From the NCBI RefSeq assembly GCF_028649655.1, contig NZ_JAQSLN010000001.1:62001-126000 (forward strand): a DNA stretch of 64,000 nt. Reading direction: 5' to 3'. The notes below the pieces were generated by a model, which was not told the origin of the DNA, did not search any database, and saw nothing but the letters and a program-made list of their open reading frames with translations. The stretch is from Halobacteriovorax sp. GB3. GTDB taxonomy: Bacteria > Bdellovibrionota > Bacteriovoracia > Bacteriovoracales > Bacteriovoracaceae. The translations under genes and the position numbers were made by a program. Below, piece after piece: positions 1-64,000 of this stretch (within the stretch, counting starts at the first letter, position 1; every line of letters begins with the position of its first letter).

Positions 1-494
1 TCGAGTAGCTTAATAAAAAATGCCTCGGGGTCCATTTTACTGAGCTTCTTTGCAAGATAAATTCTTTTGCCAACTCTTTCTAATTCCTTTTCATTGCTCG
101 TTAATTGATCGACTAGACGGGCAACATGGGCACCAAAGAGTTTTTTTATTTCTGCAATTGTTGCATCAGTATCTTCGACAGTATCGTGTAAAAGAGCTGC
201 AATAATTTGATCATGAGAACCACCACGCTTATAAACTTGGTAGGCAACCCTAAGAGGATGGTCAAAATATGGCCTTCCATCAAATTTCCTATAAACCCCT
301 AGATGCTTTTTATAGGCGTACTGAAGGGCCCTTTTTATACGAGGGGACTTCAATGCTGTAAGCTCGCGAATAATTTCTTGTTGAAAGTGTTTACTCGAGA
401 ATACTTTAACCTTTTGATAGCAAGAAGATGCCCTTACTGACGGTGCAGTTAAAAGTGAGAGAGTGAAAACAACGTTCAAGATTCTAGGATTCAT
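1..494 (-). CDS. Secreted RelA/SpoT-type HD-domain protein (partial)
   Basis: The reading frame runs off the left edge, so only the first 164 residues are visible. Residues 1-24 look like a signal peptide ending in RASSC. Residues 55-110 carry the metal-dependent HD fold of the SpoT/MESH1 family: FDHPLRVA (His79) followed by LLHDTVEDT (His103, Asp104, Glu107, Asp108). In that family the fold hydrolyses (p)ppGpp or related nucleotides with Mn2+. An export signal on such a domain is unusual, because the known enzymes are cytoplasmic. The nucleotide specificity is inferred from the motif only. The ATG at 494 has no strong ribosome binding site, and the C-terminus and downstream neighbours lie outside the window. 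Confidence 0.7.
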   Translation of the reverse strand, partial: MNPRILNVVFTLSLLTAPSVRASSCYQKVKVFSSKHFQQEIIRELTALKSPRIKRALQYAYKKHLGVYRKFDGRPYFDHPLRVAYQVYKRGGSHDQIIAALLHDTVEDTDATIAEIKKLFGAHVARLVDQLTSNEKELERVGKRIYLAKKLSKMDPEAFFIKLL

Positions 495-711
495 AGGTGG
501 TGCATTTTGAACCAATTTTTTTTATCGATCACGCGCTTTGAAAAAATTACAGAAAAAAAAGGTGTCAAAAAGGGACTTTGATAACTTAAGTGATCGTTTT
601 TACAGTGTAAGGAAGTAACGGTTTTATCTTCTCGTGAATGTGTATCTTTTTAATTATTCTGGGTGTACCTCTTAAACAACAAATTAGAGGAAGACTAAAA
701 GGGAGAGACAA

Positions 712-1509
712 ATGAAGAGATTAATGGTCGTAGCAACTTTATTAGCACCAATGGTAGTATCAACAGCTCAAGCAAATTCTCTAGAATTAAGAGAATGTAG
801 AACAAAAGTTCGTACTCAAAATGAGAGAATTGGCCAAATGAGAGGAATGATGAGCACTCTTGAAAGTCAAAACTCTTCATTGAAATCTCAGATGCTTGAT
901 CTACAAAGTACAAATACAAACCTATCATCTAAAGTTGGAAATCTTCAAACGAGAGTAGGGAACTTACAAGATCAAAAAGACAAACTTCAATCGAAAGTAG
1001 GAAATCTTCAGGATCAAAAAGAGAATTTACAAACCAAAGTGGGGAATCTCCAAGATAAAAATGTTCGATTGATTGAAGAGGTAAAGGATCTTCAAGATGA
1101 GATTGTTGCTTGCGAGAGAAGATCTGATAATAGCGAAGTGAGAGAACTTAAAAGAGAGAATAACCTTCTTAAGGGTCAAGTTATTGCACTTGAGCAGCAG
1201 GTTGCAGAGCTAAAGAAGAAGCTTGAAGACCAAGATAATGGTGGAAATATCGAAAAAGCAATTCAACACTGTGAGAAAAATATTTCTTCTTCATACAATG
1301 TTAATAAGTGTGTTGATATCGTAAAAGAAATGAAAGTAAGCGCTCCAATTGTAAAACAATGTACTGAAGTTATGAGCCACGATTTCTACAAAGTCGATTG
1401 TGTCGAAGCTGCTGGAAAAACAGAAGCGAAACTTAGAGATGTAAAAACTTGTCTACAACAGGGAATGTCAGACTTCTCAAAAATCAGATGTATTGAAAAT
1501 CTTAGATAA
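712..1509 (+). CDS. Secreted coiled-coil protein with periodic cysteine repeat domain
   Basis: I recognise no named family. Residues 1-22 form a signal peptide (cleavage near AQANS). Residues about 25-172 are a long coiled coil containing seven-residue repeats of the form KVGNLQD/QKENLQT between about 74 and 118. The last 80 residues hold six cysteines (187, 200, 217, 230, 247, 260) spaced exactly C-x12-C-x16-C-x12-C-x16-C-x12-C, giving two full and one partial copy of a 30-residue unit. A purine-rich site (GGGAGAG) precedes the ATG by a few bases, and a strong hairpin terminator follows, so the gene is probably monocistronic. A periplasmic or surface structural role is inference. Confidence 0.8.
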   Translation: MKRLMVVATLLAPMVVSTAQANSLELRECRTKVRTQNERIGQMRGMMSTLESQNSSLKSQMLDLQSTNTNLSSKVGNLQTRVGNLQDQKDKLQSKVGNLQDQKENLQTKVGNLQDKNVRLIEEVKDLQDEIVACERRSDNSEVRELKRENNLLKGQVIALEQQVAELKKKLEDQDNGGNIEKAIQHCEKNISSSYNVNKCVDIVKEMKVSAPIVKQCTEVMSHDFYKVDCVEAAGKTEAKLRDVKTCLQQGMSDFSKIRCIENLR

Positions 1510-1514
1510 TCTTC

Positions 1515-1548
1515 ATTAGCCTCCCAATGGGAGGCTAATTTTTATTTT
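1515..1548 (+). terminator. Rho-independent terminator of the coiled-coil gene
   Basis: A perfect 11-bp stem (ATTAGCCTCCC / GGGAGGCTAAT) with a 3-base loop is followed by a T-rich run on the + strand. The left arm contains the stop codon of the convergent histidine kinase gene. Confidence 0.85.
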
Positions 1549-2793
1549 TGATCCGACATGAATTTCACTTTCAATTTTTATCTTTCCTTTATGGGCCTTA
1601 ACAATTTTCTTACACATATATAGCCCAAATCCATAGCCTTCAATTTTTTTATTTCTTGATTTATCAATGCGATAAAAAGGCTCAAAGACTCTTTCTAATT
1701 GTTCTTCTTCAAAACCTTGACCATTGTCGTATACAATAATCTCAAGTGATGATTTCTTAATTGAAGCCTCAATACCAACAACTGGGCCAGTACTCTGATT
1801 GTATTTATAGGCATTTTCAATCAAGTTCTTTAAAACGAGAGTGATCTTCTCCTTATCTAGATTCACTTTGGTATCTGTAGATTTGGAAGGGATCTCCAGA
1901 TTAGAGAATTTTTCTTTGAGATCACTAAATAGTTGATCAAGAGAAATGCTCTCTTTTTTAAGAAGATCAGAGTTTGAGAGTCTCTCTGTTTCAAGGATTG
2001 TATCGATAATGTATTTTAATTCCTCTATTTCTTCATTGAGACTTTCTTTTTCTTGAGTATCTTCCATAAACTCAAGTGTTAATTTCATTCTTGTTAGTGG
2101 TGTTCTTAACTCGTGTGCGACATCTGTTAAAAGTTGATTTCTTGCCTCTATCATTCCATGAATTGTGTCTAACATATTATTAAAAGCATTTGCTAAATAA
2201 TTGAATTCATCTATATCTAAGGGATCAATTTTATGCTGAAGATCTCCTTTAGAAACTCTTTCCACAGCATTACTTAGGATCGCTATAGGACCTAGTATTT
2301 TTCTGAGTACAAGAAAGCTCATTGCCAAAATTGTTATAGTAAAGATTGAAAAAATAAATAGAGGGCTTTTGCGTAAATGTATTGGCTTTTTAAATGGTAG
2401 ATCTTGTGGAAGTATAAAGAGTCGATGTCCTTTGATTTTCATCTCTTTAAAAAAAAGAGGCGTGTTATCTCTTTTTGCTCTACGAAGGGCTCTTTTAAGA
2501 TGGTACATGTCAGGAATCTTAAAGTGCGAACTCCACGTTGTTTTATTTTTCTGTACTCTAATTCTTACATTGTACTTATTGGCAACGGCTTCTAGTTTTT
2601 CTTGATTAATTGGAAAAATCATCTCTTTTTCAATTAATGGAGCAACAATATTAATTTCTTGAACTTTCTTTTGCATTTCGAGGTGCTCAGGTAAGTAAAA
2701 GAACTTTATAAAACTAAAGGCTCCAACTAAGATCAGAACACTAGTGATAGATAGAGTGAAAAATATTTTAAAGAAGAGACTGTTTCTTTTCAT
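1516..2793 (-). CDS. Sensor histidine kinase, CpxA/EnvZ type
   Basis: This is a 425-residue two-pass membrane kinase. TM1 is at about 8-31, the periplasmic sensor at about 33-142, TM2 at about 144-164 and HAMP at about 165-215. The HisKA H-box is HELRTPLTRMK with phospho-acceptor His227. The ATPase domain shows the N box NLIENAYKYN (Asn327), DNGQG at 356-360 and GYGFGL at 386-391. It autophosphorylates and passes phosphate to the regulator encoded immediately upstream; the two genes overlap by 4 bp. A CpxP/Spy-like lipoprotein gene is divergent from this pair, so the signal is probably envelope damage (inference from gene order). A cpxA symbol is not assigned because orthology is unproven. 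Confidence 0.92.
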   Translation of the reverse strand: MKRNSLFFKIFFTLSITSVLILVGAFSFIKFFYLPEHLEMQKKVQEINIVAPLIEKEMIFPINQEKLEAVANKYNVRIRVQKNKTTWSSHFKIPDMYHLKRALRRAKRDNTPLFFKEMKIKGHRLFILPQDLPFKKPIHLRKSPLFIFSIFTITILAMSFLVLRKILGPIAILSNAVERVSKGDLQHKIDPLDIDEFNYLANAFNNMLDTIHGMIEARNQLLTDVAHELRTPLTRMKLTLEFMEDTQEKESLNEEIEELKYIIDTILETERLSNSDLLKKESISLDQLFSDLKEKFSNLEIPSKSTDTKVNLDKEKITLVLKNLIENAYKYNQSTGPVVGIEASIKKSSLEIIVYDNGQGFEEEQLERVFEPFYRIDKSRNKKIEGYGFGLYMCKKIVKAHKGKIKIESEIHVGSKIKISLPLGG

Positions 2794-3494
2794 TTTTTAA
2801 CGACCTCTGATGAAAAAATATAGCCACTTCCCCAAATCGTTTTAATAAAGCGAGGCTCTTTAGATGAGTCTTCAAGCTTTTTCCTTAGACGGCTTATATT
2901 AATATCTATTGAGCGATCATAAACATTCCAATCAACGCCTTTTAATGAATCCATAAGATCATCTCTCGTTAATACTTGGTTTGGATTTTCCATGAAGTGC
3001 TTTAAAAGATCATATTCCATCGATGTTAATTTTAATTGATTGTCGGCCAGGAGAACATCACGTGTTTTAAGATTTAATAGGAGATCACTACTTACTAGAG
3101 TTGTATAGTCTGTATCATTATCATTGTTTGAACTTAGGCTTCTGCGAAGAACTGATTTAATTCTTGCGACTAGCTCTCTTGGTTCAAACGGTTTTGCGAG
3201 ATAATCGTCAGCTCCTACTTCAAGTCCTAATACTTTGTCTGTCAGTTCACCACGAGCAGTTAGCATAATAATAGGTATCTCTGAGTTTTGTCTTACGTGC
3301 TTACAAAATTCAATTCCATCGAGCTTTGGCATCATGAGATCGAGAATAATAATGTCGTATTGTTCTTTATTTAATTGTTCTAATGCATTTAAAGAGTCGT
3401 TAAAGAAGTCACTTTCAATTTGAAAGCTAAGGAAGAACTTCTTCAATAGGAGACCTATCTTTTCGTCATCATCTACTATTAAGGCCTTAGTCAT
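2790..3494 (-). CDS. OmpR/CpxR-family response regulator
   Basis: The protein has 234 residues. The N-terminal receiver has the acidic pair in VDDD, phospho-acceptor Asp52 in LDLMMPKLDG, the switch Thr in MLTAR and the conserved Lys in YLAKPFEP. The C-terminal winged-helix domain starts near 130 and ends with the family-typical RGSGY-like segment (IWGSGYIF). It is the first gene of the regulator-kinase operon: an AAGGAG site lies just upstream of its ATG, and its end overlaps the kinase start in an ATGA arrangement. It probably binds the 10-bp phased repeats in the divergent intergenic region and controls both directions. Confidence 0.93.
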   Translation of the reverse strand: MTKALIVDDDEKIGLLLKKFFLSFQIESDFFNDSLNALEQLNKEQYDIIILDLMMPKLDGIEFCKHVRQNSEIPIIMLTARGELTDKVLGLEVGADDYLAKPFEPRELVARIKSVLRRSLSSNNDNDTDYTTLVSSDLLLNLKTRDVLLADNQLKLTSMEYDLLKHFMENPNQVLTRDDLMDSLKGVDWNVYDRSIDINISRLRKKLEDSSKEPRFIKTIWGSGYIFSSEVVKK

Positions 3495-3550
3495 ATAAAC
3501 TCCTTCTTTTATACTATCTTAGCATGATTATCTTAAATAAATTAAGGCGT

Positions 3551-3584
3551 TACAAATTGATACAAATTGATTCAAAAGGTTTCA
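3551..3584. promoter_or_regulatory. Candidate operator: 10-bp phased direct repeats for the OmpR-type regulator
   Basis: TACAAATTGA occurs twice back to back (3551-3560 and 3561-3570). It is followed in the same 10-bp phase by TTCAAAAGGT and TTCA. OmpR-family regulators bind direct repeats at about one helical turn, and this array sits between the regulator gene and the divergent CpxP/Spy-like gene. A TATACT -10 hexamer lies at 3616-3621 with no good -35, as expected for an activator-dependent promoter reading right. Confidence 0.6.
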
Positions 3585-3644
3585 CCGTAGAAAAGATCTC
3601 TACAATTAGCTTGTTTATACTATTCAAAAGCAAGGAGGATGCTT

Positions 3645-4088
3645 ATGAAATTACTAAAGATTACAAGTATTGTCGGATTATTATTTCTTATCTCTTGTCG
3701 TGCTCCAGAGGATAGAATTGAGAAAATTTCAGCAAAAGTTGTTGAAAAATTAGAACTTACAAAAGAGCAAAAAGTTAAATTTGAAGACCTAAAAAAGACG
3801 CTCATTTCTCTTGAAAAAGAGAAGAGAAGTAAGGGAAGAAAGCATCGATTTGACGATGTGAAAAATGAGCTGAAGAGCGATCATTTTGATGTCAATACAA
3901 TCGTAAAGGGGATGGAAGAGAATTTTAGTAAAAAATTAGAATTTACAAAAACAATTGGAGTAAAGATTCAAGTTTTTCATGCTTCTCTAACTCCTGAGCA
4001 AAGAGAGAAGCTTTCGGCCTTTATAGAAAAAATGGAAGAGAGAAGGAAGGAAAAATGGAAAAAACATAGAAGAGCTAAGCACGAATAA
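3645..4088 (+). CDS. CpxP/Spy-like envelope stress lipoprotein
   Basis: This is a 147-residue, highly charged helical protein. Residues 1-18 are a lipoprotein signal (LISC, Cys18). Two LTxxQ-type motifs, LTKEQ at 38-42 and LTPEQ at 115-119, are the hallmark of the CpxP/Spy periplasmic chaperone and sensor-inhibitor family. The C-terminus is very basic (RRKEKWKKHRR). AAGGAGG at 3632-3638 sits 6 bases before the ATG at 3645; an ATG at 3639 would leave no spacing, so 3645 is chosen. The gene is divergent from the CpxRA-like pair, matching the cpxP-cpxRA layout of enterobacteria. Membrane anchoring differs from soluble CpxP and Spy. Confidence 0.78.
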   Translation: MKLLKITSIVGLLFLISCRAPEDRIEKISAKVVEKLELTKEQKVKFEDLKKTLISLEKEKRSKGRKHRFDDVKNELKSDHFDVNTIVKGMEENFSKKLEFTKTIGVKIQVFHASLTPEQREKLSAFIEKMEERRKEKWKKHRRAKHE

Positions 4089-4090
4089 AA

Positions 4091-4115
4091 AAGGCCCTTA
4101 AAAGGGCCTTTTTTT
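4091..4115. terminator. Bidirectional terminator
   Basis: The stem AAGGCCCTT / AAGGGCCTT is flanked by an A run on the left and a T run on the right, so it can stop both the lipoprotein gene and convergent aspartase transcription. The T run reaches the aspartase stop codon. Confidence 0.85.
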
Positions 4116-5535
4116 AATCGTTATATCTTTTTGCCAAGTACTCTGGACTCATCATGTTTTTATGATCAAAAACCTTCTTTAGCTCTTCTTCGCTCATAAG
4201 CTTCTCTTCAAGAACGACTTCTTGTACCGATTTACCTGTTTGAGCACAGATCTTTCCAATTCGATCTCCATTGTGATGGCCAATAAATGGATTTAAAAAA
4301 GTAATGATTCCAATTGAATTCATAACATGTTTCTCACAAACTTCTTTATTGGCGGTAATTCCGTCAATACATCTCTCTTTTAAGATTTCAAAACCCTTCG
4401 CCAGAAGATTGATTGACTCAAAAAGTGAGCTAGCAAGTACTGGTTCCATAACATTTAGTTGTAATTGTCCTGCCTCTGCGGCCATTGTAATTGTTAAATC
4501 GTTTCCTATGACTTTAAAAGCAATTTGATTAACAACTTCAGGAATAACAGGGTTCACTTTTGCTGGCATGATAGAAGAGCCGGCCTGTCTTTCAGGAAGA
4601 TTGATCTCATTAAGTCCTGCTCTCGGTCCAGAGGAAAGTAAACGTAGATCATTACATATTTTTGAAATCTTAACCGCAGCTCTTTTTATTGCTCCTGAGA
4701 GAAGAACATAAGCTCCAGTATCACTTGTCGCTTCAACAAGGTTTTCTGCAGGAGTAAAAGGAGCTCCTGTAATTTCTTTTAGGTGATTGATTGCTATTTT
4801 AGAGTATTCTTTTGGGGCATTAATTCCTGTACCAATGGCCGTGGCGCCAAGGTTCACTTCTAAAACGAGTTCGCGAATAAGTTTAATCGTTTTAATCTCT
4901 TCTTTCATGTTAACTGCAAAAGCTTCAAATTCCTGTCCGAGTGACATTGGAACAGCGTCTTGCAATTGAGTACGACCCATCTTGAGAATATCTGAGAATT
5001 CTTCTCCCTTCTTAGAAAAGCTTGCAACAAGAAGTTCGAGATTTGAAAGGAGACGGTCACATTGAAAATAAAGAGCTACTCTAAAGCCTGTAGGGTAGGC
5101 ATCATTTGTGGACTGACATTTATTCACATGATCATTGGGAGAGATCAAATCATATTGACCCTTTTCATGTCCAGCTAATTCAAGAGCAACATTTGCGACA
5201 ACTTCATTTGTATTCATATTAACTGAAGTACCTGCTCCTCCTTGAAGAACGTCTGTCTTAAACTCTTTTAAAAATTTTTGTTCATTATCAAGAATATAAT
5301 CACAAGCGTGAATGATTTGATCTGCAATATTTTTTGGAATCGTTCCCAATTCTTTATTCGCTAGTGCCGCAGCTTTTTTTGTCATAACCATTGCACGAAC
5401 AAAAAGAGGGAAGTCCCCAACAATCATGGGAGTGATATCAAAATTGTCTATAGCTCTTTGCGTGTGAATTCCATAGTAAGCATCTGCTGGTATTTCTTTT
5501 TCACCAAGAAGATCGTGTTCTATTCTCGTTTTCAT
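4114..5535 (-). CDS. aspA: Aspartate ammonia-lyase
   Basis: The 473-residue enzyme converts L-aspartate reversibly to fumarate and ammonia in the cytoplasm, feeding amino-acid carbon into the TCA cycle. It matches the aspartase/fumarase superfamily along its full length: an N-terminus with [12 protein letters not shown], a central TDTGAY region, and the signature loop [11 protein letters not shown] that carries the catalytic serine. The ATG at 5535 follows GGAG by 6 bases; a TTG four codons upstream overlaps that site and is not favoured. The gene appears to be transcribed alone. Fumarase is the main alternative, but the sequence reads as aspartase ([23 protein letters not shown]). Confidence 0.95.
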
Positions 5536-5630
5536 TATAGACTCCAAATAAAGGATAAATTTGAGTTATTTTAAAGAAAAAAATGGCAATCTCCTAGCTT
5601 TTAGTCGCCTAATAACTGGAGTCATAGAAT

Positions 5631-8372
5631 TTATACACTATTATACTTTAAGGCCCTATTGAGTGCTCTAATTAATTCAAATTTGTTGATTGGCTTGGCT
5701 AGATAGTCATCCATTCCAGCATTGTAACAATTCTCTCGATCTTCTTTCATTGCATTGGCGGTTAGGGCAATGATGTAAGGACTATTTTTCATATTTGTTT
5801 TTATTTCTCTGGTCGCTTGGAAACCATCCATGACAGGCATTTGGCAATCCATGAGAATCGCATGAAAAAATTGTTTCTGAACTTTCTCAACGGCAAGTTT
5901 TCCGTTTTCAACGATTTCACTTTCAATATTTAACTTATCAAGAAAGCGCTTACATATTTTTTGGTTAACCAGATTGTCCTCAACAATTAGGATGTGAAGA
6001 CTCGATAGATCTTCTTGCTGTGGTTCAATATTCGTTAGTTCTTCTTTCATCTGCTCAATATCAGTCGATACATCTAAAGGAAGAGTGAATTCAAAAATAG
6101 AGCCAGCAACATCAAGTCTTTGACGATAGGCGATACTTCCTCCCATCAAATCGACTAGATTCTTACATATTGAGAGACCAAGGCCTGTTCCTTGAAACTT
6201 CTTAGAGACACCCGAACTGAGTTGTTCAAAAGGAGCAAACAATTTGTAGAGAAGGTTCTTATCAATACCAATTCCAGTATCTCTTACGGAAAAAGTAATA
6301 TTGTAATAGTCTTCATTGATGATTTGATCGACAAAGATCTTTATTTCAATTGATCCTTGCATCGTAAATTTCAGTGCATTTGATGTTAGGTTATTGAGAA
6401 TTTGCTTGATACGCGTTTTATCACCAAAGAAGAGATCTTGAGAATCTCCTTCTATTGAAACATTAAAGCGGAGCTTTTTTTGTTGTGCTAATGGTGTATA
6501 AAGCTCTTTAACTTCTTTTGAAAGTTGCTTGATAGAGAATGTTTCTTCTTTTATTTTAATTTTTCCAGCTTCTAGTTTTGAAAGATCTAAGATGTCATTA
6601 ATAATAACAAGTAGATCTTTTGCTGATTGCTTTATGGTATTGAGATCATTTTTTTGCTTTGGTGTTGTTAATTGTTCTTCAAGAAGTTCTGTTACGCCTA
6701 TAATCCCATTCATTGGAGTTCTGATTTCATGTGACATATTCGCAAGAAAATCAGATTTTATCTTTGTAGCTTCTTCTAATTTTGTATTCGATTTCTTTAG
6801 TTCATTTGTTCTCTTTTCTACGATCATTTGAATCTCTTGACTCTTTCCTGAGAAAGCTAAGAGAAAGGCGCCAAGTATTCCTGAGATACTTAAACCAAGG
6901 GCAAGGACGAGCCATGAAAAACGAGTGCTTTTTTGAGAGATGAAATTCAATGTTGGACGAAGCTCTATTCTCCAGTCTCGATTAAAAAATTTAACAACAA
7001 CCTTGCTTGAAATAGAGTCATACTTACGGGATTTCTCTTTATTAATAGAGTAGATCAATTCGCTCTTTTTATTAGTAATATCGTAAATATCGATATTAAA
7101 ACTCTCGTAGTCGATTCCAGCGAAGGCCTTTTGTAAAAAGATATTGAGATCAAAAACACCAATGATCAAGCCTACTGCCTGTTCGCTATTTTCTTTAACG
7201 TTGTAAACGGGAAGAAATTGTAAAAAGGCCGGATTTCTCTCTTTGTCATCCTGAATTAGATGTACGGTTTCTGTCACAGAAGGAGAGTGAAGAGCAATTG
7301 CATACTCTATGGCCTCGCGTCTTGTTCTCTGGGAACCGAGGTCTAGTCCAAAGGCCTGCTCGTTCCCCTGTTTTGGATAGATATAATTGACGATATAATG
7401 AAGATCTCTCGTGCCATTATCTTTTTCAATGTATTTAATTTGAAAAGGGTGATTAAATTCTTTTTCTAACTTTTTAGTGAAAGCAGGAATATCTTTTCTT
7501 TTTACTATTGGAGCATATTCTAAGGCCCTAATGCCTTGGTCATTACCAATCATATGCGAGGAAAAAGTATTAAACTCTTTTCTTGAGACCTCTTCTGAAG
7601 AGTAGAAGAGATTTCGTGCTGCTTCTAGCTTACTTGCATAGCTATCAATTTCTCTTTCTAGGCTAAAGCGAGCCGTTTGAGAAATTTTTGAAAAGTTCGC
7701 CTTGATATTGTCGAATTCTCTTTCGCTAGAAAACCAGTACATGGCAAAGCAAAGGGGAATAGAAAGTAACATCGGTATAACAATGATCTTTTGTCTTTCT
7801 TTCCAGACTTTCTGATTTGGCGAGAGAAAAGAAAAGATGATTGGAAAGAGAAGAATGACTCCAATGGTATCGCCAACCCACCAATTGAGCCAAGAGTAGA
7901 TAATCAGATTTTCATTAATAACGTTGAATAGAAAGAGTGTGAGAACACCAATGGTAGAATTAATTAATGAACCAATTGGTCCAGCGAGAGTTAAAAATGA
8001 AAGGATGTCGGTGAACTTCACAAGAGGAAGCTCTCTTTTCATTAATTGCTTTGTAAAATTATATGTACAAAATGTCTGAAAGCTTGCACCTAGGCCAATG
8101 AAAAAGGGAACGATAAAGAGGCTTACTACACTTAGCTCAACTCCATTTTCAAAAGTTGCAAGAACGTTCATAAGGAACGATCCGAGAAAAATTCCTGGTA
8201 ATGTGCGCAGGCCAAAGCTAAAGACATAGGCCAGGGCAATTCCTGTAGGAGGAAAAATTGCGGTAGCAAAACCGGGTGGAATGGCCAGCATTAATCCGAT
8301 CTTACCTGAAATCAGATAGGCCAGTCCCAAGATAATGATATGGGCCCAAGTGGGGAGTTTATAAAGCTTCAT
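5631..8372 (-). CDS. Hybrid sensor kinase: MASE1-CHASE-HisKA-HATPase-REC
   Basis: This is a 913-residue protein. Residues 1-200 are a multi-pass MASE1 membrane sensor. A further TM at about 198-215 leads to a periplasmic CHASE ligand-binding domain (about 230-430; RALEYAPIV, FGLDLGSQRTRREA), and a TM at 485-507 returns to the cytoplasm. HisKA has MSHEIRTPMNGI (His548). The ATPase has NNLTSNALKF (Asn665), DTGIGI and GTGLGL. The receiver has VEDN, Asp842 (MDCQMPVMDG) and Lys893. No Hpt domain is visible in it or its neighbours, so the onward partner is unknown. Small organic ligands are usual for CHASE, but the ligand here is unknown. The gene stands alone. Confidence 0.93.
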   Translation of the reverse strand: MKLYKLPTWAHIIILGLAYLISGKIGLMLAIPPGFATAIFPPTGIALAYVFSFGLRTLPGIFLGSFLMNVLATFENGVELSVVSLFIVPFFIGLGASFQTFCTYNFTKQLMKRELPLVKFTDILSFLTLAGPIGSLINSTIGVLTLFLFNVINENLIIYSWLNWWVGDTIGVILLFPIIFSFLSPNQKVWKERQKIIVIPMLLSIPLCFAMYWFSSEREFDNIKANFSKISQTARFSLEREIDSYASKLEAARNLFYSSEEVSRKEFNTFSSHMIGNDQGIRALEYAPIVKRKDIPAFTKKLEKEFNHPFQIKYIEKDNGTRDLHYIVNYIYPKQGNEQAFGLDLGSQRTRREAIEYAIALHSPSVTETVHLIQDDKERNPAFLQFLPVYNVKENSEQAVGLIIGVFDLNIFLQKAFAGIDYESFNIDIYDITNKKSELIYSINKEKSRKYDSISSKVVVKFFNRDWRIELRPTLNFISQKSTRFSWLVLALGLSISGILGAFLLAFSGKSQEIQMIVEKRTNELKKSNTKLEEATKIKSDFLANMSHEIRTPMNGIIGVTELLEEQLTTPKQKNDLNTIKQSAKDLLVIINDILDLSKLEAGKIKIKEETFSIKQLSKEVKELYTPLAQQKKLRFNVSIEGDSQDLFFGDKTRIKQILNNLTSNALKFTMQGSIEIKIFVDQIINEDYYNITFSVRDTGIGIDKNLLYKLFAPFEQLSSGVSKKFQGTGLGLSICKNLVDLMGGSIAYRQRLDVAGSIFEFTLPLDVSTDIEQMKEELTNIEPQQEDLSSLHILIVEDNLVNQKICKRFLDKLNIESEIVENGKLAVEKVQKQFFHAILMDCQMPVMDGFQATREIKTNMKNSPYIIALTANAMKEDRENCYNAGMDDYLAKPINKFELIRALNRALKYNSV

Positions 8373-8448
8373 GTAGATATATTATCGGAATTTAGTGCTT
8401 AATCTGAAGAAAAAGTGGATTAAAATGATAAAAATATAAGGGAAAAAA

Positions 8449-8525
8449 TGGCGCACTCGGCAGGATTCGAACCTGCGACCGTCCGCTTAGAAGGCGGATG
8501 CTCTATCCAGCTGAGCTACGAGTGC
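8449..8525 (-). tRNA. tRNA-Arg (anticodon TCT)
   Basis: The 77-nt gene has the acceptor stem GCACTCG / CGAGTGC, an encoded CCA (8449-8451), a T arm with GGTTCGAATCC, and an anticodon stem CCGCC / GGCGG-type around loop CTTCTAA, giving anticodon TCT (reads AGA). It occupies the 311-bp gap between the hybrid kinase and the FAD oxidase; I see nothing else certain in that gap. Confidence 0.95.
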
Positions 8526-8683
8526 TTAGATAATTTGACGAAAAGTATCAGTCTGTGAAGAAGAAAATTAATGGTCTTGGCCAAAAATGTCAAGATAAAG
8601 ATGAGAATATTACGTAGATTTTCTTAATAGCGAAATGATAAGGTAACATTTTCATTAGGCTGAACTGAGATCTTGGAGTGCTC

Positions 8684-10003
8684 ATGAGTAAGGAGCTATA
8701 TTTTAAAGACTTAGATGAGATTAAATGCTTTTTATCTAAAGCTGAGAGTTTTATTTTTGCCGGTTCTAAGACCTCCACCGTTATTTCCTTTGATGGGCTT
8801 AAAGAAAACCAAAAGATCTTAAATCTCTCTCAACTGCCAAAGAAATTAGAATTCTCTGAAGGAGTTCTTGTCGTTGAGGGCCCAGTAAGTTGGCAAGAGG
8901 CAAGCGTTTATCTTGAAAGTAAGGGGCGGGAAATTATGGCGCATCCCACTGATCATTGTGCTTGCGTCTTAGCAGGACTGGCAACATCGGCAACTGGTGA
9001 GAGGACTTTTCATTATGGCCCTATTCGCGATCAGATCCTTTGGCTTGAATATATGAATAATAATGGCGAAATACATCGACTTGATTATAACAAGGATCTC
9101 TTAGAGCTCAGTTTACTAAGACCTTTCAGAGAAGAACTATCTCTTTATCAGCAGCAGTGGAAACGCTATGAGGGCCTTAAAAATGCCCCTTATCCGCGTT
9201 TTGAAAGAGAAACTGACCTTATGATCGGAACAGAGGGGCAACTTGGCCTCATTACGAAAGCAGCCTTTAAAACGGCTCCAAGGCACACTAGTCATTTTCT
9301 TTATATTCAGACCCCACGCTGGCAAGAGTCCTTTTCACAGCATAAAATTCTCTTAGACTTTGCTCACGCAAATAGAGAGTCACTTCTCTGTGCAGAGTTA
9401 CTCGATGCTAACTCCCTGAGCTTTGCTCCCAAGGAGCTTCGTCCTTTTGAAAATGGTGATCTCATTTTTTTTGAAGTGGATGAGCCTCTTATAGAAACGA
9501 TTTATGAGAAACTAGCTCTGATTGAAGAGATCGACACCGAATCAATTCAAGTTGTCTCGAGAAATGTATGTCACGAACTTCGCGTTTCTATCCCAAGAGC
9601 AGTCAATGAAAGAAATGCGCGCCGAGGAGTTTTAAAAAAGGGGACGGATGCTCAGGTGCACCCGGATCAATTTGAAGAACTTATCGATATCTATCGAAGA
9701 CTTGATGAACAAGGTATTGATTCAATTCTCTTTGGTCATTTTGGAGACTGTCACCTTCACTTTAATTTTTTACTTAGCGCTGAACAAGAGAAGAAGTGCT
9801 ATGATTTATTAACGAACTTTTACCAGCAAATCCAAAAACTTAACGGTTCTCCTTTTGCAGAACATGGAATAGGGACGATTAAGTTAGAATATATTACGGA
9901 TTTCTATCCTGAGATTGTTAAAAGGGTCTTTTCTTTGTTAAAAAAGGAGTGTGATCCAAATAATATTTTCTTTCCAATGGGATTCATGGGAAATCGAGGT
10001 TAA
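8684..10003 (+). CDS. FAD-linked oxidase, glycolate/D-lactate dehydrogenase-like
   Basis: The 439-residue protein has the VAO/PCMH FAD-binding layout. An N-terminal FAD domain includes VVEGPVSWQEA and HPTDHCACVLAGLATSATG. A C-terminal FAD-oxidase domain includes FGHFGDCHLHFN, which matches the GHIGDGNLH metal/substrate motif of GlcD and Dld, and the ending CDPNNIFFPMG matches the family's DPxxIFNPG. It likely oxidises a 2-hydroxy acid and passes electrons to the respiratory chain; the substrate is not determinable. GGAG precedes the ATG at 8684 by 5 bases; a GTG at 8678 overlaps that site and is rejected. It sits 3 bp upstream of rsgA, probably co-transcribed. Confidence 0.85.
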   Translation: MSKELYFKDLDEIKCFLSKAESFIFAGSKTSTVISFDGLKENQKILNLSQLPKKLEFSEGVLVVEGPVSWQEASVYLESKGREIMAHPTDHCACVLAGLATSATGERTFHYGPIRDQILWLEYMNNNGEIHRLDYNKDLLELSLLRPFREELSLYQQQWKRYEGLKNAPYPRFERETDLMIGTEGQLGLITKAAFKTAPRHTSHFLYIQTPRWQESFSQHKILLDFAHANRESLLCAELLDANSLSFAPKELRPFENGDLIFFEVDEPLIETIYEKLALIEEIDTESIQVVSRNVCHELRVSIPRAVNERNARRGVLKKGTDAQVHPDQFEELIDIYRRLDEQGIDSILFGHFGDCHLHFNFLLSAEQEKKCYDLLTNFYQQIQKLNGSPFAEHGIGTIKLEYITDFYPEIVKRVFSLLKKECDPNNIFFPMGFMGNRG

Positions 10004-10006
10004 CTA

Positions 10007-10981
10007 GTGGCAAAAGCTCGCGTATACAAATCAGCTAAGAGAGAATTTACTTGTAGATTACTCGAAACCAAAGAACTTGTTCAGGCCAAAGCTTTAGGGA
10101 ATTTACTTAAAAAAGGTGAGAGCATTGTTGTTGGGGACTATGTCGAAGTTGAGATGATTGAAGAGACAAAAGAGTATGTCATCAGTAGCCTCTATGAAAG
10201 AAGTAGTGAAATCTTTCGAATTCTCATTCGCGAAGGAAAGAAGAAAGTCACGGCTTCCAATGTTGATACAATTGTTATCTTAACCTCAGTATCAAAACCT
10301 CAATATAAAAGAGGAATTGTCGATCGCTTCCTTGTAAGGGCCTTTCAATGGCAAGTCGAGCCCATTGTCATTTTTAATAAAATGGATGAATACAATAGCA
10401 AAGAGTTCGACCTCCAATTTGAGCAAGAACGGTTAAAAGATCTCAATGTGAAGTGTTTTGAAATTAGTGCTAAACAAAGTGCCTACGAGCCTCAATACCT
10501 AGAAAAAGGCTATAGAGATTTAAAAGAGTATCTCTCTGGTAAAACTTCTGTCTTTTTAGGACAGTCTGGAGTTGGAAAGAGCCAGACAATTACGGCCCTC
10601 TCTGAAGGAGAAGTGGAGCTTAAGACCAAGAAAGTTGGAAAAGTTGGGAAGGGATCTCACACGACAACTTGGTCTGAAATTATTGATTGTCATAATTTTG
10701 AACTGATAGATTCTCCAGGGATTCGTTCTTTCTCACTTGATGATATTACAAGTGAAGACCTTCTGAGCTTATTCCCAGATCTTGAAGAGTATGCAGTTCA
10801 CTGCAAGTTTAATGATTGCTCTCATGAGCCTTCTGCTAAGGGTTGCCGTTTTTGGAAACAAGACCTTGCTCCAGACTCTGAAAAGGGCTCTCTCGTTCAT
10901 TCGAGACTTGATTCTTATTGCCGATTTTTAGAGGAAATCTCAGAGACGACACATTGGCAAAAAAGCGATAAGTACTCGTAA
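10007..10981 (+). CDS. rsgA: Ribosome small-subunit GTPase RsgA
   Basis: This 324-residue circularly permuted GTPase assists late 30S subunit maturation. An OB-fold N-terminus is followed by G4 NKMD, G5-like EISAK, G1 GQSGVGKS and G3 DSPG in the permuted order. The C-terminal zinc site is seen in CKFNDCSHEPSAKGC. Translation starts at GTG 10007, 7 bases after a GAGGT site; no upstream ATG fits. It lies directly behind the FAD oxidase, so the two probably share an mRNA although their functions seem unrelated. Confidence 0.95.
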   Translation: MAKARVYKSAKREFTCRLLETKELVQAKALGNLLKKGESIVVGDYVEVEMIEETKEYVISSLYERSSEIFRILIREGKKKVTASNVDTIVILTSVSKPQYKRGIVDRFLVRAFQWQVEPIVIFNKMDEYNSKEFDLQFEQERLKDLNVKCFEISAKQSAYEPQYLEKGYRDLKEYLSGKTSVFLGQSGVGKSQTITALSEGEVELKTKKVGKVGKGSHTTTWSEIIDCHNFELIDSPGIRSFSLDDITSEDLLSLFPDLEEYAVHCKFNDCSHEPSAKGCRFWKQDLAPDSEKGSLVHSRLDSYCRFLEEISETTHWQKSDKYS

Positions 10982-10998
10982 TCTGTTGCATTTTTTCT

Positions 10999-11025
10999 TA
11001 AAGATTTTCTTTCTTTGTCCGATAA
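10999..11025 (+). promoter_or_regulatory. Candidate sigma-28 (FliA) promoter of the PilZ gene
   Basis: TAAAGATT, 11 bases, then TCCGATAA closely matches the FliA consensus TAAAGTTT-N11-GCCGATAA with exact spacing. It lies about 40 bp upstream of the PilZ start codon, which suits a short leader. Confidence 0.65.
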
Positions 11026-11065
11026 GATCCTAGAAGTAGACTAAGGTTTTATACGGGAGCTATGA

Positions 11066-11524
11066 ATGTCTGAAAACGTATTAAATTTCCAGAAAAAAAG
11101 AGAAGAAACAATTGAGAAGAAGAGAAGATCTTTTGAGCGTCTCTTGTTCCAAAACTTCTTGGGCGCATACACAGTGATCGATGCCCATGAAACAGTATAT
11201 CCAGTTGAACTTATTGATATTTCACAAGATGGATGTCTATTCCAAATCCCTTGGAACTTCAATAAAGATAAGAAATTCAACGACGACTTTGAAATTAAGA
11301 TGAGAATGTATTTTACGAAACATTCGTATATTCCTGTAATCGTTAATATTCGTTATGGTAAAGAGTTTGTCGATTCAGATGGACAAACTTATATGCACTA
11401 CGGATGTGAGTTTGATAAGTCTCTTCCTTCATTCGATGCAATGAGAAACTTCATCAATTTTATGTACTCATTTGCAGAGCACTCGGCCATTGATAAAGGC
11501 GATGTGAAAACATATTTTCTTTAA
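11066..11524 (+). CDS. PilZ-domain protein
   Basis: The 152-residue cytoplasmic protein has a Lys/Arg-rich helical start (about 10-25) and then a PilZ-like beta barrel. The DxSxxG motif is seen as DISQDGCLF, and the arginines KKRRSFER just before the barrel could supply the RxxxR half of the c-di-GMP site. That half is not canonical, so nucleotide binding is probable rather than certain. The flagellar-type promoter upstream points to a role in motility control, as for YcgR, but no YcgR-N domain is present. An ACGGGAGCT site precedes the ATG. A terminator follows at 11550. Confidence 0.75.
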   Translation: MSENVLNFQKKREETIEKKRRSFERLLFQNFLGAYTVIDAHETVYPVELIDISQDGCLFQIPWNFNKDKKFNDDFEIKMRMYFTKHSYIPVIVNIRYGKEFVDSDGQTYMHYGCEFDKSLPSFDAMRNFINFMYSFAEHSAIDKGDVKTYFL

Positions 11525-11549
11525 AAAAATAAAACATTTTTCAATAGAG

Positions 11550-11578
11550 GGCCCGCTAATAAGCGGGTCTTTTCTTTT
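11550..11578 (+). terminator. Rho-independent terminator
   Basis: The stem CCCGCT / AGCGGG with loop AATA is extended by G-T and G-C pairs and followed by TCTTTTCTTTT. Confidence 0.75.
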
Positions 11579-11612
11579 AAGAATGAGTGAGTCGTGGTAG
11601 TAGTCTAAGCCT

Positions 11613-12956
11613 ATGAAAATTGCAATTATTGGTAGTGGCCCCTTAGGACTTGAAGCGGCCATTCATTTTGAAAATCTTGGTGCAGCCGTTACTCTCTTTA
11701 TGGATGAAATTCCTGGAGGGCTCATTTATAAATTGAAAGATAATTTTTCTGATGTCGTTGTTCATTCTGACTTTGAAAAGGTCTCGACTAGAAGAGGGCG
11801 TGAAATTTCTGGTGCGACACTTCAAGGTGAAGTCACTTTAGGACAGTACAGTGAAGAGTATCTAGAAAAGCTTCTCCATGATCCGACACTCAATCTTGTG
11901 ATTAAAAAAGCTAAGGTTGAAAGAGTGCATAAGCGCTTTTTGAGTTTAGACGAGTCGGTTCAAGATAAATCGAGAATGCATGATCTTTTTAGAGTAATCT
12001 ACTCTGTAGATCCTAAAGAAAATATTTTAGAACAAGCACAAGCAAATCCAGAGGCATTCAAGCAATTAGGAGAGGACGTTTTGAAATCTCTTGAAAAGTC
12101 TGTTGAGGCCTTTGAAGATTTTGATATTGTTATTGATGCTACTGGAGTTTTCCATTCTCCTTACCCGATGGGAGCATCAGCTAGCTTTGCACTTAATGAA
12201 AAGAATTTGAAAGAAGAGAATCCAATTTATTATGGGGCAAAAGCTCTTTTAAAATTAGATGAAATTAAAAAGAATTCAAAAAATCTTGTGCTCATTGGCT
12301 CTGGTGAAACTGCCGCTGCTTGGCTCGTTGGACTAGAGAGTTGGTTGGAAGATGATTCGCATTCACTTTCTCTTGTAACGACAGAAACAACAATCTTTGA
12401 AAAACTCTCTAAAAACGAAAGTGGAAAGGGCATTTTTAAAAAAGCTCTTGGTGTTGTTGAGAGAAATCGAGAGAAATTAAGAGAAAAGATTATTCAATTT
12501 GAAAAAGATCTTCATCACTGGAGAGATTTAGAAGCACATATTAAAGCAAAAAAAACTCAGCCTGTTGAACCTAGATCACAGATCAACTTCTTAACTGGCT
12601 ATAACGTTTCAGCTTTAGATCGTCTTCTCGATAGGGAGGGGCTCTTTGTAACTCTTGAAATGAGTCCTTTTAGAGAGGATTATAATCCTGAAAAAGAAAT
12701 GGTTACTCTCGCAGCAGACACGATTCTGGTAGCGACTGGTCATTTTAAAGAGCCAACGCTTTTTAAAGGACTTCTCACGAAATATGATGAGATGAGAAAG
12801 TACCCTTTATCTGAAAAGGCAGAAACTTCTGAAAGTGGTTTTTACATAATCGGTGCAACAAAGAGAGCACATAATGATCGCTATAGTTTGGAGGATGGAC
12901 TTAAAGATATCGATTTGATTGAAAAAGATATTTTAAAGTTCTTTAGTCGAGCATGA
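11613..12956 (+). CDS. FAD/NAD(P)-binding flavoprotein oxidoreductase
   Basis: The 447-residue protein starts with a dinucleotide-binding fold, IIGSGPLGLEAA, for FAD. A second Rossmann motif at about residue 228 (VLIGSGETAAAW) would bind NAD(P)H, and an ATG-type motif (ILVATGHFKEP) is near residue 373. The arrangement resembles flavin monooxygenases and the ferredoxin-NADP reductase group, but I cannot name a substrate. The C-terminus (GFYIIGATKRAHNDRYS) carries the usual second FAD-contact segment. The last codon overlaps the following lipoprotein gene by 4 bp, so the two are translationally coupled. Confidence 0.75.
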   Translation: MKIAIIGSGPLGLEAAIHFENLGAAVTLFMDEIPGGLIYKLKDNFSDVVVHSDFEKVSTRRGREISGATLQGEVTLGQYSEEYLEKLLHDPTLNLVIKKAKVERVHKRFLSLDESVQDKSRMHDLFRVIYSVDPKENILEQAQANPEAFKQLGEDVLKSLEKSVEAFEDFDIVIDATGVFHSPYPMGASASFALNEKNLKEENPIYYGAKALLKLDEIKKNSKNLVLIGSGETAAAWLVGLESWLEDDSHSLSLVTTETTIFEKLSKNESGKGIFKKALGVVERNREKLREKIIQFEKDLHHWRDLEAHIKAKKTQPVEPRSQINFLTGYNVSALDRLLDREGLFVTLEMSPFREDYNPEKEMVTLAADTILVATGHFKEPTLFKGLLTKYDEMRKYPLSEKAETSESGFYIIGATKRAHNDRYSLEDGLKDIDLIEKDILKFFSRA

Positions 12957-13729
12957 AAAAAATAATATCGGCGCTCTTACTTTTCTCTCTTGTTAGCTGT
13001 ACATCGACGCAAGAGAAGAGTGATGAGACAAGGGCCTTAGAAAGGCGCAATTTAGAGGAATACTTTGTCGGAACAGGGGTTGTTTCCTATTTCCTTCCAA
13101 TTCTTCCTAAGTGGGCAAATAACTCTGTTGAGGGAAGTTGTAGACGTGCTAGGAGCATGCGATATTTAGACTACTCAAAAATGATGAGTAGTTTTAATTT
13201 AAATTACTCTCAGATAACTCAGTTTCAATTACATTATAATTCTCGCATCTGGTCTTCAATGTCTTTAAGTAATCTCGACTTCATTCCATTTAAAGATGCG
13301 GAAAGATTCTTCTATGAAGTTTCGGATAAAATCCATGCGGGAAGCCTACTTTTTAAGATGCCTCGTTATAAGAGAGTTCATCTTATTTGGATTGATGAGC
13401 TATTGGGTGATAGTAAAAAAATTGCTAAGTTAAAAAATAAATTGAAGGGTGGAGAACTGACAAAAGGTTATCCTGTTTTTGTTTCGCTTTGTATGGCGCG
13501 AGTGGATTTAGTTAACTTCATTAAGAGAAGGGGACTCGATATTGGCTCATATGAAATGCTAACTTATGAAATGATGAGCCCATATAGTTCTGAAGGTGAG
13601 ATGGGTCTTTCTCCTTTTATAGAAGTTGATTCTTTTTTTAAAGGAAAGCAGGTTTATTTTTACGGGAAGAGCTTACCAAGCTCAATTACAGCGAAGAAAA
13701 ATTTCTATTTTAGAAAGTTAAAATTATAA
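12953..13729 (+). CDS. Predicted lipoprotein, function unknown
   Basis: The 258-residue protein has a lipoprotein signal with LVSC (Cys16). No known domain is recognised. The mature part is mixed alpha/beta with one early Cys (GSCRRARSM) and a late Cys (SLCMARVDL). Its ATG overlaps the flavoprotein stop and it ends 11 bp before the cyclophilin gene, so the three probably form one operon. The common thread with a flavoprotein and a peptidyl-prolyl isomerase is unclear. Confidence 0.7.
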
Positions 13730-13740
13730 GAGGAGTATTT

Positions 13741-14283
13741 ATGTTTGGTTTAGGTGGAACTAAGAAATCAGATTACAAAGAAGACCTAGAGAGAATTCAG
13801 GTAAAATTTCAAACGAATATGGGAGATTTTACAGCTGAGCTATACGCTAAAGAATGTCCAGAAACAGTTTGGAATTTCATCAATCTTGCTGAAGGTAGAC
13901 AAGAGACAAAAAAGGAAGGGCCTTTTTACGATGGTCTAACTTTTCACCGTGTTATCAGTGGTTTTGTTATTCAAGGTGGATGCCCAGATGGAAATGGAAT
14001 GGGTGGCCCTGGATACCGTTTTGAAGATGAATGCCTTCCTGAATTACGTCACGAGTCAGCTGGTATTCTTTCAATGGCCAACGCAGGTCCAGGAACAAAT
14101 GGATCTCAATTCTTTATTACACTTGGTCCAACTCCACACCTAGATGGACGCCATACTGTATTTGGTAAAGTCATTGATGGAATGGAGACAGTAAATGAAA
14201 TCGGAACAACTAAAACAGCAATGATGGACAAGCCTGTTTACGATGTTGTGATGGAAAAACTAACAGTTATCAGACCAGAATAA
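13741..14283 (+). CDS. Cyclophilin-type peptidyl-prolyl cis-trans isomerase
   Basis: The 180-residue protein has no signal peptide, so it is likely a cytoplasmic PpiB-like foldase. The cyclophilin core is complete: [13 protein letters not shown] with the catalytic Arg, [32 protein letters not shown], and [13 protein letters not shown] 16-residue N-terminal extension precedes the core. AGAGGAG lies ahead of the ATG. A bidirectional terminator follows. Confidence 0.93.
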
Positions 14284-14291
14284 TCATATAG

Positions 14292-14324
14292 AAAAAAGTA
14301 GTCTCTTATGGAGACTACTTTTTA
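14292..14324. terminator. Bidirectional terminator
   Basis: The stem AAAAAGTAGTCTC / GAGACTACTTTTT has a 5-base loop, an A run on the left and a T run on the right. The right arm contains the stop codon of the convergent peptidase-like gene. Confidence 0.85.
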
Positions 14325-15184
14325 TCTTCTTCTCTTTCTACATACCAACATTTTGGACGAAGCCCATACTCATGGCCGCTATAGTCCGTACACATTCCTA
14401 AGTTGTAAAGCTTAAGGGATAGGTGATCGTCATTGGCCACATTACATAAAGTTCCAGCAAAGAGAGTATCAACTCTACATTGTGGGTTTGGGTAGTCGTT
14501 AAATAAGATAAACATCCTCACATAGGGATCTGGTGTATCGAGTTGTGGTCTTGTTGAAAGTCCTGAAAGATCGGCAAAGGTATAAGATATTTCTTCAATT
14601 GCCTTGATCTGTCTTAGGCAAAGAAAGTAATCAGCTTTATTCTTATAAACTGCCTTACATTTGTCCTTCCCAAGGGAAGGGATATCAAATCCTTCAATAA
14701 TCGCTTTGTTATTTGAATGTTTTTCTAACCTTTTAAAACACTTCATTGTCGAGAAGTAGTCGGCCTGTCCTTCTGAACTTGCTTGACTAAAAGGTTTCCA
14801 AGTAGGGGCTCCTCCAATGAGGTGTCCGATCTCATGGCATAGAACAAGTTTAAATGAATCTTCTGTTGTATGTTGATATCGAGCTAGACCGCCGAAAGCT
14901 CCTATTTCGTAGCTGACAATCTTTTTATTTTGATCAGTATTCTTTTTTGAGTAGGCATTGACTCGATCATTGTCCCAGAGTCTCTTTACAATTAGTGGGT
15001 AGCCTTCATGTTTTAAGATATGAGGTCCATAGATTGCTTCGATTTGATCAATAATCTTATTAAAAGTTCCTTCATCTAAGGCCTGAGATTTCTCAGTCGA
15101 AGGAATTCTCAAGTCGTTTTTTGGGATAAGAGAGGCCATTGAGTTAAAAGATAAAATGAAGGCTAGAGTTAAAAGTGCTTTCAT
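14315..15184 (-). CDS. Secreted zinc-metallopeptidase-like protein (HEXXH)
   Basis: The 289-residue protein has a signal peptide at about 1-18. The zinc motif HEIGH at 117-121 is followed by EGQADYF (Glu138, Asp142), a layout used by gluzincins in which the glutamate is the third ligand. The second half is Cys-rich (at least seven Cys), fitting disulphides outside the cytoplasm. I cannot assign a named peptidase family. Its ATG overlaps the recJ stop codon (TAATG), so it is coupled to recJ, which is odd for a secreted enzyme. Function in prey or envelope digestion is speculation. Confidence 0.75.
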   Translation of the reverse strand: MKALLTLAFILSFNSMASLIPKNDLRIPSTEKSQALDEGTFNKIIDQIEAIYGPHILKHEGYPLIVKRLWDNDRVNAYSKKNTDQNKKIVSYEIGAFGGLARYQHTTEDSFKLVLCHEIGHLIGGAPTWKPFSQASSEGQADYFSTMKCFKRLEKHSNNKAIIEGFDIPSLGKDKCKAVYKNKADYFLCLRQIKAIEEISYTFADLSGLSTRPQLDTPDPYVRMFILFNDYPNPQCRVDTLFAGTLCNVANDDHLSLKLYNLGMCTDYSGHEYGLRPKCWYVEREEDKK

Positions 15185-16902
15185 TAAAAATCTCCTGCCA
15201 CAACTTTATCAACCATTAATTGAATGTATTGATTACCGTTAAAGTAATTGAATCCAAGAGTGAAGTAGACAGTAAGCTCCTCTCCTTGCTCTTGAAGGCG
15301 AAAGAGTTCCTCTGGAGTTTGAAGACCCCACTTTCCAATATAGTTAAAACTGATACCTTTCAGTCTCATTTTTTTATCGAGAGATTGAAAATTCCATCGT
15401 ACGTGAACATCTTTAAGAAGATCATAGGTATCTAGTCTGAAACCTTTCATTTTGAAAATAGGTTTTGAATTTCCCATCCCGAATGGTTCAAGCTTATCAA
15501 GTTCTCTAATAAGTTGAGGAGTAACTTCATGTGGCTTGATTTCTACATCATAATAATCTTGCTGAGTTCTCTCGATAGCTGGAATATCTCTAAGAAGAGC
15601 AACCATTCTTTCTTTGAAAGTATCGAGGTTTTCTTTTGGCATAGAGAGTCCGGCAGCGGCCTTGTGACCACCAAACTTAATAAACAATTCACTATTTTCA
15701 TTAAGACAGTCAAAGAGATTAAGGTCTCCTGCACTTCTTGCTGAGGCCTTGATAATCCCTTCATTTTCGCTGTCTGAGAAAACTATTGCTGGAACTTTAA
15801 AAGTCTCAACGAGTTTAGAGGCAACAATTCCTATTACTCCCTCATGAAAGTGAGGAGCGTAGACAATACTAATGAGGTGCTCTCCATCTCTCATTGAATC
15901 AAGAACCTGATCTTTGGCCTCTTGGAAGACTTCATTTTGAATGATCTTTCTTTCTCTATTACAAATGTCGAGTTGATTATAAAGTTCAAAGGCTTCTTTG
16001 TGATTATCAGAAATAAGAAGTTTTAGTGCTGCTTCAGGGTGATCAAGACGGCCCTTTGAATTAATGAGTGGACCGATATTAAATGACAGTTTCTCGCTTG
16101 GAACAAGGGGGCGCTTTCTTTCTTCTGGAGTGAAGAATGCTTTAATTCCTTCGTAGTTTGTATTTTTAATTTGAAGCAGTCCATGGCGAACAATCTTCAA
16201 ATTGGCTGAGTTTAATTTTGCTAAGTCACAAATGGTACCAATGGCAGCAAATTGAAGGAGTGGGTAGAGAGAAGGAACTTTATTTCCTCTTTTTATTAGG
16301 TCCTCTCTTACTTTTACACAAACGGCAAAAGCAACTGTAACACCGGCAAGAGCTCTAAGGGGAGAGTCCTTAGGTTCATCTCTTCTATTTGGGTTAACGA
16401 CCGAGTATGCTTTAGGCATTTCATCTCTGGCGTCCTTATGGTGATCAGTAATGATGAGATCTAAACCTTTCTCTTTTGCATAATCGGCCGCTTCATTATT
16501 GGTAATTCCGCAGTCGACAGTAATGAGGAGATTAATTCCCTTTTCAATGGCACTATCAATTGAAGGTGGGTGAATACCATAACCTTCAATGAAACGACTT
16601 GGTTGAATGAGCTGGCACTCAGTACCAAGCATTTTGAAGAAATGGTAGAAAAGAGCGCAAGAGGTTGTACCGTCTACGTCGTAGTCTCCATATATTCCGA
16701 TCGTTTCATTATTATCAAGGGCCTCAATAATTCGCTTAGAAGTAACTTCCATATCCTGCATATCAGTGAGGTTGGGAAGTGCTTTAAGATCCCATGAAAG
16801 AAATTCTTCAATCTCTTTTGGTCCCATTGACCTTTTTTGAAAAAGTCTTTGAATTACTGGTGAAAATTGTTGTGAAGTTGTCGTATTTGTATCTAGGCTC
16901 AT
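15184..16902 (-). CDS. recJ: Single-stranded-DNA-specific exonuclease RecJ
   Basis: The 572-residue length is normal for RecJ, a 5'-3' ssDNA exonuclease used in recombination and mismatch repair. The DHH catalytic core shows YGDYDVDGTTS, VDCGITN, ITDHHKDA and NPNRRDE. The DHHA1 part shows FGGHKAAAGLSM, and a C-terminal OB-fold starts near 460 (DVEIKPHEVTPQLI). All Asp/His metal ligands seen in the family are present. It is the first gene of a two-gene run with the secreted peptidase-like gene. Confidence 0.96.
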   Translation of the reverse strand: MSLDTNTTTSQQFSPVIQRLFQKRSMGPKEIEEFLSWDLKALPNLTDMQDMEVTSKRIIEALDNNETIGIYGDYDVDGTTSCALFYHFFKMLGTECQLIQPSRFIEGYGIHPPSIDSAIEKGINLLITVDCGITNNEAADYAKEKGLDLIITDHHKDARDEMPKAYSVVNPNRRDEPKDSPLRALAGVTVAFAVCVKVREDLIKRGNKVPSLYPLLQFAAIGTICDLAKLNSANLKIVRHGLLQIKNTNYEGIKAFFTPEERKRPLVPSEKLSFNIGPLINSKGRLDHPEAALKLLISDNHKEAFELYNQLDICNRERKIIQNEVFQEAKDQVLDSMRDGEHLISIVYAPHFHEGVIGIVASKLVETFKVPAIVFSDSENEGIIKASARSAGDLNLFDCLNENSELFIKFGGHKAAAGLSMPKENLDTFKERMVALLRDIPAIERTQQDYYDVEIKPHEVTPQLIRELDKLEPFGMGNSKPIFKMKGFRLDTYDLLKDVHVRWNFQSLDKKMRLKGISFNYIGKWGLQTPEELFRLQEQGEELTVYFTLGFNYFNGNQYIQLMVDKVVAGDF

Positions 16903-16953
16903 GCGGCCTAGACTAGCATGATTGAAGGGGCTTGGTAAGCGAAACTAAGTCGC

Positions 16954-17199
16954 TTACCAGATAACTGAAATCCCTTTAACTAGGTCTTCTTCGTGCATCT
17001 CGTCAATATGGCAAAAGAGGTTTCTAAACTCTTCGCTATTCTTTGCATGAACTTTGGAAAAATAGTTACTTGGGAGAAAAGACTTGTTGCAGCAATTGCA
17101 CTTTTCAATTTCTCTCGTTGATTCCATCATATGTCCACATGAGTGGCATTTTTTAATTAAAACTCTTGTTGCTGTTCTGAGGTTAACTTCTTGTTTCAT
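16954..17199 (-). CDS. Small zinc-ribbon-like protein, function unknown
   Basis: The 81-residue protein carries two CxxC knuckles about 15 residues apart (KCHSCGHMM and KCNCCNKSF), a likely zinc ribbon. The C-terminal half is acidic (HIDEMHEEDLVKGI). AAGGAC lies 6 bases before the ATG at 17199; a start 12 codons upstream has no better site. No partner is evident. DNA, RNA or protein contact are all possible. Confidence 0.65.
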   Translation of the reverse strand: MKQEVNLRTATRVLIKKCHSCGHMMESTREIEKCNCCNKSFLPSNYFSKVHAKNSEEFRNLFCHIDEMHEEDLVKGISVIW

Positions 17200-17368
17200 A
17201 ATTAAGTCCTTTTTGACAAACTGCCTCCATTGCATAGTACTCCCTCAATCCCTTGAAAGAATCCCTAGATAAAAATCTTGTCGATAGTTTGAAAAAAAAA
17301 ATTAGGAAAAAAGGAAAAATTTGCCGGAAAAAGTAATGGCCGACTGGGGAATTCGGCCATTAAGTATT

Positions 17369-18439
17369 TTACCAAATTACTTTGGAATTTGCTGGAAATC
17401 TAGAAAAGTTGAAACCTTGAGGAGGCTGTTCTGAAGCTGTATTCATTGGGTTTTGAGCTCCGTTATACATCATCATACTCGTTGAATGTACTGAGTAGGG
17501 AAGTTCTCCCATATAGGAATCAGTTGCATATCCTGAAGGTCTTTGAATGAAACTATTAGGATTTGCATACATATCAACCATGCGAGATGAATTATTACTT
17601 TGCATGTTGTTTAGCATTTGAAGTTGCATACTAAACATCATCATTTGCATCATATTACTGTTATCATTTTGCATCCCCCAATCAACTTTAGGGATGACTG
17701 TCATATTTGAGTAAGGTCCTTGAATTGGTTGCTGAATTTGCTGTTGAGGTTGAGCCTGCATTTGCATACCAAGAAGTAACTTTGCAATGGCCATCGCTTG
17801 GGCCGACGGTTCTCTCTTTTTCTCGGTCTCTACTTTTACTTTATCATCTGATTTTTTCTCTTGTTTCTTTTCTTCAAGCTTACTCATTCTAAGAGCGATC
17901 TCTTTATTCTTAGAAATTAGTTTTTCTACTTCTGCTTCAAGGTCTGATTGCTTATCTTTATAACACTTAACTTGTGTGTCTTTATTAGCTAATTCTTCTT
18001 TTAGGGACTCGAGTTCTATTTCGAGTTCTGATTTTTTTTGTGCAATTTCTTCTGCAGCTTCTTTCTCTTCTTTAGAGACTTCGTGTCCTAGTTCTTTTTT
18101 TCCTTCGAGATCGTCGACAATATGTTGGGCACTAGCGACAACATTTTCTACTTCGTTGGATTCTTTAGGTGAGATAATTTCTTGAGGACCACTCTCATCT
18201 TGAGCCTCTTTTTGTTTCGAAAACTTTTCGTGATACTCGCTTACTTTAGAAGCAAGAGCTTCTTTAAGTTCTTGCGCTTTTTCAGACTTTGAAAACTTGT
18301 AAAGTTGAACGCCGGTCAAAATTAAACTTGCAGGTTGTCGATCTTGGCAATCTGACATTTTTGCAGAGACATTAGCGCTAAAAAAAGTTGTTGAAAGAAT
18401 GGCCATTGATAAAAGACCAAGTGTTGTTTTTGTTTTCAT
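17369..18439 (-). CDS. Secreted coiled-coil protein with Met/Gln-rich tail (paralogue A)
   Basis: The 356-residue protein has a signal peptide (about 1-26), a coiled coil rich in Glu/Lys at about 45-205, and then a Met/Gln/Asn/Pro-rich low-complexity tail. The tail has runs such as MQMQAQPQQQ and a late PQGFNFSRF motif. The next gene upstream (18644-19573) has the same order of parts and a similar PQGFDFRH motif, so they look like diverged tandem copies. GGGGAG lies 7-8 bases before the ATG. No known domain is present; a surface or periplasmic structural role is inferred. Confidence 0.7.
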   Translation of the reverse strand: MKTKTTLGLLSMAILSTTFFSANVSAKMSDCQDRQPASLILTGVQLYKFSKSEKAQELKEALASKVSEYHEKFSKQKEAQDESGPQEIISPKESNEVENVVASAQHIVDDLEGKKELGHEVSKEEKEAAEEIAQKKSELEIELESLKEELANKDTQVKCYKDKQSDLEAEVEKLISKNKEIALRMSKLEEKKQEKKSDDKVKVETEKKREPSAQAMAIAKLLLGMQMQAQPQQQIQQPIQGPYSNMTVIPKVDWGMQNDNSNMMQMMMFSMQLQMLNNMQSNNSSRMVDMYANPNSFIQRPSGYATDSYMGELPYSVHSTSMMMYNGAQNPMNTASEQPPQGFNFSRFPANSKVIW

Positions 18440-18574
18440 AATTAAACTCCCCAGTTTGTGTATAATTTAAGTTGCAAAGGGAGTGCCAAAAGCTTGATCG
18501 ACATATCAATTATTTAGAATTTTAAATTGATTGGAATTTGTATGAATTACAGTGGCCGTTTAAAAAGTAAACAA

Positions 18575-18609
18575 TTTAATAAAGGCCTAGAGCTTTCACT
18601 CTAGGCTTT
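18575..18609 (-). terminator. Terminator of the paralogue B gene
   Basis: On the minus strand GCCTAGAG / CTCTAGGC with a 6-base loop is followed by CTTTATTAAATT. It lies 35-60 bp beyond the stop at 18644. Confidence 0.65.
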
Positions 18610-18643
18610 ACTTGGGGGAGGTATGAAAATGTAAAATAGTTAA

Positions 18644-19573
18644 CTACTTTACTGAAAATACTTCTACTTCTGCTTTAAAGCGAGGGTTTCTCGGAATTAT
18701 ATTTGTTGTCTGCTGTCCATTTGGTGGTGTCTGCTCAACTTGGATATTATTTCCATTATGTCTAAAATCGAAGCCTTGAGGATATTGTTCCTGGCTTGGA
18801 GATCGATTTGTATTAAGAGATTGGTTATTAAGACCCATAAAACTTTGAAACATCATTGCTTGATACATCAGGGTTCCCATTATACTTTGACCCCTAAAGA
18901 GAGTTTGGTTTGATTGAACGACATTCTGCTTTGTAAAAAGGTGACCATTCGTTCTTGGCATCATGTAGCTTAATAAGCTCATAAGTCCTGTTTTACTTTC
19001 AAGAATTTCATCTATCTTTAAAGCAAGATCATTAAGAGATTGATTCAGGTCTTTTTGACAATTTGTCACGACGTTTGAACCTTGTTGCTCTTTTACTTCT
19101 TGCCTTGATTTCTTATCTTCTTTTTGTTGATCAGCGACCTTAGAGTCGACCTCTTTGAGGTCTTTATCAATATCGAGAGCTTCAATTTGCTTGAGGATAT
19201 CATTCTTAGCGAGAACAATTTCTTTTCTATCCACTTCACGAATTGGAGTATCATTAAGCATTGCTCTTTCTATATTTTCTTTAATGAGTTGTAGCTTTTG
19301 TTTAATATCTTTAAGTCCTATTTGTTTAACTTCTTCAGACTCATCGGACTGGTTAATCGAATCTTGGTATTTCTTAATTTCAGCAATATCTGCGCTGACT
19401 CGAGAAAAATACTTTTTAGTGTCTTCTAGATTTTCAAATTTCAAAACATCAATATGAATGGCCGTCGATGCAGGAGCTCTCACTTGAGAGTACATGTCGT
19501 TTATTTGGACATCGTTTGGCGATAGGGTAAACATTAAGGCCATAAAGCCCATTGCTAGAAATGGTTTTTTCAT
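18644..19573 (-). CDS. Secreted coiled-coil protein with Gln/Asn-rich tail (paralogue B)
   Basis: The 309-residue protein has a hydrophobic signal (about 1-20), a charged coiled-coil section at about 45-165, one Cys near 172 (NCQKDL), a Met/Gln-rich stretch (SIMGTLMYQAMMFQSFMG) and a tail containing YPQGFDFRHNG. Domain order and the PQGF(N/D)F tag match the neighbouring 17369-18439 gene. GGAGG lies about 5 bases before the ATG. It has its own terminator, so the pair are separately transcribed. Function is unknown. Confidence 0.7.
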   Translation of the reverse strand: MKKPFLAMGFMALMFTLSPNDVQINDMYSQVRAPASTAIHIDVLKFENLEDTKKYFSRVSADIAEIKKYQDSINQSDESEEVKQIGLKDIKQKLQLIKENIERAMLNDTPIREVDRKEIVLAKNDILKQIEALDIDKDLKEVDSKVADQQKEDKKSRQEVKEQQGSNVVTNCQKDLNQSLNDLALKIDEILESKTGLMSLLSYMMPRTNGHLFTKQNVVQSNQTLFRGQSIMGTLMYQAMMFQSFMGLNNQSLNTNRSPSQEQYPQGFDFRHNGNNIQVEQTPPNGQQTTNIIPRNPRFKAEVEVFSVK

Positions 19574-19724
19574 AAGTCCTCCAAGAATTGATGAACTTAT
19601 TACAATATTTGTGCCAATGATTTAGACAATTAAGATATTGAAATTCTATTATCGTTTGAATTCTAAACGTTTTTGCGCGAACACTTGTCTATTAAATTGA
19701 CAAAATTTTTAAGTGTAGAGAACC

Positions 19725-20993
19725 ATGAGAATAACCGATAAAAACATTATGAAACTATCTCTCGCTGTTGTTCTATTTCTCATTATTAGCTGTCAAAGTA
19801 CGACTACGGTACAAAGAAGTCCATCTTCCTTCACTTCAAAGTTTGAATCGTGTACGCAGATTTTAAAAGACTTCTTCATTAGCAACCGAGAGTTAACTGA
19901 AGATCAAAAAGATCTTTTGTATCAATTTGATCAAGCAGTTGAATTTGAGGAACTTGAGGCAATCCACTCTCAAATGAAGCAATGGCCAAAAAAAGACATT
20001 CGTCTATTTCTTGGAAGTAGTCAATTAGCAAAAAAACTCAACATGACTGATCATGAAGCTGACTTCTATGTTTATAGAATCAAAGATGGAGGACTATCAG
20101 ACTTCGATAGAGATTTTCTTGGGTTTCCAAGGAAAACTAAGCTTACTGCTTTAAATGAGTATCGTAAGACGGGAATTGAAATAGAGGGAATGATTGAAAA
20201 CCCTAGTGTTAATACTTATAAAGTTGTCGCTGATCTCATTAAGGAGTTTTATTCTAAGAGGGGGAAGCACGCTGTTGTTTATGATCATGGTACGCAATCA
20301 TCTGTTCCAATAGAAGATATTCGTCCTTATGATGAGCAGGAGCTCTATCCAAAAACTCTTTATAGTAAAGAGAATGAAAAGTTCTATACAATTGAACTTC
20401 GATTTGGTGGTAAGTTAGAAGTTAAATTTGATGAATCTCTCGCGAGAACACCTACAAATCATTTGGGAATTGAGATTACAAGTCCTATTTTAGATAAGCC
20501 ACTAGATAGAGAAGAGTTCGAAGATCTAGTTCAATTTGTTCTTTCTAAGACATTGAAAGAATATCCAGAAGAAGGTGGAATTCACATTCATCTCGATGCT
20601 CCCGATATTACTTTAGAGGACTATGTCAGTTTTTTAAAAGACTACCAATTGGCAGAAAAAAGAATCATGAGCTACTTTGAACCGAGTAAAACTCGTTTAG
20701 TTCAGCCATATTTAATAACAAAGCAAATTGAAACTCTTGAGTCATTAGGGCAGCCAAAGTTAAATGCTTCACGTTTTTCTAAGAAGATAGAGATGATAAG
20801 AGGGCCAGTTGCCTATAGTGGGCGTCATGGTACTGTTGAGTTTCGACTCTTCAACTCAACGCTAGTTGTTGATAAGATGAGAACTATGGTAGACTTCTCA
20901 CAAAGATTTTTAGATCTATCATTAAAGCGCGATGCAGCCTTTTTAAGATGGTTGAGCTCTGATGAGCCTCTTGAAAACTTTTTTAAACTCTAA
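19725..20993 (+). CDS. Lipoprotein with amidoligase-type domain
   Basis: The 422-residue protein begins with a hydrophobic segment and lipobox-like IISC (Cys23). From about 148 on it carries the marks of the amidoligase_2 (COOH-NH2 ligase) family in order: GIEIEG (150-155), HLGIEITSPIL (247 on), GGIHIHLD (284-291) and HGTVEFRLFNSTL (368-380). Known members are ATP-dependent cytoplasmic enzymes that form amide bonds on peptides or cell-wall precursors. An exported one would lack ATP, so either the hydrophobic start is not a lipoprotein signal or the domain has another chemistry. The start could also be the ATG at 19749. NhaC follows after 18 bp. Confidence 0.65.
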   Translation: MRITDKNIMKLSLAVVLFLIISCQSTTTVQRSPSSFTSKFESCTQILKDFFISNRELTEDQKDLLYQFDQAVEFEELEAIHSQMKQWPKKDIRLFLGSSQLAKKLNMTDHEADFYVYRIKDGGLSDFDRDFLGFPRKTKLTALNEYRKTGIEIEGMIENPSVNTYKVVADLIKEFYSKRGKHAVVYDHGTQSSVPIEDIRPYDEQELYPKTLYSKENEKFYTIELRFGGKLEVKFDESLARTPTNHLGIEITSPILDKPLDREEFEDLVQFVLSKTLKEYPEEGGIHIHLDAPDITLEDYVSFLKDYQLAEKRIMSYFEPSKTRLVQPYLITKQIETLESLGQPKLNASRFSKKIEMIRGPVAYSGRHGTVEFRLFNSTLVVDKMRTMVDFSQRFLDLSLKRDAAFLRWLSSDEPLENFFKL

Positions 20994-21011
20994 CATCACT
21001 GGATATTATTA

Positions 21012-22457
21012 ATGCGAAGACCTTCGATGACGGTATCATTCTTACCGGTCCTTTTTCTATTAGGGCTACTTGTTATAAATATTATTCTCTTTGGAGATGA
21101 AGCCACTGGAGGCGCGAATCAATTAGCTCTTCTGATCGCTTCAGCCTTTACAATTGTCATTGGCCATTTTTATTTAAAAATTGATTATAAAGAAATAGAG
21201 AAGAAAGTTTTAGACTCGGTAGGAGTCTCCCTTCAAGCTCTTTTAATTCTACTTGTTGTTGGAACGTTAATAAGTATTTGGATTCTGTCTGGGATCGTAC
21301 CAACGATGATTTATTATGGACTAAAGCTCATTCACCCATCCGTTTTCCTTGCTGTCAGTTGTCTCGTTTGCGCTCTTGTTTCATTAGCAACAGGTAGTAG
21401 CTGGTCGACAACAGGTACCATTGGTGTTGCTCTTATGGCCATTGGTGAAGCAATGGGAATCTCTGAGGGAATGATTGCTGGAGCTATTATCTCTGGAGCT
21501 TACTTTGGTGATAAAATGTCTCCACTTTCTGATACGACGAATTTGGCGCCAGCCATGGCCGGAACAGATCTCTTCACTCACATTAGACATATGATGTATA
21601 CTTCAGGTCCGGCCATTGTTATCAGTTTGATTCTTTTTTCAATCATTGGATTTTTTCAAAATGCCTCAAATACTGAAAGTGCTCAAATTGCTTCAGTTCT
21701 TACTGGCCTAGAGGCTAACTTTACAATCACACCTTTGCTATTTGTCGTTCCTGCTGTCGTTGTTTTTCTCGTTTATAAGAAGACATCGGCTCTTCCTGCA
21801 CTATTTGTTGGAATATTTGGAGCAGTAATCTTAACTTTTATTTTTCAAATTCAAGTTATCCACAAATTTGGTGGAACAAATGTACACGACATTGTGAAGT
21901 ATGTTTTAGAGGTTGCTATTAGTGGTTTTGAAATGAACTCTGGTGGAGAAATTTTGAATAAGCTTCTTTCTAGAGGTGGAATGTACAGTATGCTTAAAAC
22001 CGTCTGGCTTATCTTCTGTGCCATGATCTTTGGTGGAGCTCTCGATGCGACGGGAATGTTGGAGACGATTTCAACGAAGATCCTTCAGTCTGTACGATCT
22101 GTCGGAGGTCTTGTGGGTTCAACTCTTGCGAGTTGTCTCTTTTTCAATATGACAGCATGTGATCAATATTTGGCGATTGTTGTTCCTGGTAAAATGTTTA
22201 AGAAATCATATGACAAGTTCAATCTACACCCTAAGAACCTTTCACGTGCTTTAGAGGATGCTGGAACAGTGACATCTGTTCTCGTTCCTTGGAATACGGG
22301 TGGAGCCTATAATAGTGGGGTACTTGGAGTGTCGACACTAACGTATCTACCGTTTTGCTTTTTCAACATCTTAAGTCCGATCATCTCTGCTTTTCTTGGT
22401 GCAATGGGATGGACGATAGTGAAGAAGATAGAAGCTAAAGAGAATTACGAATATTGA
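21012..22457 (+). CDS. nhaC: Na+/H+ antiporter, NhaC family
   Basis: The 481-residue inner-membrane protein has about 11-12 hydrophobic segments. The family's conserved loops are visible: SLATGSSWSTTGTIGVAL, SGAYFGDKMSPLSDTTNLAP, and FNMTACDQYLAIVVPGKMF. It exchanges sodium for protons and fits a marine habitat. It follows the amidoligase-like gene closely and may be co-transcribed. Its stop codon directly abuts the stop codon of the convergent receiver gene with no intergenic base. Confidence 0.93.
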   Translation: MRRPSMTVSFLPVLFLLGLLVINIILFGDEATGGANQLALLIASAFTIVIGHFYLKIDYKEIEKKVLDSVGVSLQALLILLVVGTLISIWILSGIVPTMIYYGLKLIHPSVFLAVSCLVCALVSLATGSSWSTTGTIGVALMAIGEAMGISEGMIAGAIISGAYFGDKMSPLSDTTNLAPAMAGTDLFTHIRHMMYTSGPAIVISLILFSIIGFFQNASNTESAQIASVLTGLEANFTITPLLFVVPAVVVFLVYKKTSALPALFVGIFGAVILTFIFQIQVIHKFGGTNVHDIVKYVLEVAISGFEMNSGGEILNKLLSRGGMYSMLKTVWLIFCAMIFGGALDATGMLETISTKILQSVRSVGGLVGSTLASCLFFNMTACDQYLAIVVPGKMFKKSYDKFNLHPKNLSRALEDAGTVTSVLVPWNTGGAYNSGVLGVSTLTYLPFCFFNILSPIISAFLGAMGWTIVKKIEAKENYEY

Positions 22458-22928
22458 TTACTTTTTTCCTCTTTGAGCATCAATTTTTTCGGCCGTTTCA
22501 TTGGCCTCTGTAAATTGTTCCTCAGAGAGGAACTCTCGACTAATCTTTTCAGTTGGAGAGTAAGTTTCAATTTTATCAAAGAGTAGTCTAAAAATTTTGT
22601 CATCATAAAGAAGGTATTCATTTACACCTAGTTTATAGGCTTCAAGAACATCTTCCTGATGGGATTTATGGCTTACCATAATGATTTGCAATTGAGACTT
22701 TGGAATCATGTCTCGAATTAAACTGGCAATTTCTATTCCGGCCATTTCGTGAGGATTACCAATGATAACAACAGATTTATAATCAACGTTCTCAATAAGG
22801 CTTAGGGCATGAAAGCCACTATTAGCTAAATCAACAGCATATCCATGAATACGAAAGCGTGAAGCGAGCATATCGCGCCTTTGAACTTTTGGATCTACAA
22901 TAAGGATGCTTTTTTCTGTTTTAACCAC
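22458..22928 (-). CDS. Degenerate (pseudo-)receiver domain protein
   Basis: The 156-residue protein has the alternating alpha/beta pattern of a response-regulator receiver and nothing else. One Asp of the acidic pocket remains (ILIVDPK) and the switch Ser is present (IIMVSHK). The phospho-acceptor region reads VVIIGNPHEMAG with no Asp, and the conserved Lys position reads EYLLYDD. It is therefore unlikely to be phosphorylated and may act as a constitutive protein-interaction module. The start is GTG at 22928, 9 bp after the upstream solute-binding protein gene, so they form one operon. Confidence 0.78.
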   Translation of the reverse strand: MVKTEKSILIVDPKVQRRDMLASRFRIHGYAVDLANSGFHALSLIENVDYKSVVIIGNPHEMAGIEIASLIRDMIPKSQLQIIMVSHKSHQEDVLEAYKLGVNEYLLYDDKIFRLLFDKIETYSPTEKISREFLSEEQFTEANETAEKIDAQRGKK

Positions 22929-22937
22929 GGAACTTGC

Positions 22938-23684
22938 CTAATGAATCGAATACTTCTCATTTAGGTCTCTGATTATACCTTCGTTCTTGAGTTTTTGAAG
23001 CTCAGAATTGAATATTTCTTGTAATTTCTTTGAATGAAAAATAATTGATCTAGGACTCTGTCCAAAGAAAGGATGGAAATCAAAATGGTCAGATACTTTT
23101 TTATCTTTTAAATGAAGCTTCGCAAAATAGTTAAAAATACCTTGATCACTTATTGCTACGTCGATGCGACCTCTTAAAAGCATCATAACTTGAGTTTCTT
23201 GGTTTGTTGTTTCATTGTAATACTTTAGTTGAGAAGATAGCTTTTTAAAGTCTTTACCAAGTAAAACCCGAGCATTTTGAAAGCCTAAAACCCTTTTACC
23301 TAAGAGAGAGTTGAGGTCTTTAAGCTTTTTTCCTTTCATTGTTATGACAATATTTTTAAATGTTACTAATGTCTCCGAAGGATAGACTTTTGTTGGTGTC
23401 GCTTTGCGAATAAAGTCATTATCAATATTGACGATAGCATCAAGGTTTTTCTGGGCGAATTTCTCGATAATGCGTTTATTAGGAGCAAAGAAGAAGTCGA
23501 CTTTGTATTTATGGCGTTCAAAAATTTCCCTAATAATCTCTATTTCATAGCCTGAGCGGCGATCTTTCATTATGTAAGGAGGGGATGCTGCACTGAGGCC
23601 AATGAGGATACGTTCACCCTGATCCTGAGCTAGAGCAAAATTTATCTTGAATAGAATAAAAACAATCGTTATTAAGCTTTTCAT
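22938..23684 (-). CDS. Periplasmic solute-binding protein, family 3 type
   Basis: The protein has about 248 residues with a signal peptide ending near FALAQ. The mature part has the family 3 (amino-acid type) binding-protein pattern: an early PPYIMKDRRSGYEIEI segment, NLDAIVNID, and KRVLGFQNARVL at the second lobe. No ABC permease genes are adjacent, so it may be a sensor or orphan receptor rather than a transporter part. The start is uncertain: ATG at 23684 gives the cleanest signal peptide, while ATG 23693 and GTG 23696 are in frame upstream. Confidence 0.8.
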   Translation of the reverse strand: MKSLITIVFILFKINFALAQDQGERILIGLSAASPPYIMKDRRSGYEIEIIREIFERHKYKVDFFFAPNKRIIEKFAQKNLDAIVNIDNDFIRKATPTKVYPSETLVTFKNIVITMKGKKLKDLNSLLGKRVLGFQNARVLLGKDFKKLSSQLKYYNETTNQETQVMMLLRGRIDVAISDQGIFNYFAKLHLKDKKVSDHFDFHPFFGQSPRSIIFHSKKLQEIFNSELQKLKNEGIIRDLNEKYSIH

Positions 23685-23837
23685 GTTCTCCATCACCTAG
23701 GAGTCCTATTTTAACTGAATTATACCCATTCTCGAAGAGAGAAATAAAGTACCTGAAATCATATGAAATCTTCATAAATAATGACAATAAATTTTGCTGT
23801 AAAATGAAGGTCACCCAAAAATTGAGTTGTTTTGATT

Positions 23838-23897
23838 TAGTTAAGATGTTAACAATGTAGTTAATGTGTTAACAAGTTAGTTAATAAGTTAACTAAC
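23838..23897. promoter_or_regulatory. Three tandem 20-bp MarR operator repeats
   Basis: TAGTTAA-N3-GTTAAC recurs at 23838, 23858 and 23878 with exact 20-bp spacing (two helical turns). The third copy is a palindrome, TTAGTTAA-N4-TTAACTAA (23877-23896). The array ends 15 bp before the marR start codon. Such AT-rich palindromes are typical MarR operators, so autorepression of the efflux operon is likely. Confidence 0.8.
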
Positions 23898-23912
23898 TGC
23901 TTAGGGGGAAAC

Positions 23913-24383
23913 GTGAGTGTTGTAAGATTTAACGATACTGATCTCGATATTATGGTTCAGATCTTTCGATCCGTTAGGTTACTGGATAGCATGATGGAAA
24001 AAGGAATTTCTGAATTTAATATACCACTAGCTCAATTTAATGTGATGGGCTTCATTTACTATTCAGAACATCCAATGACAGTAACAGAAATTGCTGAAAA
24101 GAGCTTAGTTTCAAAGGCCAATGTCACAGGTCTAGTAAAAAGACTTGAAAGTGCAAAACTTGTTAAGAAGACTCATGATGAGAATGATGCAAGGATTAGA
24201 TACATCCATTTAACGGCAAAGGGGATGAAGCTTATTGAAAAGGTTCTTCCACGCTATTTTGATATCACAAAAGATGCCATGTCTATTTTCTCTGATAGAG
24301 ACAAGAAGAAATTCTTAGGCTTTTTAGATCATATTGAAGGTTTTCTAAGAGTTAAATATGAAAGTGAAAGGAGAGGGAAATGA
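23913..24383 (+). CDS. MarR-family transcriptional regulator
   Basis: The 156-residue winged-helix dimer is cytoplasmic. The recognition region MTVTEIAEKSLVSKANVTGLVKRLE is followed by the wing DENDARIRYIHLTAKG, both standard for the family, with helical dimerisation arms at both ends. Translation starts at GTG 23913 behind GGGGG. It overlaps the TolC gene by 4 bp, making it the first cistron of the efflux operon, and the 20-bp repeats just upstream are its probable binding sites. MarR proteins usually release DNA on binding small aromatic ligands; the ligand here is unknown. Confidence 0.93.
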   Translation: MSVVRFNDTDLDIMVQIFRSVRLLDSMMEKGISEFNIPLAQFNVMGFIYYSEHPMTVTEIAEKSLVSKANVTGLVKRLESAKLVKKTHDENDARIRYIHLTAKGMKLIEKVLPRYFDITKDAMSIFSDRDKKKFLGFLDHIEGFLRVKYESERRGK

Positions 24384-25648
24384 GAAGTATCCTTTTAGGT
24401 CTATCCTTAATAATAGGAGGGCAAGTATTAGCTCAAGATCTTGTCTTAGATGAAAAGGCCGTTATTGACTTAGCATTGAAAAGAAATGAGGCAATAGGAA
24501 TCTCTAAGGCCGAGTTAGAAATAGCTAAAAAGAAGGTAGACTCTGCCTATTCGAATCTCTTTCCGACAATGAGTGCAAGTGCAATTTTACAAAAGAGTAA
24601 AATTTCTGGAAATATCTCAGGCTCATCTGATAATTGGGTTGATACAGGTTCACTACAGGTAACACAACCTCTTTATACATTTGGTAAAATCTCTACGGCC
24701 ATTGATATCGCCAAGGTTTCAAAAGGTTTATCAAGAGATAAACAACTTGCTACAAAGGCCGAGATTGAAAATGTTTCTAAGAAACTCTTTTACTCTGTTC
24801 TCTATGCAAAAGAACTCGTTAAAATTACAAATGATTCTTATCAAAATGCGTTAAAAAATAAGCAAACACTAGAAAGACGTGTTTCTTACGGTCGAATTAG
24901 TCGCAACGATAATTTGAAAATGCAAGCAGACTTAGCAAGTCGTATGCCTCGATTAGTTGATGCAAAGAAGAACTTTGAATTAAATAAATTTGAACTTAAA
25001 AACTTCTTAGCACTTGAAAGTGACTTTAAAGTAAGTGGAGATCTTTCGAATAATCAATTGGAGAAAAAAGAATCACCTAAATCTGATTCAATTGATGAGA
25101 TTGCCGATGTGAAAATTTTGAAAAAATCTCTGGAAATTAGTGATCTCTCTGTTGAACTTTCAAAAGCACAACGATTACCTGATCTTGGTGCCTTTGCTAG
25201 CTTTTCTCCAACACACCTAAGAAATGATGCCTTTGGAAGTGAAGTTGCTAACAAGGAAGAATCAGCGGTTGGTCTATCGTTAACGTTTGATTGGCCATTT
25301 GGTGGCAGTAAGAATGATGCTGTTGAAATTAAGAAAATTGAAAAGAGAGTAGCTGCGCTCAGGTTACAAGAAGGTAAGCGATCAATTAAAACTCAAATCG
25401 ATAAGATTAATGTTCAACTTGAAAGTTTAAAAATGAAACTTGATTCTGAAAAACGTGCCGTAAAGCTAGCTGAGTCTTCATATAAAGTCGCTCTTGGCGC
25501 TTTTGCTACTGGAGCAGTCTCGCAGTTACAGCTTAATGACTCTGAATTATTACTTACGCAAAACAAGTTAAGTCTCGCAGGAACTCTATTTGAATATATG
25601 AGTGTTCTCTCTGATCTCGAGCGCCTTCTTGTGAAAGGAGAAAGATAA
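24380..25648 (+). CDS. TolC-family outer-membrane efflux channel
   Basis: The 422-residue protein has a signal peptide (about 1-18) and two TolC-type halves rich in amphipathic helices. LDEKAVIDLALKRNEAIG opens the first repeat, and a conserved LFPTMSASA-like segment follows at about 60. The second half includes QRLPDLGAFASFSP and ends in long coiled helices. It would form the trimeric outer-membrane exit duct for the RND pump encoded two genes downstream. It overlaps marR by 4 bp, and its last base is the first base of the adaptor gene. Confidence 0.9.
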   Translation: MRSILLGLSLIIGGQVLAQDLVLDEKAVIDLALKRNEAIGISKAELEIAKKKVDSAYSNLFPTMSASAILQKSKISGNISGSSDNWVDTGSLQVTQPLYTFGKISTAIDIAKVSKGLSRDKQLATKAEIENVSKKLFYSVLYAKELVKITNDSYQNALKNKQTLERRVSYGRISRNDNLKMQADLASRMPRLVDAKKNFELNKFELKNFLALESDFKVSGDLSNNQLEKKESPKSDSIDEIADVKILKKSLEISDLSVELSKAQRLPDLGAFASFSPTHLRNDAFGSEVANKEESAVGLSLTFDWPFGGSKNDAVEIKKIEKRVAALRLQEGKRSIKTQIDKINVQLESLKMKLDSEKRAVKLAESSYKVALGAFATGAVSQLQLNDSELLLTQNKLSLAGTLFEYMSVLSDLERLLVKGER

Positions 25649-26310
25649 TGAAGCAACTTATCTTTGTCATCGCACTCTGCCTGATTTATGCAGGTAGTAT
25701 TGTGGTAAAAAACCAAACTTATGAGAGTAAAAAGGGAAGGGAAGTTCCAACTCTTTTCAAGTATTGGTCTGAAAATGGGACTCCAGTAGAAACAACTCAA
25801 GCAACCAAGAGGGATCTTGTGAACTACGTTATTGTAACAGGAGCTTCGGAAGGAGGTAATTTAGTCAAGGCCTTTGTTGCCCCTGACTTTGCTAGACAAA
25901 TAAAGAATGGAGCGAGAACTCTCGTTATACAGGGAAAAGAACGTATTCCAGGAGTTGTTACTTATATGACTAAAGAGGCTTCTCTTCTTTCTGGATTACA
26001 CGAGTTGCACGTTCGATTTGGAGATCATCAATTTCAAAAAGAATCAGTACGCTTTGGTGTTCAAACCGGTCTTGTTAAAGATGCTATCGTTGTTAAAAGA
26101 GAAGCGATCTCTACAAGAGGTGGTGTTGCTCACACATTTGTTGTACGTGGTGAAGTTGTGAGGAAGCAAGAAGTAAAAATTGTTGGAAGTAATGGCTTTT
26201 TCTATGCCATCGGTGAAGGACTTAATGACAGTGATAGTGTTGTTCTTAGTGATAAGAGATATCTAAAAGACAACCAGAAAGTTCTCGTTGTTGACGGGGG
26301 TGTGAAATGA
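25648..26310 (+). CDS. Short RND periplasmic adaptor-like protein
   Basis: The 220-residue protein has an N-terminal membrane anchor (about 2-18). Its position between TolC and RND genes and the C-terminal VVKREAI...VFVVRGEVVRKQEVKIV pattern identify it as a membrane-fusion protein. It is far shorter than the usual 350-400 residues: I see the beta-barrel and membrane-proximal parts but no biotinyl-lipoyl halves and no coiled-coil hairpin. No frameshift is visible and the reading frame is tightly packed (4-bp overlap with the pump), so it appears to be a naturally reduced adaptor. Confidence 0.75.
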   Translation: MKQLIFVIALCLIYAGSIVVKNQTYESKKGREVPTLFKYWSENGTPVETTQATKRDLVNYVIVTGASEGGNLVKAFVAPDFARQIKNGARTLVIQGKERIPGVVTYMTKEASLLSGLHELHVRFGDHQFQKESVRFGVQTGLVKDAIVVKREAISTRGGVAHTFVVRGEVVRKQEVKIVGSNGFFYAIGEGLNDSDSVVLSDKRYLKDNQKVLVVDGGVK

Positions 26311-29300
26311 TTGAAATGTTTGTAAAAAGACCTGCGACAACGATTATATTTATCGCAATTTTTATGGTTATGGGGCTCGTCTCAGTAGGGAACCTGATTA
26401 TTGAGCCAACGCCAAAGGTAGAGTTTCCAATTATTACTGTTCAAACGGTATATGGGGGAGCTTCTCCTGAGGAAATTGAAACGCAAGTTTTAAAAAGAAT
26501 TGAGGACGCCGTTTCTGAAATTTCTCAAATTAAGAAAATCTCTTCGGAGGCCCGTGATAGTTACGGGGTCGTTGTTATTGAGTTTTTAATTGAAGCAGAT
26601 GTCAATATCAAGTCGATTGAAGTCAAAGATAAGGTTGAGGCCATTTTAAATGACTTCCCTGATGGTGCCGATAGACCAATTGTTGCCAAATTTGACCCTC
26701 TTATTCAACCTATTGCTACTCTTGTTATTTCAAGTGACAAGCATGATGCAACTAAACTCTATGAATATGCGGACAAGAAACTAAAGACTAGATTATCAGC
26801 AATTAATGGTGTCGCCTCAGTTGATGTCTTTGGTGGAAGAATCCGTCAAATAAATGTTGAATTAGACAATAACTTACTTATTCAGAACTATCTCTCCATT
26901 CAAGATGTCATCGATTCAATTTCTAGAAAAAACTTAAACGTTCCAGGTGGATCGATTGATAGAAGAGATTCGAAAATTAGTGTTCGCTTTGTCGGTGAAT
27001 TCGCCTCTGTTGATGAAATTAAAAACCTTGAGATCGTTTCTAAAGAGGGGAAGAAATTTAACTTGGAAGATATTGCTCAGGTTACAGATTCGTTTCGCGA
27101 TGTAGATTCAATTGCAAGATTCAATGGTAAAGAAGTTGTTGGTCTTGATGTTAAGAAACTCTCTGATGGAGATGCTGTAAAGATCGTAAATAACCTTAAG
27201 GGACAACTTGATAAAGTTAGAGAAGAACTTCCAGAGGGAATGAAGCTTGAACTTGCAGTTGATACAACAAAAATTACGCTTGATGATACCATTGGAACGA
27301 TCAATAGTATCCTTCTTGGGATTGTCCTAACGGTTGCCATTCTTTTGATCTTCCTTGGTGATTGGAGAGGGGCCATCATTGCGGCGGTTGTTATTCCAAC
27401 TTCTGTTATCTCAACTCTCTTTATTATGGATATGTCGAGCTTCTCAATTAACGTCATGTCACTTCTCGCTTTTGGGACGTGTCTTGGAACACTGATTGCT
27501 AACGCTTTGATTATTATTGAAAACGTCTATAAACATTTAAAGCTTGGAAAAGACTCTCAACAGGCCGCTGTTGATGGAACAAAAGAAGTTCTTTTGGCAA
27601 TCTTTGCTTCTTCAGGGACAAACCTCGTTGTCTTTACACCTCTTGCCTTTATGGGAGGGATTGTCGGACAATTTATGGTTCAATTTGGTATGACTGTTGT
27701 CTATGCAACAATCTTTTCTATCTTGGCCTCTGTTACTTTAACTCCTATGCTTTGTTCTTTATTACTTAAAGATCCAGCGAAGTTAAAAGGACCATTTCCT
27801 GCTCTTTCTAGAGTTACAGATCGTGTAATTGATTGGCTTTTAAAGCAATATAGAGTCTTTTTTGATTTCATGATGAAAAGACCAATTATCTCAATCATCG
27901 TTTGTGTTGGATTTTTTCTAACGATCGTCTTTCCCGCAAAACATCTCGGATCAGAGTTTGTTCCTAAATCAGATAGAGATAACTTCTTTGTCTCTGTTGT
28001 AATGCCAGATGGAACTCCAGTAGAGCGCAGTGGTGAAGTGATCGAAGAGATTGAAAAAATTGTTAACACTTATTCTGAAGTAGATAGTACTCTTGCCAAT
28101 ATTGGATATGACGGAGAGGAAAAAGCACGTCTCACAGTAAACCTTATTCCAGCAGATCAAAGAAAGAGAAGTTATAAGGATCTTATTGATGATGTTCTTC
28201 CAAAATTAACAAAAATTCCCGAAGCCGAAATCATTCTCTCTGGTGGAGAGAGATCAGCAAGTAATCAAGGTGATGTCACTATTGATGTTCGTGGGGATGA
28301 TTTTAAATCAATGAGTGAAGCCGCAGAGAAAATGAAGCAGATTATGGCCGAAACGGGATACTTTGGTGCCATTGAAAGTTCATTTCGAGTACCAAAAATG
28401 GAAATCCGCTTTAGTCCAGATCCAAAGAAAGTGATCGGACAGCGCTTAACAAACGTTCAAGTTGGTAGTGTTATTCGTGCGCTTGTCAATGGAAATGATA
28501 ATGCTGTCTATAAAGAAGGTGGAGAAGAATATGATATCAATGTTACTCTCGCTCCTGACTTTAAGGGAAATATTGAAGACTTCGATAGATTCCTAATTCA
28601 CGGTAAAGATGGACTAATTCCAATATCATCTCTTGGTAAAATTGATTTTACTGAAGCAACTTCACCACTTAAGCGTCGTGATAAAAGCCGTATCATTCAA
28701 TTAAACGGTTACCTTGTTAAGTCAACTTCTGGTGCTGTTATGGGAGAGCTAACTAAAAAGTTTGAAGAAGCAAAATTTCCAGACACTGTTAGCTATGCTT
28801 ATACTGGAACAGCTGAAAACCAAGAAGAGTCATCGCGTGAACTTGGAAAAGCATTTATGCTAGCTGTTGTTCTAACGTATATGCTTCTTGTTGCAATTCT
28901 AAACTCATTTGTTTTCCCTCTTTCGATCGGTTCATCAATTGTAACTTCTTTTCTAGGATCATTTTTATTGATGTTCTATACAGAGCAATCAATGAATATT
29001 GGTTCCATGATGGCCATGGTTATGGTCGTTGGTCTAGCAGTTAACAATGCCATTCTTCTCATTGAATTTGCACAGCAAAAGCTCAGTGAAGGTCTTGATA
29101 TCAAAGAGGCTCTGTGGCTTGGTGCTAAGGAAAAGCTCAAACCAATCCTCATGACTTCAATTGCCATTATTGCAGGAACACTTCCTCAGCTTTTCTCTCT
29201 GGATAAGATGAAATCAGCAATGGGTGCCGTTGTCATTGGTGGTATGATCGGATCAATTGTCTTTACTTATTTTCTTGTACCTGTCGTTCACTACGTTGTG

Positions 29301-29360
29301 TATAAGATAAAAGAATGGTTTAGTGGATTAAAATCAAAAACAGTAGAAACGCAATCTTAA
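26307..29360 (+). CDS. RND-family efflux pump, AcrB-like, without proton-relay residues
   Basis: The 1017-residue inner-membrane pump has TM1 near 10-30, two large periplasmic loops and the duplicated 12-TM layout. Family landmarks include VYGGASPEEIE, AIVIPTSV-like AAVVIPTSVIST, and KLKPILMTS. The TM4 pair that is Asp-Asp in AcrB (VDDAIVVVEN) reads IANALIIIEN here (Ala398, Asn399), and the TM10 Lys (SAKNAI) reads AVNNAI (Asn913). The classic proton path is therefore missing. Substrates may be drugs, lipids or secreted products. A terminator follows at 29366. Confidence 0.92.
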   Translation: MIEMFVKRPATTIIFIAIFMVMGLVSVGNLIIEPTPKVEFPIITVQTVYGGASPEEIETQVLKRIEDAVSEISQIKKISSEARDSYGVVVIEFLIEADVNIKSIEVKDKVEAILNDFPDGADRPIVAKFDPLIQPIATLVISSDKHDATKLYEYADKKLKTRLSAINGVASVDVFGGRIRQINVELDNNLLIQNYLSIQDVIDSISRKNLNVPGGSIDRRDSKISVRFVGEFASVDEIKNLEIVSKEGKKFNLEDIAQVTDSFRDVDSIARFNGKEVVGLDVKKLSDGDAVKIVNNLKGQLDKVREELPEGMKLELAVDTTKITLDDTIGTINSILLGIVLTVAILLIFLGDWRGAIIAAVVIPTSVISTLFIMDMSSFSINVMSLLAFGTCLGTLIANALIIIENVYKHLKLGKDSQQAAVDGTKEVLLAIFASSGTNLVVFTPLAFMGGIVGQFMVQFGMTVVYATIFSILASVTLTPMLCSLLLKDPAKLKGPFPALSRVTDRVIDWLLKQYRVFFDFMMKRPIISIIVCVGFFLTIVFPAKHLGSEFVPKSDRDNFFVSVVMPDGTPVERSGEVIEEIEKIVNTYSEVDSTLANIGYDGEEKARLTVNLIPADQRKRSYKDLIDDVLPKLTKIPEAEIILSGGERSASNQGDVTIDVRGDDFKSMSEAAEKMKQIMAETGYFGAIESSFRVPKMEIRFSPDPKKVIGQRLTNVQVGSVIRALVNGNDNAVYKEGGEEYDINVTLAPDFKGNIEDFDRFLIHGKDGLIPISSLGKIDFTEATSPLKRRDKSRIIQLNGYLVKSTSGAVMGELTKKFEEAKFPDTVSYAYTGTAENQEESSRELGKAFMLAVVLTYMLLVAILNSFVFPLSIGSSIVTSFLGSFLLMFYTEQSMNIGSMMAMVMVVGLAVNNAILLIEFAQQKLSEGLDIKEALWLGAKEKLKPILMTSIAIIAGTLPQLFSLDKMKSAMGAVVIGGMIGSIVFTYFLVPVVHYVVYKIKEWFSGLKSKTVETQS

Positions 29361-29365
29361 ATAAG

Positions 29366-29393
29366 AAGGCCCTCATTATGAGGGCCTTTTTTA
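29366..29393. terminator. Terminator of the efflux operon
   Basis: A near-perfect palindrome, AAGGCCCTCAT / ATGAGGGCCTT, is followed by a T run on the + strand; it ends at the stop codon of the convergent reductase gene. Confidence 0.85.
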
Positions 29394-30110
29394 TATTGCT
29401 GAATCTAGTTTCTTATTCTTTTTGTGCTCTTCATCTTTTAGTCCATTTTGCCAATAGCTACTGATGTACTTATCTACAAGTTCGCTTTGAATCTCTTTAA
29501 CAAGTTTTCTCATGGGAAGAACTTTATTTCTCTCGGCTGCACACCACAAAATCTTTTCGCTCGAAGTATCGTTGAAAAACTCTTCAAAGAGATTTACAAA
29601 AACCATTTGATCATCAGACTCATTCATAGAAAGCAGGTGAGTATTTGGAAGTGAAATATATTTTGAGAAGTAGTGTTGTATTTCTTCTTTGCTCCCTTCT
29701 AATCCAATGTAGAGATTCGCTTTTGATTGAGATTGAAGAAGTCGCTCAAGTTGAACACGAATGGCGGGAAACGCTGTTCTATCACCTAGAAAGTAATAAT
29801 CATCACCGTTTAAAGAGATATTAGCAGCAGGGCCCGGTCCCATAAATTGAAACTCGTCACCAATCTTGCAATCGCGTGCCCATGTGGCCATTTTTCCCTC
29901 TCTTCCATGGTCGACGAAATCAAGAGTCATTGTAGAATCCGTCTCATCTACTTTGCTGATACTTACAGTTCTTTTTGTTTCACTAATTGAGTCAACCCAT
30001 TTTACATAGCCGCCAAGATCTTTGTTTGTGATTACATCCCCCTCAAAAGAGGCAGTAATTGAAATAAACCCGTTGACCTGTATTTTATTCTTTATGATTG
30101 CTTTATTCAT
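29391..30110 (-). CDS. Siderophore-interacting (ferric reductase) family protein
   Basis: The 239-residue protein matches the SIP flavoprotein family. RTVSI is at the FAD-binding RxYTV position, followed by FVDHGREGKMATWA and GDEFQFMGPG, then YFLGDRTAFPAI (the family's GDETALPAI) and the C-terminal SSYWQNG (family GYWRxG). These enzymes use NAD(P)H to reduce ferric siderophores in the cytoplasm. Asp-Glu in the GDET motif reads Asp-Arg here. The terminal KNKKLDSAI is a basic tail. No Fur-type site was confirmed upstream. Confidence 0.85.
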   Translation of the reverse strand: MNKAIIKNKIQVNGFISITASFEGDVITNKDLGGYVKWVDSISETKRTVSISKVDETDSTMTLDFVDHGREGKMATWARDCKIGDEFQFMGPGPAANISLNGDDYYFLGDRTAFPAIRVQLERLLQSQSKANLYIGLEGSKEEIQHYFSKYISLPNTHLLSMNESDDQMVFVNLFEEFFNDTSSEKILWCAAERNKVLPMRKLVKEIQSELVDKYISSYWQNGLKDEEHKKNKKLDSAI

Positions 30111-30288
30111 ATTTTACCTTCCATTGTTATTCATCATATCGAGGAAGTTTGCCATAGTCAAACTTATGTTTTGTTAGTGATACAATGACTCTATTGTTTC
30201 CTACTCGTTAATGATTCGTTTCTCATTATGCCATTTATCGGAAAGATTCCCTAGACTAAAATAAATCAAAAGTCGCTAGGAGGCTAAG

Positions 30289-31338
30289 ATGAAATCAGTT
30301 TTAAAGTCATTGTCACTAAGTAGTTTATTACTTTTTACAGCTTGCTCGAGCAATTATGTATCAAAAGGGGAGCATATGGAATTAACAACAGAATGGGATA
30401 AAACATTTGGAAAAAGTGAACTTGTGATTCACAAGAAAGTTACTTTTAAAAATAGATATGGAATTACACTTGTTGGGGATCTTTATACACCAAAATCAAA
30501 GCAAGGTAAGTTACCGGCGCTTGCAATTAGTGGGCCTTACGGTGCGGTAAAAGAACAGTCATCAGGTCTTTATGCTCAAACTATGGCAGAAAGAGGATTT
30601 GTCGCATTGGCCTTTGACCCATCTTATACGGGGGAAAGTGGGGGAGAGCCACGTAATGTATCTTCACCTGATATTAATACAGAAGATTTTAGTGCAGCAG
30701 TTGATTACTTAGGGATTCAAGAGAATATTGATCGCGAGAAAATTGGGATTATTGGAATTTGTGGACTTGGTGGAATGAGTTTAAATGCAGCTGCTGTCGA
30801 TAAGAGAATTAAAGCAGTCGTGACAACAAGTATGTATGATATGACGAGAGTTATGTCGAAGGGCTATTATGATTCAATGTCACTTGCCGACAGAACAAAG
30901 GCCTTAGAACAGCTTGGCAGAGAACGCTGGAAAGATGCTGAGGCGAAAGAATATAGACTAAGTGGTCAAGGATTACCGGATAAATTAACAGGTGAAGAGC
31001 CTCTTTTTGTTCAACAATATTTTGATTACTATAAAACTCCAAGAGGTTTTCATCCACGATCTATTAACTCAAATAGCTCATGGACAGCAACGAATTCGCT
31101 TTCTTTTATGAATATGCCAATTCTAAGTTATGTAAAAGAAATCGCTCCTCGTCCAATTCTAATTATTGCTGGAGATGAAGCACACTCAAAGTATTTTAGT
31201 GAAGATATCTATAAAGCAGCAGCGAAACCAAAAGAGCTAATGATTTTACCAAAGATTAATCATACAGACCTTTATGATAAAACAGATATTATCCCTTTTG
31301 ATAAGATCACAAACTTTTTTAATCAAAATCTGAAATAA
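30289..31338 (+). CDS. Alpha/beta-hydrolase lipoprotein
   Basis: The 349-residue protein has a lipoprotein signal (LLFTACSSN, Cys19). The fold is the alpha/beta hydrolase type seen in YcjY and dienelactone-hydrolase relatives: GDLYTPKSKQGKLPALAISG, AFDPSYTGESGGEPR, a nucleophile elbow GICGLGGMS with Cys where many hydrolases have Ser, a likely acid in AGDEAHS, and the catalytic His in KINHTDLYD. The substrate is unknown. TAGGAGG lies 6 bases before the ATG. An exporter and an SDR gene follow on the same strand. Confidence 0.82.
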   Translation: MKSVLKSLSLSSLLLFTACSSNYVSKGEHMELTTEWDKTFGKSELVIHKKVTFKNRYGITLVGDLYTPKSKQGKLPALAISGPYGAVKEQSSGLYAQTMAERGFVALAFDPSYTGESGGEPRNVSSPDINTEDFSAAVDYLGIQENIDREKIGIIGICGLGGMSLNAAAVDKRIKAVVTTSMYDMTRVMSKGYYDSMSLADRTKALEQLGRERWKDAEAKEYRLSGQGLPDKLTGEEPLFVQQYFDYYKTPRGFHPRSINSNSSWTATNSLSFMNMPILSYVKEIAPRPILIIAGDEAHSKYFSEDIYKAAAKPKELMILPKINHTDLYDKTDIIPFDKITNFFNQNLK

Positions 31339-31401
31339 AATACTCTCAAAGCTCTGATCTTTATCGATCAGAGCTTCTCTTCAAATGTTCAAGGTAATGA
31401 A

Positions 31402-32583
31402 ATGAATAACAAGAACTCGTGGATGGGGATTTGGGCCCTTGCTTTAGGTGTTAGTGGTATCATGATTGGAGAGTTTCTTCCATCTGGACTTCTAACTCCA
31501 ATGGCCAATGATTTAAATATAACTGAAGGAGTTGCGGGGCAGACTGTTACTGTGACATCAATCTTTGCTGTTGTCGCAAGTTTATTGTCTGCTTATCTCT
31601 CTAGGAGGTTTGATAGAAAGAATGTCCTAATCTTTTTTTCATTTTTAACGATGATATCAAGTTTGATTGTGGGAGCTTTTTCAAATTATCAATTTATTCT
31701 CTTTGGAAGAGTGCTCCTAGGAATTGCTCTTGGAGGCTTTTGGTCGATGGCAACAGCAATAGCGCTTCGACTTGTTGAAGAAGAGAATGTTCCAAAAGCA
31801 CTAGGAATTATCTTTGGTAGCGCATCTTTCTCCGGAATGATGGCGGCACCCCTCGGAAGCTTTTTAGGGGAACTCATTGGATGGAGAAATGTTTTTTACT
31901 TAAACTCTTTTGTTTCCATAATTGGTTTGTTCATGATCATTTTCTTTTTGCCAAAATTGCGACCAATAAATGAAGTAAAGCTTAGAACCATAATCGATGT
32001 TATGAAGCTGCCTTATGTGAAAGTTGGGATGTTTGCAATTGCTCTCGTTTTTGGGGGCCGATTTGGGATTATCACTTATCTAAGACCATATTTAGAGCAA
32101 TTAATGAATCTTTCGGCCAATGAAGTCTCATCTATGTTTTTAATTTTTGATTTCTCCTATTTTATGGGAAGTATTATCATTTCAAAACATGTCGCAAAGA
32201 ACTTAGGTCTCTCCATGACGTTATCTCCTTTGCTATTGTCATTAGTGGGGATTTCACTCCTTTTTACAGTTCACTCCCTTGCTTTAACTTCTGTTCTTAT
32301 TTGTCTTTTAGGGCTTTCATATTCCCCCGTACCTGTATCGTGGTCAACATGGGGAGCTAAAATAGCACCAGAGTATACCGAGACTATTGGAGGCCTCTAT
32401 GTTTCATCTGTTCAGGTTGCAGCAGCTTTCGCGTCATATATGGGAGGGCTCGTTCTGGACTATAAAGGGCCTACGGCGGTTTTTATGATTAGTTCCTCTT
32501 CTTGGATAATTGCTGTTTTCATCGTTATACTCTTTGTTAAGACAACCTTTAAAAAAGAGTCAGTAGAACTTGTTGAGGTGTAG
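31402..32583 (+). CDS. MFS exporter, NepI/AraJ-like
   Basis: The 393-residue protein has 12 predicted TM segments. The N-half closely resembles the purine-nucleoside exporter NepI: EFLPSGLLTPMANDL, EGVAGQTVTVTSIFA, ALGGFWSMATAIALRLV, and PLGSFLGELIGWRNVF. DRKNV gives the loop 2-3 MFS motif. It is a proton-coupled drug/H+ antiporter 1 family member; purine or sugar export is inference from similarity. AAGG lies 7 bases upstream of the ATG. The SDR gene begins 3 bp after its stop, so they are co-transcribed. Confidence 0.88.
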   Translation: MNNKNSWMGIWALALGVSGIMIGEFLPSGLLTPMANDLNITEGVAGQTVTVTSIFAVVASLLSAYLSRRFDRKNVLIFFSFLTMISSLIVGAFSNYQFILFGRVLLGIALGGFWSMATAIALRLVEEENVPKALGIIFGSASFSGMMAAPLGSFLGELIGWRNVFYLNSFVSIIGLFMIIFFLPKLRPINEVKLRTIIDVMKLPYVKVGMFAIALVFGGRFGIITYLRPYLEQLMNLSANEVSSMFLIFDFSYFMGSIIISKHVAKNLGLSMTLSPLLLSLVGISLLFTVHSLALTSVLICLLGLSYSPVPVSWSTWGAKIAPEYTETIGGLYVSSVQVAAAFASYMGGLVLDYKGPTAVFMISSSSWIIAVFIVILFVKTTFKKESVELVEV

Positions 32584-32586
32584 AGA

Positions 32587-33345
32587 ATGAAAAAAAGAAT
32601 ATTTGTCACAGGTTCAACAACTGGGTTAGGGAATTTAGCTGCCAAAGCTTTAATAGAGCAAGGCCATGATGTATTTCTTCACGCAAGAAATGAAAAAAGA
32701 GCGCAAGAGGTTAGTGAGAATACTCATGGACATAAAGATATCCTCATTGGAGATCTTTCTAAGCCTAATGAGATTCAAAAACTTGCAAAAAATCTTCGAG
32801 AGCTTGGACAAATGGATTCCGTTATTCATAATGCAGGTATCTCCTATATAGATACACCTGAATATAATGAGCTTCAAATGACAAAGACATTTTGTGTGAA
32901 TGTCTTTGCTCCCTATTATTTAACAAGAAATATACAAATCCCTAAGAGGCTTGTTTACCTCTCTTCTGATCTTCACTATCAAGGGCATTTTGATCTTTCT
33001 AATCTTCAATTTGAAAAGAAGCTTTGGAATTCTGGGCAGGCCTATAATGATTCAAAACTTCTTTTGACGATGCTTGCAAAATCATTTTCTTTTGAATTTA
33101 AAGAGAGTTTTGTAAATGCTGTCGATCCAGGATGGGTTCCAACAAGAATGGGCGGAAAAAGTGCTACAGATGATTTGAAGAAGGGTTTTGAAACTCAAGT
33201 TTGGCTTTGCTCAGATAAAGACCTGTCTTGTCGGATTACTGGAAAATATTTCTTTCACAAATGTGACATAGCTCCACATGAAGCGGTAAATGATATAGAA
33301 AAAAGAAAGATGCTTCTTGATTATTTAAGTGAATTTAAAATATAG
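32587..33345 (+). CDS. Short-chain dehydrogenase/reductase
   Basis: The 252-residue NAD(P)-dependent oxidoreductase has the cofactor motif TGSTTGLG at 8-15, GDLS for adenine-ring contact, HNAGIS, the catalytic Ser in YLSSDLH, and YNDSK giving the YxxxK pair. NAVDPGWVPTRMGG is the typical post-catalytic loop. The substrate cannot be inferred. It is tightly linked to the NepI-like exporter upstream, suggesting a shared metabolite. Confidence 0.9.
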   Translation: MKKRIFVTGSTTGLGNLAAKALIEQGHDVFLHARNEKRAQEVSENTHGHKDILIGDLSKPNEIQKLAKNLRELGQMDSVIHNAGISYIDTPEYNELQMTKTFCVNVFAPYYLTRNIQIPKRLVYLSSDLHYQGHFDLSNLQFEKKLWNSGQAYNDSKLLLTMLAKSFSFEFKESFVNAVDPGWVPTRMGGKSATDDLKKGFETQVWLCSDKDLSCRITGKYFFHKCDIAPHEAVNDIEKRKMLLDYLSEFKI

Positions 33346-33371
33346 GTTTACCATGTTAATTTAATAGAAGA

Positions 33372-33447
33372 TGGAGCGCGAGACCAGGTTCGAACTGGCG
33401 ACCTCCACCTTGGCAAGGTGGCGCACTACCAACTGTGCTACTCGCGC
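33372..33447 (-). tRNA. tRNA-Gly (anticodon GCC)
   Basis: The 76-nt gene has acceptor GCGCGAG / CTCGCGC, discriminator T and an encoded CCA (33372-33374). The T arm has AGTTCGAACCT-type sequence, and the anticodon stem CCACC / GGTGG encloses loop TTGCCAA, giving GCC (reads GGC and GGT). Confidence 0.95.
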
Positions 33448-33507
33448 TTATACGATATATTTGAGAAGAATATTATTTATCGGCATTATAATTGTCAATA
33501 CGAAAAA

Positions 33508-34830
33508 TTAACCAAGATATTTTTGAAAATGTCCCTTGAGTTCAGGGTAGTCTTTTGTGGCATCAAATACGATTTGTTCAATCGCATCTTGTCTTCTGTT
33601 TAGCTCTTTAGAGGCCTCGAGCATTATTTCATAGACTTTTGGTTGCTTGATATTCTTTTTGAGAAGTTGGGTTCCAAGGCTAATAATATGCCCCTTCTTT
33701 TCTCCTGTTCGATAAAAAACTTCTAATTCTAATACCTTAAAAGAGGCCATTGTTCCAAGTTTGTCGTCGTATTGATTAAGGACATTCATGGCCTCTTTGT
33801 AGAGGGCCGAGTCCACATAGGTTTGTCCAACAGAGAGAATGATATTGGGATTAAAGTCACATGTCTCGAGAGCTTTTTTGAGGGATTTAACTCCTAGTTC
33901 TCTATTTTTGTTTTTGAGAAGGTGTTTCCCACAAAGAGCGAGACCTGCTGAGATTTGTAATTTAATTGTCGGCGATAGGTCTGGAATTTGAACAAGTACG
34001 GCCGAGATTTTTTCCAGATCTTCAAATTTTTGGTTAGCAAGAGATATTCTAATAAGGTCTGGAATAGAGTTTATTGATAGGGGATACTGATCTAAAAGAA
34101 GAGTCGCAGCATCGTAGGCATCCGCATACATTTTAAGAGATTGATAACATCTCATCAGTCCACTCAATGTTTGATAATGAGATGTATCGTTATCGAGTGC
34201 TTTTTTATACTGATCGATTGCGCCTTGGAAGTTGGATTGAACCTCTTCTATATTTCCAAGAAGAAAGTAGCTCCAAGCTTGGTCTTTACTCATTGTCAGA
34301 GACTTTTCTGCTCTTTGTTTGGCTTCATCAAATTCTTTTGTGTAAATGAGACTCTTGATTTTACAAACTTCACGATCGTAAGGTGTTTGCATGACCTTTT
34401 GCTTGAAGGCCTTCATAACTGAGCTTTGAAGCGTCTCTGTATTAAATGGCTGACAAATATAATTATCAACTTCCGTATCCAGATAGGCAGCGGCTGAGGC
34501 CTCGGAGTTATGTTTAGAGATAACCATGAAGACACAATTCTCCCTATTGGGAATGAGGTCTAAGTGCAGTTCGAGTAAGTCTTCAGCTGTTTTCTCTTTT
34601 CCAATATCTGCTGCCGTGAAGATGATTGCTGCCATTTTGTCTTTAATCACTTCTATTGCTTGGAAATAGTCAGGCACTATGTGAATATTTCCAATTGGAA
34701 ATCCAATGGCCGAGAGGACGCGCTTAATCGTTGCCCTTGTTGAAGAAGAAGGGTCAATGATAACTGCTTCTTTTCCTTTGAAGAAGTTATCAAATTTTAA
34801 TTGAAGTTTTTTAGGCACTTCTAAAGTCAT
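33508..34830 (-). CDS. Degenerate receiver plus TPR-repeat protein
   Basis: The 440-residue protein starts with a receiver-like fold (about 15-140) that keeps one acidic-pocket Asp (IIDPSSSTR). At the phospho-acceptor position it reads IIFTAADIG, and at the Lys position NYICQPF, so phosphorylation is doubtful. From about 150 to the end it is made of TPR-type helix pairs (AWSYFLLGNIEEVQSNFQGA; ALDNDTSHYQTLSGLMRCYQ). Similar REC-TPR proteins act as scaffolds. It overlaps by 4 bp the end of the 141-residue gene upstream, forming a two-gene unit. Process unknown. Confidence 0.82.
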   Translation of the reverse strand: MTLEVPKKLQLKFDNFFKGKEAVIIDPSSSTRATIKRVLSAIGFPIGNIHIVPDYFQAIEVIKDKMAAIIFTAADIGKEKTAEDLLELHLDLIPNRENCVFMVISKHNSEASAAAYLDTEVDNYICQPFNTETLQSSVMKAFKQKVMQTPYDREVCKIKSLIYTKEFDEAKQRAEKSLTMSKDQAWSYFLLGNIEEVQSNFQGAIDQYKKALDNDTSHYQTLSGLMRCYQSLKMYADAYDAATLLLDQYPLSINSIPDLIRISLANQKFEDLEKISAVLVQIPDLSPTIKLQISAGLALCGKHLLKNKNRELGVKSLKKALETCDFNPNIILSVGQTYVDSALYKEAMNVLNQYDDKLGTMASFKVLELEVFYRTGEKKGHIISLGTQLLKKNIKQPKVYEIMLEASKELNRRQDAIEQIVFDATKDYPELKGHFQKYLG

Positions 34831-35252
34831 AGCTTCTTCTCAAAAAGGTGTGAAATATTACTCTGGTGATCAATATAAAGTTTAATAACCTGTTTCCATT
34901 CATCAACCGAGCTTGTTATTTCGACAGTCGTATTAAGACCTTCTTCTAGTTTATTAATTTCTTGAACTCGACCAGAGATAACACGCTGATTTGCTGCGAC
35001 TTCTCTTGGAAGTTTCTTGATCCTTTGTTTCATTGGATGATCATAGATATAGAGAGAGAGAAGGTGCCCAAGTCCACAAGAGTTGAGAGGTAAAGAGAGC
35101 ACAACAAAGCGCTCATCTAACTCAATTAATTGCACGGCCGATGGGTCAACGATCTCAGTTTGAGATGTATTATTCTTCAACAAAATGTTGTGTTTTAGCT
35201 CTCTAAATTGGGAAATAGTGACCTTATCGCCAAGATTCTTGGAACTTTTCAT
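34827..35252 (-). CDS. Conserved-looking protein of unknown function, partner of the receiver-TPR gene
   Basis: The 141-residue cytoplasmic protein has a beta-rich middle (RFVVLSLPLNSCGLGHLLSLYIY) and a helical C-terminus with repeated acidic and hydrophobic positions. I do not recognise the family; a very diverged PilZ-like barrel is possible but lacks the RxxxR and DxSxxG motifs. The ATGA overlap with the downstream receiver-TPR gene shows translational coupling, so the products probably act together. Confidence 0.6.
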   Translation of the reverse strand: MKSSKNLGDKVTISQFRELKHNILLKNNTSQTEIVDPSAVQLIELDERFVVLSLPLNSCGLGHLLSLYIYDHPMKQRIKKLPREVAANQRVISGRVQEINKLEEGLNTTVEITSSVDEWKQVIKLYIDHQSNISHLFEKKL

Positions 35253-35276
35253 TATTAAAAGGTAAGTTAAGATAAA

Positions 35277-36317
35277 TTAATTATCAACTAAGAAATCTTT
35301 GCTAACACTAATTTTGTTTCCAAACCTATTTAATAGAAAACCAGAGAAACTTAAAGATTCTGGGTTAAATGCAGGGGTTTTTCCATGTCCCCCAGGGACA
35401 TCAATAATGTAGTTTGGAAGCATCCATCCAGGCAGAGAATCTCTTAATTTTCCATAGATTTTTCGCCCTTTCTCAAGACTTAGCCAGAAGTGCATTCCGC
35501 CCTTAACCATGTCCGGATGGTGCAGGTAATAGGGACGAATTCCAAGGCCGTGAAGGGCCTTAAAAAGCTCTTTTAATTTAGTTGAATCATCGTTAATCCC
35601 CTTCAGGAGAACAGACTGAGACAGCAGCTGAAGTGGCAATTTTTTGAGCCTTTGGCAGGCTAAGTTAAAGCGATTATCAATTTCTTCGGTATGGTTGAGA
35701 TGAATGACAAGAGTGATCGTTTCAAACCTCGAATCATACTTTTGAATGAGTTTTTCAAATCCATCATCGATTCTGCTGGGAAGGATCACTGGAGTTCGAC
35801 TATGAAAGCGAATATGCTTAATTTTAAGGGCCGAAAATTCGTCCATGTAAAAGTCGAGTTTCTTATCACTAAGAATGAGTGGATCACCTCCACTGAAGAT
35901 AATTTCCTCAATTTCGGGATGATCTTGGATATATTTTTTTGTCTTCTCAAAATCACTGGCAAAGAGCTCATCTCTTTCATTCAACTCATTTTTTCTAAAG
36001 CAGTAGCGACAAGTAATTGGACAGACCGTTGTAGGAAGAAAGAGAGCGCGATTTTTATATCGATGAATGATCTGGCCTTCTTTTGCATGGGCCGTATCAC
36101 CAATAGGATCATAAAGACCTTCGCTTCGTACTTCAAAATCATTTGGAACAAATTGTTTCCAAAGAGAGGAATGAGGTCCTAATTCTTTAATTCTTTTGGC
36201 AAATGTTTTTGGAATGAAACTTTGAAACGAGAGTGTGGGGAGATCTGTCTCTAAAAAATTGGCCAGATCGTGAGTGTTTCGAAACGAATCTCTAAACTCT
36301 TCTTGCCAAGAACTCAT
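35277..36317 (-). CDS. KamA-family radical SAM aminomutase, short form
   Basis: The 346-residue protein has the radical SAM cluster CPITCRYCF, the SAM-contact FSGGDPLILSD, and HSRTPVILPSRI. The C-terminal region resembles lysine 2,3-aminomutase more than EpmB: PDMVKGGMHFW and IDVPGGHGKTP retain the Asp and the PLP-binding Lys pattern (PGGxGK). Its length matches EpmB (about 342) rather than KamA (about 416). The reaction is likely lysine 2,3-aminomutation on free lysine or an EF-P precursor; no epmA or efp is in the window. It overlaps the upstream small membrane protein gene by 4 bp. Confidence 0.85.
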   Translation of the reverse strand: MSSWQEEFRDSFRNTHDLANFLETDLPTLSFQSFIPKTFAKRIKELGPHSSLWKQFVPNDFEVRSEGLYDPIGDTAHAKEGQIIHRYKNRALFLPTTVCPITCRYCFRKNELNERDELFASDFEKTKKYIQDHPEIEEIIFSGGDPLILSDKKLDFYMDEFSALKIKHIRFHSRTPVILPSRIDDGFEKLIQKYDSRFETITLVIHLNHTEEIDNRFNLACQRLKKLPLQLLSQSVLLKGINDDSTKLKELFKALHGLGIRPYYLHHPDMVKGGMHFWLSLEKGRKIYGKLRDSLPGWMLPNYIIDVPGGHGKTPAFNPESLSFSGFLLNRFGNKISVSKDFLVDN

Positions 36318-36541
36318 TGTTGTTTCTTCTTTAAGCCTTTTTCATGATGGTATTTGGCCCAGTAAGCAGTTCCACGAATCAGGAGTGCACCGTAAAGAGA
36401 GAGTCCTGTAAAGTGAAGGAGAACAGCAATCGTTGTCATCGTACCAGCGTTCGCTAGTGTGTAGTACATCCAATAAAGTAAGACGATGTGGATGACAAAA
36501 ATGAGGACTTGCTGAAAGCGATAAAAGAGTTTTGATCCCAT
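36314..36541 (-). CDS. Small two-TM membrane protein
   Basis: The 75-residue protein has TM segments at about 10-29 and 33-55 and a basic C-terminus (YHHEKGLKKKQQ) that would face the cytoplasm. I recognise no family. It is translationally coupled to the KamA-type gene by an ATGA overlap and is the first gene of that pair. Confidence 0.65.
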   Translation of the reverse strand: MGSKLFYRFQQVLIFVIHIVLLYWMYYTLANAGTMTTIAVLLHFTGLSLYGALLIRGTAYWAKYHHEKGLKKKQQ

Positions 36542-36581
36542 GGGGGACTTATAGCGAGAATCTAGCTTATTTGCAACGCAA

Positions 36582-37469
36582 TTACTTAGGGCCGATCGTT
36601 TTGACGTTCTTTAAAAGCTCGCGCGCTTCTTTACCTTCAACTTCTTCTAGCTCAATAATTTTTGCGAGTGAAAAAGATTTATAGAGATTACTAACGAGAC
36701 AGTGAGCATAGAGAATATTTCCTGCAGGCATGGGAAGAAGTGCTAAAGGCTTAATCGGGCGCATCTTTCCTCGCATAGACCCACCTTTGTATTTAATCTT
36801 CACCACGAGCTGCTTTTCTGTCGCTTCAATCAACGGTTCTAGTTTAGCGGGTATTGATAGGTCTTTATTTTTAGAAAAGTCAGAAATTTTAAAGAGAAAG
36901 CCGTGATCTGGCTTAAAACTTTGGTGACGATCGAGTCCTTCTTTATAAATAAGAAGTGAGGCAATAGCATCATCAAGGGCCCTGTGATGATTTTCAAGGG
37001 GGATATTGAGTTCAGTGCTAAGAGTTCCCAATTTGTAATTAGGCATATTTTTAATTGCCGAGCGAGCATATTTACATGAGCAGTAAACATTAGATCTACC
37101 AAAGCTCATTCCATACTTGTGGGCCTGAAAAACGAGAAATCCAATATCGAATTTCGCATTGTGAGCTATAAGAGGGAGATCGCCAACGAACTCAATAAAT
37201 TTTGTGAGAACGTCTGCTAATTTAGGCTTTCCCTTAACCATTTCGTCAGTAATCCCATGAATCTCAATTGTATGAGGGGGAATTAGAATTTCGGGGTCAA
37301 TTAATTGGTCAAAAATGTCGATACCGCTAGGTGTTACTTTAATGGCTGACAGTTCAATGATCCTGTCGATAAGAGGTGAGAGGCCCGTAGTTTCGAGGTC
37401 TACAGCGATAACGCCCTGAGAAAAGGTGCGTAGTAAAATATCTTTGTCGGACTGCGAAATTTCGCTCAT
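36582..37469 (-). CDS. DnaQ-like 3'-5' exonuclease fused to a WYL-like domain
   Basis: The 295-residue protein starts with a DEDDh exonuclease: DLETTG (Asp24, Glu26), IAHNAKFDIGFL (Asp108) and HHRALDD (His162, Asp166/167), the core of PolIII epsilon-type proofreaders. Residues about 218-275 look like a WYL-type beta domain: VVKIKYKGGSMRGKMRPIK, PLALLPMPAGNILYAHC, then KSFSLAKI, matching the IxIxY...R.v.PlxL...yl.a....FrlxrI pattern. WYL domains sense nucleic-acid ligands in defence regulators. The fusion is unusual; the exonuclease call is firm and the WYL call moderate. Confidence 0.85.
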   Translation of the reverse strand: MSEISQSDKDILLRTFSQGVIAVDLETTGLSPLIDRIIELSAIKVTPSGIDIFDQLIDPEILIPPHTIEIHGITDEMVKGKPKLADVLTKFIEFVGDLPLIAHNAKFDIGFLVFQAHKYGMSFGRSNVYCSCKYARSAIKNMPNYKLGTLSTELNIPLENHHRALDDAIASLLIYKEGLDRHQSFKPDHGFLFKISDFSKNKDLSIPAKLEPLIEATEKQLVVKIKYKGGSMRGKMRPIKPLALLPMPAGNILYAHCLVSNLYKSFSLAKIIELEEVEGKEARELLKNVKTIGPK

Positions 37470-37639
37470 TTAGAATCCCTTGTCTTGACCCTGCTTCCAT
37501 TGACATTGAATGGCCCAAATTTTAAAAGTAGTTAATATTTTTGAAGCTTTAAGGCCAGCGCTTTGTCCATCTTTACAGGGCAAAGGTTGTCTTTCAACAA
37601 TTAATTAACACAAAACCTTTTTTAACTAAAGGATCCTAT

Positions 37640-39028
37640 ATGAAGACTTTTGATGTTGTTGTTATCGGTGCAGGACCAGGTGGTTATATTGCTGCTATTA
37701 GAGCTGCCCAATTAAAGAAATCAGTTGCTATCGTTGAGATGGATAAGCTCGGTGGAGTTTGCCTTAACCGTGGATGTATTCCAACGAAAGCCGTTTTAAA
37801 ATCAGCGCACGCTGTTCATGAACTAGCAGACTTTAAAGAGCTAGGTCTTGATGTTGAACTTAAAGGTCTCGATGGAGCTCAAGCTGTAAAAAGAGCTAAG
37901 GGAATCTCAGACAAAGTTTCTAAGGGAATTGAATTCCTAATGAAGAAAAATAAGATCACTGTTCTTAGAGGTTTTGCTAAGCTTAAAAACTCTACAACGA
38001 TCGAAGTACAAGACGCTTCTGGAAAACTAGAAAACGTTGGTGCAAAAAATATTATTCTTGCAACAGGCGCTCACTATAGATCATTCCCTGGTCTAGAGCA
38101 CGATGGGAAAAGACTTATTGGTGCTTGGGAAGCAATTAAAATGGAACAACTTCCAAAGTCAATCGGTATCATTGGTGCTGGTGCTATTGGTGTTGAGTTC
38201 GCATACTTTTGGAATGCATTTGGTGTTGATGTTCATATCTTTGAGCTTCAAAAAAACCTCCTTCCAATTGAAGATACTGATTCTTCTAAAGAAGTTGAAA
38301 GAGCTTATAAAAAATACGGAATTAAAATGTCTCTTGGTGTAGAAAAAGTTTCTGCTAAGAACAATGGAAATGACGTGACAATCACTGCGATCGAAAATGG
38401 TAAGACAGTTGATTATAAATTTGAAATGGGTCTTATCGCAGTTGGTATGACAGGAAATATTGACGGTATTGGTCTTGAAGCTGCTGGTGTAAAAACTGAC
38501 AGAGGATTTGTTCAAGTAAACGATATGTATCAAACAAGTGTTCCAAATATCTATGCCATTGGTGACCTTGCTGGACCTCCGCTTCTTGCTCACTCAGCTT
38601 CACACGAAGGTGTTATCGCAGCTGAGCACCTTGCTGGAGATAAACCACATGCGCTTGATAAAATGAATGTTCCTGGTTGTACTTATTGTCAGCCACAAGT
38701 AGCTTCTGTTGGTTATACAGAAAGAGCACTTAAGGAAAAGGGAATCAAATACTCTGTTGGTAAACTACCATTTCAAGCAAACGGTAAAGCGGTTGCTTCT
38801 AATGAAACAGCAGGTTTTGTTAAGACTCTTCTTGGTGAAGACGGAGAGCTTCTTGGAGCTCACATTGTTGGAACACAAGCAACAGAACTTATTCATGAGT
38901 ATGTTCTTTTCAGACAAATGGAAGGAATTGATGAAGAGATCTTTGCAACAGTTCACCCACACCCAACGCTTGGAGAGTTCCTCGCTGAGTCTGTGATGAA
39001 TGCAAAGGGAAGAAGTTTAAACTTCTAA
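37640..39028 (+). CDS. lpdA: Dihydrolipoyl dehydrogenase (E3)
   Basis: The 462-residue FAD enzyme reoxidises dihydrolipoamide of 2-oxo acid dehydrogenase complexes, reducing NAD+. It has the FAD motif VIGAGPGGYIAA, the redox disulphide GGVCLNRGCIPTK, the NAD motif IGAGAIGVEFA, AIGDLAGPPLLAH, and the C-terminal HPHPTLGE with the catalytic His and Glu. AAAGGAT lies 6-7 bases before the ATG. The E2 gene follows after 37 bp; no E1 gene is in the window. Confidence 0.96.
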   Translation: MKTFDVVVIGAGPGGYIAAIRAAQLKKSVAIVEMDKLGGVCLNRGCIPTKAVLKSAHAVHELADFKELGLDVELKGLDGAQAVKRAKGISDKVSKGIEFLMKKNKITVLRGFAKLKNSTTIEVQDASGKLENVGAKNIILATGAHYRSFPGLEHDGKRLIGAWEAIKMEQLPKSIGIIGAGAIGVEFAYFWNAFGVDVHIFELQKNLLPIEDTDSSKEVERAYKKYGIKMSLGVEKVSAKNNGNDVTITAIENGKTVDYKFEMGLIAVGMTGNIDGIGLEAAGVKTDRGFVQVNDMYQTSVPNIYAIGDLAGPPLLAHSASHEGVIAAEHLAGDKPHALDKMNVPGCTYCQPQVASVGYTERALKEKGIKYSVGKLPFQANGKAVASNETAGFVKTLLGEDGELLGAHIVGTQATELIHEYVLFRQMEGIDEEIFATVHPHPTLGEFLAESVMNAKGRSLNF

Positions 39029-39065
39029 TTGAAAGAAAACCAAAAAACCATAAGGGAGAAATATA

Positions 39066-40703
39066 ATGGCCAGACACGAAATTGTAATGCCACAAATGGG
39101 TGAGTCGATCACAAATGGAACGATCACAAAATGGCATAAACAACCAGGTGACATGATTGAAATTGATGAGATCCTTCTTGAGATCTCTACTGATAAAGTT
39201 GAATCTGAGATTCCTTCTCCATTTTCTGGAAAAGTAGTTGAAGTACTCTACCCAGAGGGTGAGACAATTGATGTTGGTGTTCTTATTGCTGTTGTTGATG
39301 AAGATGCTAATGCTCAAGTTGGTGGATCAGCTCCTGCTGCTTCTGCTCCAGCTCCTGCAGCGACTCAAGCCCCTGCTGCAACACCTGCAGCCCCTGCGGC
39401 AGCGAGTGCTTCAAGAGAAGATATTGTAATGCCACAAATGGGTGAGTCGATCACAAATGGAACGATCACAAAATGGCACAAGCAACCAGGTGACATGATT
39501 GAAATTGATGAGATCCTTCTTGAGATCTCTACTGATAAAGTTGAATCTGAAATTCCATCTCCGTTTTCAGGAAGAGTTGAAGAAATTCTTTTCCCAGAAG
39601 GTGAGACGATTGATGTTGGAATTAAAATTGCTTCAGTAGAAACTGAACCAAGTAGTGTTCCTTTTGGTGCTTCTGCTTCAACTCCAGCTGCTACTCCTGC
39701 TGCAACAACTTCTGCGCCAGCTCCAGTCGCGGCAGCGCCTGTTGCAACTGAAACTGTTGAGTCGGGAAGACGATTCTACACTCCACTAGTTAAAGCTCTT
39801 GCTAAGAAAAATAATGTTGCTCTTTCTGAGCTTGCATCTCTTACGGGAACTGGTGCAGGTGGAAGAGTTAATAAAGCTGACTTTGAAAAGTATTTAGCGA
39901 CAAGAGGAAGCGCACCAGTTGCTTCTGCTTCTACAGCAGCACCTGCGGCAGCAAAACCTGCTGCACCTGTTAAGTCTTCTGTTCCAGCATTCTCTTCAAC
40001 AGATAGAGTTGAAATTGTTCCTATGGACAATATGAGAAAAGCAATTGCTAAGAACATGATTGCTTCTAAGATGACTTCACCACACGTGAATTCAATCGAT
40101 GAAACAGATATGACAAATATCTTTAAGTTCAGAGAAGGATTTAAGAACGAGTTTAAAAAGCAAGAGGGATTCTCTCTTACTTATACTCACTTTATTCTTT
40201 ATGCCCTTGTTCAAGCTCTTAAAGAGTTCCCAATGGTTAACGCTTCAATCGATGGTGATAATATCGTTTACAAGAAAGATATCAACCTTGGTTGTGCTGT
40301 AGCTGTTCCTGGAAACGGTCTTGTTGTTCCAGTTATTAAAGGTGCAGATAACCTCAATATTAGAGGGATTGCAAGAAAGCTTGATGAGCTTGTTCAAAAA
40401 GCAAGAGCTAAGAAACTTACAATGGACGATATGAGTGGTGGAACATATACATTCACTAACAACGGTTCATTCGGAATTCTTGCTGCGACACCAGTTATTC
40501 TTCAACCACAACTTGGTATCTTCTGTGTTGGTACAATGAAGAAGCGTCCAATTGTTACGGATGATGATGCTATTGCAATTCGTCAGATGATGTATGCAAC
40601 TCACACTTATGATCATAGATTGATTGATGGTGAAGTTGGATCGAAGTTCTTAAGACATGTTATTAACACTCTTGAGAATACAAATTGGGCACAACTCTTC
40701 TAG
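39066..40703 (+). CDS. 2-oxo acid dehydrogenase E2 acyltransferase, two lipoyl domains
   Basis: The 545-residue protein has lipoyl domain 1 (1-80, Lys44 in STDKVES), an Ala/Pro linker, lipoyl domain 2 (118-195, Lys158), a second linker, a peripheral subunit-binding domain (about 235-275, YTPLVKALAKKNNV), a third linker and the catalytic domain with DHRLIDG near the end. The MPQMGES start and EGFSLTY region suit 2-oxoglutarate or branched-chain type E2 rather than pyruvate. The lipoyl domains are almost identical in DNA. GGGAG lies about 6 bases upstream of the ATG. Confidence 0.93.
   Translation: MARHEIVMPQMGESITNGTITKWHKQPGDMIEIDEILLEISTDKVESEIPSPFSGKVVEVLYPEGETIDVGVLIAVVDEDANAQVGGSAPAASAPAPAATQAPAATPAAPAAASASREDIVMPQMGESITNGTITKWHKQPGDMIEIDEILLEISTDKVESEIPSPFSGRVEEILFPEGETIDVGIKIASVETEPSSVPFGASASTPAATPAATTSAPAPVAAAPVATETVESGRRFYTPLVKALAKKNNVALSELASLTGTGAGGRVNKADFEKYLATRGSAPVASASTAAPAAAKPAAPVKSSVPAFSSTDRVEIVPMDNMRKAIAKNMIASKMTSPHVNSIDETDMTNIFKFREGFKNEFKKQEGFSLTYTHFILYALVQALKEFPMVNASIDGDNIVYKKDINLGCAVAVPGNGLVVPVIKGADNLNIRGIARKLDELVQKARAKKLTMDDMSGGTYTFTNNGSFGILAATPVILQPQLGIFCVGTMKKRPIVTDDDAIAIRQMMYATHTYDHRLIDGEVGSKFLRHVINTLENTNWAQLF
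39081..39208 (+). repeat. Near-identical lipoyl-domain repeat, copy 1
   Basis: This 128-bp stretch matches 39423-39550 with two differences (CAT/CAC and AAA/AAG, both synonymous) at an offset of 342 bp. It encodes most of a lipoyl domain. Confidence 0.95.
39423..39550 (+). repeat. Near-identical lipoyl-domain repeat, copy 2
   Basis: Partner of 39081-39208, 126 of 128 bases identical. The similarity falls off just after it although the protein stays alike, which marks the edge of the homogenised block. Confidence 0.95.
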
Positions 40704-40728
40704 AGACCCACTCAAAATTAAGTAAAAA

Positions 40729-40757
40729 AAAGCCCCTCGCAAGAGGGGCTTTCTGTA
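40729..40757. terminator. Terminator of the lpdA-E2 operon
   Basis: The stem AAAGCCCCTC / GAGGGGCTTT has a GCAA (GNRA-type) tetraloop. The A-rich left flank makes it usable from the porin side too. Confidence 0.85.
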
Positions 40758-40776
40758 TCTCGTCATGTGGAAAAGA

Positions 40777-41805
40777 TTAAAGCACGTCCACATCAAATTT
40801 TGTACCAATGATGATTTTTGAGAACTCAGCATCTTTCTTTCCAGAAGTTGTAGAGTAGTCTCTATCTTGCATAACATAAGCGGCATGCCATCTAATGTTA
40901 TCATTGATAGTTCTTTCATAAGAAAGAGCGTAGGCCATTTCACTATATGTTTCAGTTCCATCGTTTTCTAGTTTGTCTTTAACAACTTTAAGAGCAACGT
41001 GGTTTTTTCCAAAGTGATAACCTGTTTTTGCAATGATTGATGTTACATCAACGTCTTTTCCTGAATTTGTTTTATCCCCAGAAAGAGAATACCAGTCTAA
41101 GTCGAGGTAAAGAGTTTTCGTGATGTTATAACGACCACCAAGAACAAGGTAAGTTTCTTTTGCTCCGTTATCAAGAGCTCTTGGAAGAACGTGGTAAGAG
41201 AAGATTGGAACAATCTTTCCATCCATTAAGTTTCCATAGTACGTAAGACCGTAAGAAAGATTTCTTTGGCTCTTGTTACCATTTGTCGTTGCTTTATCAG
41301 CGTTGAAAACTTGCCAGTAAAGAGTTTGTCCTGCAAATTTCGTTGCAACGTTAATACCCATTTCATAGAAAGGAGTTGTTAGACCAGTTGTCCCGTTACC
41401 TGCTAGTGAGTAGTGGTAAACGTTAGCAGAGTTGTAATCTTCTTCCATTCCACCGTACCAGAAGAATTGGCGTCCACCCATAATGTCAACGTTCTTATTC
41501 AGCTTGTAAGTGATGTAAGCATACTCCATAAGAGTGTTTACGTTTTGAGTTGTGTCTTTTGACCCATCTCCAGTGAAGTTAAATCTGAAATAGTAATCCA
41601 GATCTTCATTTGCCGCACCTGAGTAGATCACATAAGCGTTATTTGCTCTAAACTCTTGGTGTTTTGGCTCTGACGTGTTTGCAAGGTCTCTATCTTCTGA
41701 TACATAGTCAAAACGACCTAGGATCTTGATGTTTCCGCTTGCAGCAAATGTTAAAGGTGTTGATAGCACTAGAGATAGAAGTGCTAACTTCTTAATTACT
41801 TTCAT
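40777..41805 (-). CDS. Outer-membrane porin-like beta-barrel
   Basis: The 342-residue protein has a signal peptide (cleavage near TFAAS). The mature protein alternates short hydrophobic beta strands with polar loops, has many aromatic girdle residues (YWQVFNAD, WYSLSGD, YHFGKN) and no internal hydrophobic helix, as in OprP/O-type porins. IKILGRFDYVSED opens the first strands. It would be a passive channel; selectivity is unknown. A GGAG site precedes the ATG. It appears monocistronic. Confidence 0.8.
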   Translation of the reverse strand: MKVIKKLALLSLVLSTPLTFAASGNIKILGRFDYVSEDRDLANTSEPKHQEFRANNAYVIYSGAANEDLDYYFRFNFTGDGSKDTTQNVNTLMEYAYITYKLNKNVDIMGGRQFFWYGGMEEDYNSANVYHYSLAGNGTTGLTTPFYEMGINVATKFAGQTLYWQVFNADKATTNGNKSQRNLSYGLTYYGNLMDGKIVPIFSYHVLPRALDNGAKETYLVLGGRYNITKTLYLDLDWYSLSGDKTNSGKDVDVTSIIAKTGYHFGKNHVALKVVKDKLENDGTETYSEMAYALSYERTINDNIRWHAAYVMQDRDYSTTSGKKDAEFSKIIIGTKFDVDVL

Positions 41806-41902
41806 TCATCTCTCCTTGATAAAAAAGTACCCTTTATTGTCGCGATATCTTATTCAAGTTAAAACTTAATTTATTCTTAAGGGGCATTTTTTTTTCAATA
41901 TT

Positions 41903-41911
41903 TGCTATAAT
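41903..41911 (+). promoter_or_regulatory. Extended -10 promoter abutting a start codon
   Basis: TGCTATAAT is a perfect TGn-TATAAT extended -10. Transcription would begin about 7 bases later, at or next to the GTG start codon at 41918, implying a leaderless or nearly leaderless mRNA. Confidence 0.6.
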
Positions 41912-41917
41912 AAGAAA

Positions 41918-42643
41918 GTGAAAAGACTATCATCGATTATATCTTTATTTTTTTTAATGAATTCTTATGCTTCTGAGAATATCGTTCGTCTTGTTTCACT
42001 CGACTGGGAACCTTATGTAGGGAGAAGTCTTCCTGATCAAGGATTTGTCACAAAGCTTATTAAAGACGTTTATCAGTTCAATGGTAAAGATGTTTCCATT
42101 TCATTTCGACCTTGGGCGAGGGCCTTAAAAGAAGCTCGCAGCGGTGATTTTGATGGTCTCTATCCAGAGTATCTGAATAAGGATCTAAGAAAGGAATTTA
42201 TCTACTCTGATTCGTTTATGGTGAGCCCTGTTGGTTTTTATAAGCTAGAAGGCTCAGATGTTTTTCCAGGTAAATCCTATGAGTCGATTAAAGCCTATCG
42301 CATTGGTCTTGTTCACGGATATATTAATCACCCAATAGTTGATGAGCATAAAGATTTGCGTGTGGAATACGCTGTAGATGACTTACAGAATTTAAGTAAA
42401 CTTTGCCGTGGTCGCTTGGATCTTGTCTTCATTGATTTTAAGGTTGCAAAGCACCTTCTAAAGAAGAATTCTAAGCAACTCTGTTCCAATATCATTGAAG
42501 CAGCCCCTGCTTTAGAGAAAAAGAAATTATACATAGTCTTTTCTAAAAAAGTTAAAGGACACAAAGAAAGAAGAGATGAGTTCAATCGATTCTTGGAAAA
42601 TTATAAAAAAAAGAAAAATAGAAATGAATTAGTTAGAAAATAA
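41918..42643 (+). CDS. Periplasmic solute-binding protein, family 3 type
   Basis: The 241-residue protein has a signal peptide (cleavage near NSYAS). VRLVSLDWEPYVGRSLPDQG is the typical first strand and ligand loop of amino-acid type binding proteins, followed by FRPWARALKEARSGDFDGLYP and DSFMVSPVGFY. It has no permease neighbours, like the related gene at 22938. The start is GTG 41918; the next Met (codon 14) would destroy the signal peptide. No convincing ribosome binding site precedes it, in line with the promoter position. A bidirectional terminator follows at once. Confidence 0.8.
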   Translation: MKRLSSIISLFFLMNSYASENIVRLVSLDWEPYVGRSLPDQGFVTKLIKDVYQFNGKDVSISFRPWARALKEARSGDFDGLYPEYLNKDLRKEFIYSDSFMVSPVGFYKLEGSDVFPGKSYESIKAYRIGLVHGYINHPIVDEHKDLRVEYAVDDLQNLSKLCRGRLDLVFIDFKVAKHLLKKNSKQLCSNIIEAAPALEKKKLYIVFSKKVKGHKERRDEFNRFLENYKKKKNRNELVRK

Positions 42644-42669
42644 AAAGGCCCTAAGAAGGGCCTTTTTTA
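42642..42669. terminator. Bidirectional terminator
   Basis: AAAAAGGCCCT / AGGGCCTTTTT with a 4-base loop lies between the convergent solute-binding protein and endonuclease genes. Confidence 0.88.
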
Positions 42670-42673
42670 TTAT

Positions 42674-43498
42674 TTAGAAGTCTGAGATTTGATCAACAAG
42701 TTCTGGGTAATCAATGAAAGGGTTTCTGTTGTTTTGAAGTTTATAGATTTCTTCATTTCTTTCCCTTTCTGCACCATCTACAGGATCTAAAATATGCCAT
42801 CTTTTCATCGTTGCTTCTTGCTTGCTATCAATGGAAGTTTGATAGCGAATAGAGAAGTAGAAAAGAGCTCTTGCTACGTTTCCTTTGTGCTCATCTGGCG
42901 GTTCAAAAAATCTTTTTCTATCTTGTTTTGAAGCCGCACAAAGACTTGAGTTATGTGAATCATTTTCAACATCGGCAAAACCATAATTTCCTCTAATTCC
43001 ATTTGCTCTATTTTCAGTTGGAAAGAGGTGGTGAAGGTCGGCCTTCTTCATTCCTTTGTCTCCACTTGGAAAACGTGACTGAGGCCAAGTGTGTTCACAG
43101 TTTAGCATATTGGCATTAGGAATCTTTTCAGGACCAAGCTTTCCAATTCCAGGAGTTGAGCTACGGTAAACCTTGTTGCAGTAAACATCTTTTACAAAGT
43201 AACCATTTTGATCTTGTTCAAGGTGAAGCTTTCCAAAAAGCATTTGTCTCGCACCTTTATAGCCTAGAGAAATCTGGCGATAGCATTGACCCTTTTGAGA
43301 TCGGCTACAACCTAACTTATCTGGTCCATCAATCATACGTTGGTGCTGAGTTGTTAGAAGAGTATGAATTTCATTGATGAGTCTTTCATCTTTTAATTCA
43401 TTTCTTTCAACTTTCTCTTGGAAATCTTGTGGGTAGTAGTCATTAGCTGCCAAACACAGTGTTGGAGCCACTAGTAGAAGAAGTGCTAATTTTCTCAA
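42674..43498 (-). CDS. Secreted endonuclease I (paralogue 1)
   Basis: The 274-residue protein has a signal peptide (about 1-17) and is a beta-beta-alpha-metal nuclease of the EndA/NucM family: NCEHTWPQSRF and KADLHHLFPTENRANGIRGN carry the catalytic His and the Mg-binding Asn. Several Cys (CSRSQKGQCYRQ, VYCNKVY, NCEH) suit disulphides in the periplasm or medium. It cleaves DNA non-specifically and would supply nucleotides from prey or environmental DNA. Translation starts at TTG 43498 behind AGGGA. A paralogue lies directly upstream at 43663-44481. Confidence 0.93.
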   Translation of the reverse strand: MRKLALLLLVAPTLCLAANDYYPQDFQEKVERNELKDERLINEIHTLLTTQHQRMIDGPDKLGCSRSQKGQCYRQISLGYKGARQMLFGKLHLEQDQNGYFVKDVYCNKVYRSSTPGIGKLGPEKIPNANMLNCEHTWPQSRFPSGDKGMKKADLHHLFPTENRANGIRGNYGFADVENDSHNSSLCAASKQDRKRFFEPPDEHKGNVARALFYFSIRYQTSIDSKQEATMKRWHILDPVDGAERERNEEIYKLQNNRNPFIDYPELVDQISDF

Positions 43499-43565
43499 AA
43501 CGCTTTCCCTGTTTTCGATTTTTTCGGAGCCTTCAATGGTCCTATAAGAAAAGTGTACCGAAAAT

Positions 43566-43593
43566 TATTAAGAATGCTAATATTTTTTTTAAG
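43566..43593 (-). promoter_or_regulatory. 28-bp element shared by the two endonuclease genes, copy 1
   Basis: TATTAAGAATGCTAATA plus TTTTTTTTAAG (+ strand) is identical to 44528-44555 except for one base. It lies 68-95 bp upstream of the start codon. A TTATAG -10-like sequence lies downstream of it on the minus strand. Confidence 0.65.
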
Positions 43594-43621
43594 AAAGACT
43601 TATTAAGATTGTGTTAGAGAC

Positions 43622-43651
43622 AAAAAAAAAGCCTCCAATGAAGGAGGCTTT
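43622..43651 (-). terminator. Terminator of endonuclease paralogue 2
   Basis: On the minus strand AAAGCCTCC / GGAGGCTTT with a 6-base loop is followed by a T run of nine. It separates the two endonuclease genes into independent transcripts. Confidence 0.88.
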
Positions 43652-43662
43652 ATGCGTTATAA

Positions 43663-44481
43663 TTAGAAGTTGTTTACTTTTTCTACTAGCTCTGGGTAAT
43701 CGATGAATGGGTTTCTATTATTTTGGATTCCATAAATCTCTTCATTTCTTTCCATTTCAGCAGCATCTACAGGATCTAGAATGTGCCATCTTCTCATTGT
43801 TTCTTCTTGTTTTGGATCGATATTGATTTGGTAACGAACTGAGAAGTAGAAAAGAGCTCTAGCTACGTTTCCTTTGTGCTCAGTTGGCGGTTCAAAATCT
43901 CCACCGTGACCTTCTGTTCTTGATGCTGAGCAATTGTCAGAAACAACAGTTCCATTTACATCAGAGAACTTGTAATTCCCTCTAATGCTATTTGCTTTGC
44001 TATCAGAAGGGAAGAGGTGGTGTAGGTCAGACTTTTGAAGGCCCTTATCGAATTTTCCAGTGAATTTACTTTGTGGCCATGTGTGCTCACAGTTAAGAAC
44101 ATTTGAATTCGGGATAGTATTTGGACCAACTTTCGTTCTATTGTTTCTGAACTCTTTATTACAGTATACGTCTTTAACGTAGTAACCTTGAGAATCTTCT
44201 TCTAGGTGAAGTTTACCGAAAAGAACTTTTCTCGCTCCTCTATATCCTAGAGAAAGTTGTCTGTAACAAGAACCTTTTCTGTTTCTGTCACAACCTAGTG
44301 TATCTGGCTGATTCCCATTTCTTTGGTGTTGAGTATTTAGGATATCAAAAAGAGATTGCTTGAGGAATTCTCCTCTTAGCGTGTCGCTTTCAAGCGCTTT
44401 TTGAAATTCAGTTGGATAGTAGTTGTTTGCAGTTGCTGTGTAAGCGGTAAAGACAAGGATTAAAGCTAATAGTTGTTTCAC
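43663..44481 (-). CDS. Secreted endonuclease I (paralogue 2)
   Basis: The 272-residue protein has a signal peptide (about 1-18, ending TATAN) and the same nuclease core as its neighbour: NCEHTWPQSKF, KSDLHHLFPSDSKANSIRGN, and FEPPTEHKGNVARALFYFS. Long stretches are identical between the two, for example RALFYFS and NNRNPFIDYPELV, showing a tandem duplication. Translation starts at GTG 44481 behind AAGGGAA. It has its own promoter element (44528-44555) and terminator. A secreted DNA-degrading role is firm; which DNA it attacks is inference. Confidence 0.93.
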   Translation of the reverse strand: MKQLLALILVFTAYTATANNYYPTEFQKALESDTLRGEFLKQSLFDILNTQHQRNGNQPDTLGCDRNRKGSCYRQLSLGYRGARKVLFGKLHLEEDSQGYYVKDVYCNKEFRNNRTKVGPNTIPNSNVLNCEHTWPQSKFTGKFDKGLQKSDLHHLFPSDSKANSIRGNYKFSDVNGTVVSDNCSASRTEGHGGDFEPPTEHKGNVARALFYFSVRYQINIDPKQEETMRRWHILDPVDAAEMERNEEIYGIQNNRNPFIDYPELVEKVNNF

Positions 44482-44527
44482 AAAATTCCCTTTGTTGTGT
44501 GGTGTGCGAGGCTACTATAATAAAAAA

Positions 44528-44555
44528 TATTAAGAATGCTAATACTTTTTTTAAG
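44528..44555 (-). promoter_or_regulatory. 28-bp element shared by the two endonuclease genes, copy 2
   Basis: TATTAAGAATGCTAATA-C-TTTTTTTAAG (+ strand). It lies 47-74 bp upstream of the GTG start. A TTATAG -10-like box follows at a spacing 11 bp shorter than in copy 1, about one helical turn. Confidence 0.65.
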
Positions 44556-44692
44556 TATTTCTAATAAAAGTTTCTTACATTTAGATTACAAACGGTTTGC
44601 GATGCGCAAAGCGGGATTGAACTAAAGAAATTTACTTCTTAATTTATTTTAAGTTATAACTTTAGAACACACACAACAAATGGGGAGAAACA

Positions 44693-45082
44693 GTGAAGTT
44701 TATCGCTCTTATTACGATTTTATTTTCTTTAAGTGCTCATGCTGAGCAAAGTTGTCTTGAAAAACTAACAAATGATTATGAAAGAGAAAGTCGAACTTTT
44801 GAGTTCAATGCTGATCATGTGACAGATAGAGACTTTGGCCGCGACACCTTGGCTTTCTCTTTTCAGGCCGTGAGAAAAGCACTAACAACTGTAGGATGTC
44901 ATCCTAAACTAGATGTTAACTTCTCTAAGTCACCACTGGGTGGAAGCGATAATCTTTGTCGTGAAATCATTCCTGGCCGTCACTCTTCAATGGTTTGTTA
45001 TATTGAAAGTAATCTCGGTTATTGGGTTGTCTCACAGGGAACGGTTAACAATGTTGTTGTTACCTATTATCGTTGGGACTAA
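44693..45082 (+). CDS. Small secreted Cys-containing protein, function unknown
   Basis: The 129-residue protein has a signal peptide (about 1-17, SAHAEQ) and four cysteines in the mature part (SCLEK, VGCHPK, LCREI, MVCYI), suggesting two disulphides. It ends in a Tyr/Trp-rich strand (VVVTYYRWD). I recognise no family. The start is GTG 44693, preceded by GGGGAG. It is divergent from the endonuclease genes and has its own terminator. Confidence 0.65.
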   Translation: MKFIALITILFSLSAHAEQSCLEKLTNDYERESRTFEFNADHVTDRDFGRDTLAFSFQAVRKALTTVGCHPKLDVNFSKSPLGGSDNLCREIIPGRHSSMVCYIESNLGYWVVSQGTVNNVVVTYYRWD

Positions 45083-45107
45083 ATCAATCAAGATATTTAT
45101 TAAAATG

Positions 45108-45133
45108 AAGGGTCTCGATGTAGGCCCTTTTTT
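45108..45133 (+). terminator. Terminator of the small secreted protein gene
   Basis: AAGGGTC / GGCCCTT (one G-T pair) with an 8-base loop is followed by T6; the T run overlaps the rarA stop codon region. Confidence 0.7.
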
Positions 45134-46409
45134 ATTTGGTAAATCGATTCCAAAGTTTTGAAAGTCTCTCTCTAATATTTTTTTCTACGCCAACCTCTTT
45201 TGGCCTATAGAATTGAGGAGTACCTTTAGGAGCATATTCTTGTTCAACAAAGCTATGGGGATAGCTATGAGGGTATTGATAGGGCCTAGTATTTTTGGGT
45301 GGAAAATTTCTAAGATGATTTGGAACTTCTATTGTTTGTGTATTTCTCACAAATTCTAAGGCCTCATTGATACCATTGTATGCGGCATTACTTTTTACAG
45401 TTGAAGCAAGGTAAGTGGTGGCCTGTGCGAGATTGATTCTTGCTTCAGGCATTCCTATATTTTGAACGGCAATGAGAGAAGAGGTTGCGATATTTAAAGC
45501 GCTCGGATCAGCGTTGCCCACATCTTCTGAAGCAAAGATGATTAATCGTCTGGCAATAAAGACAGGGTCTTCTCCTCCATCAAGCATCACGGCAAGCCAA
45601 AGAAGAGCTGCATCGGGATCACTTCCTCTCATACTTTTAATAAAGGCCGAAATTACATCATAGTGGCGGTCTTTATTTTTATCGTAAGAGCGAGCGTTTT
45701 CAAGAACCAGTGGCTTTACTTCAGCGAGAGTCATCTCTTGGTCACCTGCATAGTGTGAAACGATCTCTAAAAGATTGAGTGCATTTCTCGCATCACCATT
45801 AGCATTGTCTGCTAAAAATAGGAGAGATTCTTTATCAACATGAATTTCAAAGTCCATGGCAGCATTCGTGACAATATTGAGAAGATCATCTTCAGTGAGC
45901 TTCTTTAACTCTATCGATTGAACTCGACTTAAGAGTGCTCTATTTACTGAACTTCTTGGATTTTCTGTCGTTGCACCAATTAATTTAAAGTCCCCAGCTT
46001 CAACATAGGGAAGTAGGGCATCCTGTTGAGACTTATTAAATCGATGGATTTCATCGACAAAAATAACAGCTTCTTTTTGTAGCATTTGCTTCATTTCAAG
46101 AGCACTTGAAATGAGTTTTTTCAAATCGTTAACTCCACCTAAAACTGCATTAAAGCGATAAAATTCTCGTTTCGAGTTATTGGCCAGAATATGAGCAAGG
46201 GTCGTCTTTCCCGTTCCTGGGGGCCCCCAAAGAATGAGGCTCGGGAAGTTTTCATCTGTGAGAAAGGGATATCGTTTAAAGATATGCTTTTGACCTACGT
46301 AATTTTCGAGACTTAGAGGTCGAGCTTTATGAGCAAGTGGTCTTCCTTTTTGATCCTTTGGAGATTGCTCCTGATTTAGATCTGAAAATAAACTTTGTTG
46401 CTTGACCAT
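45132..46409 (-). CDS. rarA: Replication-associated recombination ATPase RarA (MgsA)
   Basis: The 425-residue AAA+ clamp-loader relative acts at stalled replication forks and single-strand gaps. It has Walker A GPPGTGKTT at 62-70, Walker B VDEIHRFNKSQQDALLPYVE, sensor 1 in GATTENPRSS, and sensor 2 and helical domains typical of the family (RSYDKNKDRHYDVISAFIKSMRGSDPDAA). The C-terminal tetramerisation part ends in the usual short basic tail. GAGGA lies about 5 bases before the ATG. It is divergent from rpsU. Confidence 0.95.
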   Translation of the reverse strand: MVKQQSLFSDLNQEQSPKDQKGRPLAHKARPLSLENYVGQKHIFKRYPFLTDENFPSLILWGPPGTGKTTLAHILANNSKREFYRFNAVLGGVNDLKKLISSALEMKQMLQKEAVIFVDEIHRFNKSQQDALLPYVEAGDFKLIGATTENPRSSVNRALLSRVQSIELKKLTEDDLLNIVTNAAMDFEIHVDKESLLFLADNANGDARNALNLLEIVSHYAGDQEMTLAEVKPLVLENARSYDKNKDRHYDVISAFIKSMRGSDPDAALLWLAVMLDGGEDPVFIARRLIIFASEDVGNADPSALNIATSSLIAVQNIGMPEARINLAQATTYLASTVKSNAAYNGINEALEFVRNTQTIEVPNHLRNFPPKNTRPYQYPHSYPHSFVEQEYAPKGTPQFYRPKEVGVEKNIRERLSKLWNRFTK

Positions 46410-46467
46410 GGGGGTTCCTCTTTTTCTCTCAAAACCAAGTATATTCGAGGGGTCACAAACTTTAGTG

Positions 46468-46496
46468 TTGACTTCGACGCTCGGCCCGCTTAATTT
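46468..46496 (+). promoter_or_regulatory. Sigma-70-type promoter of rpsU
   Basis: TTGACT (46468-46473), 17 bases with a GC-rich centre, then TAATTT (46491-46496). It leaves a 5' leader of about 75-80 nt before the rpsU start codon. Confidence 0.65.
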
Positions 46497-46557
46497 ATAC
46501 GGACTTTTAAGGACAGTAAACCCTTAAACCTGCACCGTTAAAGGAGCAGCTAGCGCC

Positions 46558-46596
46558 ATGAAGAAGGAGGTGAATTTAACATGTCTGAAAATCTAA
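46558..46596 (+). CDS. Possible 12-codon leader ORF overlapping the rpsU start
   Basis: The ATG at 46558 opens a 12-residue frame (MKKEVNLTCLKI) that runs through the rpsU ribosome binding site and ends at TAA 46594-46596, 16 bases into rpsU in another frame. AAAGGAG at 46540-46546 lies 11 bases upstream. It could modulate rpsU initiation, or be chance. Confidence 0.25.
   Translation: MKKEVNLTCLKI
46564..46573 (+). promoter_or_regulatory. Full-length Shine-Dalgarno of rpsU
   Basis: AAGGAGGTGA is complementary to the complete bacterial anti-Shine-Dalgarno end of 16S rRNA (10 bases) and lies 7 bases before the ATG. Other genes here show only 4-7 matching bases. Confidence 0.75.
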
Positions 46597-46802
46597 TCAA
46601 AATCACTATTGATGAAAAGATCGGAGCAGAGAGATCTCTAAAGAAATTTAAGAGACTTTGCGAATCTTTCGGTGTTATTCGTGAATACCGTAAAAGACAA
46701 GAGTACAAAAAACCTTCTGTGCGTAACAAGGAAAAACTTGAAGCGGCTGAAAAGAGAAGAAAGAAGTCGAACTTCAAGTACTCAAAAAAGTCTAAAATCT
46801 AG
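46581..46802 (+). CDS. rpsU: 30S ribosomal protein bS21
   Basis: The 73-residue basic protein has a typical S21 layout: IKITIDEKIGAERSLKKFKR followed by ESFGVIREYRKRQEYKKPSVRNKEKLEAAEKRR and a Lys-rich tail. S21 binds near the 3' end of 16S rRNA and takes part in initiation. It has its own promoter, a full-length Shine-Dalgarno and a terminator. The match of that Shine-Dalgarno to the 16S region that S21 contacts suggests autogenous control, as proposed for Bacteroidetes; here this is inference. Confidence 0.93.
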   Translation: MSENLIKITIDEKIGAERSLKKFKRLCESFGVIREYRKRQEYKKPSVRNKEKLEAAEKRRKKSNFKYSKKSKI

Positions 46803-46823
46803 TTTTTAGCTAGTAAAAGATAG

Positions 46824-46851
46824 GGCCCTCGTTTGAGGGCCTTTTTTTTTC
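46824..46851 (+). terminator. Terminator of rpsU
   Basis: GGCCCTC / GAGGGCC with a 4-base loop (GTTT) is followed by nine T. Confidence 0.88.
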
Positions 46852-46926
46852 TCTTTCTTGGGTAATTTCATCCCTCTGCCATTCAAACTCCGTATCTGCC
46901 ATAATAGAGGGGCGAGAGGAGGATTT

Positions 46927-47433
46927 ATGATTGAAAAAAAGATCTTTAATTTGCCGGCCTTTTTAATTCTATTTAAAAGACTATGTTTTTTTGTTTCAAT
47001 CGGGATGACTCTAGCTCTCGTTTGGGGGTATGTTGAATTTCAAACTGTCGGCCAATGGGATATTCTAAAGTCTTGGGTCTTTGACTTTCTTCCCTCGACA
47101 ATTATCACGTTTACTCTTCTTACAATTTTAACTTCTCTTATTTCTTTGAGCGTCGGTAGTCTTGTGATCTATGGCTACGTTTATGCTTATCTGTCATTTG
47201 TTGTGGATGCTAATGGTATTGTTGGTCCATCGAGTGAGAAGCTCTTTCCTGAAAGAAAATATGTTCTCTTTCAAGATATAAAATATATGGGACTCGATTT
47301 ACTGGGAAGGTTTGTTGTTCATGCTGATCAGGCTAAGCTTGGGGCGAAGTATAAGTTGAACCGATTTGACGAGTTTTATCTTAGAAAGCTAATTCGTGAA
47401 GCTGTTCGCGGATTCTCTTATCACCTTCAGTAA
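46927..47433 (+). CDS. Two-TM membrane protein with cytoplasmic tail, function unknown
   Basis: The 168-residue protein has TM segments at about 15-38 and 55-95 (the second long enough for one or two passes), then a soluble C-terminal domain (about 100-168) containing GPSSEKLFPERKYVLFQDIK. The latter could be a PH-like or regulatory beta fold, but I do not recognise it. GAGGAGG lies 5 bases before the ATG at 46927; a TTG 23 codons upstream is in frame without a site and is rejected. Its stop codon abuts that of the convergent 47434 gene. Confidence 0.65.
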   Translation: MIEKKIFNLPAFLILFKRLCFFVSIGMTLALVWGYVEFQTVGQWDILKSWVFDFLPSTIITFTLLTILTSLISLSVGSLVIYGYVYAYLSFVVDANGIVGPSSEKLFPERKYVLFQDIKYMGLDLLGRFVVHADQAKLGAKYKLNRFDEFYLRKLIREAVRGFSYHLQ

Positions 47434-48279
47434 TTAGTGATTTCTTAGAATCATTTTTAAAATAGAATTCCATCTATTGTGCATGATCTTTAAAGTCGTT
47501 GCTTGATGCTTTGGAACGCCAATAATTCCTTTGTCGACTTTCATGTGAAAGTTATTCCAAGCGATATTAAGCTGCTCGAGATTGTCGAGTAGGTAAGTGA
47601 AGCTTCTTTCATCAACCACTCTCTCTTCAAGAGGTTTAATAAAGTTACTCCAGCAGGATTCAAATTGTGCTTTGTACTCTTTGTCTAAGAGAGAGGCATA
47701 AGTGAAATTTAATTTGATGAGCATGCGATGAAAGGCCCTATCAAAATGAATATCTGCATGAAAGTAATTTTCATAAATTGTTTTCTTTGTGATCAGAGAC
47801 TCTTCTAGATAGTGAATCATTTTATAATTCTCGTTACTAATGGCCTTGAGATAAGAAATCGTTTTAATGATTGAATCTCTTTTTGGTGCACTTTTAATTT
47901 TCTCAAGAGATGGTGCTGATTCAATGGCCTTAAGAATCTCAATATCGAGAGCTCTTGCTCTTTTAAAGAAGCGGTGAAACTTCTCTTCGCATTCTTTTTC
48001 TTTATCACTGGTTTGACAGCTTACTTGAATTTCTTTCCAAAGTTGTTGTTGAGACCTGATATCTTGCCTAAGTCCTAAGAGGACTTTGTGATAGGGATCG
48101 AGTTTTCGAAGAGTGTGATAGAACTCGATTACAATACTTCGCGCCTGAGAACGAATGTAACGATTAAAAGATGCTTCTGAGACAGAGACTTTCTTCTTAT
48201 CGAAAAAGAAATAGCTATAATTTCCTTGCGAGCTAAGGCTTAGAAGGAGAATGAATGTCGCTAAAATGCTTTTAACCAT
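47434..48279 (-). CDS. Secreted helical protein, function unknown
   Basis: The 281-residue protein has a signal peptide (about 1-19, LSSQGN). The mature protein is almost wholly alpha-helical and highly charged, with two Cys close together (SCQTSDKEKECEE) and one later (ESCWSNF). No family is recognised. No clear ribosome binding site precedes the ATG at 48279. A separate gene of unknown function lies 40 bp upstream on the same strand and may share its transcript. Confidence 0.65.
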   Translation of the reverse strand: MVKSILATFILLLSLSSQGNYSYFFFDKKKVSVSEASFNRYIRSQARSIVIEFYHTLRKLDPYHKVLLGLRQDIRSQQQLWKEIQVSCQTSDKEKECEEKFHRFFKRARALDIEILKAIESAPSLEKIKSAPKRDSIIKTISYLKAISNENYKMIHYLEESLITKKTIYENYFHADIHFDRAFHRMLIKLNFTYASLLDKEYKAQFESCWSNFIKPLEERVVDERSFTYLLDNLEQLNIAWNNFHMKVDKGIIGVPKHQATTLKIMHNRWNSILKMILRNH

Positions 48280-48318
48280 AGAACTATGGTCGGTTGCTCC
48301 ATCCTTATAGTCAAGAAC

Positions 48319-48879
48319 TTAAGCAGCAAGCCCCATGAAAGAAGTATCTTCCTCAATTGGACCACTTAATTCCATATATTCAGGACATTCTCTCAGTGTT
48401 TGAAAAGGCTTCAACCAACAGTCTTCATTTAGACAGATGTTGATATGATGTGCATGCCCTTCAGAGGTCTTCTTAACAAGTTCCCTTGGAAAGAGCTTTA
48501 CCGGAAAACTAGAGAGCTCAAAATAGATATCTTTTTGCTTTGATAATTTTCCTGAGAACATGGCCGCAAGACAGATAAATGCACCAACTTCACTCGCTTC
48601 AATTCTAATGATGTCTTGATCGAGTTGATTAATTTCTTTGACTAGTTGGTTGGCGTATTTTTGAATTTGTTTCGGATTGATATGCTTATATTGGAAGAGC
48701 TTCTCTCTTATAGGCTGGCTAAGTGCTCTCTTTTCGGACTCGCAAAAACCTTGGTCTTTGAAGTTATACATCAATGTATCTTGCATTGAGTGTTTGATCT
48801 CTTCAAACTTGTAGTTGCAGAGGGTTCTTTTGTTCTTAGTGAGTCTAATTTTTCCAGTCAGAGTGTTCTGGCCATGCAT
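48319..48879 (-). CDS. Protein of unknown function
   Basis: The 186-residue cytoplasmic-looking protein lacks a signal peptide and TM segments. There is a helical N-half (KYANQLVKEINQLDQD), a hydrophobic patch (VGAFICLAAMFSG), and a C-terminal part with GHAHHINICLNEDCWLKPF. The His/Cys residues there could bind metal, but no known motif is seen. AGGA lies 5 bases before the ATG. The next gene downstream begins 40 bp later. Confidence 0.6.
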   Translation of the reverse strand: MHGQNTLTGKIRLTKNKRTLCNYKFEEIKHSMQDTLMYNFKDQGFCESEKRALSQPIREKLFQYKHINPKQIQKYANQLVKEINQLDQDIIRIEASEVGAFICLAAMFSGKLSKQKDIYFELSSFPVKLFPRELVKKTSEGHAHHINICLNEDCWLKPFQTLRECPEYMELSGPIEEDTSFMGLAA

Positions 48880-49018
48880 AAGATCCTACCTTGTTTAGCA
48901 CAAGCACGCTTTTATTATAGTTCTTATCGTGATCTTTCTTAGAAAATATTAGACAAATTTTATAAGTTTTTGATTTTCGAGGGAAGGTTAGGCCCAGTAG
49001 TGACTGGGCCTAATGAAA

Positions 49019-52000
49019 TTAAATTTTGGCAATTGTAATTTTAAGATCGTGTTCATCAACTTTGAAAGAATTTTCGCTCTGAAGTCCAGATTTCCCTTCA
49101 AATTTCTCGCAGAGAGTCTCTTTTGAAATATAGTCCGCGTGAGTAGAAATGGCCTTTGAAAGCTCATCTGAAGCTTCGTATTCAACCGCGATTCTATCTT
49201 CAACGTTGAATCCTGAATCTTTTCTGAGTCTCTGGATACGATTGACAACTTCTCTTGCCAGACCCTCATGAATGAGTTCCTCATCGAGGTTGCAATCGAT
49301 GTCGATTGAGATGAATCTATTTGAAAGGGCCTGAGTCCCTTCTTTTGCCTCTCTAAAGATCTGAATGTCTTCAGAAACAAGCTTTTCTCCAAGAATTTCA
49401 ACTGAACCTTTCTCTTCGAAAGTATTGAGATCATCAGCACTTAGAGCTTGAATGGCCTTCCCAAATTCTCCCATGCGTTTACCGACTTTCTTTCCAAGAA
49501 CGCGGAAATTAGGTTTTGCATAGAGTTTGATGAAGTTATCCTCATCTTGAGAGTAAGTGACGTTCTTAACGTTAAGCTCTGTTTGAATGTAGCCTTCAAG
49601 CTTTTTGATCTCATCGAGAAGCGCTTGATCTTTATGAATTACAGTTAATGTTCTTAGAGGTGTTTTAACTTTAATTTGAACGGCATTTCTTTGCTGACGT
49701 CCAAGAAGAATAAGCTGTTGCATTCTATCAACGGCATCTTCAAGTACTGGATTGATTTTTGACTCATCAGCAACAGGGTAGTCACAAAGGTGAACTGAAA
49801 GTTCTTTTTCATTTGAATCAAGTTTCTTTAGTTCACTAAAGATATGCTCAGAAAGAAATGGTGCAAATGGAGCCATTGCTTGAGTGAGTTCTTTAAGTGC
49901 AATATAAAGAGTCGAGTAGGCCGAGCATTTATCATCATTAAGTCCTTCTCCCCAAAAGCGAGAACGGTTAAGACGAATATACCAATTTGTTAGATCCTCA
50001 ATGAAATTGAAAAGAGCGGGAACAACATTGTAGAGTTTGTACTCTTCCATTTCTGTTGAAATGTTCTTCTTTAGCGTTTGTAGCTTAGAGAGAACCCAGC
50101 TATCCATGATATTATCGTTGTACTTAAGATTTGTAGAGGCATTCCAGCCATCAACTTCAGCATAAGTTGTAAGGAATTTAAAAGAGTTATACCAAGGAAG
50201 AAGAGCACGGCGAACCATGTCCTTAACTCCGGCATCTGTAAAACGTTGCTCTTCACCGCGAACAAGACCTGAGTTGATGAGATAGAGTCTTAGAGCGTCG
50301 GCACCAAAGTCTTCCATGAGAACATCTGGAGCTGTAAAGTTTCTAAGAGACTTACTCATTTTCTTACCATCTTCAGCAAGGACGAGTCCGTTTACAATAA
50401 CATTTTTAAAAGCAGGCTTATCAAAAAGAGCTGTCGATAAAATCGTGAGAGTGTAGAACCAACCTCTCGTTTGATCTAGACCTTCAGCGATGAACTCCGC
50501 TGGATATCCATTTTCAAAAACATCTTGGTTCTCAAATGGGTAGTGAAGCTGAGCGTAAGGCATTGATCCAGATTCAAACCAACAGTCAAATACTTCAGTG
50601 ATTCTCTTATATGTCCCTGCTTCACCTTCAATTTGGAAAGTGATTTCATCTACAGTTTCTCTGTGAAGATCGTCGATTTCTACACCTGAATAATTTTTAA
50701 GTTCTTCAATTGATCCAATACAGATCATATTTTCAGTTTCGTCATTAACCCATACTGGAAGTGGTGTTCCCCAAACTCTGTTTCTTGAAACTGCCCAGTC
50801 TCTTGCTCCTTCAAGCCACTTTCCGAAACGACCATTTTTAATGTGGCCAGGAACCCAGCGAATTTGAGAGTTTGACTTGAGTAGTCTCTCTTTCATTTCT
50901 TCTACTTTAATGTACCAAGAAGGAATCGAGCGGTAGAGAAGAGGAGTGTCTGAACGGTAACAGAATGGGTAACTGTGAACGAGCGTTGCTTGTTCGTACA
51001 ACTTCCCTGACTCTTTTAGGTCTTTGATGATTTGCTTATCAGCATCTTTCACATACATATCGGCATAGTCTGTAACGCTTGATTTGAAATGCCCTCTATC
51101 ATCAATAGGACAGGTTTCAGCGAAGACTTTAGCTTCTTTCATTACACGGTTATCGTCTTCACCAAATGAAGGTGCTGTGTGAACAATACCTGTTCCATTA
51201 TCTGTTGTTACATAGTCATCATTGAAAACTTGAAATGCACCTTCGCTAGCAAGTTCAGAGAAGTAACCAAAGAGTGGCTCATATTTCTTTCCAAGAAATT
51301 CAGAACCCTTGTGTTCAGAAAGAACTTCTAGCTCTCTTTTTTTTCCATAAGCTTCAAGTCTCTGCTTAGCTAAAACGACAACTTTTCCAAGATCATTATC
51401 TTTTACTTTAACGTAATCGATATCAGCACCCATACAAAGACCAAGGTTTGATGGAAGCGTCCAAGGAGTTGTTGTCCAAGCGAGAAGGTAAGTATCTTCA
51501 TCTTGAAGTTTAAAAAGAACAGTGATCGCTGGATCTTGCACGTCTTTGTAGTTTAGACCCGCTTCAAAGTTTGAAAGAACTGTTCCAAGGGCCGTTGAGA
51601 AAGGTACGACTTTCGTTCCTTGGTAGACGTAATTTTTCTCCCAAAGACTTTTGAAAACCCACCAGCATGATTCCATGAATGAAGGGTCCATCGTTTTATA
51701 GTCATTTTCAAAATCAACCCAACGTCCAAGACGATTAACTGTCTTTTCCCATTCAGATGTATATTTGAGTACAATTGAGCGACACTCGTCAGAGTAACCT
51801 TTAATTCCAAGTTTCTCGAGCGCATCGTGTGCCGACATTCCTAGCTTTTTATTGATTTCTTGTTCAATTGGAAGACCGTGCGTATCCCAACCAAAACGTC
51901 TTTCAACGTAGCGACCTTTCATTGTCCAGTAACGAGGAACAATATCTTTGAGTGTTCCAGCAAGAAGGTGACCGTGGTGAGGAAGACCTGTCGCAAACGG

Positions 52001-52147
52001 AGGACCATCGTAGAAAATGTAGGGAGCATTATCTTTTGTCTTTTCTAGGGACTTCTTGAAAATCTGGTTTTCTTCCCAAAATTTCAGGACTTTATGCTCT
52101 GTCTCTACGAAAGAGAACGATTCATTACCATTTGTTTGTTCTGACAC
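49019..52147 (-). CDS. ileS: Isoleucyl-tRNA synthetase, type 2 (archaeal/eukaryotic-like)
   Basis: The 1042-residue class I enzyme charges tRNA-Ile. The HIGH signature is GLPHHGHLLAGTLKD (HHGH at 57-60), then GWDTHGLPIE, the editing domain TTTPWTLPSN, and KMSKS in EDGKKMSKSLRN near residue 600. The GLPHxGH form, the DTHGLP segment, the length (type 1 is about 930-940) and the lack of a C-terminal zinc finger mark it as the type 2 isozyme, which in other bacteria is associated with mupirocin resistance. Translation starts at GTG 52147 with GGAG 6 bases before. It is monocistronic. Confidence 0.96.
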   Translation of the reverse strand: MSEQTNGNESFSFVETEHKVLKFWEENQIFKKSLEKTKDNAPYIFYDGPPFATGLPHHGHLLAGTLKDIVPRYWTMKGRYVERRFGWDTHGLPIEQEINKKLGMSAHDALEKLGIKGYSDECRSIVLKYTSEWEKTVNRLGRWVDFENDYKTMDPSFMESCWWVFKSLWEKNYVYQGTKVVPFSTALGTVLSNFEAGLNYKDVQDPAITVLFKLQDEDTYLLAWTTTPWTLPSNLGLCMGADIDYVKVKDNDLGKVVVLAKQRLEAYGKKRELEVLSEHKGSEFLGKKYEPLFGYFSELASEGAFQVFNDDYVTTDNGTGIVHTAPSFGEDDNRVMKEAKVFAETCPIDDRGHFKSSVTDYADMYVKDADKQIIKDLKESGKLYEQATLVHSYPFCYRSDTPLLYRSIPSWYIKVEEMKERLLKSNSQIRWVPGHIKNGRFGKWLEGARDWAVSRNRVWGTPLPVWVNDETENMICIGSIEELKNYSGVEIDDLHRETVDEITFQIEGEAGTYKRITEVFDCWFESGSMPYAQLHYPFENQDVFENGYPAEFIAEGLDQTRGWFYTLTILSTALFDKPAFKNVIVNGLVLAEDGKKMSKSLRNFTAPDVLMEDFGADALRLYLINSGLVRGEEQRFTDAGVKDMVRRALLPWYNSFKFLTTYAEVDGWNASTNLKYNDNIMDSWVLSKLQTLKKNISTEMEEYKLYNVVPALFNFIEDLTNWYIRLNRSRFWGEGLNDDKCSAYSTLYIALKELTQAMAPFAPFLSEHIFSELKKLDSNEKELSVHLCDYPVADESKINPVLEDAVDRMQQLILLGRQQRNAVQIKVKTPLRTLTVIHKDQALLDEIKKLEGYIQTELNVKNVTYSQDEDNFIKLYAKPNFRVLGKKVGKRMGEFGKAIQALSADDLNTFEEKGSVEILGEKLVSEDIQIFREAKEGTQALSNRFISIDIDCNLDEELIHEGLAREVVNRIQRLRKDSGFNVEDRIAVEYEASDELSKAISTHADYISKETLCEKFEGKSGLQSENSFKVDEHDLKITIAKI

Positions 52148-52335
52148 GGTTTACTCCACTTTAACCAGTTGAATTTATTAAGCACCAATCATAGCAAAAG
52201 TGTTTGAATTTGAATAGGTTAGGCTTCTTTTAGCGTGTAAAAAACAAAGGATCGGAAAAATCTTCCAGACGTTCACTCTATCGAGCTCATGAGGGTCATG
52301 GGATTTCTCTTAATTCCGAATAGTTAGGTATGAAA

Positions 52336-53715
52336 ATGAAAGGCCTTACCCTGATAATTCTCTCCATTTTGCTAGGACAACTCGCCCTAGGGCAAGACTA
52401 TTTGGCCCAAAAGCGCAGCCTCATTCGTTGGAATGAAGTGGATGAAGTGAAGTGGCTCGATTTTGGAGAGTGGAAAAAAGAAAGAAGAAAAAGAGATGAG
52501 ACTCCCGATTGGGAGGAAATTGTTCGCGATCGCGATCTTGTCGAAGAGGTTGGTTCCATTATTAAGTGTGTGGGCGATTGTCGCTTGTATCGTGGTGAGA
52601 GTACTCACCAGGCGAAGTATCGCTCAAAAGTTAAAGAGGGAGATGAACTTCATACTTTCGGTCAAAGTTTTGTCTGGGTATATCTCTATGATGGAACTCT
52701 CGTTCGCCTTTCACCAGACTCATCGATTTCTTTTAAAGAATTAAATATAGGATTAAAAACGAATTTTCTTCATGTCAGAATGAACTCGGGAAATATCTTT
52801 TGGATGAACCGAAGTTCTAATGAAATTGCTCTAAGTCAAAAGAAGGAAACGGATACTCTATTTCTTCCTTTGAAGCTCCATGATGCCAATCCAAGGTCAG
52901 TTAAAAGAAAATATGGTGATGATGAACTTTTTAATTATCTGGCAAATGATGAGGCAAAAGGAAATCAGTACAAACGCCTTAATCAATTAATTCAAAGTAA
53001 TAATACTCATTTGAAAAAGAAGACTCGCTCTTTCATCGTCATGCCGAATGGCTCCCTTGTTGGAGATGAAATCGCCGCTGAGTTCAATGTCCTCGTTGGT
53101 GGGAAGAGCTACTTTAAATTGAGGAATGAAAAGACCTTAAGCTATGTCGAAGCAATTTCTCCAAGTGCGACCTTCTACTTCAGAGGATTTGAAAATGAAG
53201 AAAGCGAAGAAATTATTTCGGGCTTTTGGTATGAAGTTGATGAAAGGGGAAGGGATGTAAGTCGAATCGAAGGATTGCAGGGCTTTGCTACAGGAGAATT
53301 TGTAACAAAGAGAATTCCTACAATTCTTATGGCCCGAGAATTACTCTTTAAAGAATCGCTCGAGTTTTCTCAAAAAGTTGAAGATGAATACATCTTAGCA
53401 AATACCTATGGATTTAGAATTTGGGAAAAACTTGTTGAAAAAGGAAAAACTGATCTTGAAAGAAGAGAGGATTTCCTCGTTAATTACACGAGACGAATTG
53501 AGACTTCAAATCTCCTTGCTGCGAGAAAATTGAAAAACAGATTTAAGTCGAGAGGAGAGTCGTATAATCCTTATACATATAACAATCGCTTTTACAAAGC
53601 GGCCATTGATGATTACTTTAGAGAGCGTGAGGCATGGAAAGAAGATCAGGACCTCATTGAAACACTAAATAGTACTAAAAAAGAATACTGGAAGAACTTA
53701 CATGGAATCTACTGA
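52336..53715 (+). CDS. Secreted FecR-domain protein
   Basis: The protein has about 459 residues. A signal peptide (LLGQLALGQD) is followed by a FecR-like beta domain at about 75-160: GSIIKCVGDCRLYRGE, VKEGDELHTFGQSFVWVYLYDGTLVRLSPDSSI and LHVRMNSGNIFW. This is the peptidoglycan-linked or sensor-type FecR fold, not the sigma-regulator form, because no anti-sigma helix or TM precedes it. The rest is charged and helical. The ATG at 52336 (AGGT 6 bases upstream) is preferred to the ATG at 52330. Its 3' end overlaps the Maf gene by 14 bp. Confidence 0.75.
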   Translation: MKGLTLIILSILLGQLALGQDYLAQKRSLIRWNEVDEVKWLDFGEWKKERRKRDETPDWEEIVRDRDLVEEVGSIIKCVGDCRLYRGESTHQAKYRSKVKEGDELHTFGQSFVWVYLYDGTLVRLSPDSSISFKELNIGLKTNFLHVRMNSGNIFWMNRSSNEIALSQKKETDTLFLPLKLHDANPRSVKRKYGDDELFNYLANDEAKGNQYKRLNQLIQSNNTHLKKKTRSFIVMPNGSLVGDEIAAEFNVLVGGKSYFKLRNEKTLSYVEAISPSATFYFRGFENEESEEIISGFWYEVDERGRDVSRIEGLQGFATGEFVTKRIPTILMARELLFKESLEFSQKVEDEYILANTYGFRIWEKLVEKGKTDLERREDFLVNYTRRIETSNLLAARKLKNRFKSRGESYNPYTYNNRFYKAAIDDYFREREAWKEDQDLIETLNSTKKEYWKNLHGIY

Positions 53716-54355
53716 AAAAAAATATAGAATTGTTTTAGCGAGTGCAAGCCCGAGAAGAAAAGAGCTTTTAGGATGGCTAGAGGTGCCTTTTGAAATCATT
53801 CCTTCCCACGTAGAAGAAGTGACAACAATGACACGTCCTCACGACGTTGCTGAAGATCTCGCCGCTCTTAAAGGCGAAGATATTTATAGGAAGCTAGAAG
53901 ATTCAAACGAAGTGGAAAATCCATTTGTCATTTCATCAGATACAATTGTCACTCTTGGTGAGACCATTTATGGAAAGCCAAAAGATAAAGAAGATGCCTT
54001 TAGAATGCTTGGCGAACTCTCTGGTAAAACACATCAGGTTGTAACTGGTGTTGCTATGTTTTTTGAAGATAGAAAAACAAAGGAGAAAAAAAGAGTTGTC
54101 TTCTCTGTTTCAACTCTGGTTACTTTTGATTCCATTGATAAAGACCTCCTTGAAAATTATGTTAATTCAAACGATCCTCTCGACAAGGCCGGTGCCTATG
54201 GAATTCAGGGGCAGGGTCTAAGTTTCATTTCCCGTATTGATGGGTCCTATTCGAATGTGGTTGGATTCCCTCTCTCAGATTTTGTCGATCATTTTAAAAA
54301 GGCGTTAGAGCTAGAGCATGATTCGCTTGGAACTTGGCGCGAACTTTTTAATTAA
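53702..54355 (+). CDS. Maf-family nucleoside triphosphate pyrophosphatase
   Basis: The 217-residue cytoplasmic enzyme has the Maf motif IVLASASPRRKELL with ASxSPRR, SSDTIV with the catalytic Asp, and DKAGAYGIQG near the C-terminus. It hydrolyses non-canonical or modified NTPs (dTTP/UTP or m7GTP subtypes) to the monophosphate; the subtype is not resolved. It overlaps the FecR gene by 14 bp and is followed by the DUF167 gene after 3 bp. Confidence 0.93.
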   Translation: MESTEKKYRIVLASASPRRKELLGWLEVPFEIIPSHVEEVTTMTRPHDVAEDLAALKGEDIYRKLEDSNEVENPFVISSDTIVTLGETIYGKPKDKEDAFRMLGELSGKTHQVVTGVAMFFEDRKTKEKKRVVFSVSTLVTFDSIDKDLLENYVNSNDPLDKAGAYGIQGQGLSFISRIDGSYSNVVGFPLSDFVDHFKKALELEHDSLGTWRELFN

Positions 54356-54358
54356 AAA

Positions 54359-54718
54359 ATGAATCCAGTTCTTTCATTTTTTCAAGGTCATGGAATTGAA
54401 TGCTACAGTGTTGAGCAAGGAGATGATTTTCTCTCTTTTAGTCTCAATGTCCAAGCAAAGCCAGGATCCAAAGTGGAGAAAATGAAATTTAGTGAGAATG
54501 GCCATATGGTTGTCTTTGTTAAGGCCAAACCAATTGAAGGTCAGGCCAATAAGGCGATTACTAAGTTTGTAACTAAGAATTTAGGGATTGGTGGTGGCTC
54601 CTTTGTGCTAGATTGTGGTGAAAAATCAAAGATTAAGAGATTTCGTATTGTCTTCTCTTTTACAGAACGTAAAAATGTGGATTATTATTTAGAAAAATTA
54701 AAAAAGACATTTTTATGA
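54359..54718 (+). CDS. DUF167 (YggU-family) protein
   Basis: The 119-residue protein contains the family pattern LNVQAKPGSKVEKM and VKAKPIEGQANKAITKFV followed by KIKRFRIV. YggU proteins are small soluble proteins of unknown function often encoded near maf-like or YggT genes. It overlaps the next gene by 4 bp, in the same operon. Confidence 0.88.
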   Translation: MNPVLSFFQGHGIECYSVEQGDDFLSFSLNVQAKPGSKVEKMKFSENGHMVVFVKAKPIEGQANKAITKFVTKNLGIGGGSFVLDCGEKSKIKRFRIVFSFTERKNVDYYLEKLKKTFL

Positions 54719-55206
54719 AACAAACTCTTCTTTTTACATTTCTGATTGCGACTTCCGCCTTTTCTCAACAAGCCGTTGAGCAAAAAGAGGTCTCAACGAC
54801 ATTTGAATACACTGATCAAGTTAGTCGAAAAATTGAAGAAGTAAAATCGTTACCACCTAAGGATTATCTCTCTAAAATTAATTCTTATCGCGATGTTGTT
54901 GAAGAGTACATCAATCATAAGAAGCGTGTTTGTAGTGGTGAATTTTCGACGATCATTTTAGGCTCGAAAGGTCTTAATACAGAGGAAACAAAGAAGATTC
55001 GCTTATCGCCAGAGGAGAGGGAGCTTTGTTTTAGAGAGCTCAAGGCCCTTCAGATCAATTTTGTGAATAATATGTTTGCGGCTAGAAAGAAGTATTTAGA
55101 ATATGTTCACGAAAAACGCATCGAGGAACTTTCCAAAGCACGTGAAGAAGCCCTTGGGAGTATTCACTCGACATTTTCAAAAAGTAAATTAAGAACAAGA
55201 AAGTAG
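54715..55206 (+). CDS. Secreted helical protein, function unknown
   Basis: The 163-residue protein has a signal peptide (about 1-17, ATSAFSQQ) and a charged all-helical mature part with two Cys (RVCSGEF, ELCFREL). It ends in a basic coiled segment (KLRTRK). No family is recognised. It is the last gene of the FecR-Maf-DUF167 run, coupled by a 4-bp overlap. Confidence 0.65.
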   Translation: MKQTLLFTFLIATSAFSQQAVEQKEVSTTFEYTDQVSRKIEEVKSLPPKDYLSKINSYRDVVEEYINHKKRVCSGEFSTIILGSKGLNTEETKKIRLSPEERELCFRELKALQINFVNNMFAARKKYLEYVHEKRIEELSKAREEALGSIHSTFSKSKLRTRK

Positions 55207-55211
55207 GTCAC

Positions 55212-55391
55212 CTAGTTCTTTTTAAGTAGTCCCAGTGCAGATGTCTTTGGTCTTACACTTTTAACTTTAAAAAGAGATCTAGATGGACGAAGACTTAGTT
55301 TCTTTCTTACAGTTCTATTACCTGTAAAGCTAAGTTTTGGTCCAAGTTTCTCTACTTCAGTTGTCGTTGTTTTAGACGATTCGTTAGACAT
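55212..55391 (-). CDS. Small basic protein, function unknown
   Basis: The 59-residue protein has an acidic/Thr-rich start (SNESSKTTTTEVEKLG) and then a very basic second half with repeated KLS/RPS and TSAL motifs. AAAGGAGG lies 4-6 bases before the ATG at 55391, one of the best sites in the window, so the small frame is likely real. A longer frame starting 20 codons upstream has no such site. It may bind nucleic acid or the ribosome, inferred from charge only. Confidence 0.6.
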   Translation of the reverse strand: MSNESSKTTTTEVEKLGPKLSFTGNRTVRKKLSLRPSRSLFKVKSVRPKTSALGLLKKN

Positions 55392-55451
55392 GTCATCCTC
55401 CTTTTGTGATGGAAAGTTAATATACAAGCTTTCCCATCTTAGAGGTGACAA

Positions 55452-55772
55452 GATTTGGTCAAGTCACGTTAAAAGAATGAGAAAGCTACCCTGGAAAAAC
55501 AATTTCGTTTTTGCAGCAATGGCCACTCCTCGTGCCGGTAACTAAATATCCTTATACACTCATCGGTTAAATTAAACCTTTCTTGAGTGCTTAATACCAT
55601 ACCCTAATCATATCATATTGTTAGACTAATTTCACGCATTGAGTAAAAAAAGTTAGACAGTTTTGGACGACAAAACGGCGCATTTGTTGTAAATACTTGA
55701 AAACTATTGCACTCTAATAGAGTGATCAGATTTTAGTCATTACAAAAACAACACCCCTAAAGGTGGAGCTTC
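55452..55772. other. Intergenic region upstream of the TRAP operon
   Basis: This 321-bp AT-rich stretch holds no convincing gene. It contains the palindrome at 55710-55724 and presumably the TRAP operon promoter. No riboswitch or RNA gene fold was recognised by eye. Confidence 0.4.
55710..55724. promoter_or_regulatory. Palindrome CACTCTA-A-TAGAGTG, candidate operator
   Basis: A perfect inverted repeat with 7-bp arms and 1 central base lies 49 bp upstream of the first TRAP operon start codon, where a repressor or activator would sit. Confidence 0.45.
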
Positions 55773-56744
55773 ATGAAAATGCCTACATTTTTAACAATTA
55801 TTCTCTCTCTTTCACTCTTTACATCTTGCGCTCTGGTTAGGAAATCTGCGGTTTCTACGGCATCTCCTATCTTTGTTAAGGCGACAGAAGGGCTAGAACA
55901 AGAGTCGGATCTCGAGCATTTTAAGCAAGGGACACCTGGTAACCTAATGCTCTTAGAGTCTCTTCTCTATGTTTCGCCATCGGACAAAGACATTCTTGTT
56001 AGCTTAGTGAAAGGTTATTCGGGATATGCATTTGCTATTCATGAGACAAAGTACTTAGAAGATCTTCTTGCTGAAAAAGAAAATTCAAAGGCCAAGAAGC
56101 AAGCACTTTTAAATTATTCAAAGGCCATTAAGCATGGACTTTCTTATTTAAATCTCTACGGAATTTCTTTTTCTGATTTAGAGAGAGCTGTTCGCGAAGA
56201 GGGTGGGATTCCAAGATTCTTAGAAAAAGAATACGACGATGATGGAAGAGATATTGATGCTGTTTTATTTCTCGCGCAATCTCTTGGCTCATTCATTAAT
56301 ATGAATAAAACAGATATGACTCTCGTTGCACGTCTTGGAGTTGCTAAAGGTCTTTTTGATTGGGCCTGTAACTTAAACCCAGATGTGAACTTTGGAATGT
56401 GTGATATCTTCTATGGTGCTTACGAAGCTGCGAGACCGAGAATGTTAGGTGGTAATCCACAGAAGGCAAAAGAGATTTTCTCAAAGGCGATGAAGAGATG
56501 GCCAAAGAACTGGCTTATCCATGTTAGTTACATTCAGTACTACCTCATCCCAATGGCCGAAGAAGAAGAGTATAAGCAATATAAGGTAATTCTTGAAAAT
56601 GCCCATAATGACTTTGAAAGTTCACTTTTATGGTCTCCAAGTGAAAAAGATGAAAACCTTGGAGCTCCTCGAATGAGAATTTATCAGTCTCTCGCTTTTG
56701 AGCGTTTTAAGATTATCAAGAAAATGGAAAACGATATTTTTTAA
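55773..56744 (+). CDS. TRAP transporter TatT-family lipoprotein
   Basis: The 323-residue protein has a lipoprotein signal (LFTSCALV, Cys19). The mature protein is all-helical and TPR-like: LLESLLYVSPSDKDILVSLVKGYSGYAF, KGLFDWACNLNPDVNFGM and YGAYEAARPRMLGGNPQKAKEIFSKA. It matches the TatT component of TRAP systems first described in Treponema, a periplasmic trimer that partners the DctP-type binding protein. Its position just ahead of dctP, dctQ and dctM genes supports this. GGTGGAGCTTC precedes the ATG. Confidence 0.87.
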   Translation: MKMPTFLTIILSLSLFTSCALVRKSAVSTASPIFVKATEGLEQESDLEHFKQGTPGNLMLLESLLYVSPSDKDILVSLVKGYSGYAFAIHETKYLEDLLAEKENSKAKKQALLNYSKAIKHGLSYLNLYGISFSDLERAVREEGGIPRFLEKEYDDDGRDIDAVLFLAQSLGSFINMNKTDMTLVARLGVAKGLFDWACNLNPDVNFGMCDIFYGAYEAARPRMLGGNPQKAKEIFSKAMKRWPKNWLIHVSYIQYYLIPMAEEEEYKQYKVILENAHNDFESSLLWSPSEKDENLGAPRMRIYQSLAFERFKIIKKMENDIF

Positions 56745-56753
56745 GGATCTATT

Positions 56754-57716
56754 ATGAGAGTACTTTTATTAAGTTTATTCTTTTTTATTCAATCAGCTCA
56801 CGCCGTTACACTTAAAGTCGGTGTTCTTGCTCCTGAGGGAACAAATTGGGCCAAGAGTCTAAAGAAGATGGCAAAAGAAATTAAAGAAGCGACAAATAAA
56901 AAAGTTAAGTTAAAGATTTATTACGGTGGAGCTCAAGGGGATGAGCCGGATGTTCTTAGAAAAGTTCGCGTAGGTCAACTTCACGGCGGTATCTTTACTG
57001 GAAAAACTCTTGGTGACATTAACGGTGATGTAAGAGTTCTCGAAATTCCATTCACTTTTTATGGTGATAGAGAAAAAGCGCTTGCGACAACTCAAAAGCT
57101 AGCTCCTTTTTTAAATACAAAATTTGATAAGGAAAACTTTGTAAACCTAGGTTTCTTTGAAATTGGTTTGGTCTACTTTGTTTCTCAAAAGAACACAGGG
57201 AATATCTCAAGCCTGAATGGACTTAAAATTTGGTCTTGGGAAGGGGATAAGCTTGTTTCAAGTATGATTGAAACAATGAAGCTCATCTCTGTTCCACTTC
57301 CACTTCCAGATGTTCTCTCTTCTCTTTCAACGGGAATTGTTGAAGCTGCTTATGCTCCACCTCTTGGGATTCTTTCTCTTCAGTGGAATACAAAAGTTAA
57401 GTATCTGGTAGATTTTCCAATTGCCTACTCTGTAGGGGCCTTCCTTGTATCTAAGAAGGGCTGGAAAAAAGTGAAGCCTGAGCATCAAAAAATTGTAAGA
57501 GAAATTACTTCTCGTTATGTAAATGAAATCAATAAAGTAAATGCTAAAGATAACCAAGATGCACTTTCAGCAATGAAGGCCATGGGGATCTCATTTCTCG
57601 AATTTCCAAAAACAGATGTTGAAAAGGGAAAAGAGATTCGTGCAAAAATTGTTGATAAGTTAACTGGGAAGCTTTTCTCTAAAGAAGCTCTTGGTAAATT
57701 GGAAAAAGAACTTTAA
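56754..57716 (+). CDS. TRAP transporter substrate-binding protein, DctP family
   Basis: The 320-residue periplasmic protein has a signal peptide ending at SAHAVT. Family features include LKVGVLAPEGTNWAKSLKKMA, YGGAQGDEPDVLRKVRVGQLHGG, GLKIWSWEGDK and VEAAYAPPLGILSLQW. Known DctP proteins bind carboxylates; TatT-linked ones may bind hydrophobic ligands, so the substrate is open. The gene lies between tatT and dctQ and its stop overlaps the dctQ start by 1 bp (TAATG). Confidence 0.93.
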   Translation: MRVLLLSLFFFIQSAHAVTLKVGVLAPEGTNWAKSLKKMAKEIKEATNKKVKLKIYYGGAQGDEPDVLRKVRVGQLHGGIFTGKTLGDINGDVRVLEIPFTFYGDREKALATTQKLAPFLNTKFDKENFVNLGFFEIGLVYFVSQKNTGNISSLNGLKIWSWEGDKLVSSMIETMKLISVPLPLPDVLSSLSTGIVEAAYAPPLGILSLQWNTKVKYLVDFPIAYSVGAFLVSKKGWKKVKPEHQKIVREITSRYVNEINKVNAKDNQDALSAMKAMGISFLEFPKTDVEKGKEIRAKIVDKLTGKLFSKEALGKLEKEL

Positions 57717-58207
57717 TGACGATTATAAGAAAAATAGATCAGGGCCTAGATAAGCTAGCTTCGGGACTGTTGATTGCAACAGTCTTTTCTATGCTTCTTC
57801 TAAGTGTTTCAGGGATTGTTTTACGTTGGTTCAATATTTCATTTATGTGGCTCGATCCACTGGTAAGACATCTCGTTTTTATAAGTGCCTTTCTTGGTGG
57901 TGTTCTCGCAACGGGAAGACAAACTCATATTGGAATTGAGATCATTCCTAAGTTTTTAGAGGCCAAGGGTGATGTTAAAAACCTTGCGATCATTCGTGTT
58001 ATTATCGGTATTATTTCTACTGGAACACTCGTTTGGATTTCTAAGGCGAGTTATGATTTTTTTAAAATTGAGCTTCAGTATGGAAAAGAAGCCTTTCTTG
58101 GAATTCATAGTGGGTATCTCGTAGGAATTATCCCTGCGGGCTTTGCTTTTCTTGCAATCCGCTTCTTCTTTTCAGTCTTCATTCAAGCTAATAAAATAAA
58201 GGAATAA
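57716..58207 (+). CDS. TRAP transporter small permease, DctQ family
   Basis: The 163-residue protein has four TM helices with the DctQ core WLDPLVRHLVFISAFLGG followed by TGRQTHIGIEI. It forms the membrane complex with the large permease encoded next. Confidence 0.92.
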   Translation: MTIIRKIDQGLDKLASGLLIATVFSMLLLSVSGIVLRWFNISFMWLDPLVRHLVFISAFLGGVLATGRQTHIGIEIIPKFLEAKGDVKNLAIIRVIIGIISTGTLVWISKASYDFFKIELQYGKEAFLGIHSGYLVGIIPAGFAFLAIRFFFSVFIQANKIKE

Positions 58208-58208
58208 A

Positions 58209-59468
58209 ATGGGTCTTGCGCTAATCGTCGGTATTATCTTTATAGCTATTTTAGGGACTCCGCTTTTTATTGTGATGGCCTTAGCCGCCCTTGGAGCTTT
58301 CACTCTCTCTGAAGTTGAAGTCTCGGCGGTTGCTGTTGAAATTTATCGACTCGCTAGTGCTCCAACTCTTTTGACGATTCCTCTTTTTACTTTCGCTGGT
58401 TATATCATGGCCGAATCCAATGCACCTAAGCGTCTTCTAAGACTGGCTGAAGCAGCTTTGGGTTGGATTCCTGGTGGAGTTGCGATTGTTTCACTTGTTA
58501 TCTGCGCTTTTTTTACGGCCTTTACAGGAGCCAGTGGGGTAACGATTATTGCCCTCGGTGGTCTTTTGTATCCAATTTTAAAAAATGAAGGATACAGCGA
58601 GAAATTTTCACTCGGACTTATTACAACATCTGGCTCGCTTGGACTTCTCTTTCCTCCAAGTTTGCCAATTATTCTTTACGGTCTCGTAGCGAATGTTGAT
58701 ATTGATGAGCTATTTAAAGCGGGGATTATCCCTGGAACTCTTCTCATCGTTATTCTCTCATTTTGGTCGATTCGAAATGGTGCTCTTAAAATGACGAGAA
58801 AGAAGTTTGATTTCAACGAACTTGTGAGTGCTTTTAAAGCCTGTTTCTTTGAGGCCCTTTTACCTGTTGCCGTTCTCTATGGAATCTATGGTGGTCTGAC
58901 AACAGCAACTGAAGCTGCGGCCCTTACGGCGTTTTATATTTTAATAGTGGAATGTTTTATTTATAGAGACCTTAATATCTTTAAGGATATTCCACGAGTG
59001 ACTCTCGATAGTATGGCCCTCGTTGGAGGAATTCTTCTCATTCTATGTTGTGCTCTTGGACTAACGAATTATCTTGTTGATGAAGAAGTTCCAATGCAAA
59101 TCCTTGAGACGATGAGAACATTTCTAACGAATAAATATTCGTTCCTTCTGTTCTTAAATATCTTCCTTCTTGTCGTTGGAAGTTTAATGGATATTTTTAG
59201 TGCTATTATCGTTGTTGTTCCATTAATTGTCCCAATTGCTCAAGAATTTGATATCCATCCAATTCACTTGGCCATTATCTTTTTAACAAATTTAGAAATT
59301 GGCTACATTACACCTCCTGTAGGGATCAACCTCTTCATTAGTAGCTTTCGCTTTAAAAAGCCGATTACAGAGCTTTATCGCTCTTCTTTTCCCTTTTTAA
59401 TTCTACTGCTTATTGCACTGGTTATTATTACCTATATTCCACAACTTAGCCTCTTTTGGGTAGAATGA
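58209..59468 (+). CDS. TRAP transporter large permease, DctM family
   Basis: The 419-residue protein has about 12 TM segments. Signatures include PLFTFAGYIMAESNAP, FTAFTGASGVTIIALGG, GLLFPPSLPIILYG and EIGYITPPVGINLF. It imports solute by sodium-coupled symport with DctQ and the DctP binding protein. AAAGGA lies just before the ATG. A secreted Pro/Lys-rich protein gene follows after 27 bp. Confidence 0.95.
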   Translation: MGLALIVGIIFIAILGTPLFIVMALAALGAFTLSEVEVSAVAVEIYRLASAPTLLTIPLFTFAGYIMAESNAPKRLLRLAEAALGWIPGGVAIVSLVICAFFTAFTGASGVTIIALGGLLYPILKNEGYSEKFSLGLITTSGSLGLLFPPSLPIILYGLVANVDIDELFKAGIIPGTLLIVILSFWSIRNGALKMTRKKFDFNELVSAFKACFFEALLPVAVLYGIYGGLTTATEAAALTAFYILIVECFIYRDLNIFKDIPRVTLDSMALVGGILLILCCALGLTNYLVDEEVPMQILETMRTFLTNKYSFLLFLNIFLLVVGSLMDIFSAIIVVVPLIVPIAQEFDIHPIHLAIIFLTNLEIGYITPPVGINLFISSFRFKKPITELYRSSFPFLILLLIALVIITYIPQLSLFWVE

Positions 59469-59495
59469 AGGTGACTCTAAAATTGAGGAACGGTA

Positions 59496-61076
59496 GTGGT
59501 GTGTATTGCAAGGGTCATAAGACCTCTCGTATTGTCTTTTTCGTTATTAAGCGCAAGTGTTTTTGCTGAGACAAATTACTACGAAGACGTCTATTTAGGT
59601 CAGCGATCATTTGATCTCTATGACGGTCCTCTCGATCCAAGTATTCGCTTTTCTCCAAAGAATGGTTCAATTCACTTTCAAGATGATATTTTTCAAGAAG
59701 ATTATTTTCAGCAACTCACTGAGAAGAATTTTTTTGATTTATATGACTTTTGGAAAAGTGACGTTCAGATCTATAAGTCTTGTCCAAATAGTGATCTAGG
59801 GGAGAACATCCGCTATATTCGTTATGTTTTTAGACTCCTGACAATCTCATATTTATATGAGGGGTTACAAGATTATCAAAAACTACTTTATGAATTAGGT
59901 GGTCGTGAAGATTCGTGTAATCTTGAGTATGAATCACTTTTTAAAGGCTGTCGTCCAGAGAGCTTAGAGATGAAGAAGTTTGTACGCCGAGTGAAAAGTA
60001 AGCTCAAAATGACAACAGACTTTTCTGCTTACAAGAGAATGGATTCCTCTGAACTAGAGAACTGGCTCAAGAGTTTTAGAGCTAAGCCAAATATGAGTTT
60101 AGCAACAACTAGGCTTCAAAGTTGGTGCGTAGATGAAGGAAAAGATTGTCGCTCCCTTAATGATAAAGAGGCCCAAAAGGCGATCATATCTTCATGTCGA
60201 CAAGATAAAGAATTGATTCAAAAAATATGCTCTGAAGATGATCAAATCTATGGACTCAGTTATATCGAAGAGGCCGTCAGTCTGATCATGCAATCAAATA
60301 TTATCAACGTTCTCAATTCCAATAATACTGCCTACAGTTGCTTAAAGAGATATCAACAAATCTTTTCAGCTAAAGAAAAAAAAGTAGAGCATTTGAAGTC
60401 GCTCTTTCCACAGGTATTCAAAAAATTAACGAGTAAAAAAGTTACTTACATTCAAGGTGAAATCTTTCTACCAGGTGCTTTAAAAGAATTTGATGATAAG
60501 GGGTTAAAAGATTTTATTTTCAAAGAAGAAGAAAAAGTCGTAGAAAAAAAACCTGAGCCTAAACCAGTACCAAAGCCTTTGCCTAAGCCAGTACCAAAGC
60601 CAATTCCTAAGCCTGTGGTTGTTGTAAAACCGAAGCCAAAGCCAGTTGTCATTAAAGAGGAGCCTAAGAAGATTGAGCTTTCTACATTTGAAAAAGCTGT
60701 TGCAAAATCTCAGAAGACAAAGCTTGCTAGAGTCGCTGTTGAAATGGATAAGATGAAAAGTGAAAAGGTTTTCACTGGTCAAATGATAGAAGCACTTAAA
60801 GAGCCACTCAAAGAATATCAAACGAGAGAAGCTTTAAGTGATATGAAAAACTATGACAAACTTGGATCTAAAGTTGAGCCTGTGCGCTTCTTATTTCTTC
60901 GATATTTGATTGATAATGATCATCACCAAGGTCTATACAATATTGTTAATGTTCTCGGTAAAACTTTTTACGTTGTTAACGATATTGAGGAAAAGAATAT
61001 TCCGGTTTATATCGAATTAAGAAATGATGCGACGACATCTCATATGTGGCAAATCACTGTTCTTCAAAATCCCTAG
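59496..61076 (+). CDS. Secreted protein with Pro-Lys repeat linker, function unknown
   Basis: The 526-residue protein has a signal peptide (about 1-24, SASVFAE). The first 330 residues are helical with several Cys (KSCPNSD, DSCNLEY, GCRPES, SWCVDEGKDCRS). Residues about 350-390 form a (P-K-P)n linker (PKPVPKPLPKPVPKP). The last 130 residues include a charged helix and a beta-rich end (YNIVNVLGKTFYVV). The linker resembles the periplasm-spanning section of TonB-like proteins. It starts at GTG 59496 behind GAGGAA and probably shares the TRAP operon mRNA. No family is recognised. Confidence 0.7.
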   Translation: MVCIARVIRPLVLSFSLLSASVFAETNYYEDVYLGQRSFDLYDGPLDPSIRFSPKNGSIHFQDDIFQEDYFQQLTEKNFFDLYDFWKSDVQIYKSCPNSDLGENIRYIRYVFRLLTISYLYEGLQDYQKLLYELGGREDSCNLEYESLFKGCRPESLEMKKFVRRVKSKLKMTTDFSAYKRMDSSELENWLKSFRAKPNMSLATTRLQSWCVDEGKDCRSLNDKEAQKAIISSCRQDKELIQKICSEDDQIYGLSYIEEAVSLIMQSNIINVLNSNNTAYSCLKRYQQIFSAKEKKVEHLKSLFPQVFKKLTSKKVTYIQGEIFLPGALKEFDDKGLKDFIFKEEEKVVEKKPEPKPVPKPLPKPVPKPIPKPVVVVKPKPKPVVIKEEPKKIELSTFEKAVAKSQKTKLARVAVEMDKMKSEKVFTGQMIEALKEPLKEYQTREALSDMKNYDKLGSKVEPVRFLFLRYLIDNDHHQGLYNIVNVLGKTFYVVNDIEEKNIPVYIELRNDATTSHMWQITVLQNP

Positions 61077-61082
61077 AAATTA

Positions 61083-61110
61083 AAAAGGGCCTTATTCAAG
61101 GCCCTGTTTT
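61083..61110 (+). terminator. Terminator of the TRAP operon
   Basis: AGGGCCTT / AAGGCCCT with loop ATTC is followed by GTTTTG. Confidence 0.75.
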
Positions 61111-61217
61111 GATCCTTTTAAAAAAAGATAGTGGGTGGTGAGGGTCTTTCCCTCTCGTGCTAGTCTAAATATAATTTTTAGAGCTGTTCGGAAAGTCTTT
61201 TTGTAACTTTAACTAAA

Positions 61218-61246
61218 TAAAAAAAGCTCTCCCGAAGGAGAGCTTT
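61218..61246 (-). terminator. Terminator of the 61255 lipoprotein gene
   Basis: On the minus strand AAAGCTCTCC / GGAGAGCTTT encloses a TTCG (stable UUCG) tetraloop and is followed by a T run of seven. It sits just beyond the stop codon. Confidence 0.88.
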
Positions 61247-61254
61247 GTAAGTTA

Positions 61255-61899
61255 TTAGTATTTCTTAGCGATTCTTTTAAGCTTTCTCTTAGCATAGCTT
61301 GAAAGGTCTAGCATAAGAAGGAAACCAGCATTTTCACCATTTTGATCTTCACCAACAAGTGAGATGTTACCGATTCTTCTATCACCAGAGTTAAATCTAG
61401 CAGTTAGGATTGCACCTGGAGCATTAAGCTTGTTAAGTGGTACCCATACACCAAATACTTTTGGTCCTAGATAGAATGCCATGTTCTTAAATTTCTCAAT
61501 TGAGAAAGCAACGGCTGGAAGAGAACCTTCACTAACACCTGGAAGAGCTCTTCCTCCTGGAAGTGTCATTGGGTCAAGTTGACCAAGTCTTCCATCAAAT
61601 ACGTCATCAAGTGAAACAGAAATTTTCATCAGCATACCATCTGAAAAGAGATCTGGTTCCATTGAAATGTAAGAGTTTGGATACTTCGGAATTGCGTAAC
61701 GAAGTCCACCTTCAAGTTGAAGATTTTCAAAGTTCATGCTGATAATCACATCATCTTGAAGTAGTTCAACGTTTGGTCCATCTACACCCGGAATTTCAAG
61801 TTTTGTGTTACTTTTCCCACAACTTGCAAAAAACATAGACATAGAAAGTAGTAGTGTCACGAGGACGGCCTTAGGAGTTCTAGATACTGAATTGTTCAT
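61255..61899 (-). CDS. Predicted lipoprotein, function unknown
   Basis: The 214-residue protein has a lipoprotein signal with FASC (Cys27) and a beta-rich mature part with repeated strand-turn units (VIISMNFENLQLEGGLRYAI, GMLMKISVSLDDVF, GVWVPLNKLNAPGAILTARF). It ends in a basic helix (SYAKRKLKRIAKKY). No domain is recognised. A 19-bp palindrome lies 13 bp before its start codon and a UUCG-loop terminator follows it, so it is monocistronic. Confidence 0.7.
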   Translation of the reverse strand: MNNSVSRTPKAVLVTLLLSMSMFFASCGKSNTKLEIPGVDGPNVELLQDDVIISMNFENLQLEGGLRYAIPKYPNSYISMEPDLFSDGMLMKISVSLDDVFDGRLGQLDPMTLPGGRALPGVSEGSLPAVAFSIEKFKNMAFYLGPKVFGVWVPLNKLNAPGAILTARFNSGDRRIGNISLVGEDQNGENAGFLLMLDLSSYAKRKLKRIAKKY

Positions 61900-61911
61900 G
61901 GGGTTCTCTCA

Positions 61912-61930
61912 AAAGAAACGTCGTTTCTTT
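61912..61930. promoter_or_regulatory. 19-bp palindrome upstream of the lipoprotein start
   Basis: AAAGAAACG-T-CGTTTCTTT is a perfect inverted repeat with 9-bp arms, 13 bp upstream of the ATG on the minus strand. It could be a DNA operator; the 1-base centre makes it a poor RNA hairpin. Confidence 0.5.
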
Positions 61931-62307
61931 ATCGAGCTTATGACTTGTAACAAAAAACGGACAACAGCAACATACGTACAGCAAAATCATAAGTTTTAAA
62001 AAATGATAATCTCTCTCAACGATTGACTAGTGTTTCTGACAATCACCAATTGTATTCATTTGACTAATTCAATCAAGAACTTCTTCGGAGTGCTTGGAGG
62101 GATACTTGAGAACTAAGATCAACTACTTTGGAAATATTAAGAATATCGGACATTTGGATATTCAAATTATCCCATATTTTTTTTTGATTACTATGAAGGG
62201 GCCTTTGTAGAGCTTTGTTTGAAAATTGCCAACTCTTTATTGCAGGAAGATGTGAACACCTAAAATCACGTTGGAGAATTTGGTAGAATAAAATTCAGGA
62301 GTGTGAA
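61931..62307. other. Intergenic region without a recognisable gene
   Basis: The stretch is AT-rich. It contains a weak hairpin (GAATATC / GATATTC, 62141-62163) followed by a run of nine T, and an extended -10 (TG-G-TAGAAT at 62281-62289) that could drive the 62308 gene. No conserved ORF was seen. Confidence 0.4.
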
Positions 62308-62799
62308 ATGAGAATATTTTCATCTTTTCAAAATCAAGCAAATAAAGTCGACCATAGCGATACTCATCGTCGTACAACGAACGAAAAGGCCAAAGTAAAA
62401 GAGGCCCAAGACTTCGCTGAAGATGAGAGAATCGTCCGCCACGCGCCACCACGTCTCGATAGAGGAGATGTACTAGCTAAGATTGAAAGAGCTAAGAAGA
62501 AAAGTGAAGTTCAGGCTAAACCCGTTGATAATGGTTTTAGATCAGATATGCCCGAGACGATTAAAAAGCCAACAGTACAAGCTTCTAAAGGGCCTTCTAA
62601 AGAAGTTTCGAGTGAAGAGCAAAAAGTAGAATCAAAAGCTGAAGCATCTGCTGAAGCACACTTACTACAGAGTGATGTACAAAATAATGATCCTAAAAAT
62701 CCAAAGGTAAGAGAAAAGCTAAAAGATGCTTTAAATATGAATACCTTTAACTTCAGTGATAAAGAGAGAGCTGTTCTTTCAAAGATTCTTACAAGCTAA
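62308..62799 (+). CDS. Predicted disordered protein, function unknown
   Basis: The 163-residue protein has no signal peptide or TM. It is rich in Lys, Glu, Ser and Ala with few hydrophobics, typical of intrinsic disorder; only the last 35 residues (KVREKLKDALNMNTFNFSDKE) look able to fold. AGGAG lies 6 bases before the ATG. Its stop codon overlaps the stop of the convergent NrnA-like gene. It is oddly placed as a lone small transcript, but the start signals are good. Confidence 0.6.
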   Translation: MRIFSSFQNQANKVDHSDTHRRTTNEKAKVKEAQDFAEDERIVRHAPPRLDRGDVLAKIERAKKKSEVQAKPVDNGFRSDMPETIKKPTVQASKGPSKEVSSEEQKVESKAEASAEAHLLQSDVQNNDPKNPKVREKLKDALNMNTFNFSDKERAVLSKILTS

Positions 62800-63785
62800 A
62801 CTTGCGAGAGCATCTTCTCAATTTTTGAAATCGTTCTCTTAACCACATCGCTTAATTCGCCTTCAACTACTGTTGCGGCAGAGTGGTTGTGACCGCCACC
62901 ACCAAGGGCCTGGGCCATAATTCCAACATCGATACTATCATCAGAAGATCTCAAACTTACTTTTACTTGCTTACCAATTTTTCTAAACATACAGGCAACT
63001 TTGATATTATCGAGAATGAGAAGGTGATTAATAAAGCCGTGAGTATCCTCAGCGTCTGACTCGTGGTTTTCAATCATTTGTTCAGTTAGACAAATCCATG
63101 CAATGGTTTCATCTTTTGTGGTTTGAGCAGAGCTAAGAACTTTTCCAAGTAGCTGCATATGAGATATTTTCTTGGTTCCATTGATAAGATTGAAGGCCTC
63201 TGGAGGCTTTACTCCTGCTGCCATGAGCTTTGAGACAAGTGCGTGAGTATTACCTGTCACAGTAGGATAGCGAAAGCTTGAAGTATCTATGATGATCGCA
63301 GTATAGAGTGCGAGAGCGATGGCCTCATCAAATTCTACACCGATGGCCTCAATAAGCCCGCCAACAAGTTCTCCTGTCGCGGCCGTATTGGTATCTATGC
63401 AATGAATCGCTTGTAATTCCTTTGGACAAGGGTGGTGATCAATAAATAAAAGATCTTTTGATAAGAGAACGAGCTGTTGAACATTTGTTCCGATTCTTGG
63501 AAGAGAATTGGTATCGGCAACAATGAAGAGGTCGATTTCTTGTTCAACATCGTATTGAGCCTTGTACTCTTCGAGACCTAGGACAATATTATCTGGATCG
63601 AGGTATTTATAGCGCTCAAAGAGAGGCTCCTCATTAACACAAATAGCATCCTTTCCCATTTTTCTTAGGGCCATGCAAAGAGCGATTTGGCTGCCAATAC
63701 CATCGGCATCTGGATGAATGTGAGTTGTAATAACTATCTTGTTGGCCTTTTTGGTCAACTTTTTAAAATGTTCTTTAATTCTCAT
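62796..63785 (-). CDS. DHH-family phosphoesterase, NrnA-like
   Basis: About 329 residues from the start at 63785. It carries the DHH core: HIHPDADGIGS, VADTNS, FIDHHPC, and a DHHA1 C-terminus ending GGGGHNHSAA. NrnA enzymes degrade nano-RNA and in some lineages convert pAp to AMP, so this likely clears short oligonucleotides. The frame is open to 63950, but starts at 63917 and 63950 have no ribosome site and would overlap the divergent ABC gene's promoter; the start remains uncertain. It may also act on cyclic dinucleotide products. Confidence 0.87.
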   Translation of the reverse strand: MRIKEHFKKLTKKANKIVITTHIHPDADGIGSQIALCMALRKMGKDAICVNEEPLFERYKYLDPDNIVLGLEEYKAQYDVEQEIDLFIVADTNSLPRIGTNVQQLVLLSKDLLFIDHHPCPKELQAIHCIDTNTAATGELVGGLIEAIGVEFDEAIALALYTAIIIDTSSFRYPTVTGNTHALVSKLMAAGVKPPEAFNLINGTKKISHMQLLGKVLSSAQTTKDETIAWICLTEQMIENHESDAEDTHGFINHLLILDNIKVACMFRKIGKQVKVSLRSSDDSIDVGIMAQALGGGGHNHSAATVVEGELSDVVKRTISKIEKMLSQV

Positions 63786-63918
63786 ACTATCTTTATCGGT
63801 TATTTTCTCTTTGGGCCTGAACAGAAATTTTAAAATGATTTCCCTTATTTGTGCAGGATTTTTTTCAATTTCTAATATTTTTGCTATGCTTTTTTGAGAT
63901 TTATTAGGGAGGATCATA

Positions 63919-64000
63919 GTGAGTGATATGGCAATCACGATTGAACACATTTCTAAGGAATATCCTGGAAGAAGGGCCTTAGTGGATGTGAATTTTTCAG
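63919..64000 (+). CDS. ABC transporter ATP-binding protein (partial, N-terminus)
   Basis: Only 27 codons are inside the window. The start is GTG 63919 with GGGAGG 6 bases upstream. The protein begins MSDMAITIEHISKEYPGRRA followed by LVDVNFS, the usual first strand and A-loop (aromatic Tyr) of ABC ATPases before the Walker A loop. The Walker A itself lies beyond the edge. The transported substrate is unknown. Confidence 0.72.
   Translation, partial: MSDMAITIEHISKEYPGRRALVDVNFS

Follow-up and report, generated by a model that had tools for sequence, protein, structure and literature searches.

A conserved RND cassette without the canonical TM4 proton-relay carboxylates and with a mini adaptor in Bacteriovoracales and gut Alphaproteobacteria

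Introduction

The window analysed here, a stretch of 64,000 nucleotides from Halobacteriovorax sp. GB3 (contig NZ_JAQSLN010000001.1, positions 62,001 to 126,000), encodes an RND inner-membrane protein in which Asp407, Asp408 and Lys940 of the AcrB proton relay are replaced by Ala, Asn and Asn. The canonical relay is very probably absent by selection, in a protein that functions. The strikingly short adaptor encoded beside it belongs to the same story, although it had no place in the initial annotation of this DNA. As a whole, the cassette probably specifies a tripartite RND exporter that has no proton relay, that works either as a gated conduit or with a non-proton ion bound at an Asn/Ser/Thr site, and that has a stripped adaptor.

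Multidrug export in Gram-negative bacteria depends chiefly on RND pumps, and to our knowledge proton coupling through TM4 is treated as universal among RND proteins. By homology, the clade described here is an RND tripartite system, yet it lacks defining features of an AcrB-type antiporter. If this reading is true, the clade would stand apart from other RND systems as a mechanistic class of its own, and many reduced gut Alphaproteobacteria would have no other AcrB-type RND. Gut genomes of 0.9 Mb that hold the cassette as their only AcrB-type pump indicate that it is not an accessory curiosity. The clade is a natural test of whether an RND porter can do without coupling or use an ion other than H+, and also of the minimal adaptor that a TolC-linked system needs.

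Loss of the relay residues

The features of the cassette are listed in Table 1. The window RND protein and its relatives were aligned with E. coli AcrB, MdtB, MdtC and CusA, and A398, N399 and N913 fell at AcrB positions 407, 408 and 940 respectively. Both assignments made earlier, Ala398-Asn399 at Asp407-Asp408 and Asn913 at Lys940, were borne out by codon arithmetic, translation and the AcrB alignment. The flanks that anchor the alignment are invariant or nearly so (G403, E414, N941 and T978 in AcrB numbering); S481 is also kept, and R971 is K or R. Misalignment of TM4 or TM10 is ruled out by these invariant flanking residues. In addition, the model of the RND protein (pLDDT 82, moderate confidence) matches the AcrB-type fold across the whole chain, with Z ~52 over ~985 residues.

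Table 1. Features of the cassette, with positions in the window
Feature	Position	Strand	Details
Cluster of TTAGTTAA/GTTAAC-type repeats, direct and inverted	23837..23903		Probable MarR operator; arms 78-87% complementary
MarR-family regulator, 156 aa	23913..24383	+	GTG start; Pfam MarR_2 2.2e-14
TolC-like outer membrane channel (OMF), 422 aa	24380..25648	+	Pfam OEP 1.2e-43, two domains; TIGR01844 1.6e-22
Mini periplasmic adaptor, 220 aa	25648..26310	+	N-terminal TM helix, membrane-proximal domain and beta-barrel; without lipoyl domain and alpha-hairpin
RND inner-membrane protein without TM4 carboxylates, 1017 aa	26307..29360	+	Pfam ACR_tran 5.5e-211, full length
Ala398-Asn399 codons (AcrB D407-D408 positions, TM4)	27498..27503	+	LGTLIANALIIIEN; translation, alignment
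Asn913-Asn914 codons (AcrB K940-N941 positions, TM10)	29043..29048	+	Asn913 codon, 29043-29045, is VGLAVNNAILLIE
Hairpin AAGGCCCTCAT..ATGAGGGCCTT between convergent genes	29366..29388		Hairpin called on the - strand; T-run on the + strand

Each of the AcrB variants D407N, D408N, K940A and R971A fails to translocate protons and to export substrate (PMC4359379), and a central acid is essential in the RND proteins studied (PMC8277102). The initial annotation had noted that loss of any relay residue inactivates AcrB. This holds for AcrB (PMC4359379; PMC8277102) but not for RND proteins in general. The K940 and D408 positions vary among paralogs of the same genome. Across the six other full-length AcrB-family paralogs encoded in the window's genome, the D408 position is D, D, D, D, N and M, the K940 position is K, R, N, N, N and D, and Asp occupies the D407 position every time. 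The window's protein is the only full-length AcrB-family protein of that genome with a TM4 that has no carboxylate at 407/408. Both Asp and the Lys are retained by all 23 ordinary relatives used for comparison. Judged from these sequences, loss of the D407 carboxylate is the exceptional part; the change of K940 to N alone is ordinary, and that of D408 to N is not unheard of.

A conserved clade under selection

Both motifs could be read in 46 relatives of 39-76% identity. Every one of them carries Ala or Ser at position 407 and Asn at both 408 and 940. They belong to the Bacteriovoracales and to gut Alphaproteobacteria with 0.9-Mb genomes. Among the relatives recovered by searches of the phylum and of GTDB genomes, those in several families of Bacteriovoracales and neighbours are 44-76% identical, and those of the gut Alphaproteobacteria 39-41%. 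Beyond the clade the next RND proteins are only ~31% identical and the nearest ordinary paralogs ~30%. Among the best matches listed in a plasmid search, the RND protein found only RND proteins of ~30% identity. The relay-less proteins make up one side of a tree branch with an SH-aLRT of 100. CusA grouped apart in the tree, and the heavy-metal family was not the best match (TIGR00914, 330 bits against a cut-off of 701; the multidrug model NF033617, 638). Thus the protein has the ACR_tran homology and AcrB fold of the HAE-1 family, and lacks both the TM4 relay carboxylate(s) D407/D408 and Lys940 in 46/46 relatives, the last being weakly diagnostic, as it varies in ordinary paralogs. An open-access literature search on RND proteins naturally without the relay returned no description of this clade.

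A residue pair that is normal for its subfamily had been named earlier as grounds against relay loss. Literally, the pair is normal, since an A/S-N rule holds in the protein's own subfamily; yet this strengthens the case, because the entire subfamily has lost the relay and kept the rest. The 45-row subfamily alignment has few invariant positions (12%), and N399, N913 and N914 are three of them; the Asn codons at these sites vary synonymously between AAT and AAC. For the RND gene, dN/dS lies at ~0.04-0.10 in pairs that are neither saturated nor near-identical, and for the adaptor gene at ~0.1-0.2. The earlier observation of no frame damage also stands: the RND frame is open and under purifying selection, and the motif is invariant. 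Decay or frame damage is ruled out by dN/dS and motif invariance, and with the clean flanking alignment added, a decaying gene or an alignment artefact is scarcely credible. A divergent member (L124, from G675), at 32% identity, has GPLTSNTLIVID in TM4 and VVNGSILLLE in TM10; it has no acid at 407/408, has Asn at 408 and 940, and has Gly in place of the second TM10 Asn.

The occurrence of the clade differs between groups. In the order that contains the alphaproteobacterial members, 186 of 201 genomes had a hit with an E value of at most 1e-60, mostly E = 0, although ordinary pumps account for a minority of these. The cassette is patchy in the window's own family (~13 of 59 genomes). One cassette (L075, JAUVLC010000014.1) was found in a metagenome-assembled genome labelled Clostridia, which is either a mislabelled contig or a real transfer.

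Seven draft, possibly incomplete alphaproteobacterial genomes of 0.8-1.0 Mb that carry the protein intact were checked (G369, G370, G372, G373, G680, G827 and G818), and it is their sole full-length ACR_tran protein. The cassette must therefore function there without another AcrB-type RND. This bears on the earlier suggestion that the pump works with a partner pump, which the seven reduced draft genomes make unlikely; a partner RND as a general rule is ruled out by them. In the window's genome, six other full-length AcrB-family proteins are at hand with which the protein could form the passive half of an MdtBC-like heterotrimer with an ordinary RND protein. This arrangement is nevertheless very unlikely, given the seven genomes, the low identity of the nearest ordinary paralogs, and the single RND gene in the cassette of every relative, none of which has the second RND gene of an MdtBC-like system. 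Moreover, MdtB and MdtC both retain the two Asp.

Charges and polar residues in the membrane core

A conserved Asp, Glu or Lys elsewhere in the same pocket, which the earlier reading had allowed for, was not found. The 407, 408, 940 and 941 positions are all uncharged, and a column-wise alignment against 23 ordinary pumps, made without model coordinates, revealed no new conserved acid in the core of the 12 TM helices. The clade has also lost the D or E that ordinary relatives usually carry at AcrB position 484 (TM6). Newly conserved charges (E845, K969, R354, D375 and K426) sit at helix ends or in loops. The titratable residues that remain are the invariant E405 (AcrB E414), K/R943 (AcrB R971) and E/D920 (AcrB E947), all shared with ordinary pumps.

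Retention of these residues, with E405 invariant, K or R at 943 in 46/46 relatives and E or D at 920 in 46/46, would suit a protein that is still proton-driven, its titratable group having shifted to E405, to E/D920 or to an E405-K943 pair. Against such a shift, ordinary pumps carry the same residues, AcrB relay-residue variants are inactive despite an intact E414 and E947, and E405 lies two helical turns cytoplasm-ward of the D407 position. Displaced proton coupling of this kind is improbable.

Transporters of other families bind Na+ or Cl- at uncharged Asn, Ser and Thr sites. The clade keeps Ser471 in 46/46 and Thr950 in 45/46 relatives. The protein could thus be secondary-active and coupled to a non-proton ion (e.g. 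Na+ or Cl-) at a cluster formed by Asn399, Asn913, Asn914, Ser471, Thr950 and A/S398, where ion binding would replace the charge change that protonation makes in AcrB. The three Asn stay fixed over 39-76% identity whereas position 398 alternates between A and S, a pattern expected of coordinating residues. However, Ser471, Thr950 and Asn914 also occur in proton-coupled pumps, so that only Asn399 and Asn913 are special, and these two could merely maintain helix packing. Coupling to another ion in this way, and with it the replacement of the charge change, is on balance unlikely, although it is the main rival of the reading preferred below.

The mini adaptor

No Pfam family matched the window adaptor. 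A profile built from 42 adaptor relatives aligns with TriA, MexJ, MacA, BesA and AcrA over their C-terminal half only. In the AlphaFold model (pLDDT 94.9), a TM helix and a short helix accompany beta structure, and a long hairpin is absent. The best match among solved structures is BesA (PDB 4KKS; Z 17.7, rmsd 2.0 over 176 residues), and TMexC and AcrA follow at Z ~14. Adaptors of the relatives are 195-240 aa long, with the exceptions of 140 (L036) and 263 (L124), and those of ordinary relatives are 372-487 aa where readable. Thus the adaptor with lipoyl and hairpin domains that characterizes the HAE-1 family is not provided by the cassette's own adaptor gene. The relay-less state and the short adaptor co-occur across the cassettes of the clade. 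The 140-aa adaptor of L036 (oriented positions 1078-1497) is the most reduced RND adaptor among those examined, and apparently consists of the TM helix and the membrane-proximal domain, with the beta-barrel mostly gone.

Each of the reduced alphaproteobacterial genomes has one or more further adaptors that score above the family cut-off and lie beside a TolC-like gene of their own. A full-length adaptor may act in trans. In G369, G372, G680, G818, G827 and others, a TolC-like gene adjoins a full-length adaptor at another locus, possibly of the MacAB type.

Organization of the operon

The MarR, channel, adaptor and RND genes overlap by 1-4 bases; a single operon is predicted, which would encode a reduced tripartite exporter. 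Wherever the flanks of relatives are readable, the same order of regulator, channel, short adaptor and RND gene is found. The channels of the relatives are 428-446 aa long, and the regulator at the same place is MarR-like, or TetR-like in L075. The repeat cluster directly upstream of the MarR gene is a probable operator for autoregulation of the operon. The strong hairpin behind the RND gene is a predicted intrinsic terminator that serves both the operon and the opposite gene.

Other neighbours of the cassette vary. In some gut Alphaproteobacteria (L076, L085, L091 and L092) large ORFs of ~1000-1160 aa lie upstream of the regulator. Periplasmic solute-binding-like genes adjoin the cassette in two genomes, at 22938-23696 (- strand) in the window and at 2751-3449 in L072; this is probably a coincidence, such genes being common in the group. 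The flanks of the cassette showed no gene for a signalling partner.

The last result bears on whether the protein is an RND-fold sensor or structural module, which would signal or scaffold without transport, like the SCAP-type proteins with a sterol-sensing domain. Loss of the relay would agree with this, as would the aromatic deep pocket of AcrB (F610, F615, F617 and F628) and the switch-loop glycine, neither of which is kept, the alignment in these loops being uncertain. The full periplasmic porter and funnel fold is retained, however, and a TolC-like channel and an adaptor are always co-encoded, which points to export. A sensory or structural role is accordingly doubtful at best.

Proposed mechanism

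The best reading of these sequences is a functional exporter that would not be an AcrB-type H+/substrate antiporter. Since D407N, D408N and K940A are inactive in AcrB, a proton relay of the same kind is not expected in a protein that has lost all three of these residues. With no carboxylate at the site, protonation in TM4 could not switch the halves of the membrane domain as it does in AcrB. The retained hydrogen-bonding set of N399, N913, N914, S471, T950 and G394 would then form a charge-neutral switch. The periplasmic part would still cycle or gate, driven by substrate binding and by the substrate's own gradient. The system would in this case be a gated conduit from the periplasm to the outside, and not a proton-powered concentrating pump.

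A reduced tripartite exporter that acts as a gated, gradient-driven conduit is put forward as the best explanation, with tentative confidence that falls somewhat short of even; the uncoupled mechanism in particular is offered a shade more cautiously still. The RND proteins studied need central acidic residue(s) (PMC8277102), so that an uncoupled exporter would have no known precedent among tripartite pumps. In addition, E405, which is invariant, and K/R943 and E/D920, which are conserved, are still titratable, and three invariant Asn suggest a specific task, perhaps ion binding, over mere loss. Behind the conduit, coupling to another ion ranks as the main rival, followed in order of decreasing likelihood by displaced proton coupling, the sensor and the heterotrimer.

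Comparison with known systems

The clade resembles the AcrAB-TolC systems of the HAE-1 family (AcrB, MexB and MdtBC) in its full-length ACR_tran fold and in having a TolC-like channel and an adaptor in one operon. It differs in A/S, N and N at the D407, D408 and K940 positions, and shares only ~23-25% identity. The window adaptor also lacks the lipoyl and hairpin domains, and the window RND protein lacks the aromatic pocket and switch-loop residues.

The BesABC system of Borrelia is likewise a three-component RND system with a hairpin-less adaptor. BesA lacks the hairpin and keeps the lipoyl, barrel and membrane-proximal domains (PMC3807786), whereas the window adaptor has no lipoyl domain and is 18% identical to BesA over the aligned part. 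Common descent with BesA is not claimed, because the profile scores TriA, MexJ and MacA above it; the hairpin may have been lost independently in the two adaptors.

The laboratory variants D407N, D408N and K940A of AcrB are neutralized at the same positions, but there the changes are inactivating. In contrast, the clade presents a natural, conserved state in which all three changes are combined and the residues follow a distinctive pattern. The same-genome paralogs and CusA illustrate that D408 or K940 is replaceable in nature; in all the paralogs examined, the D407 position still has its carboxylate, which the clade has lost.
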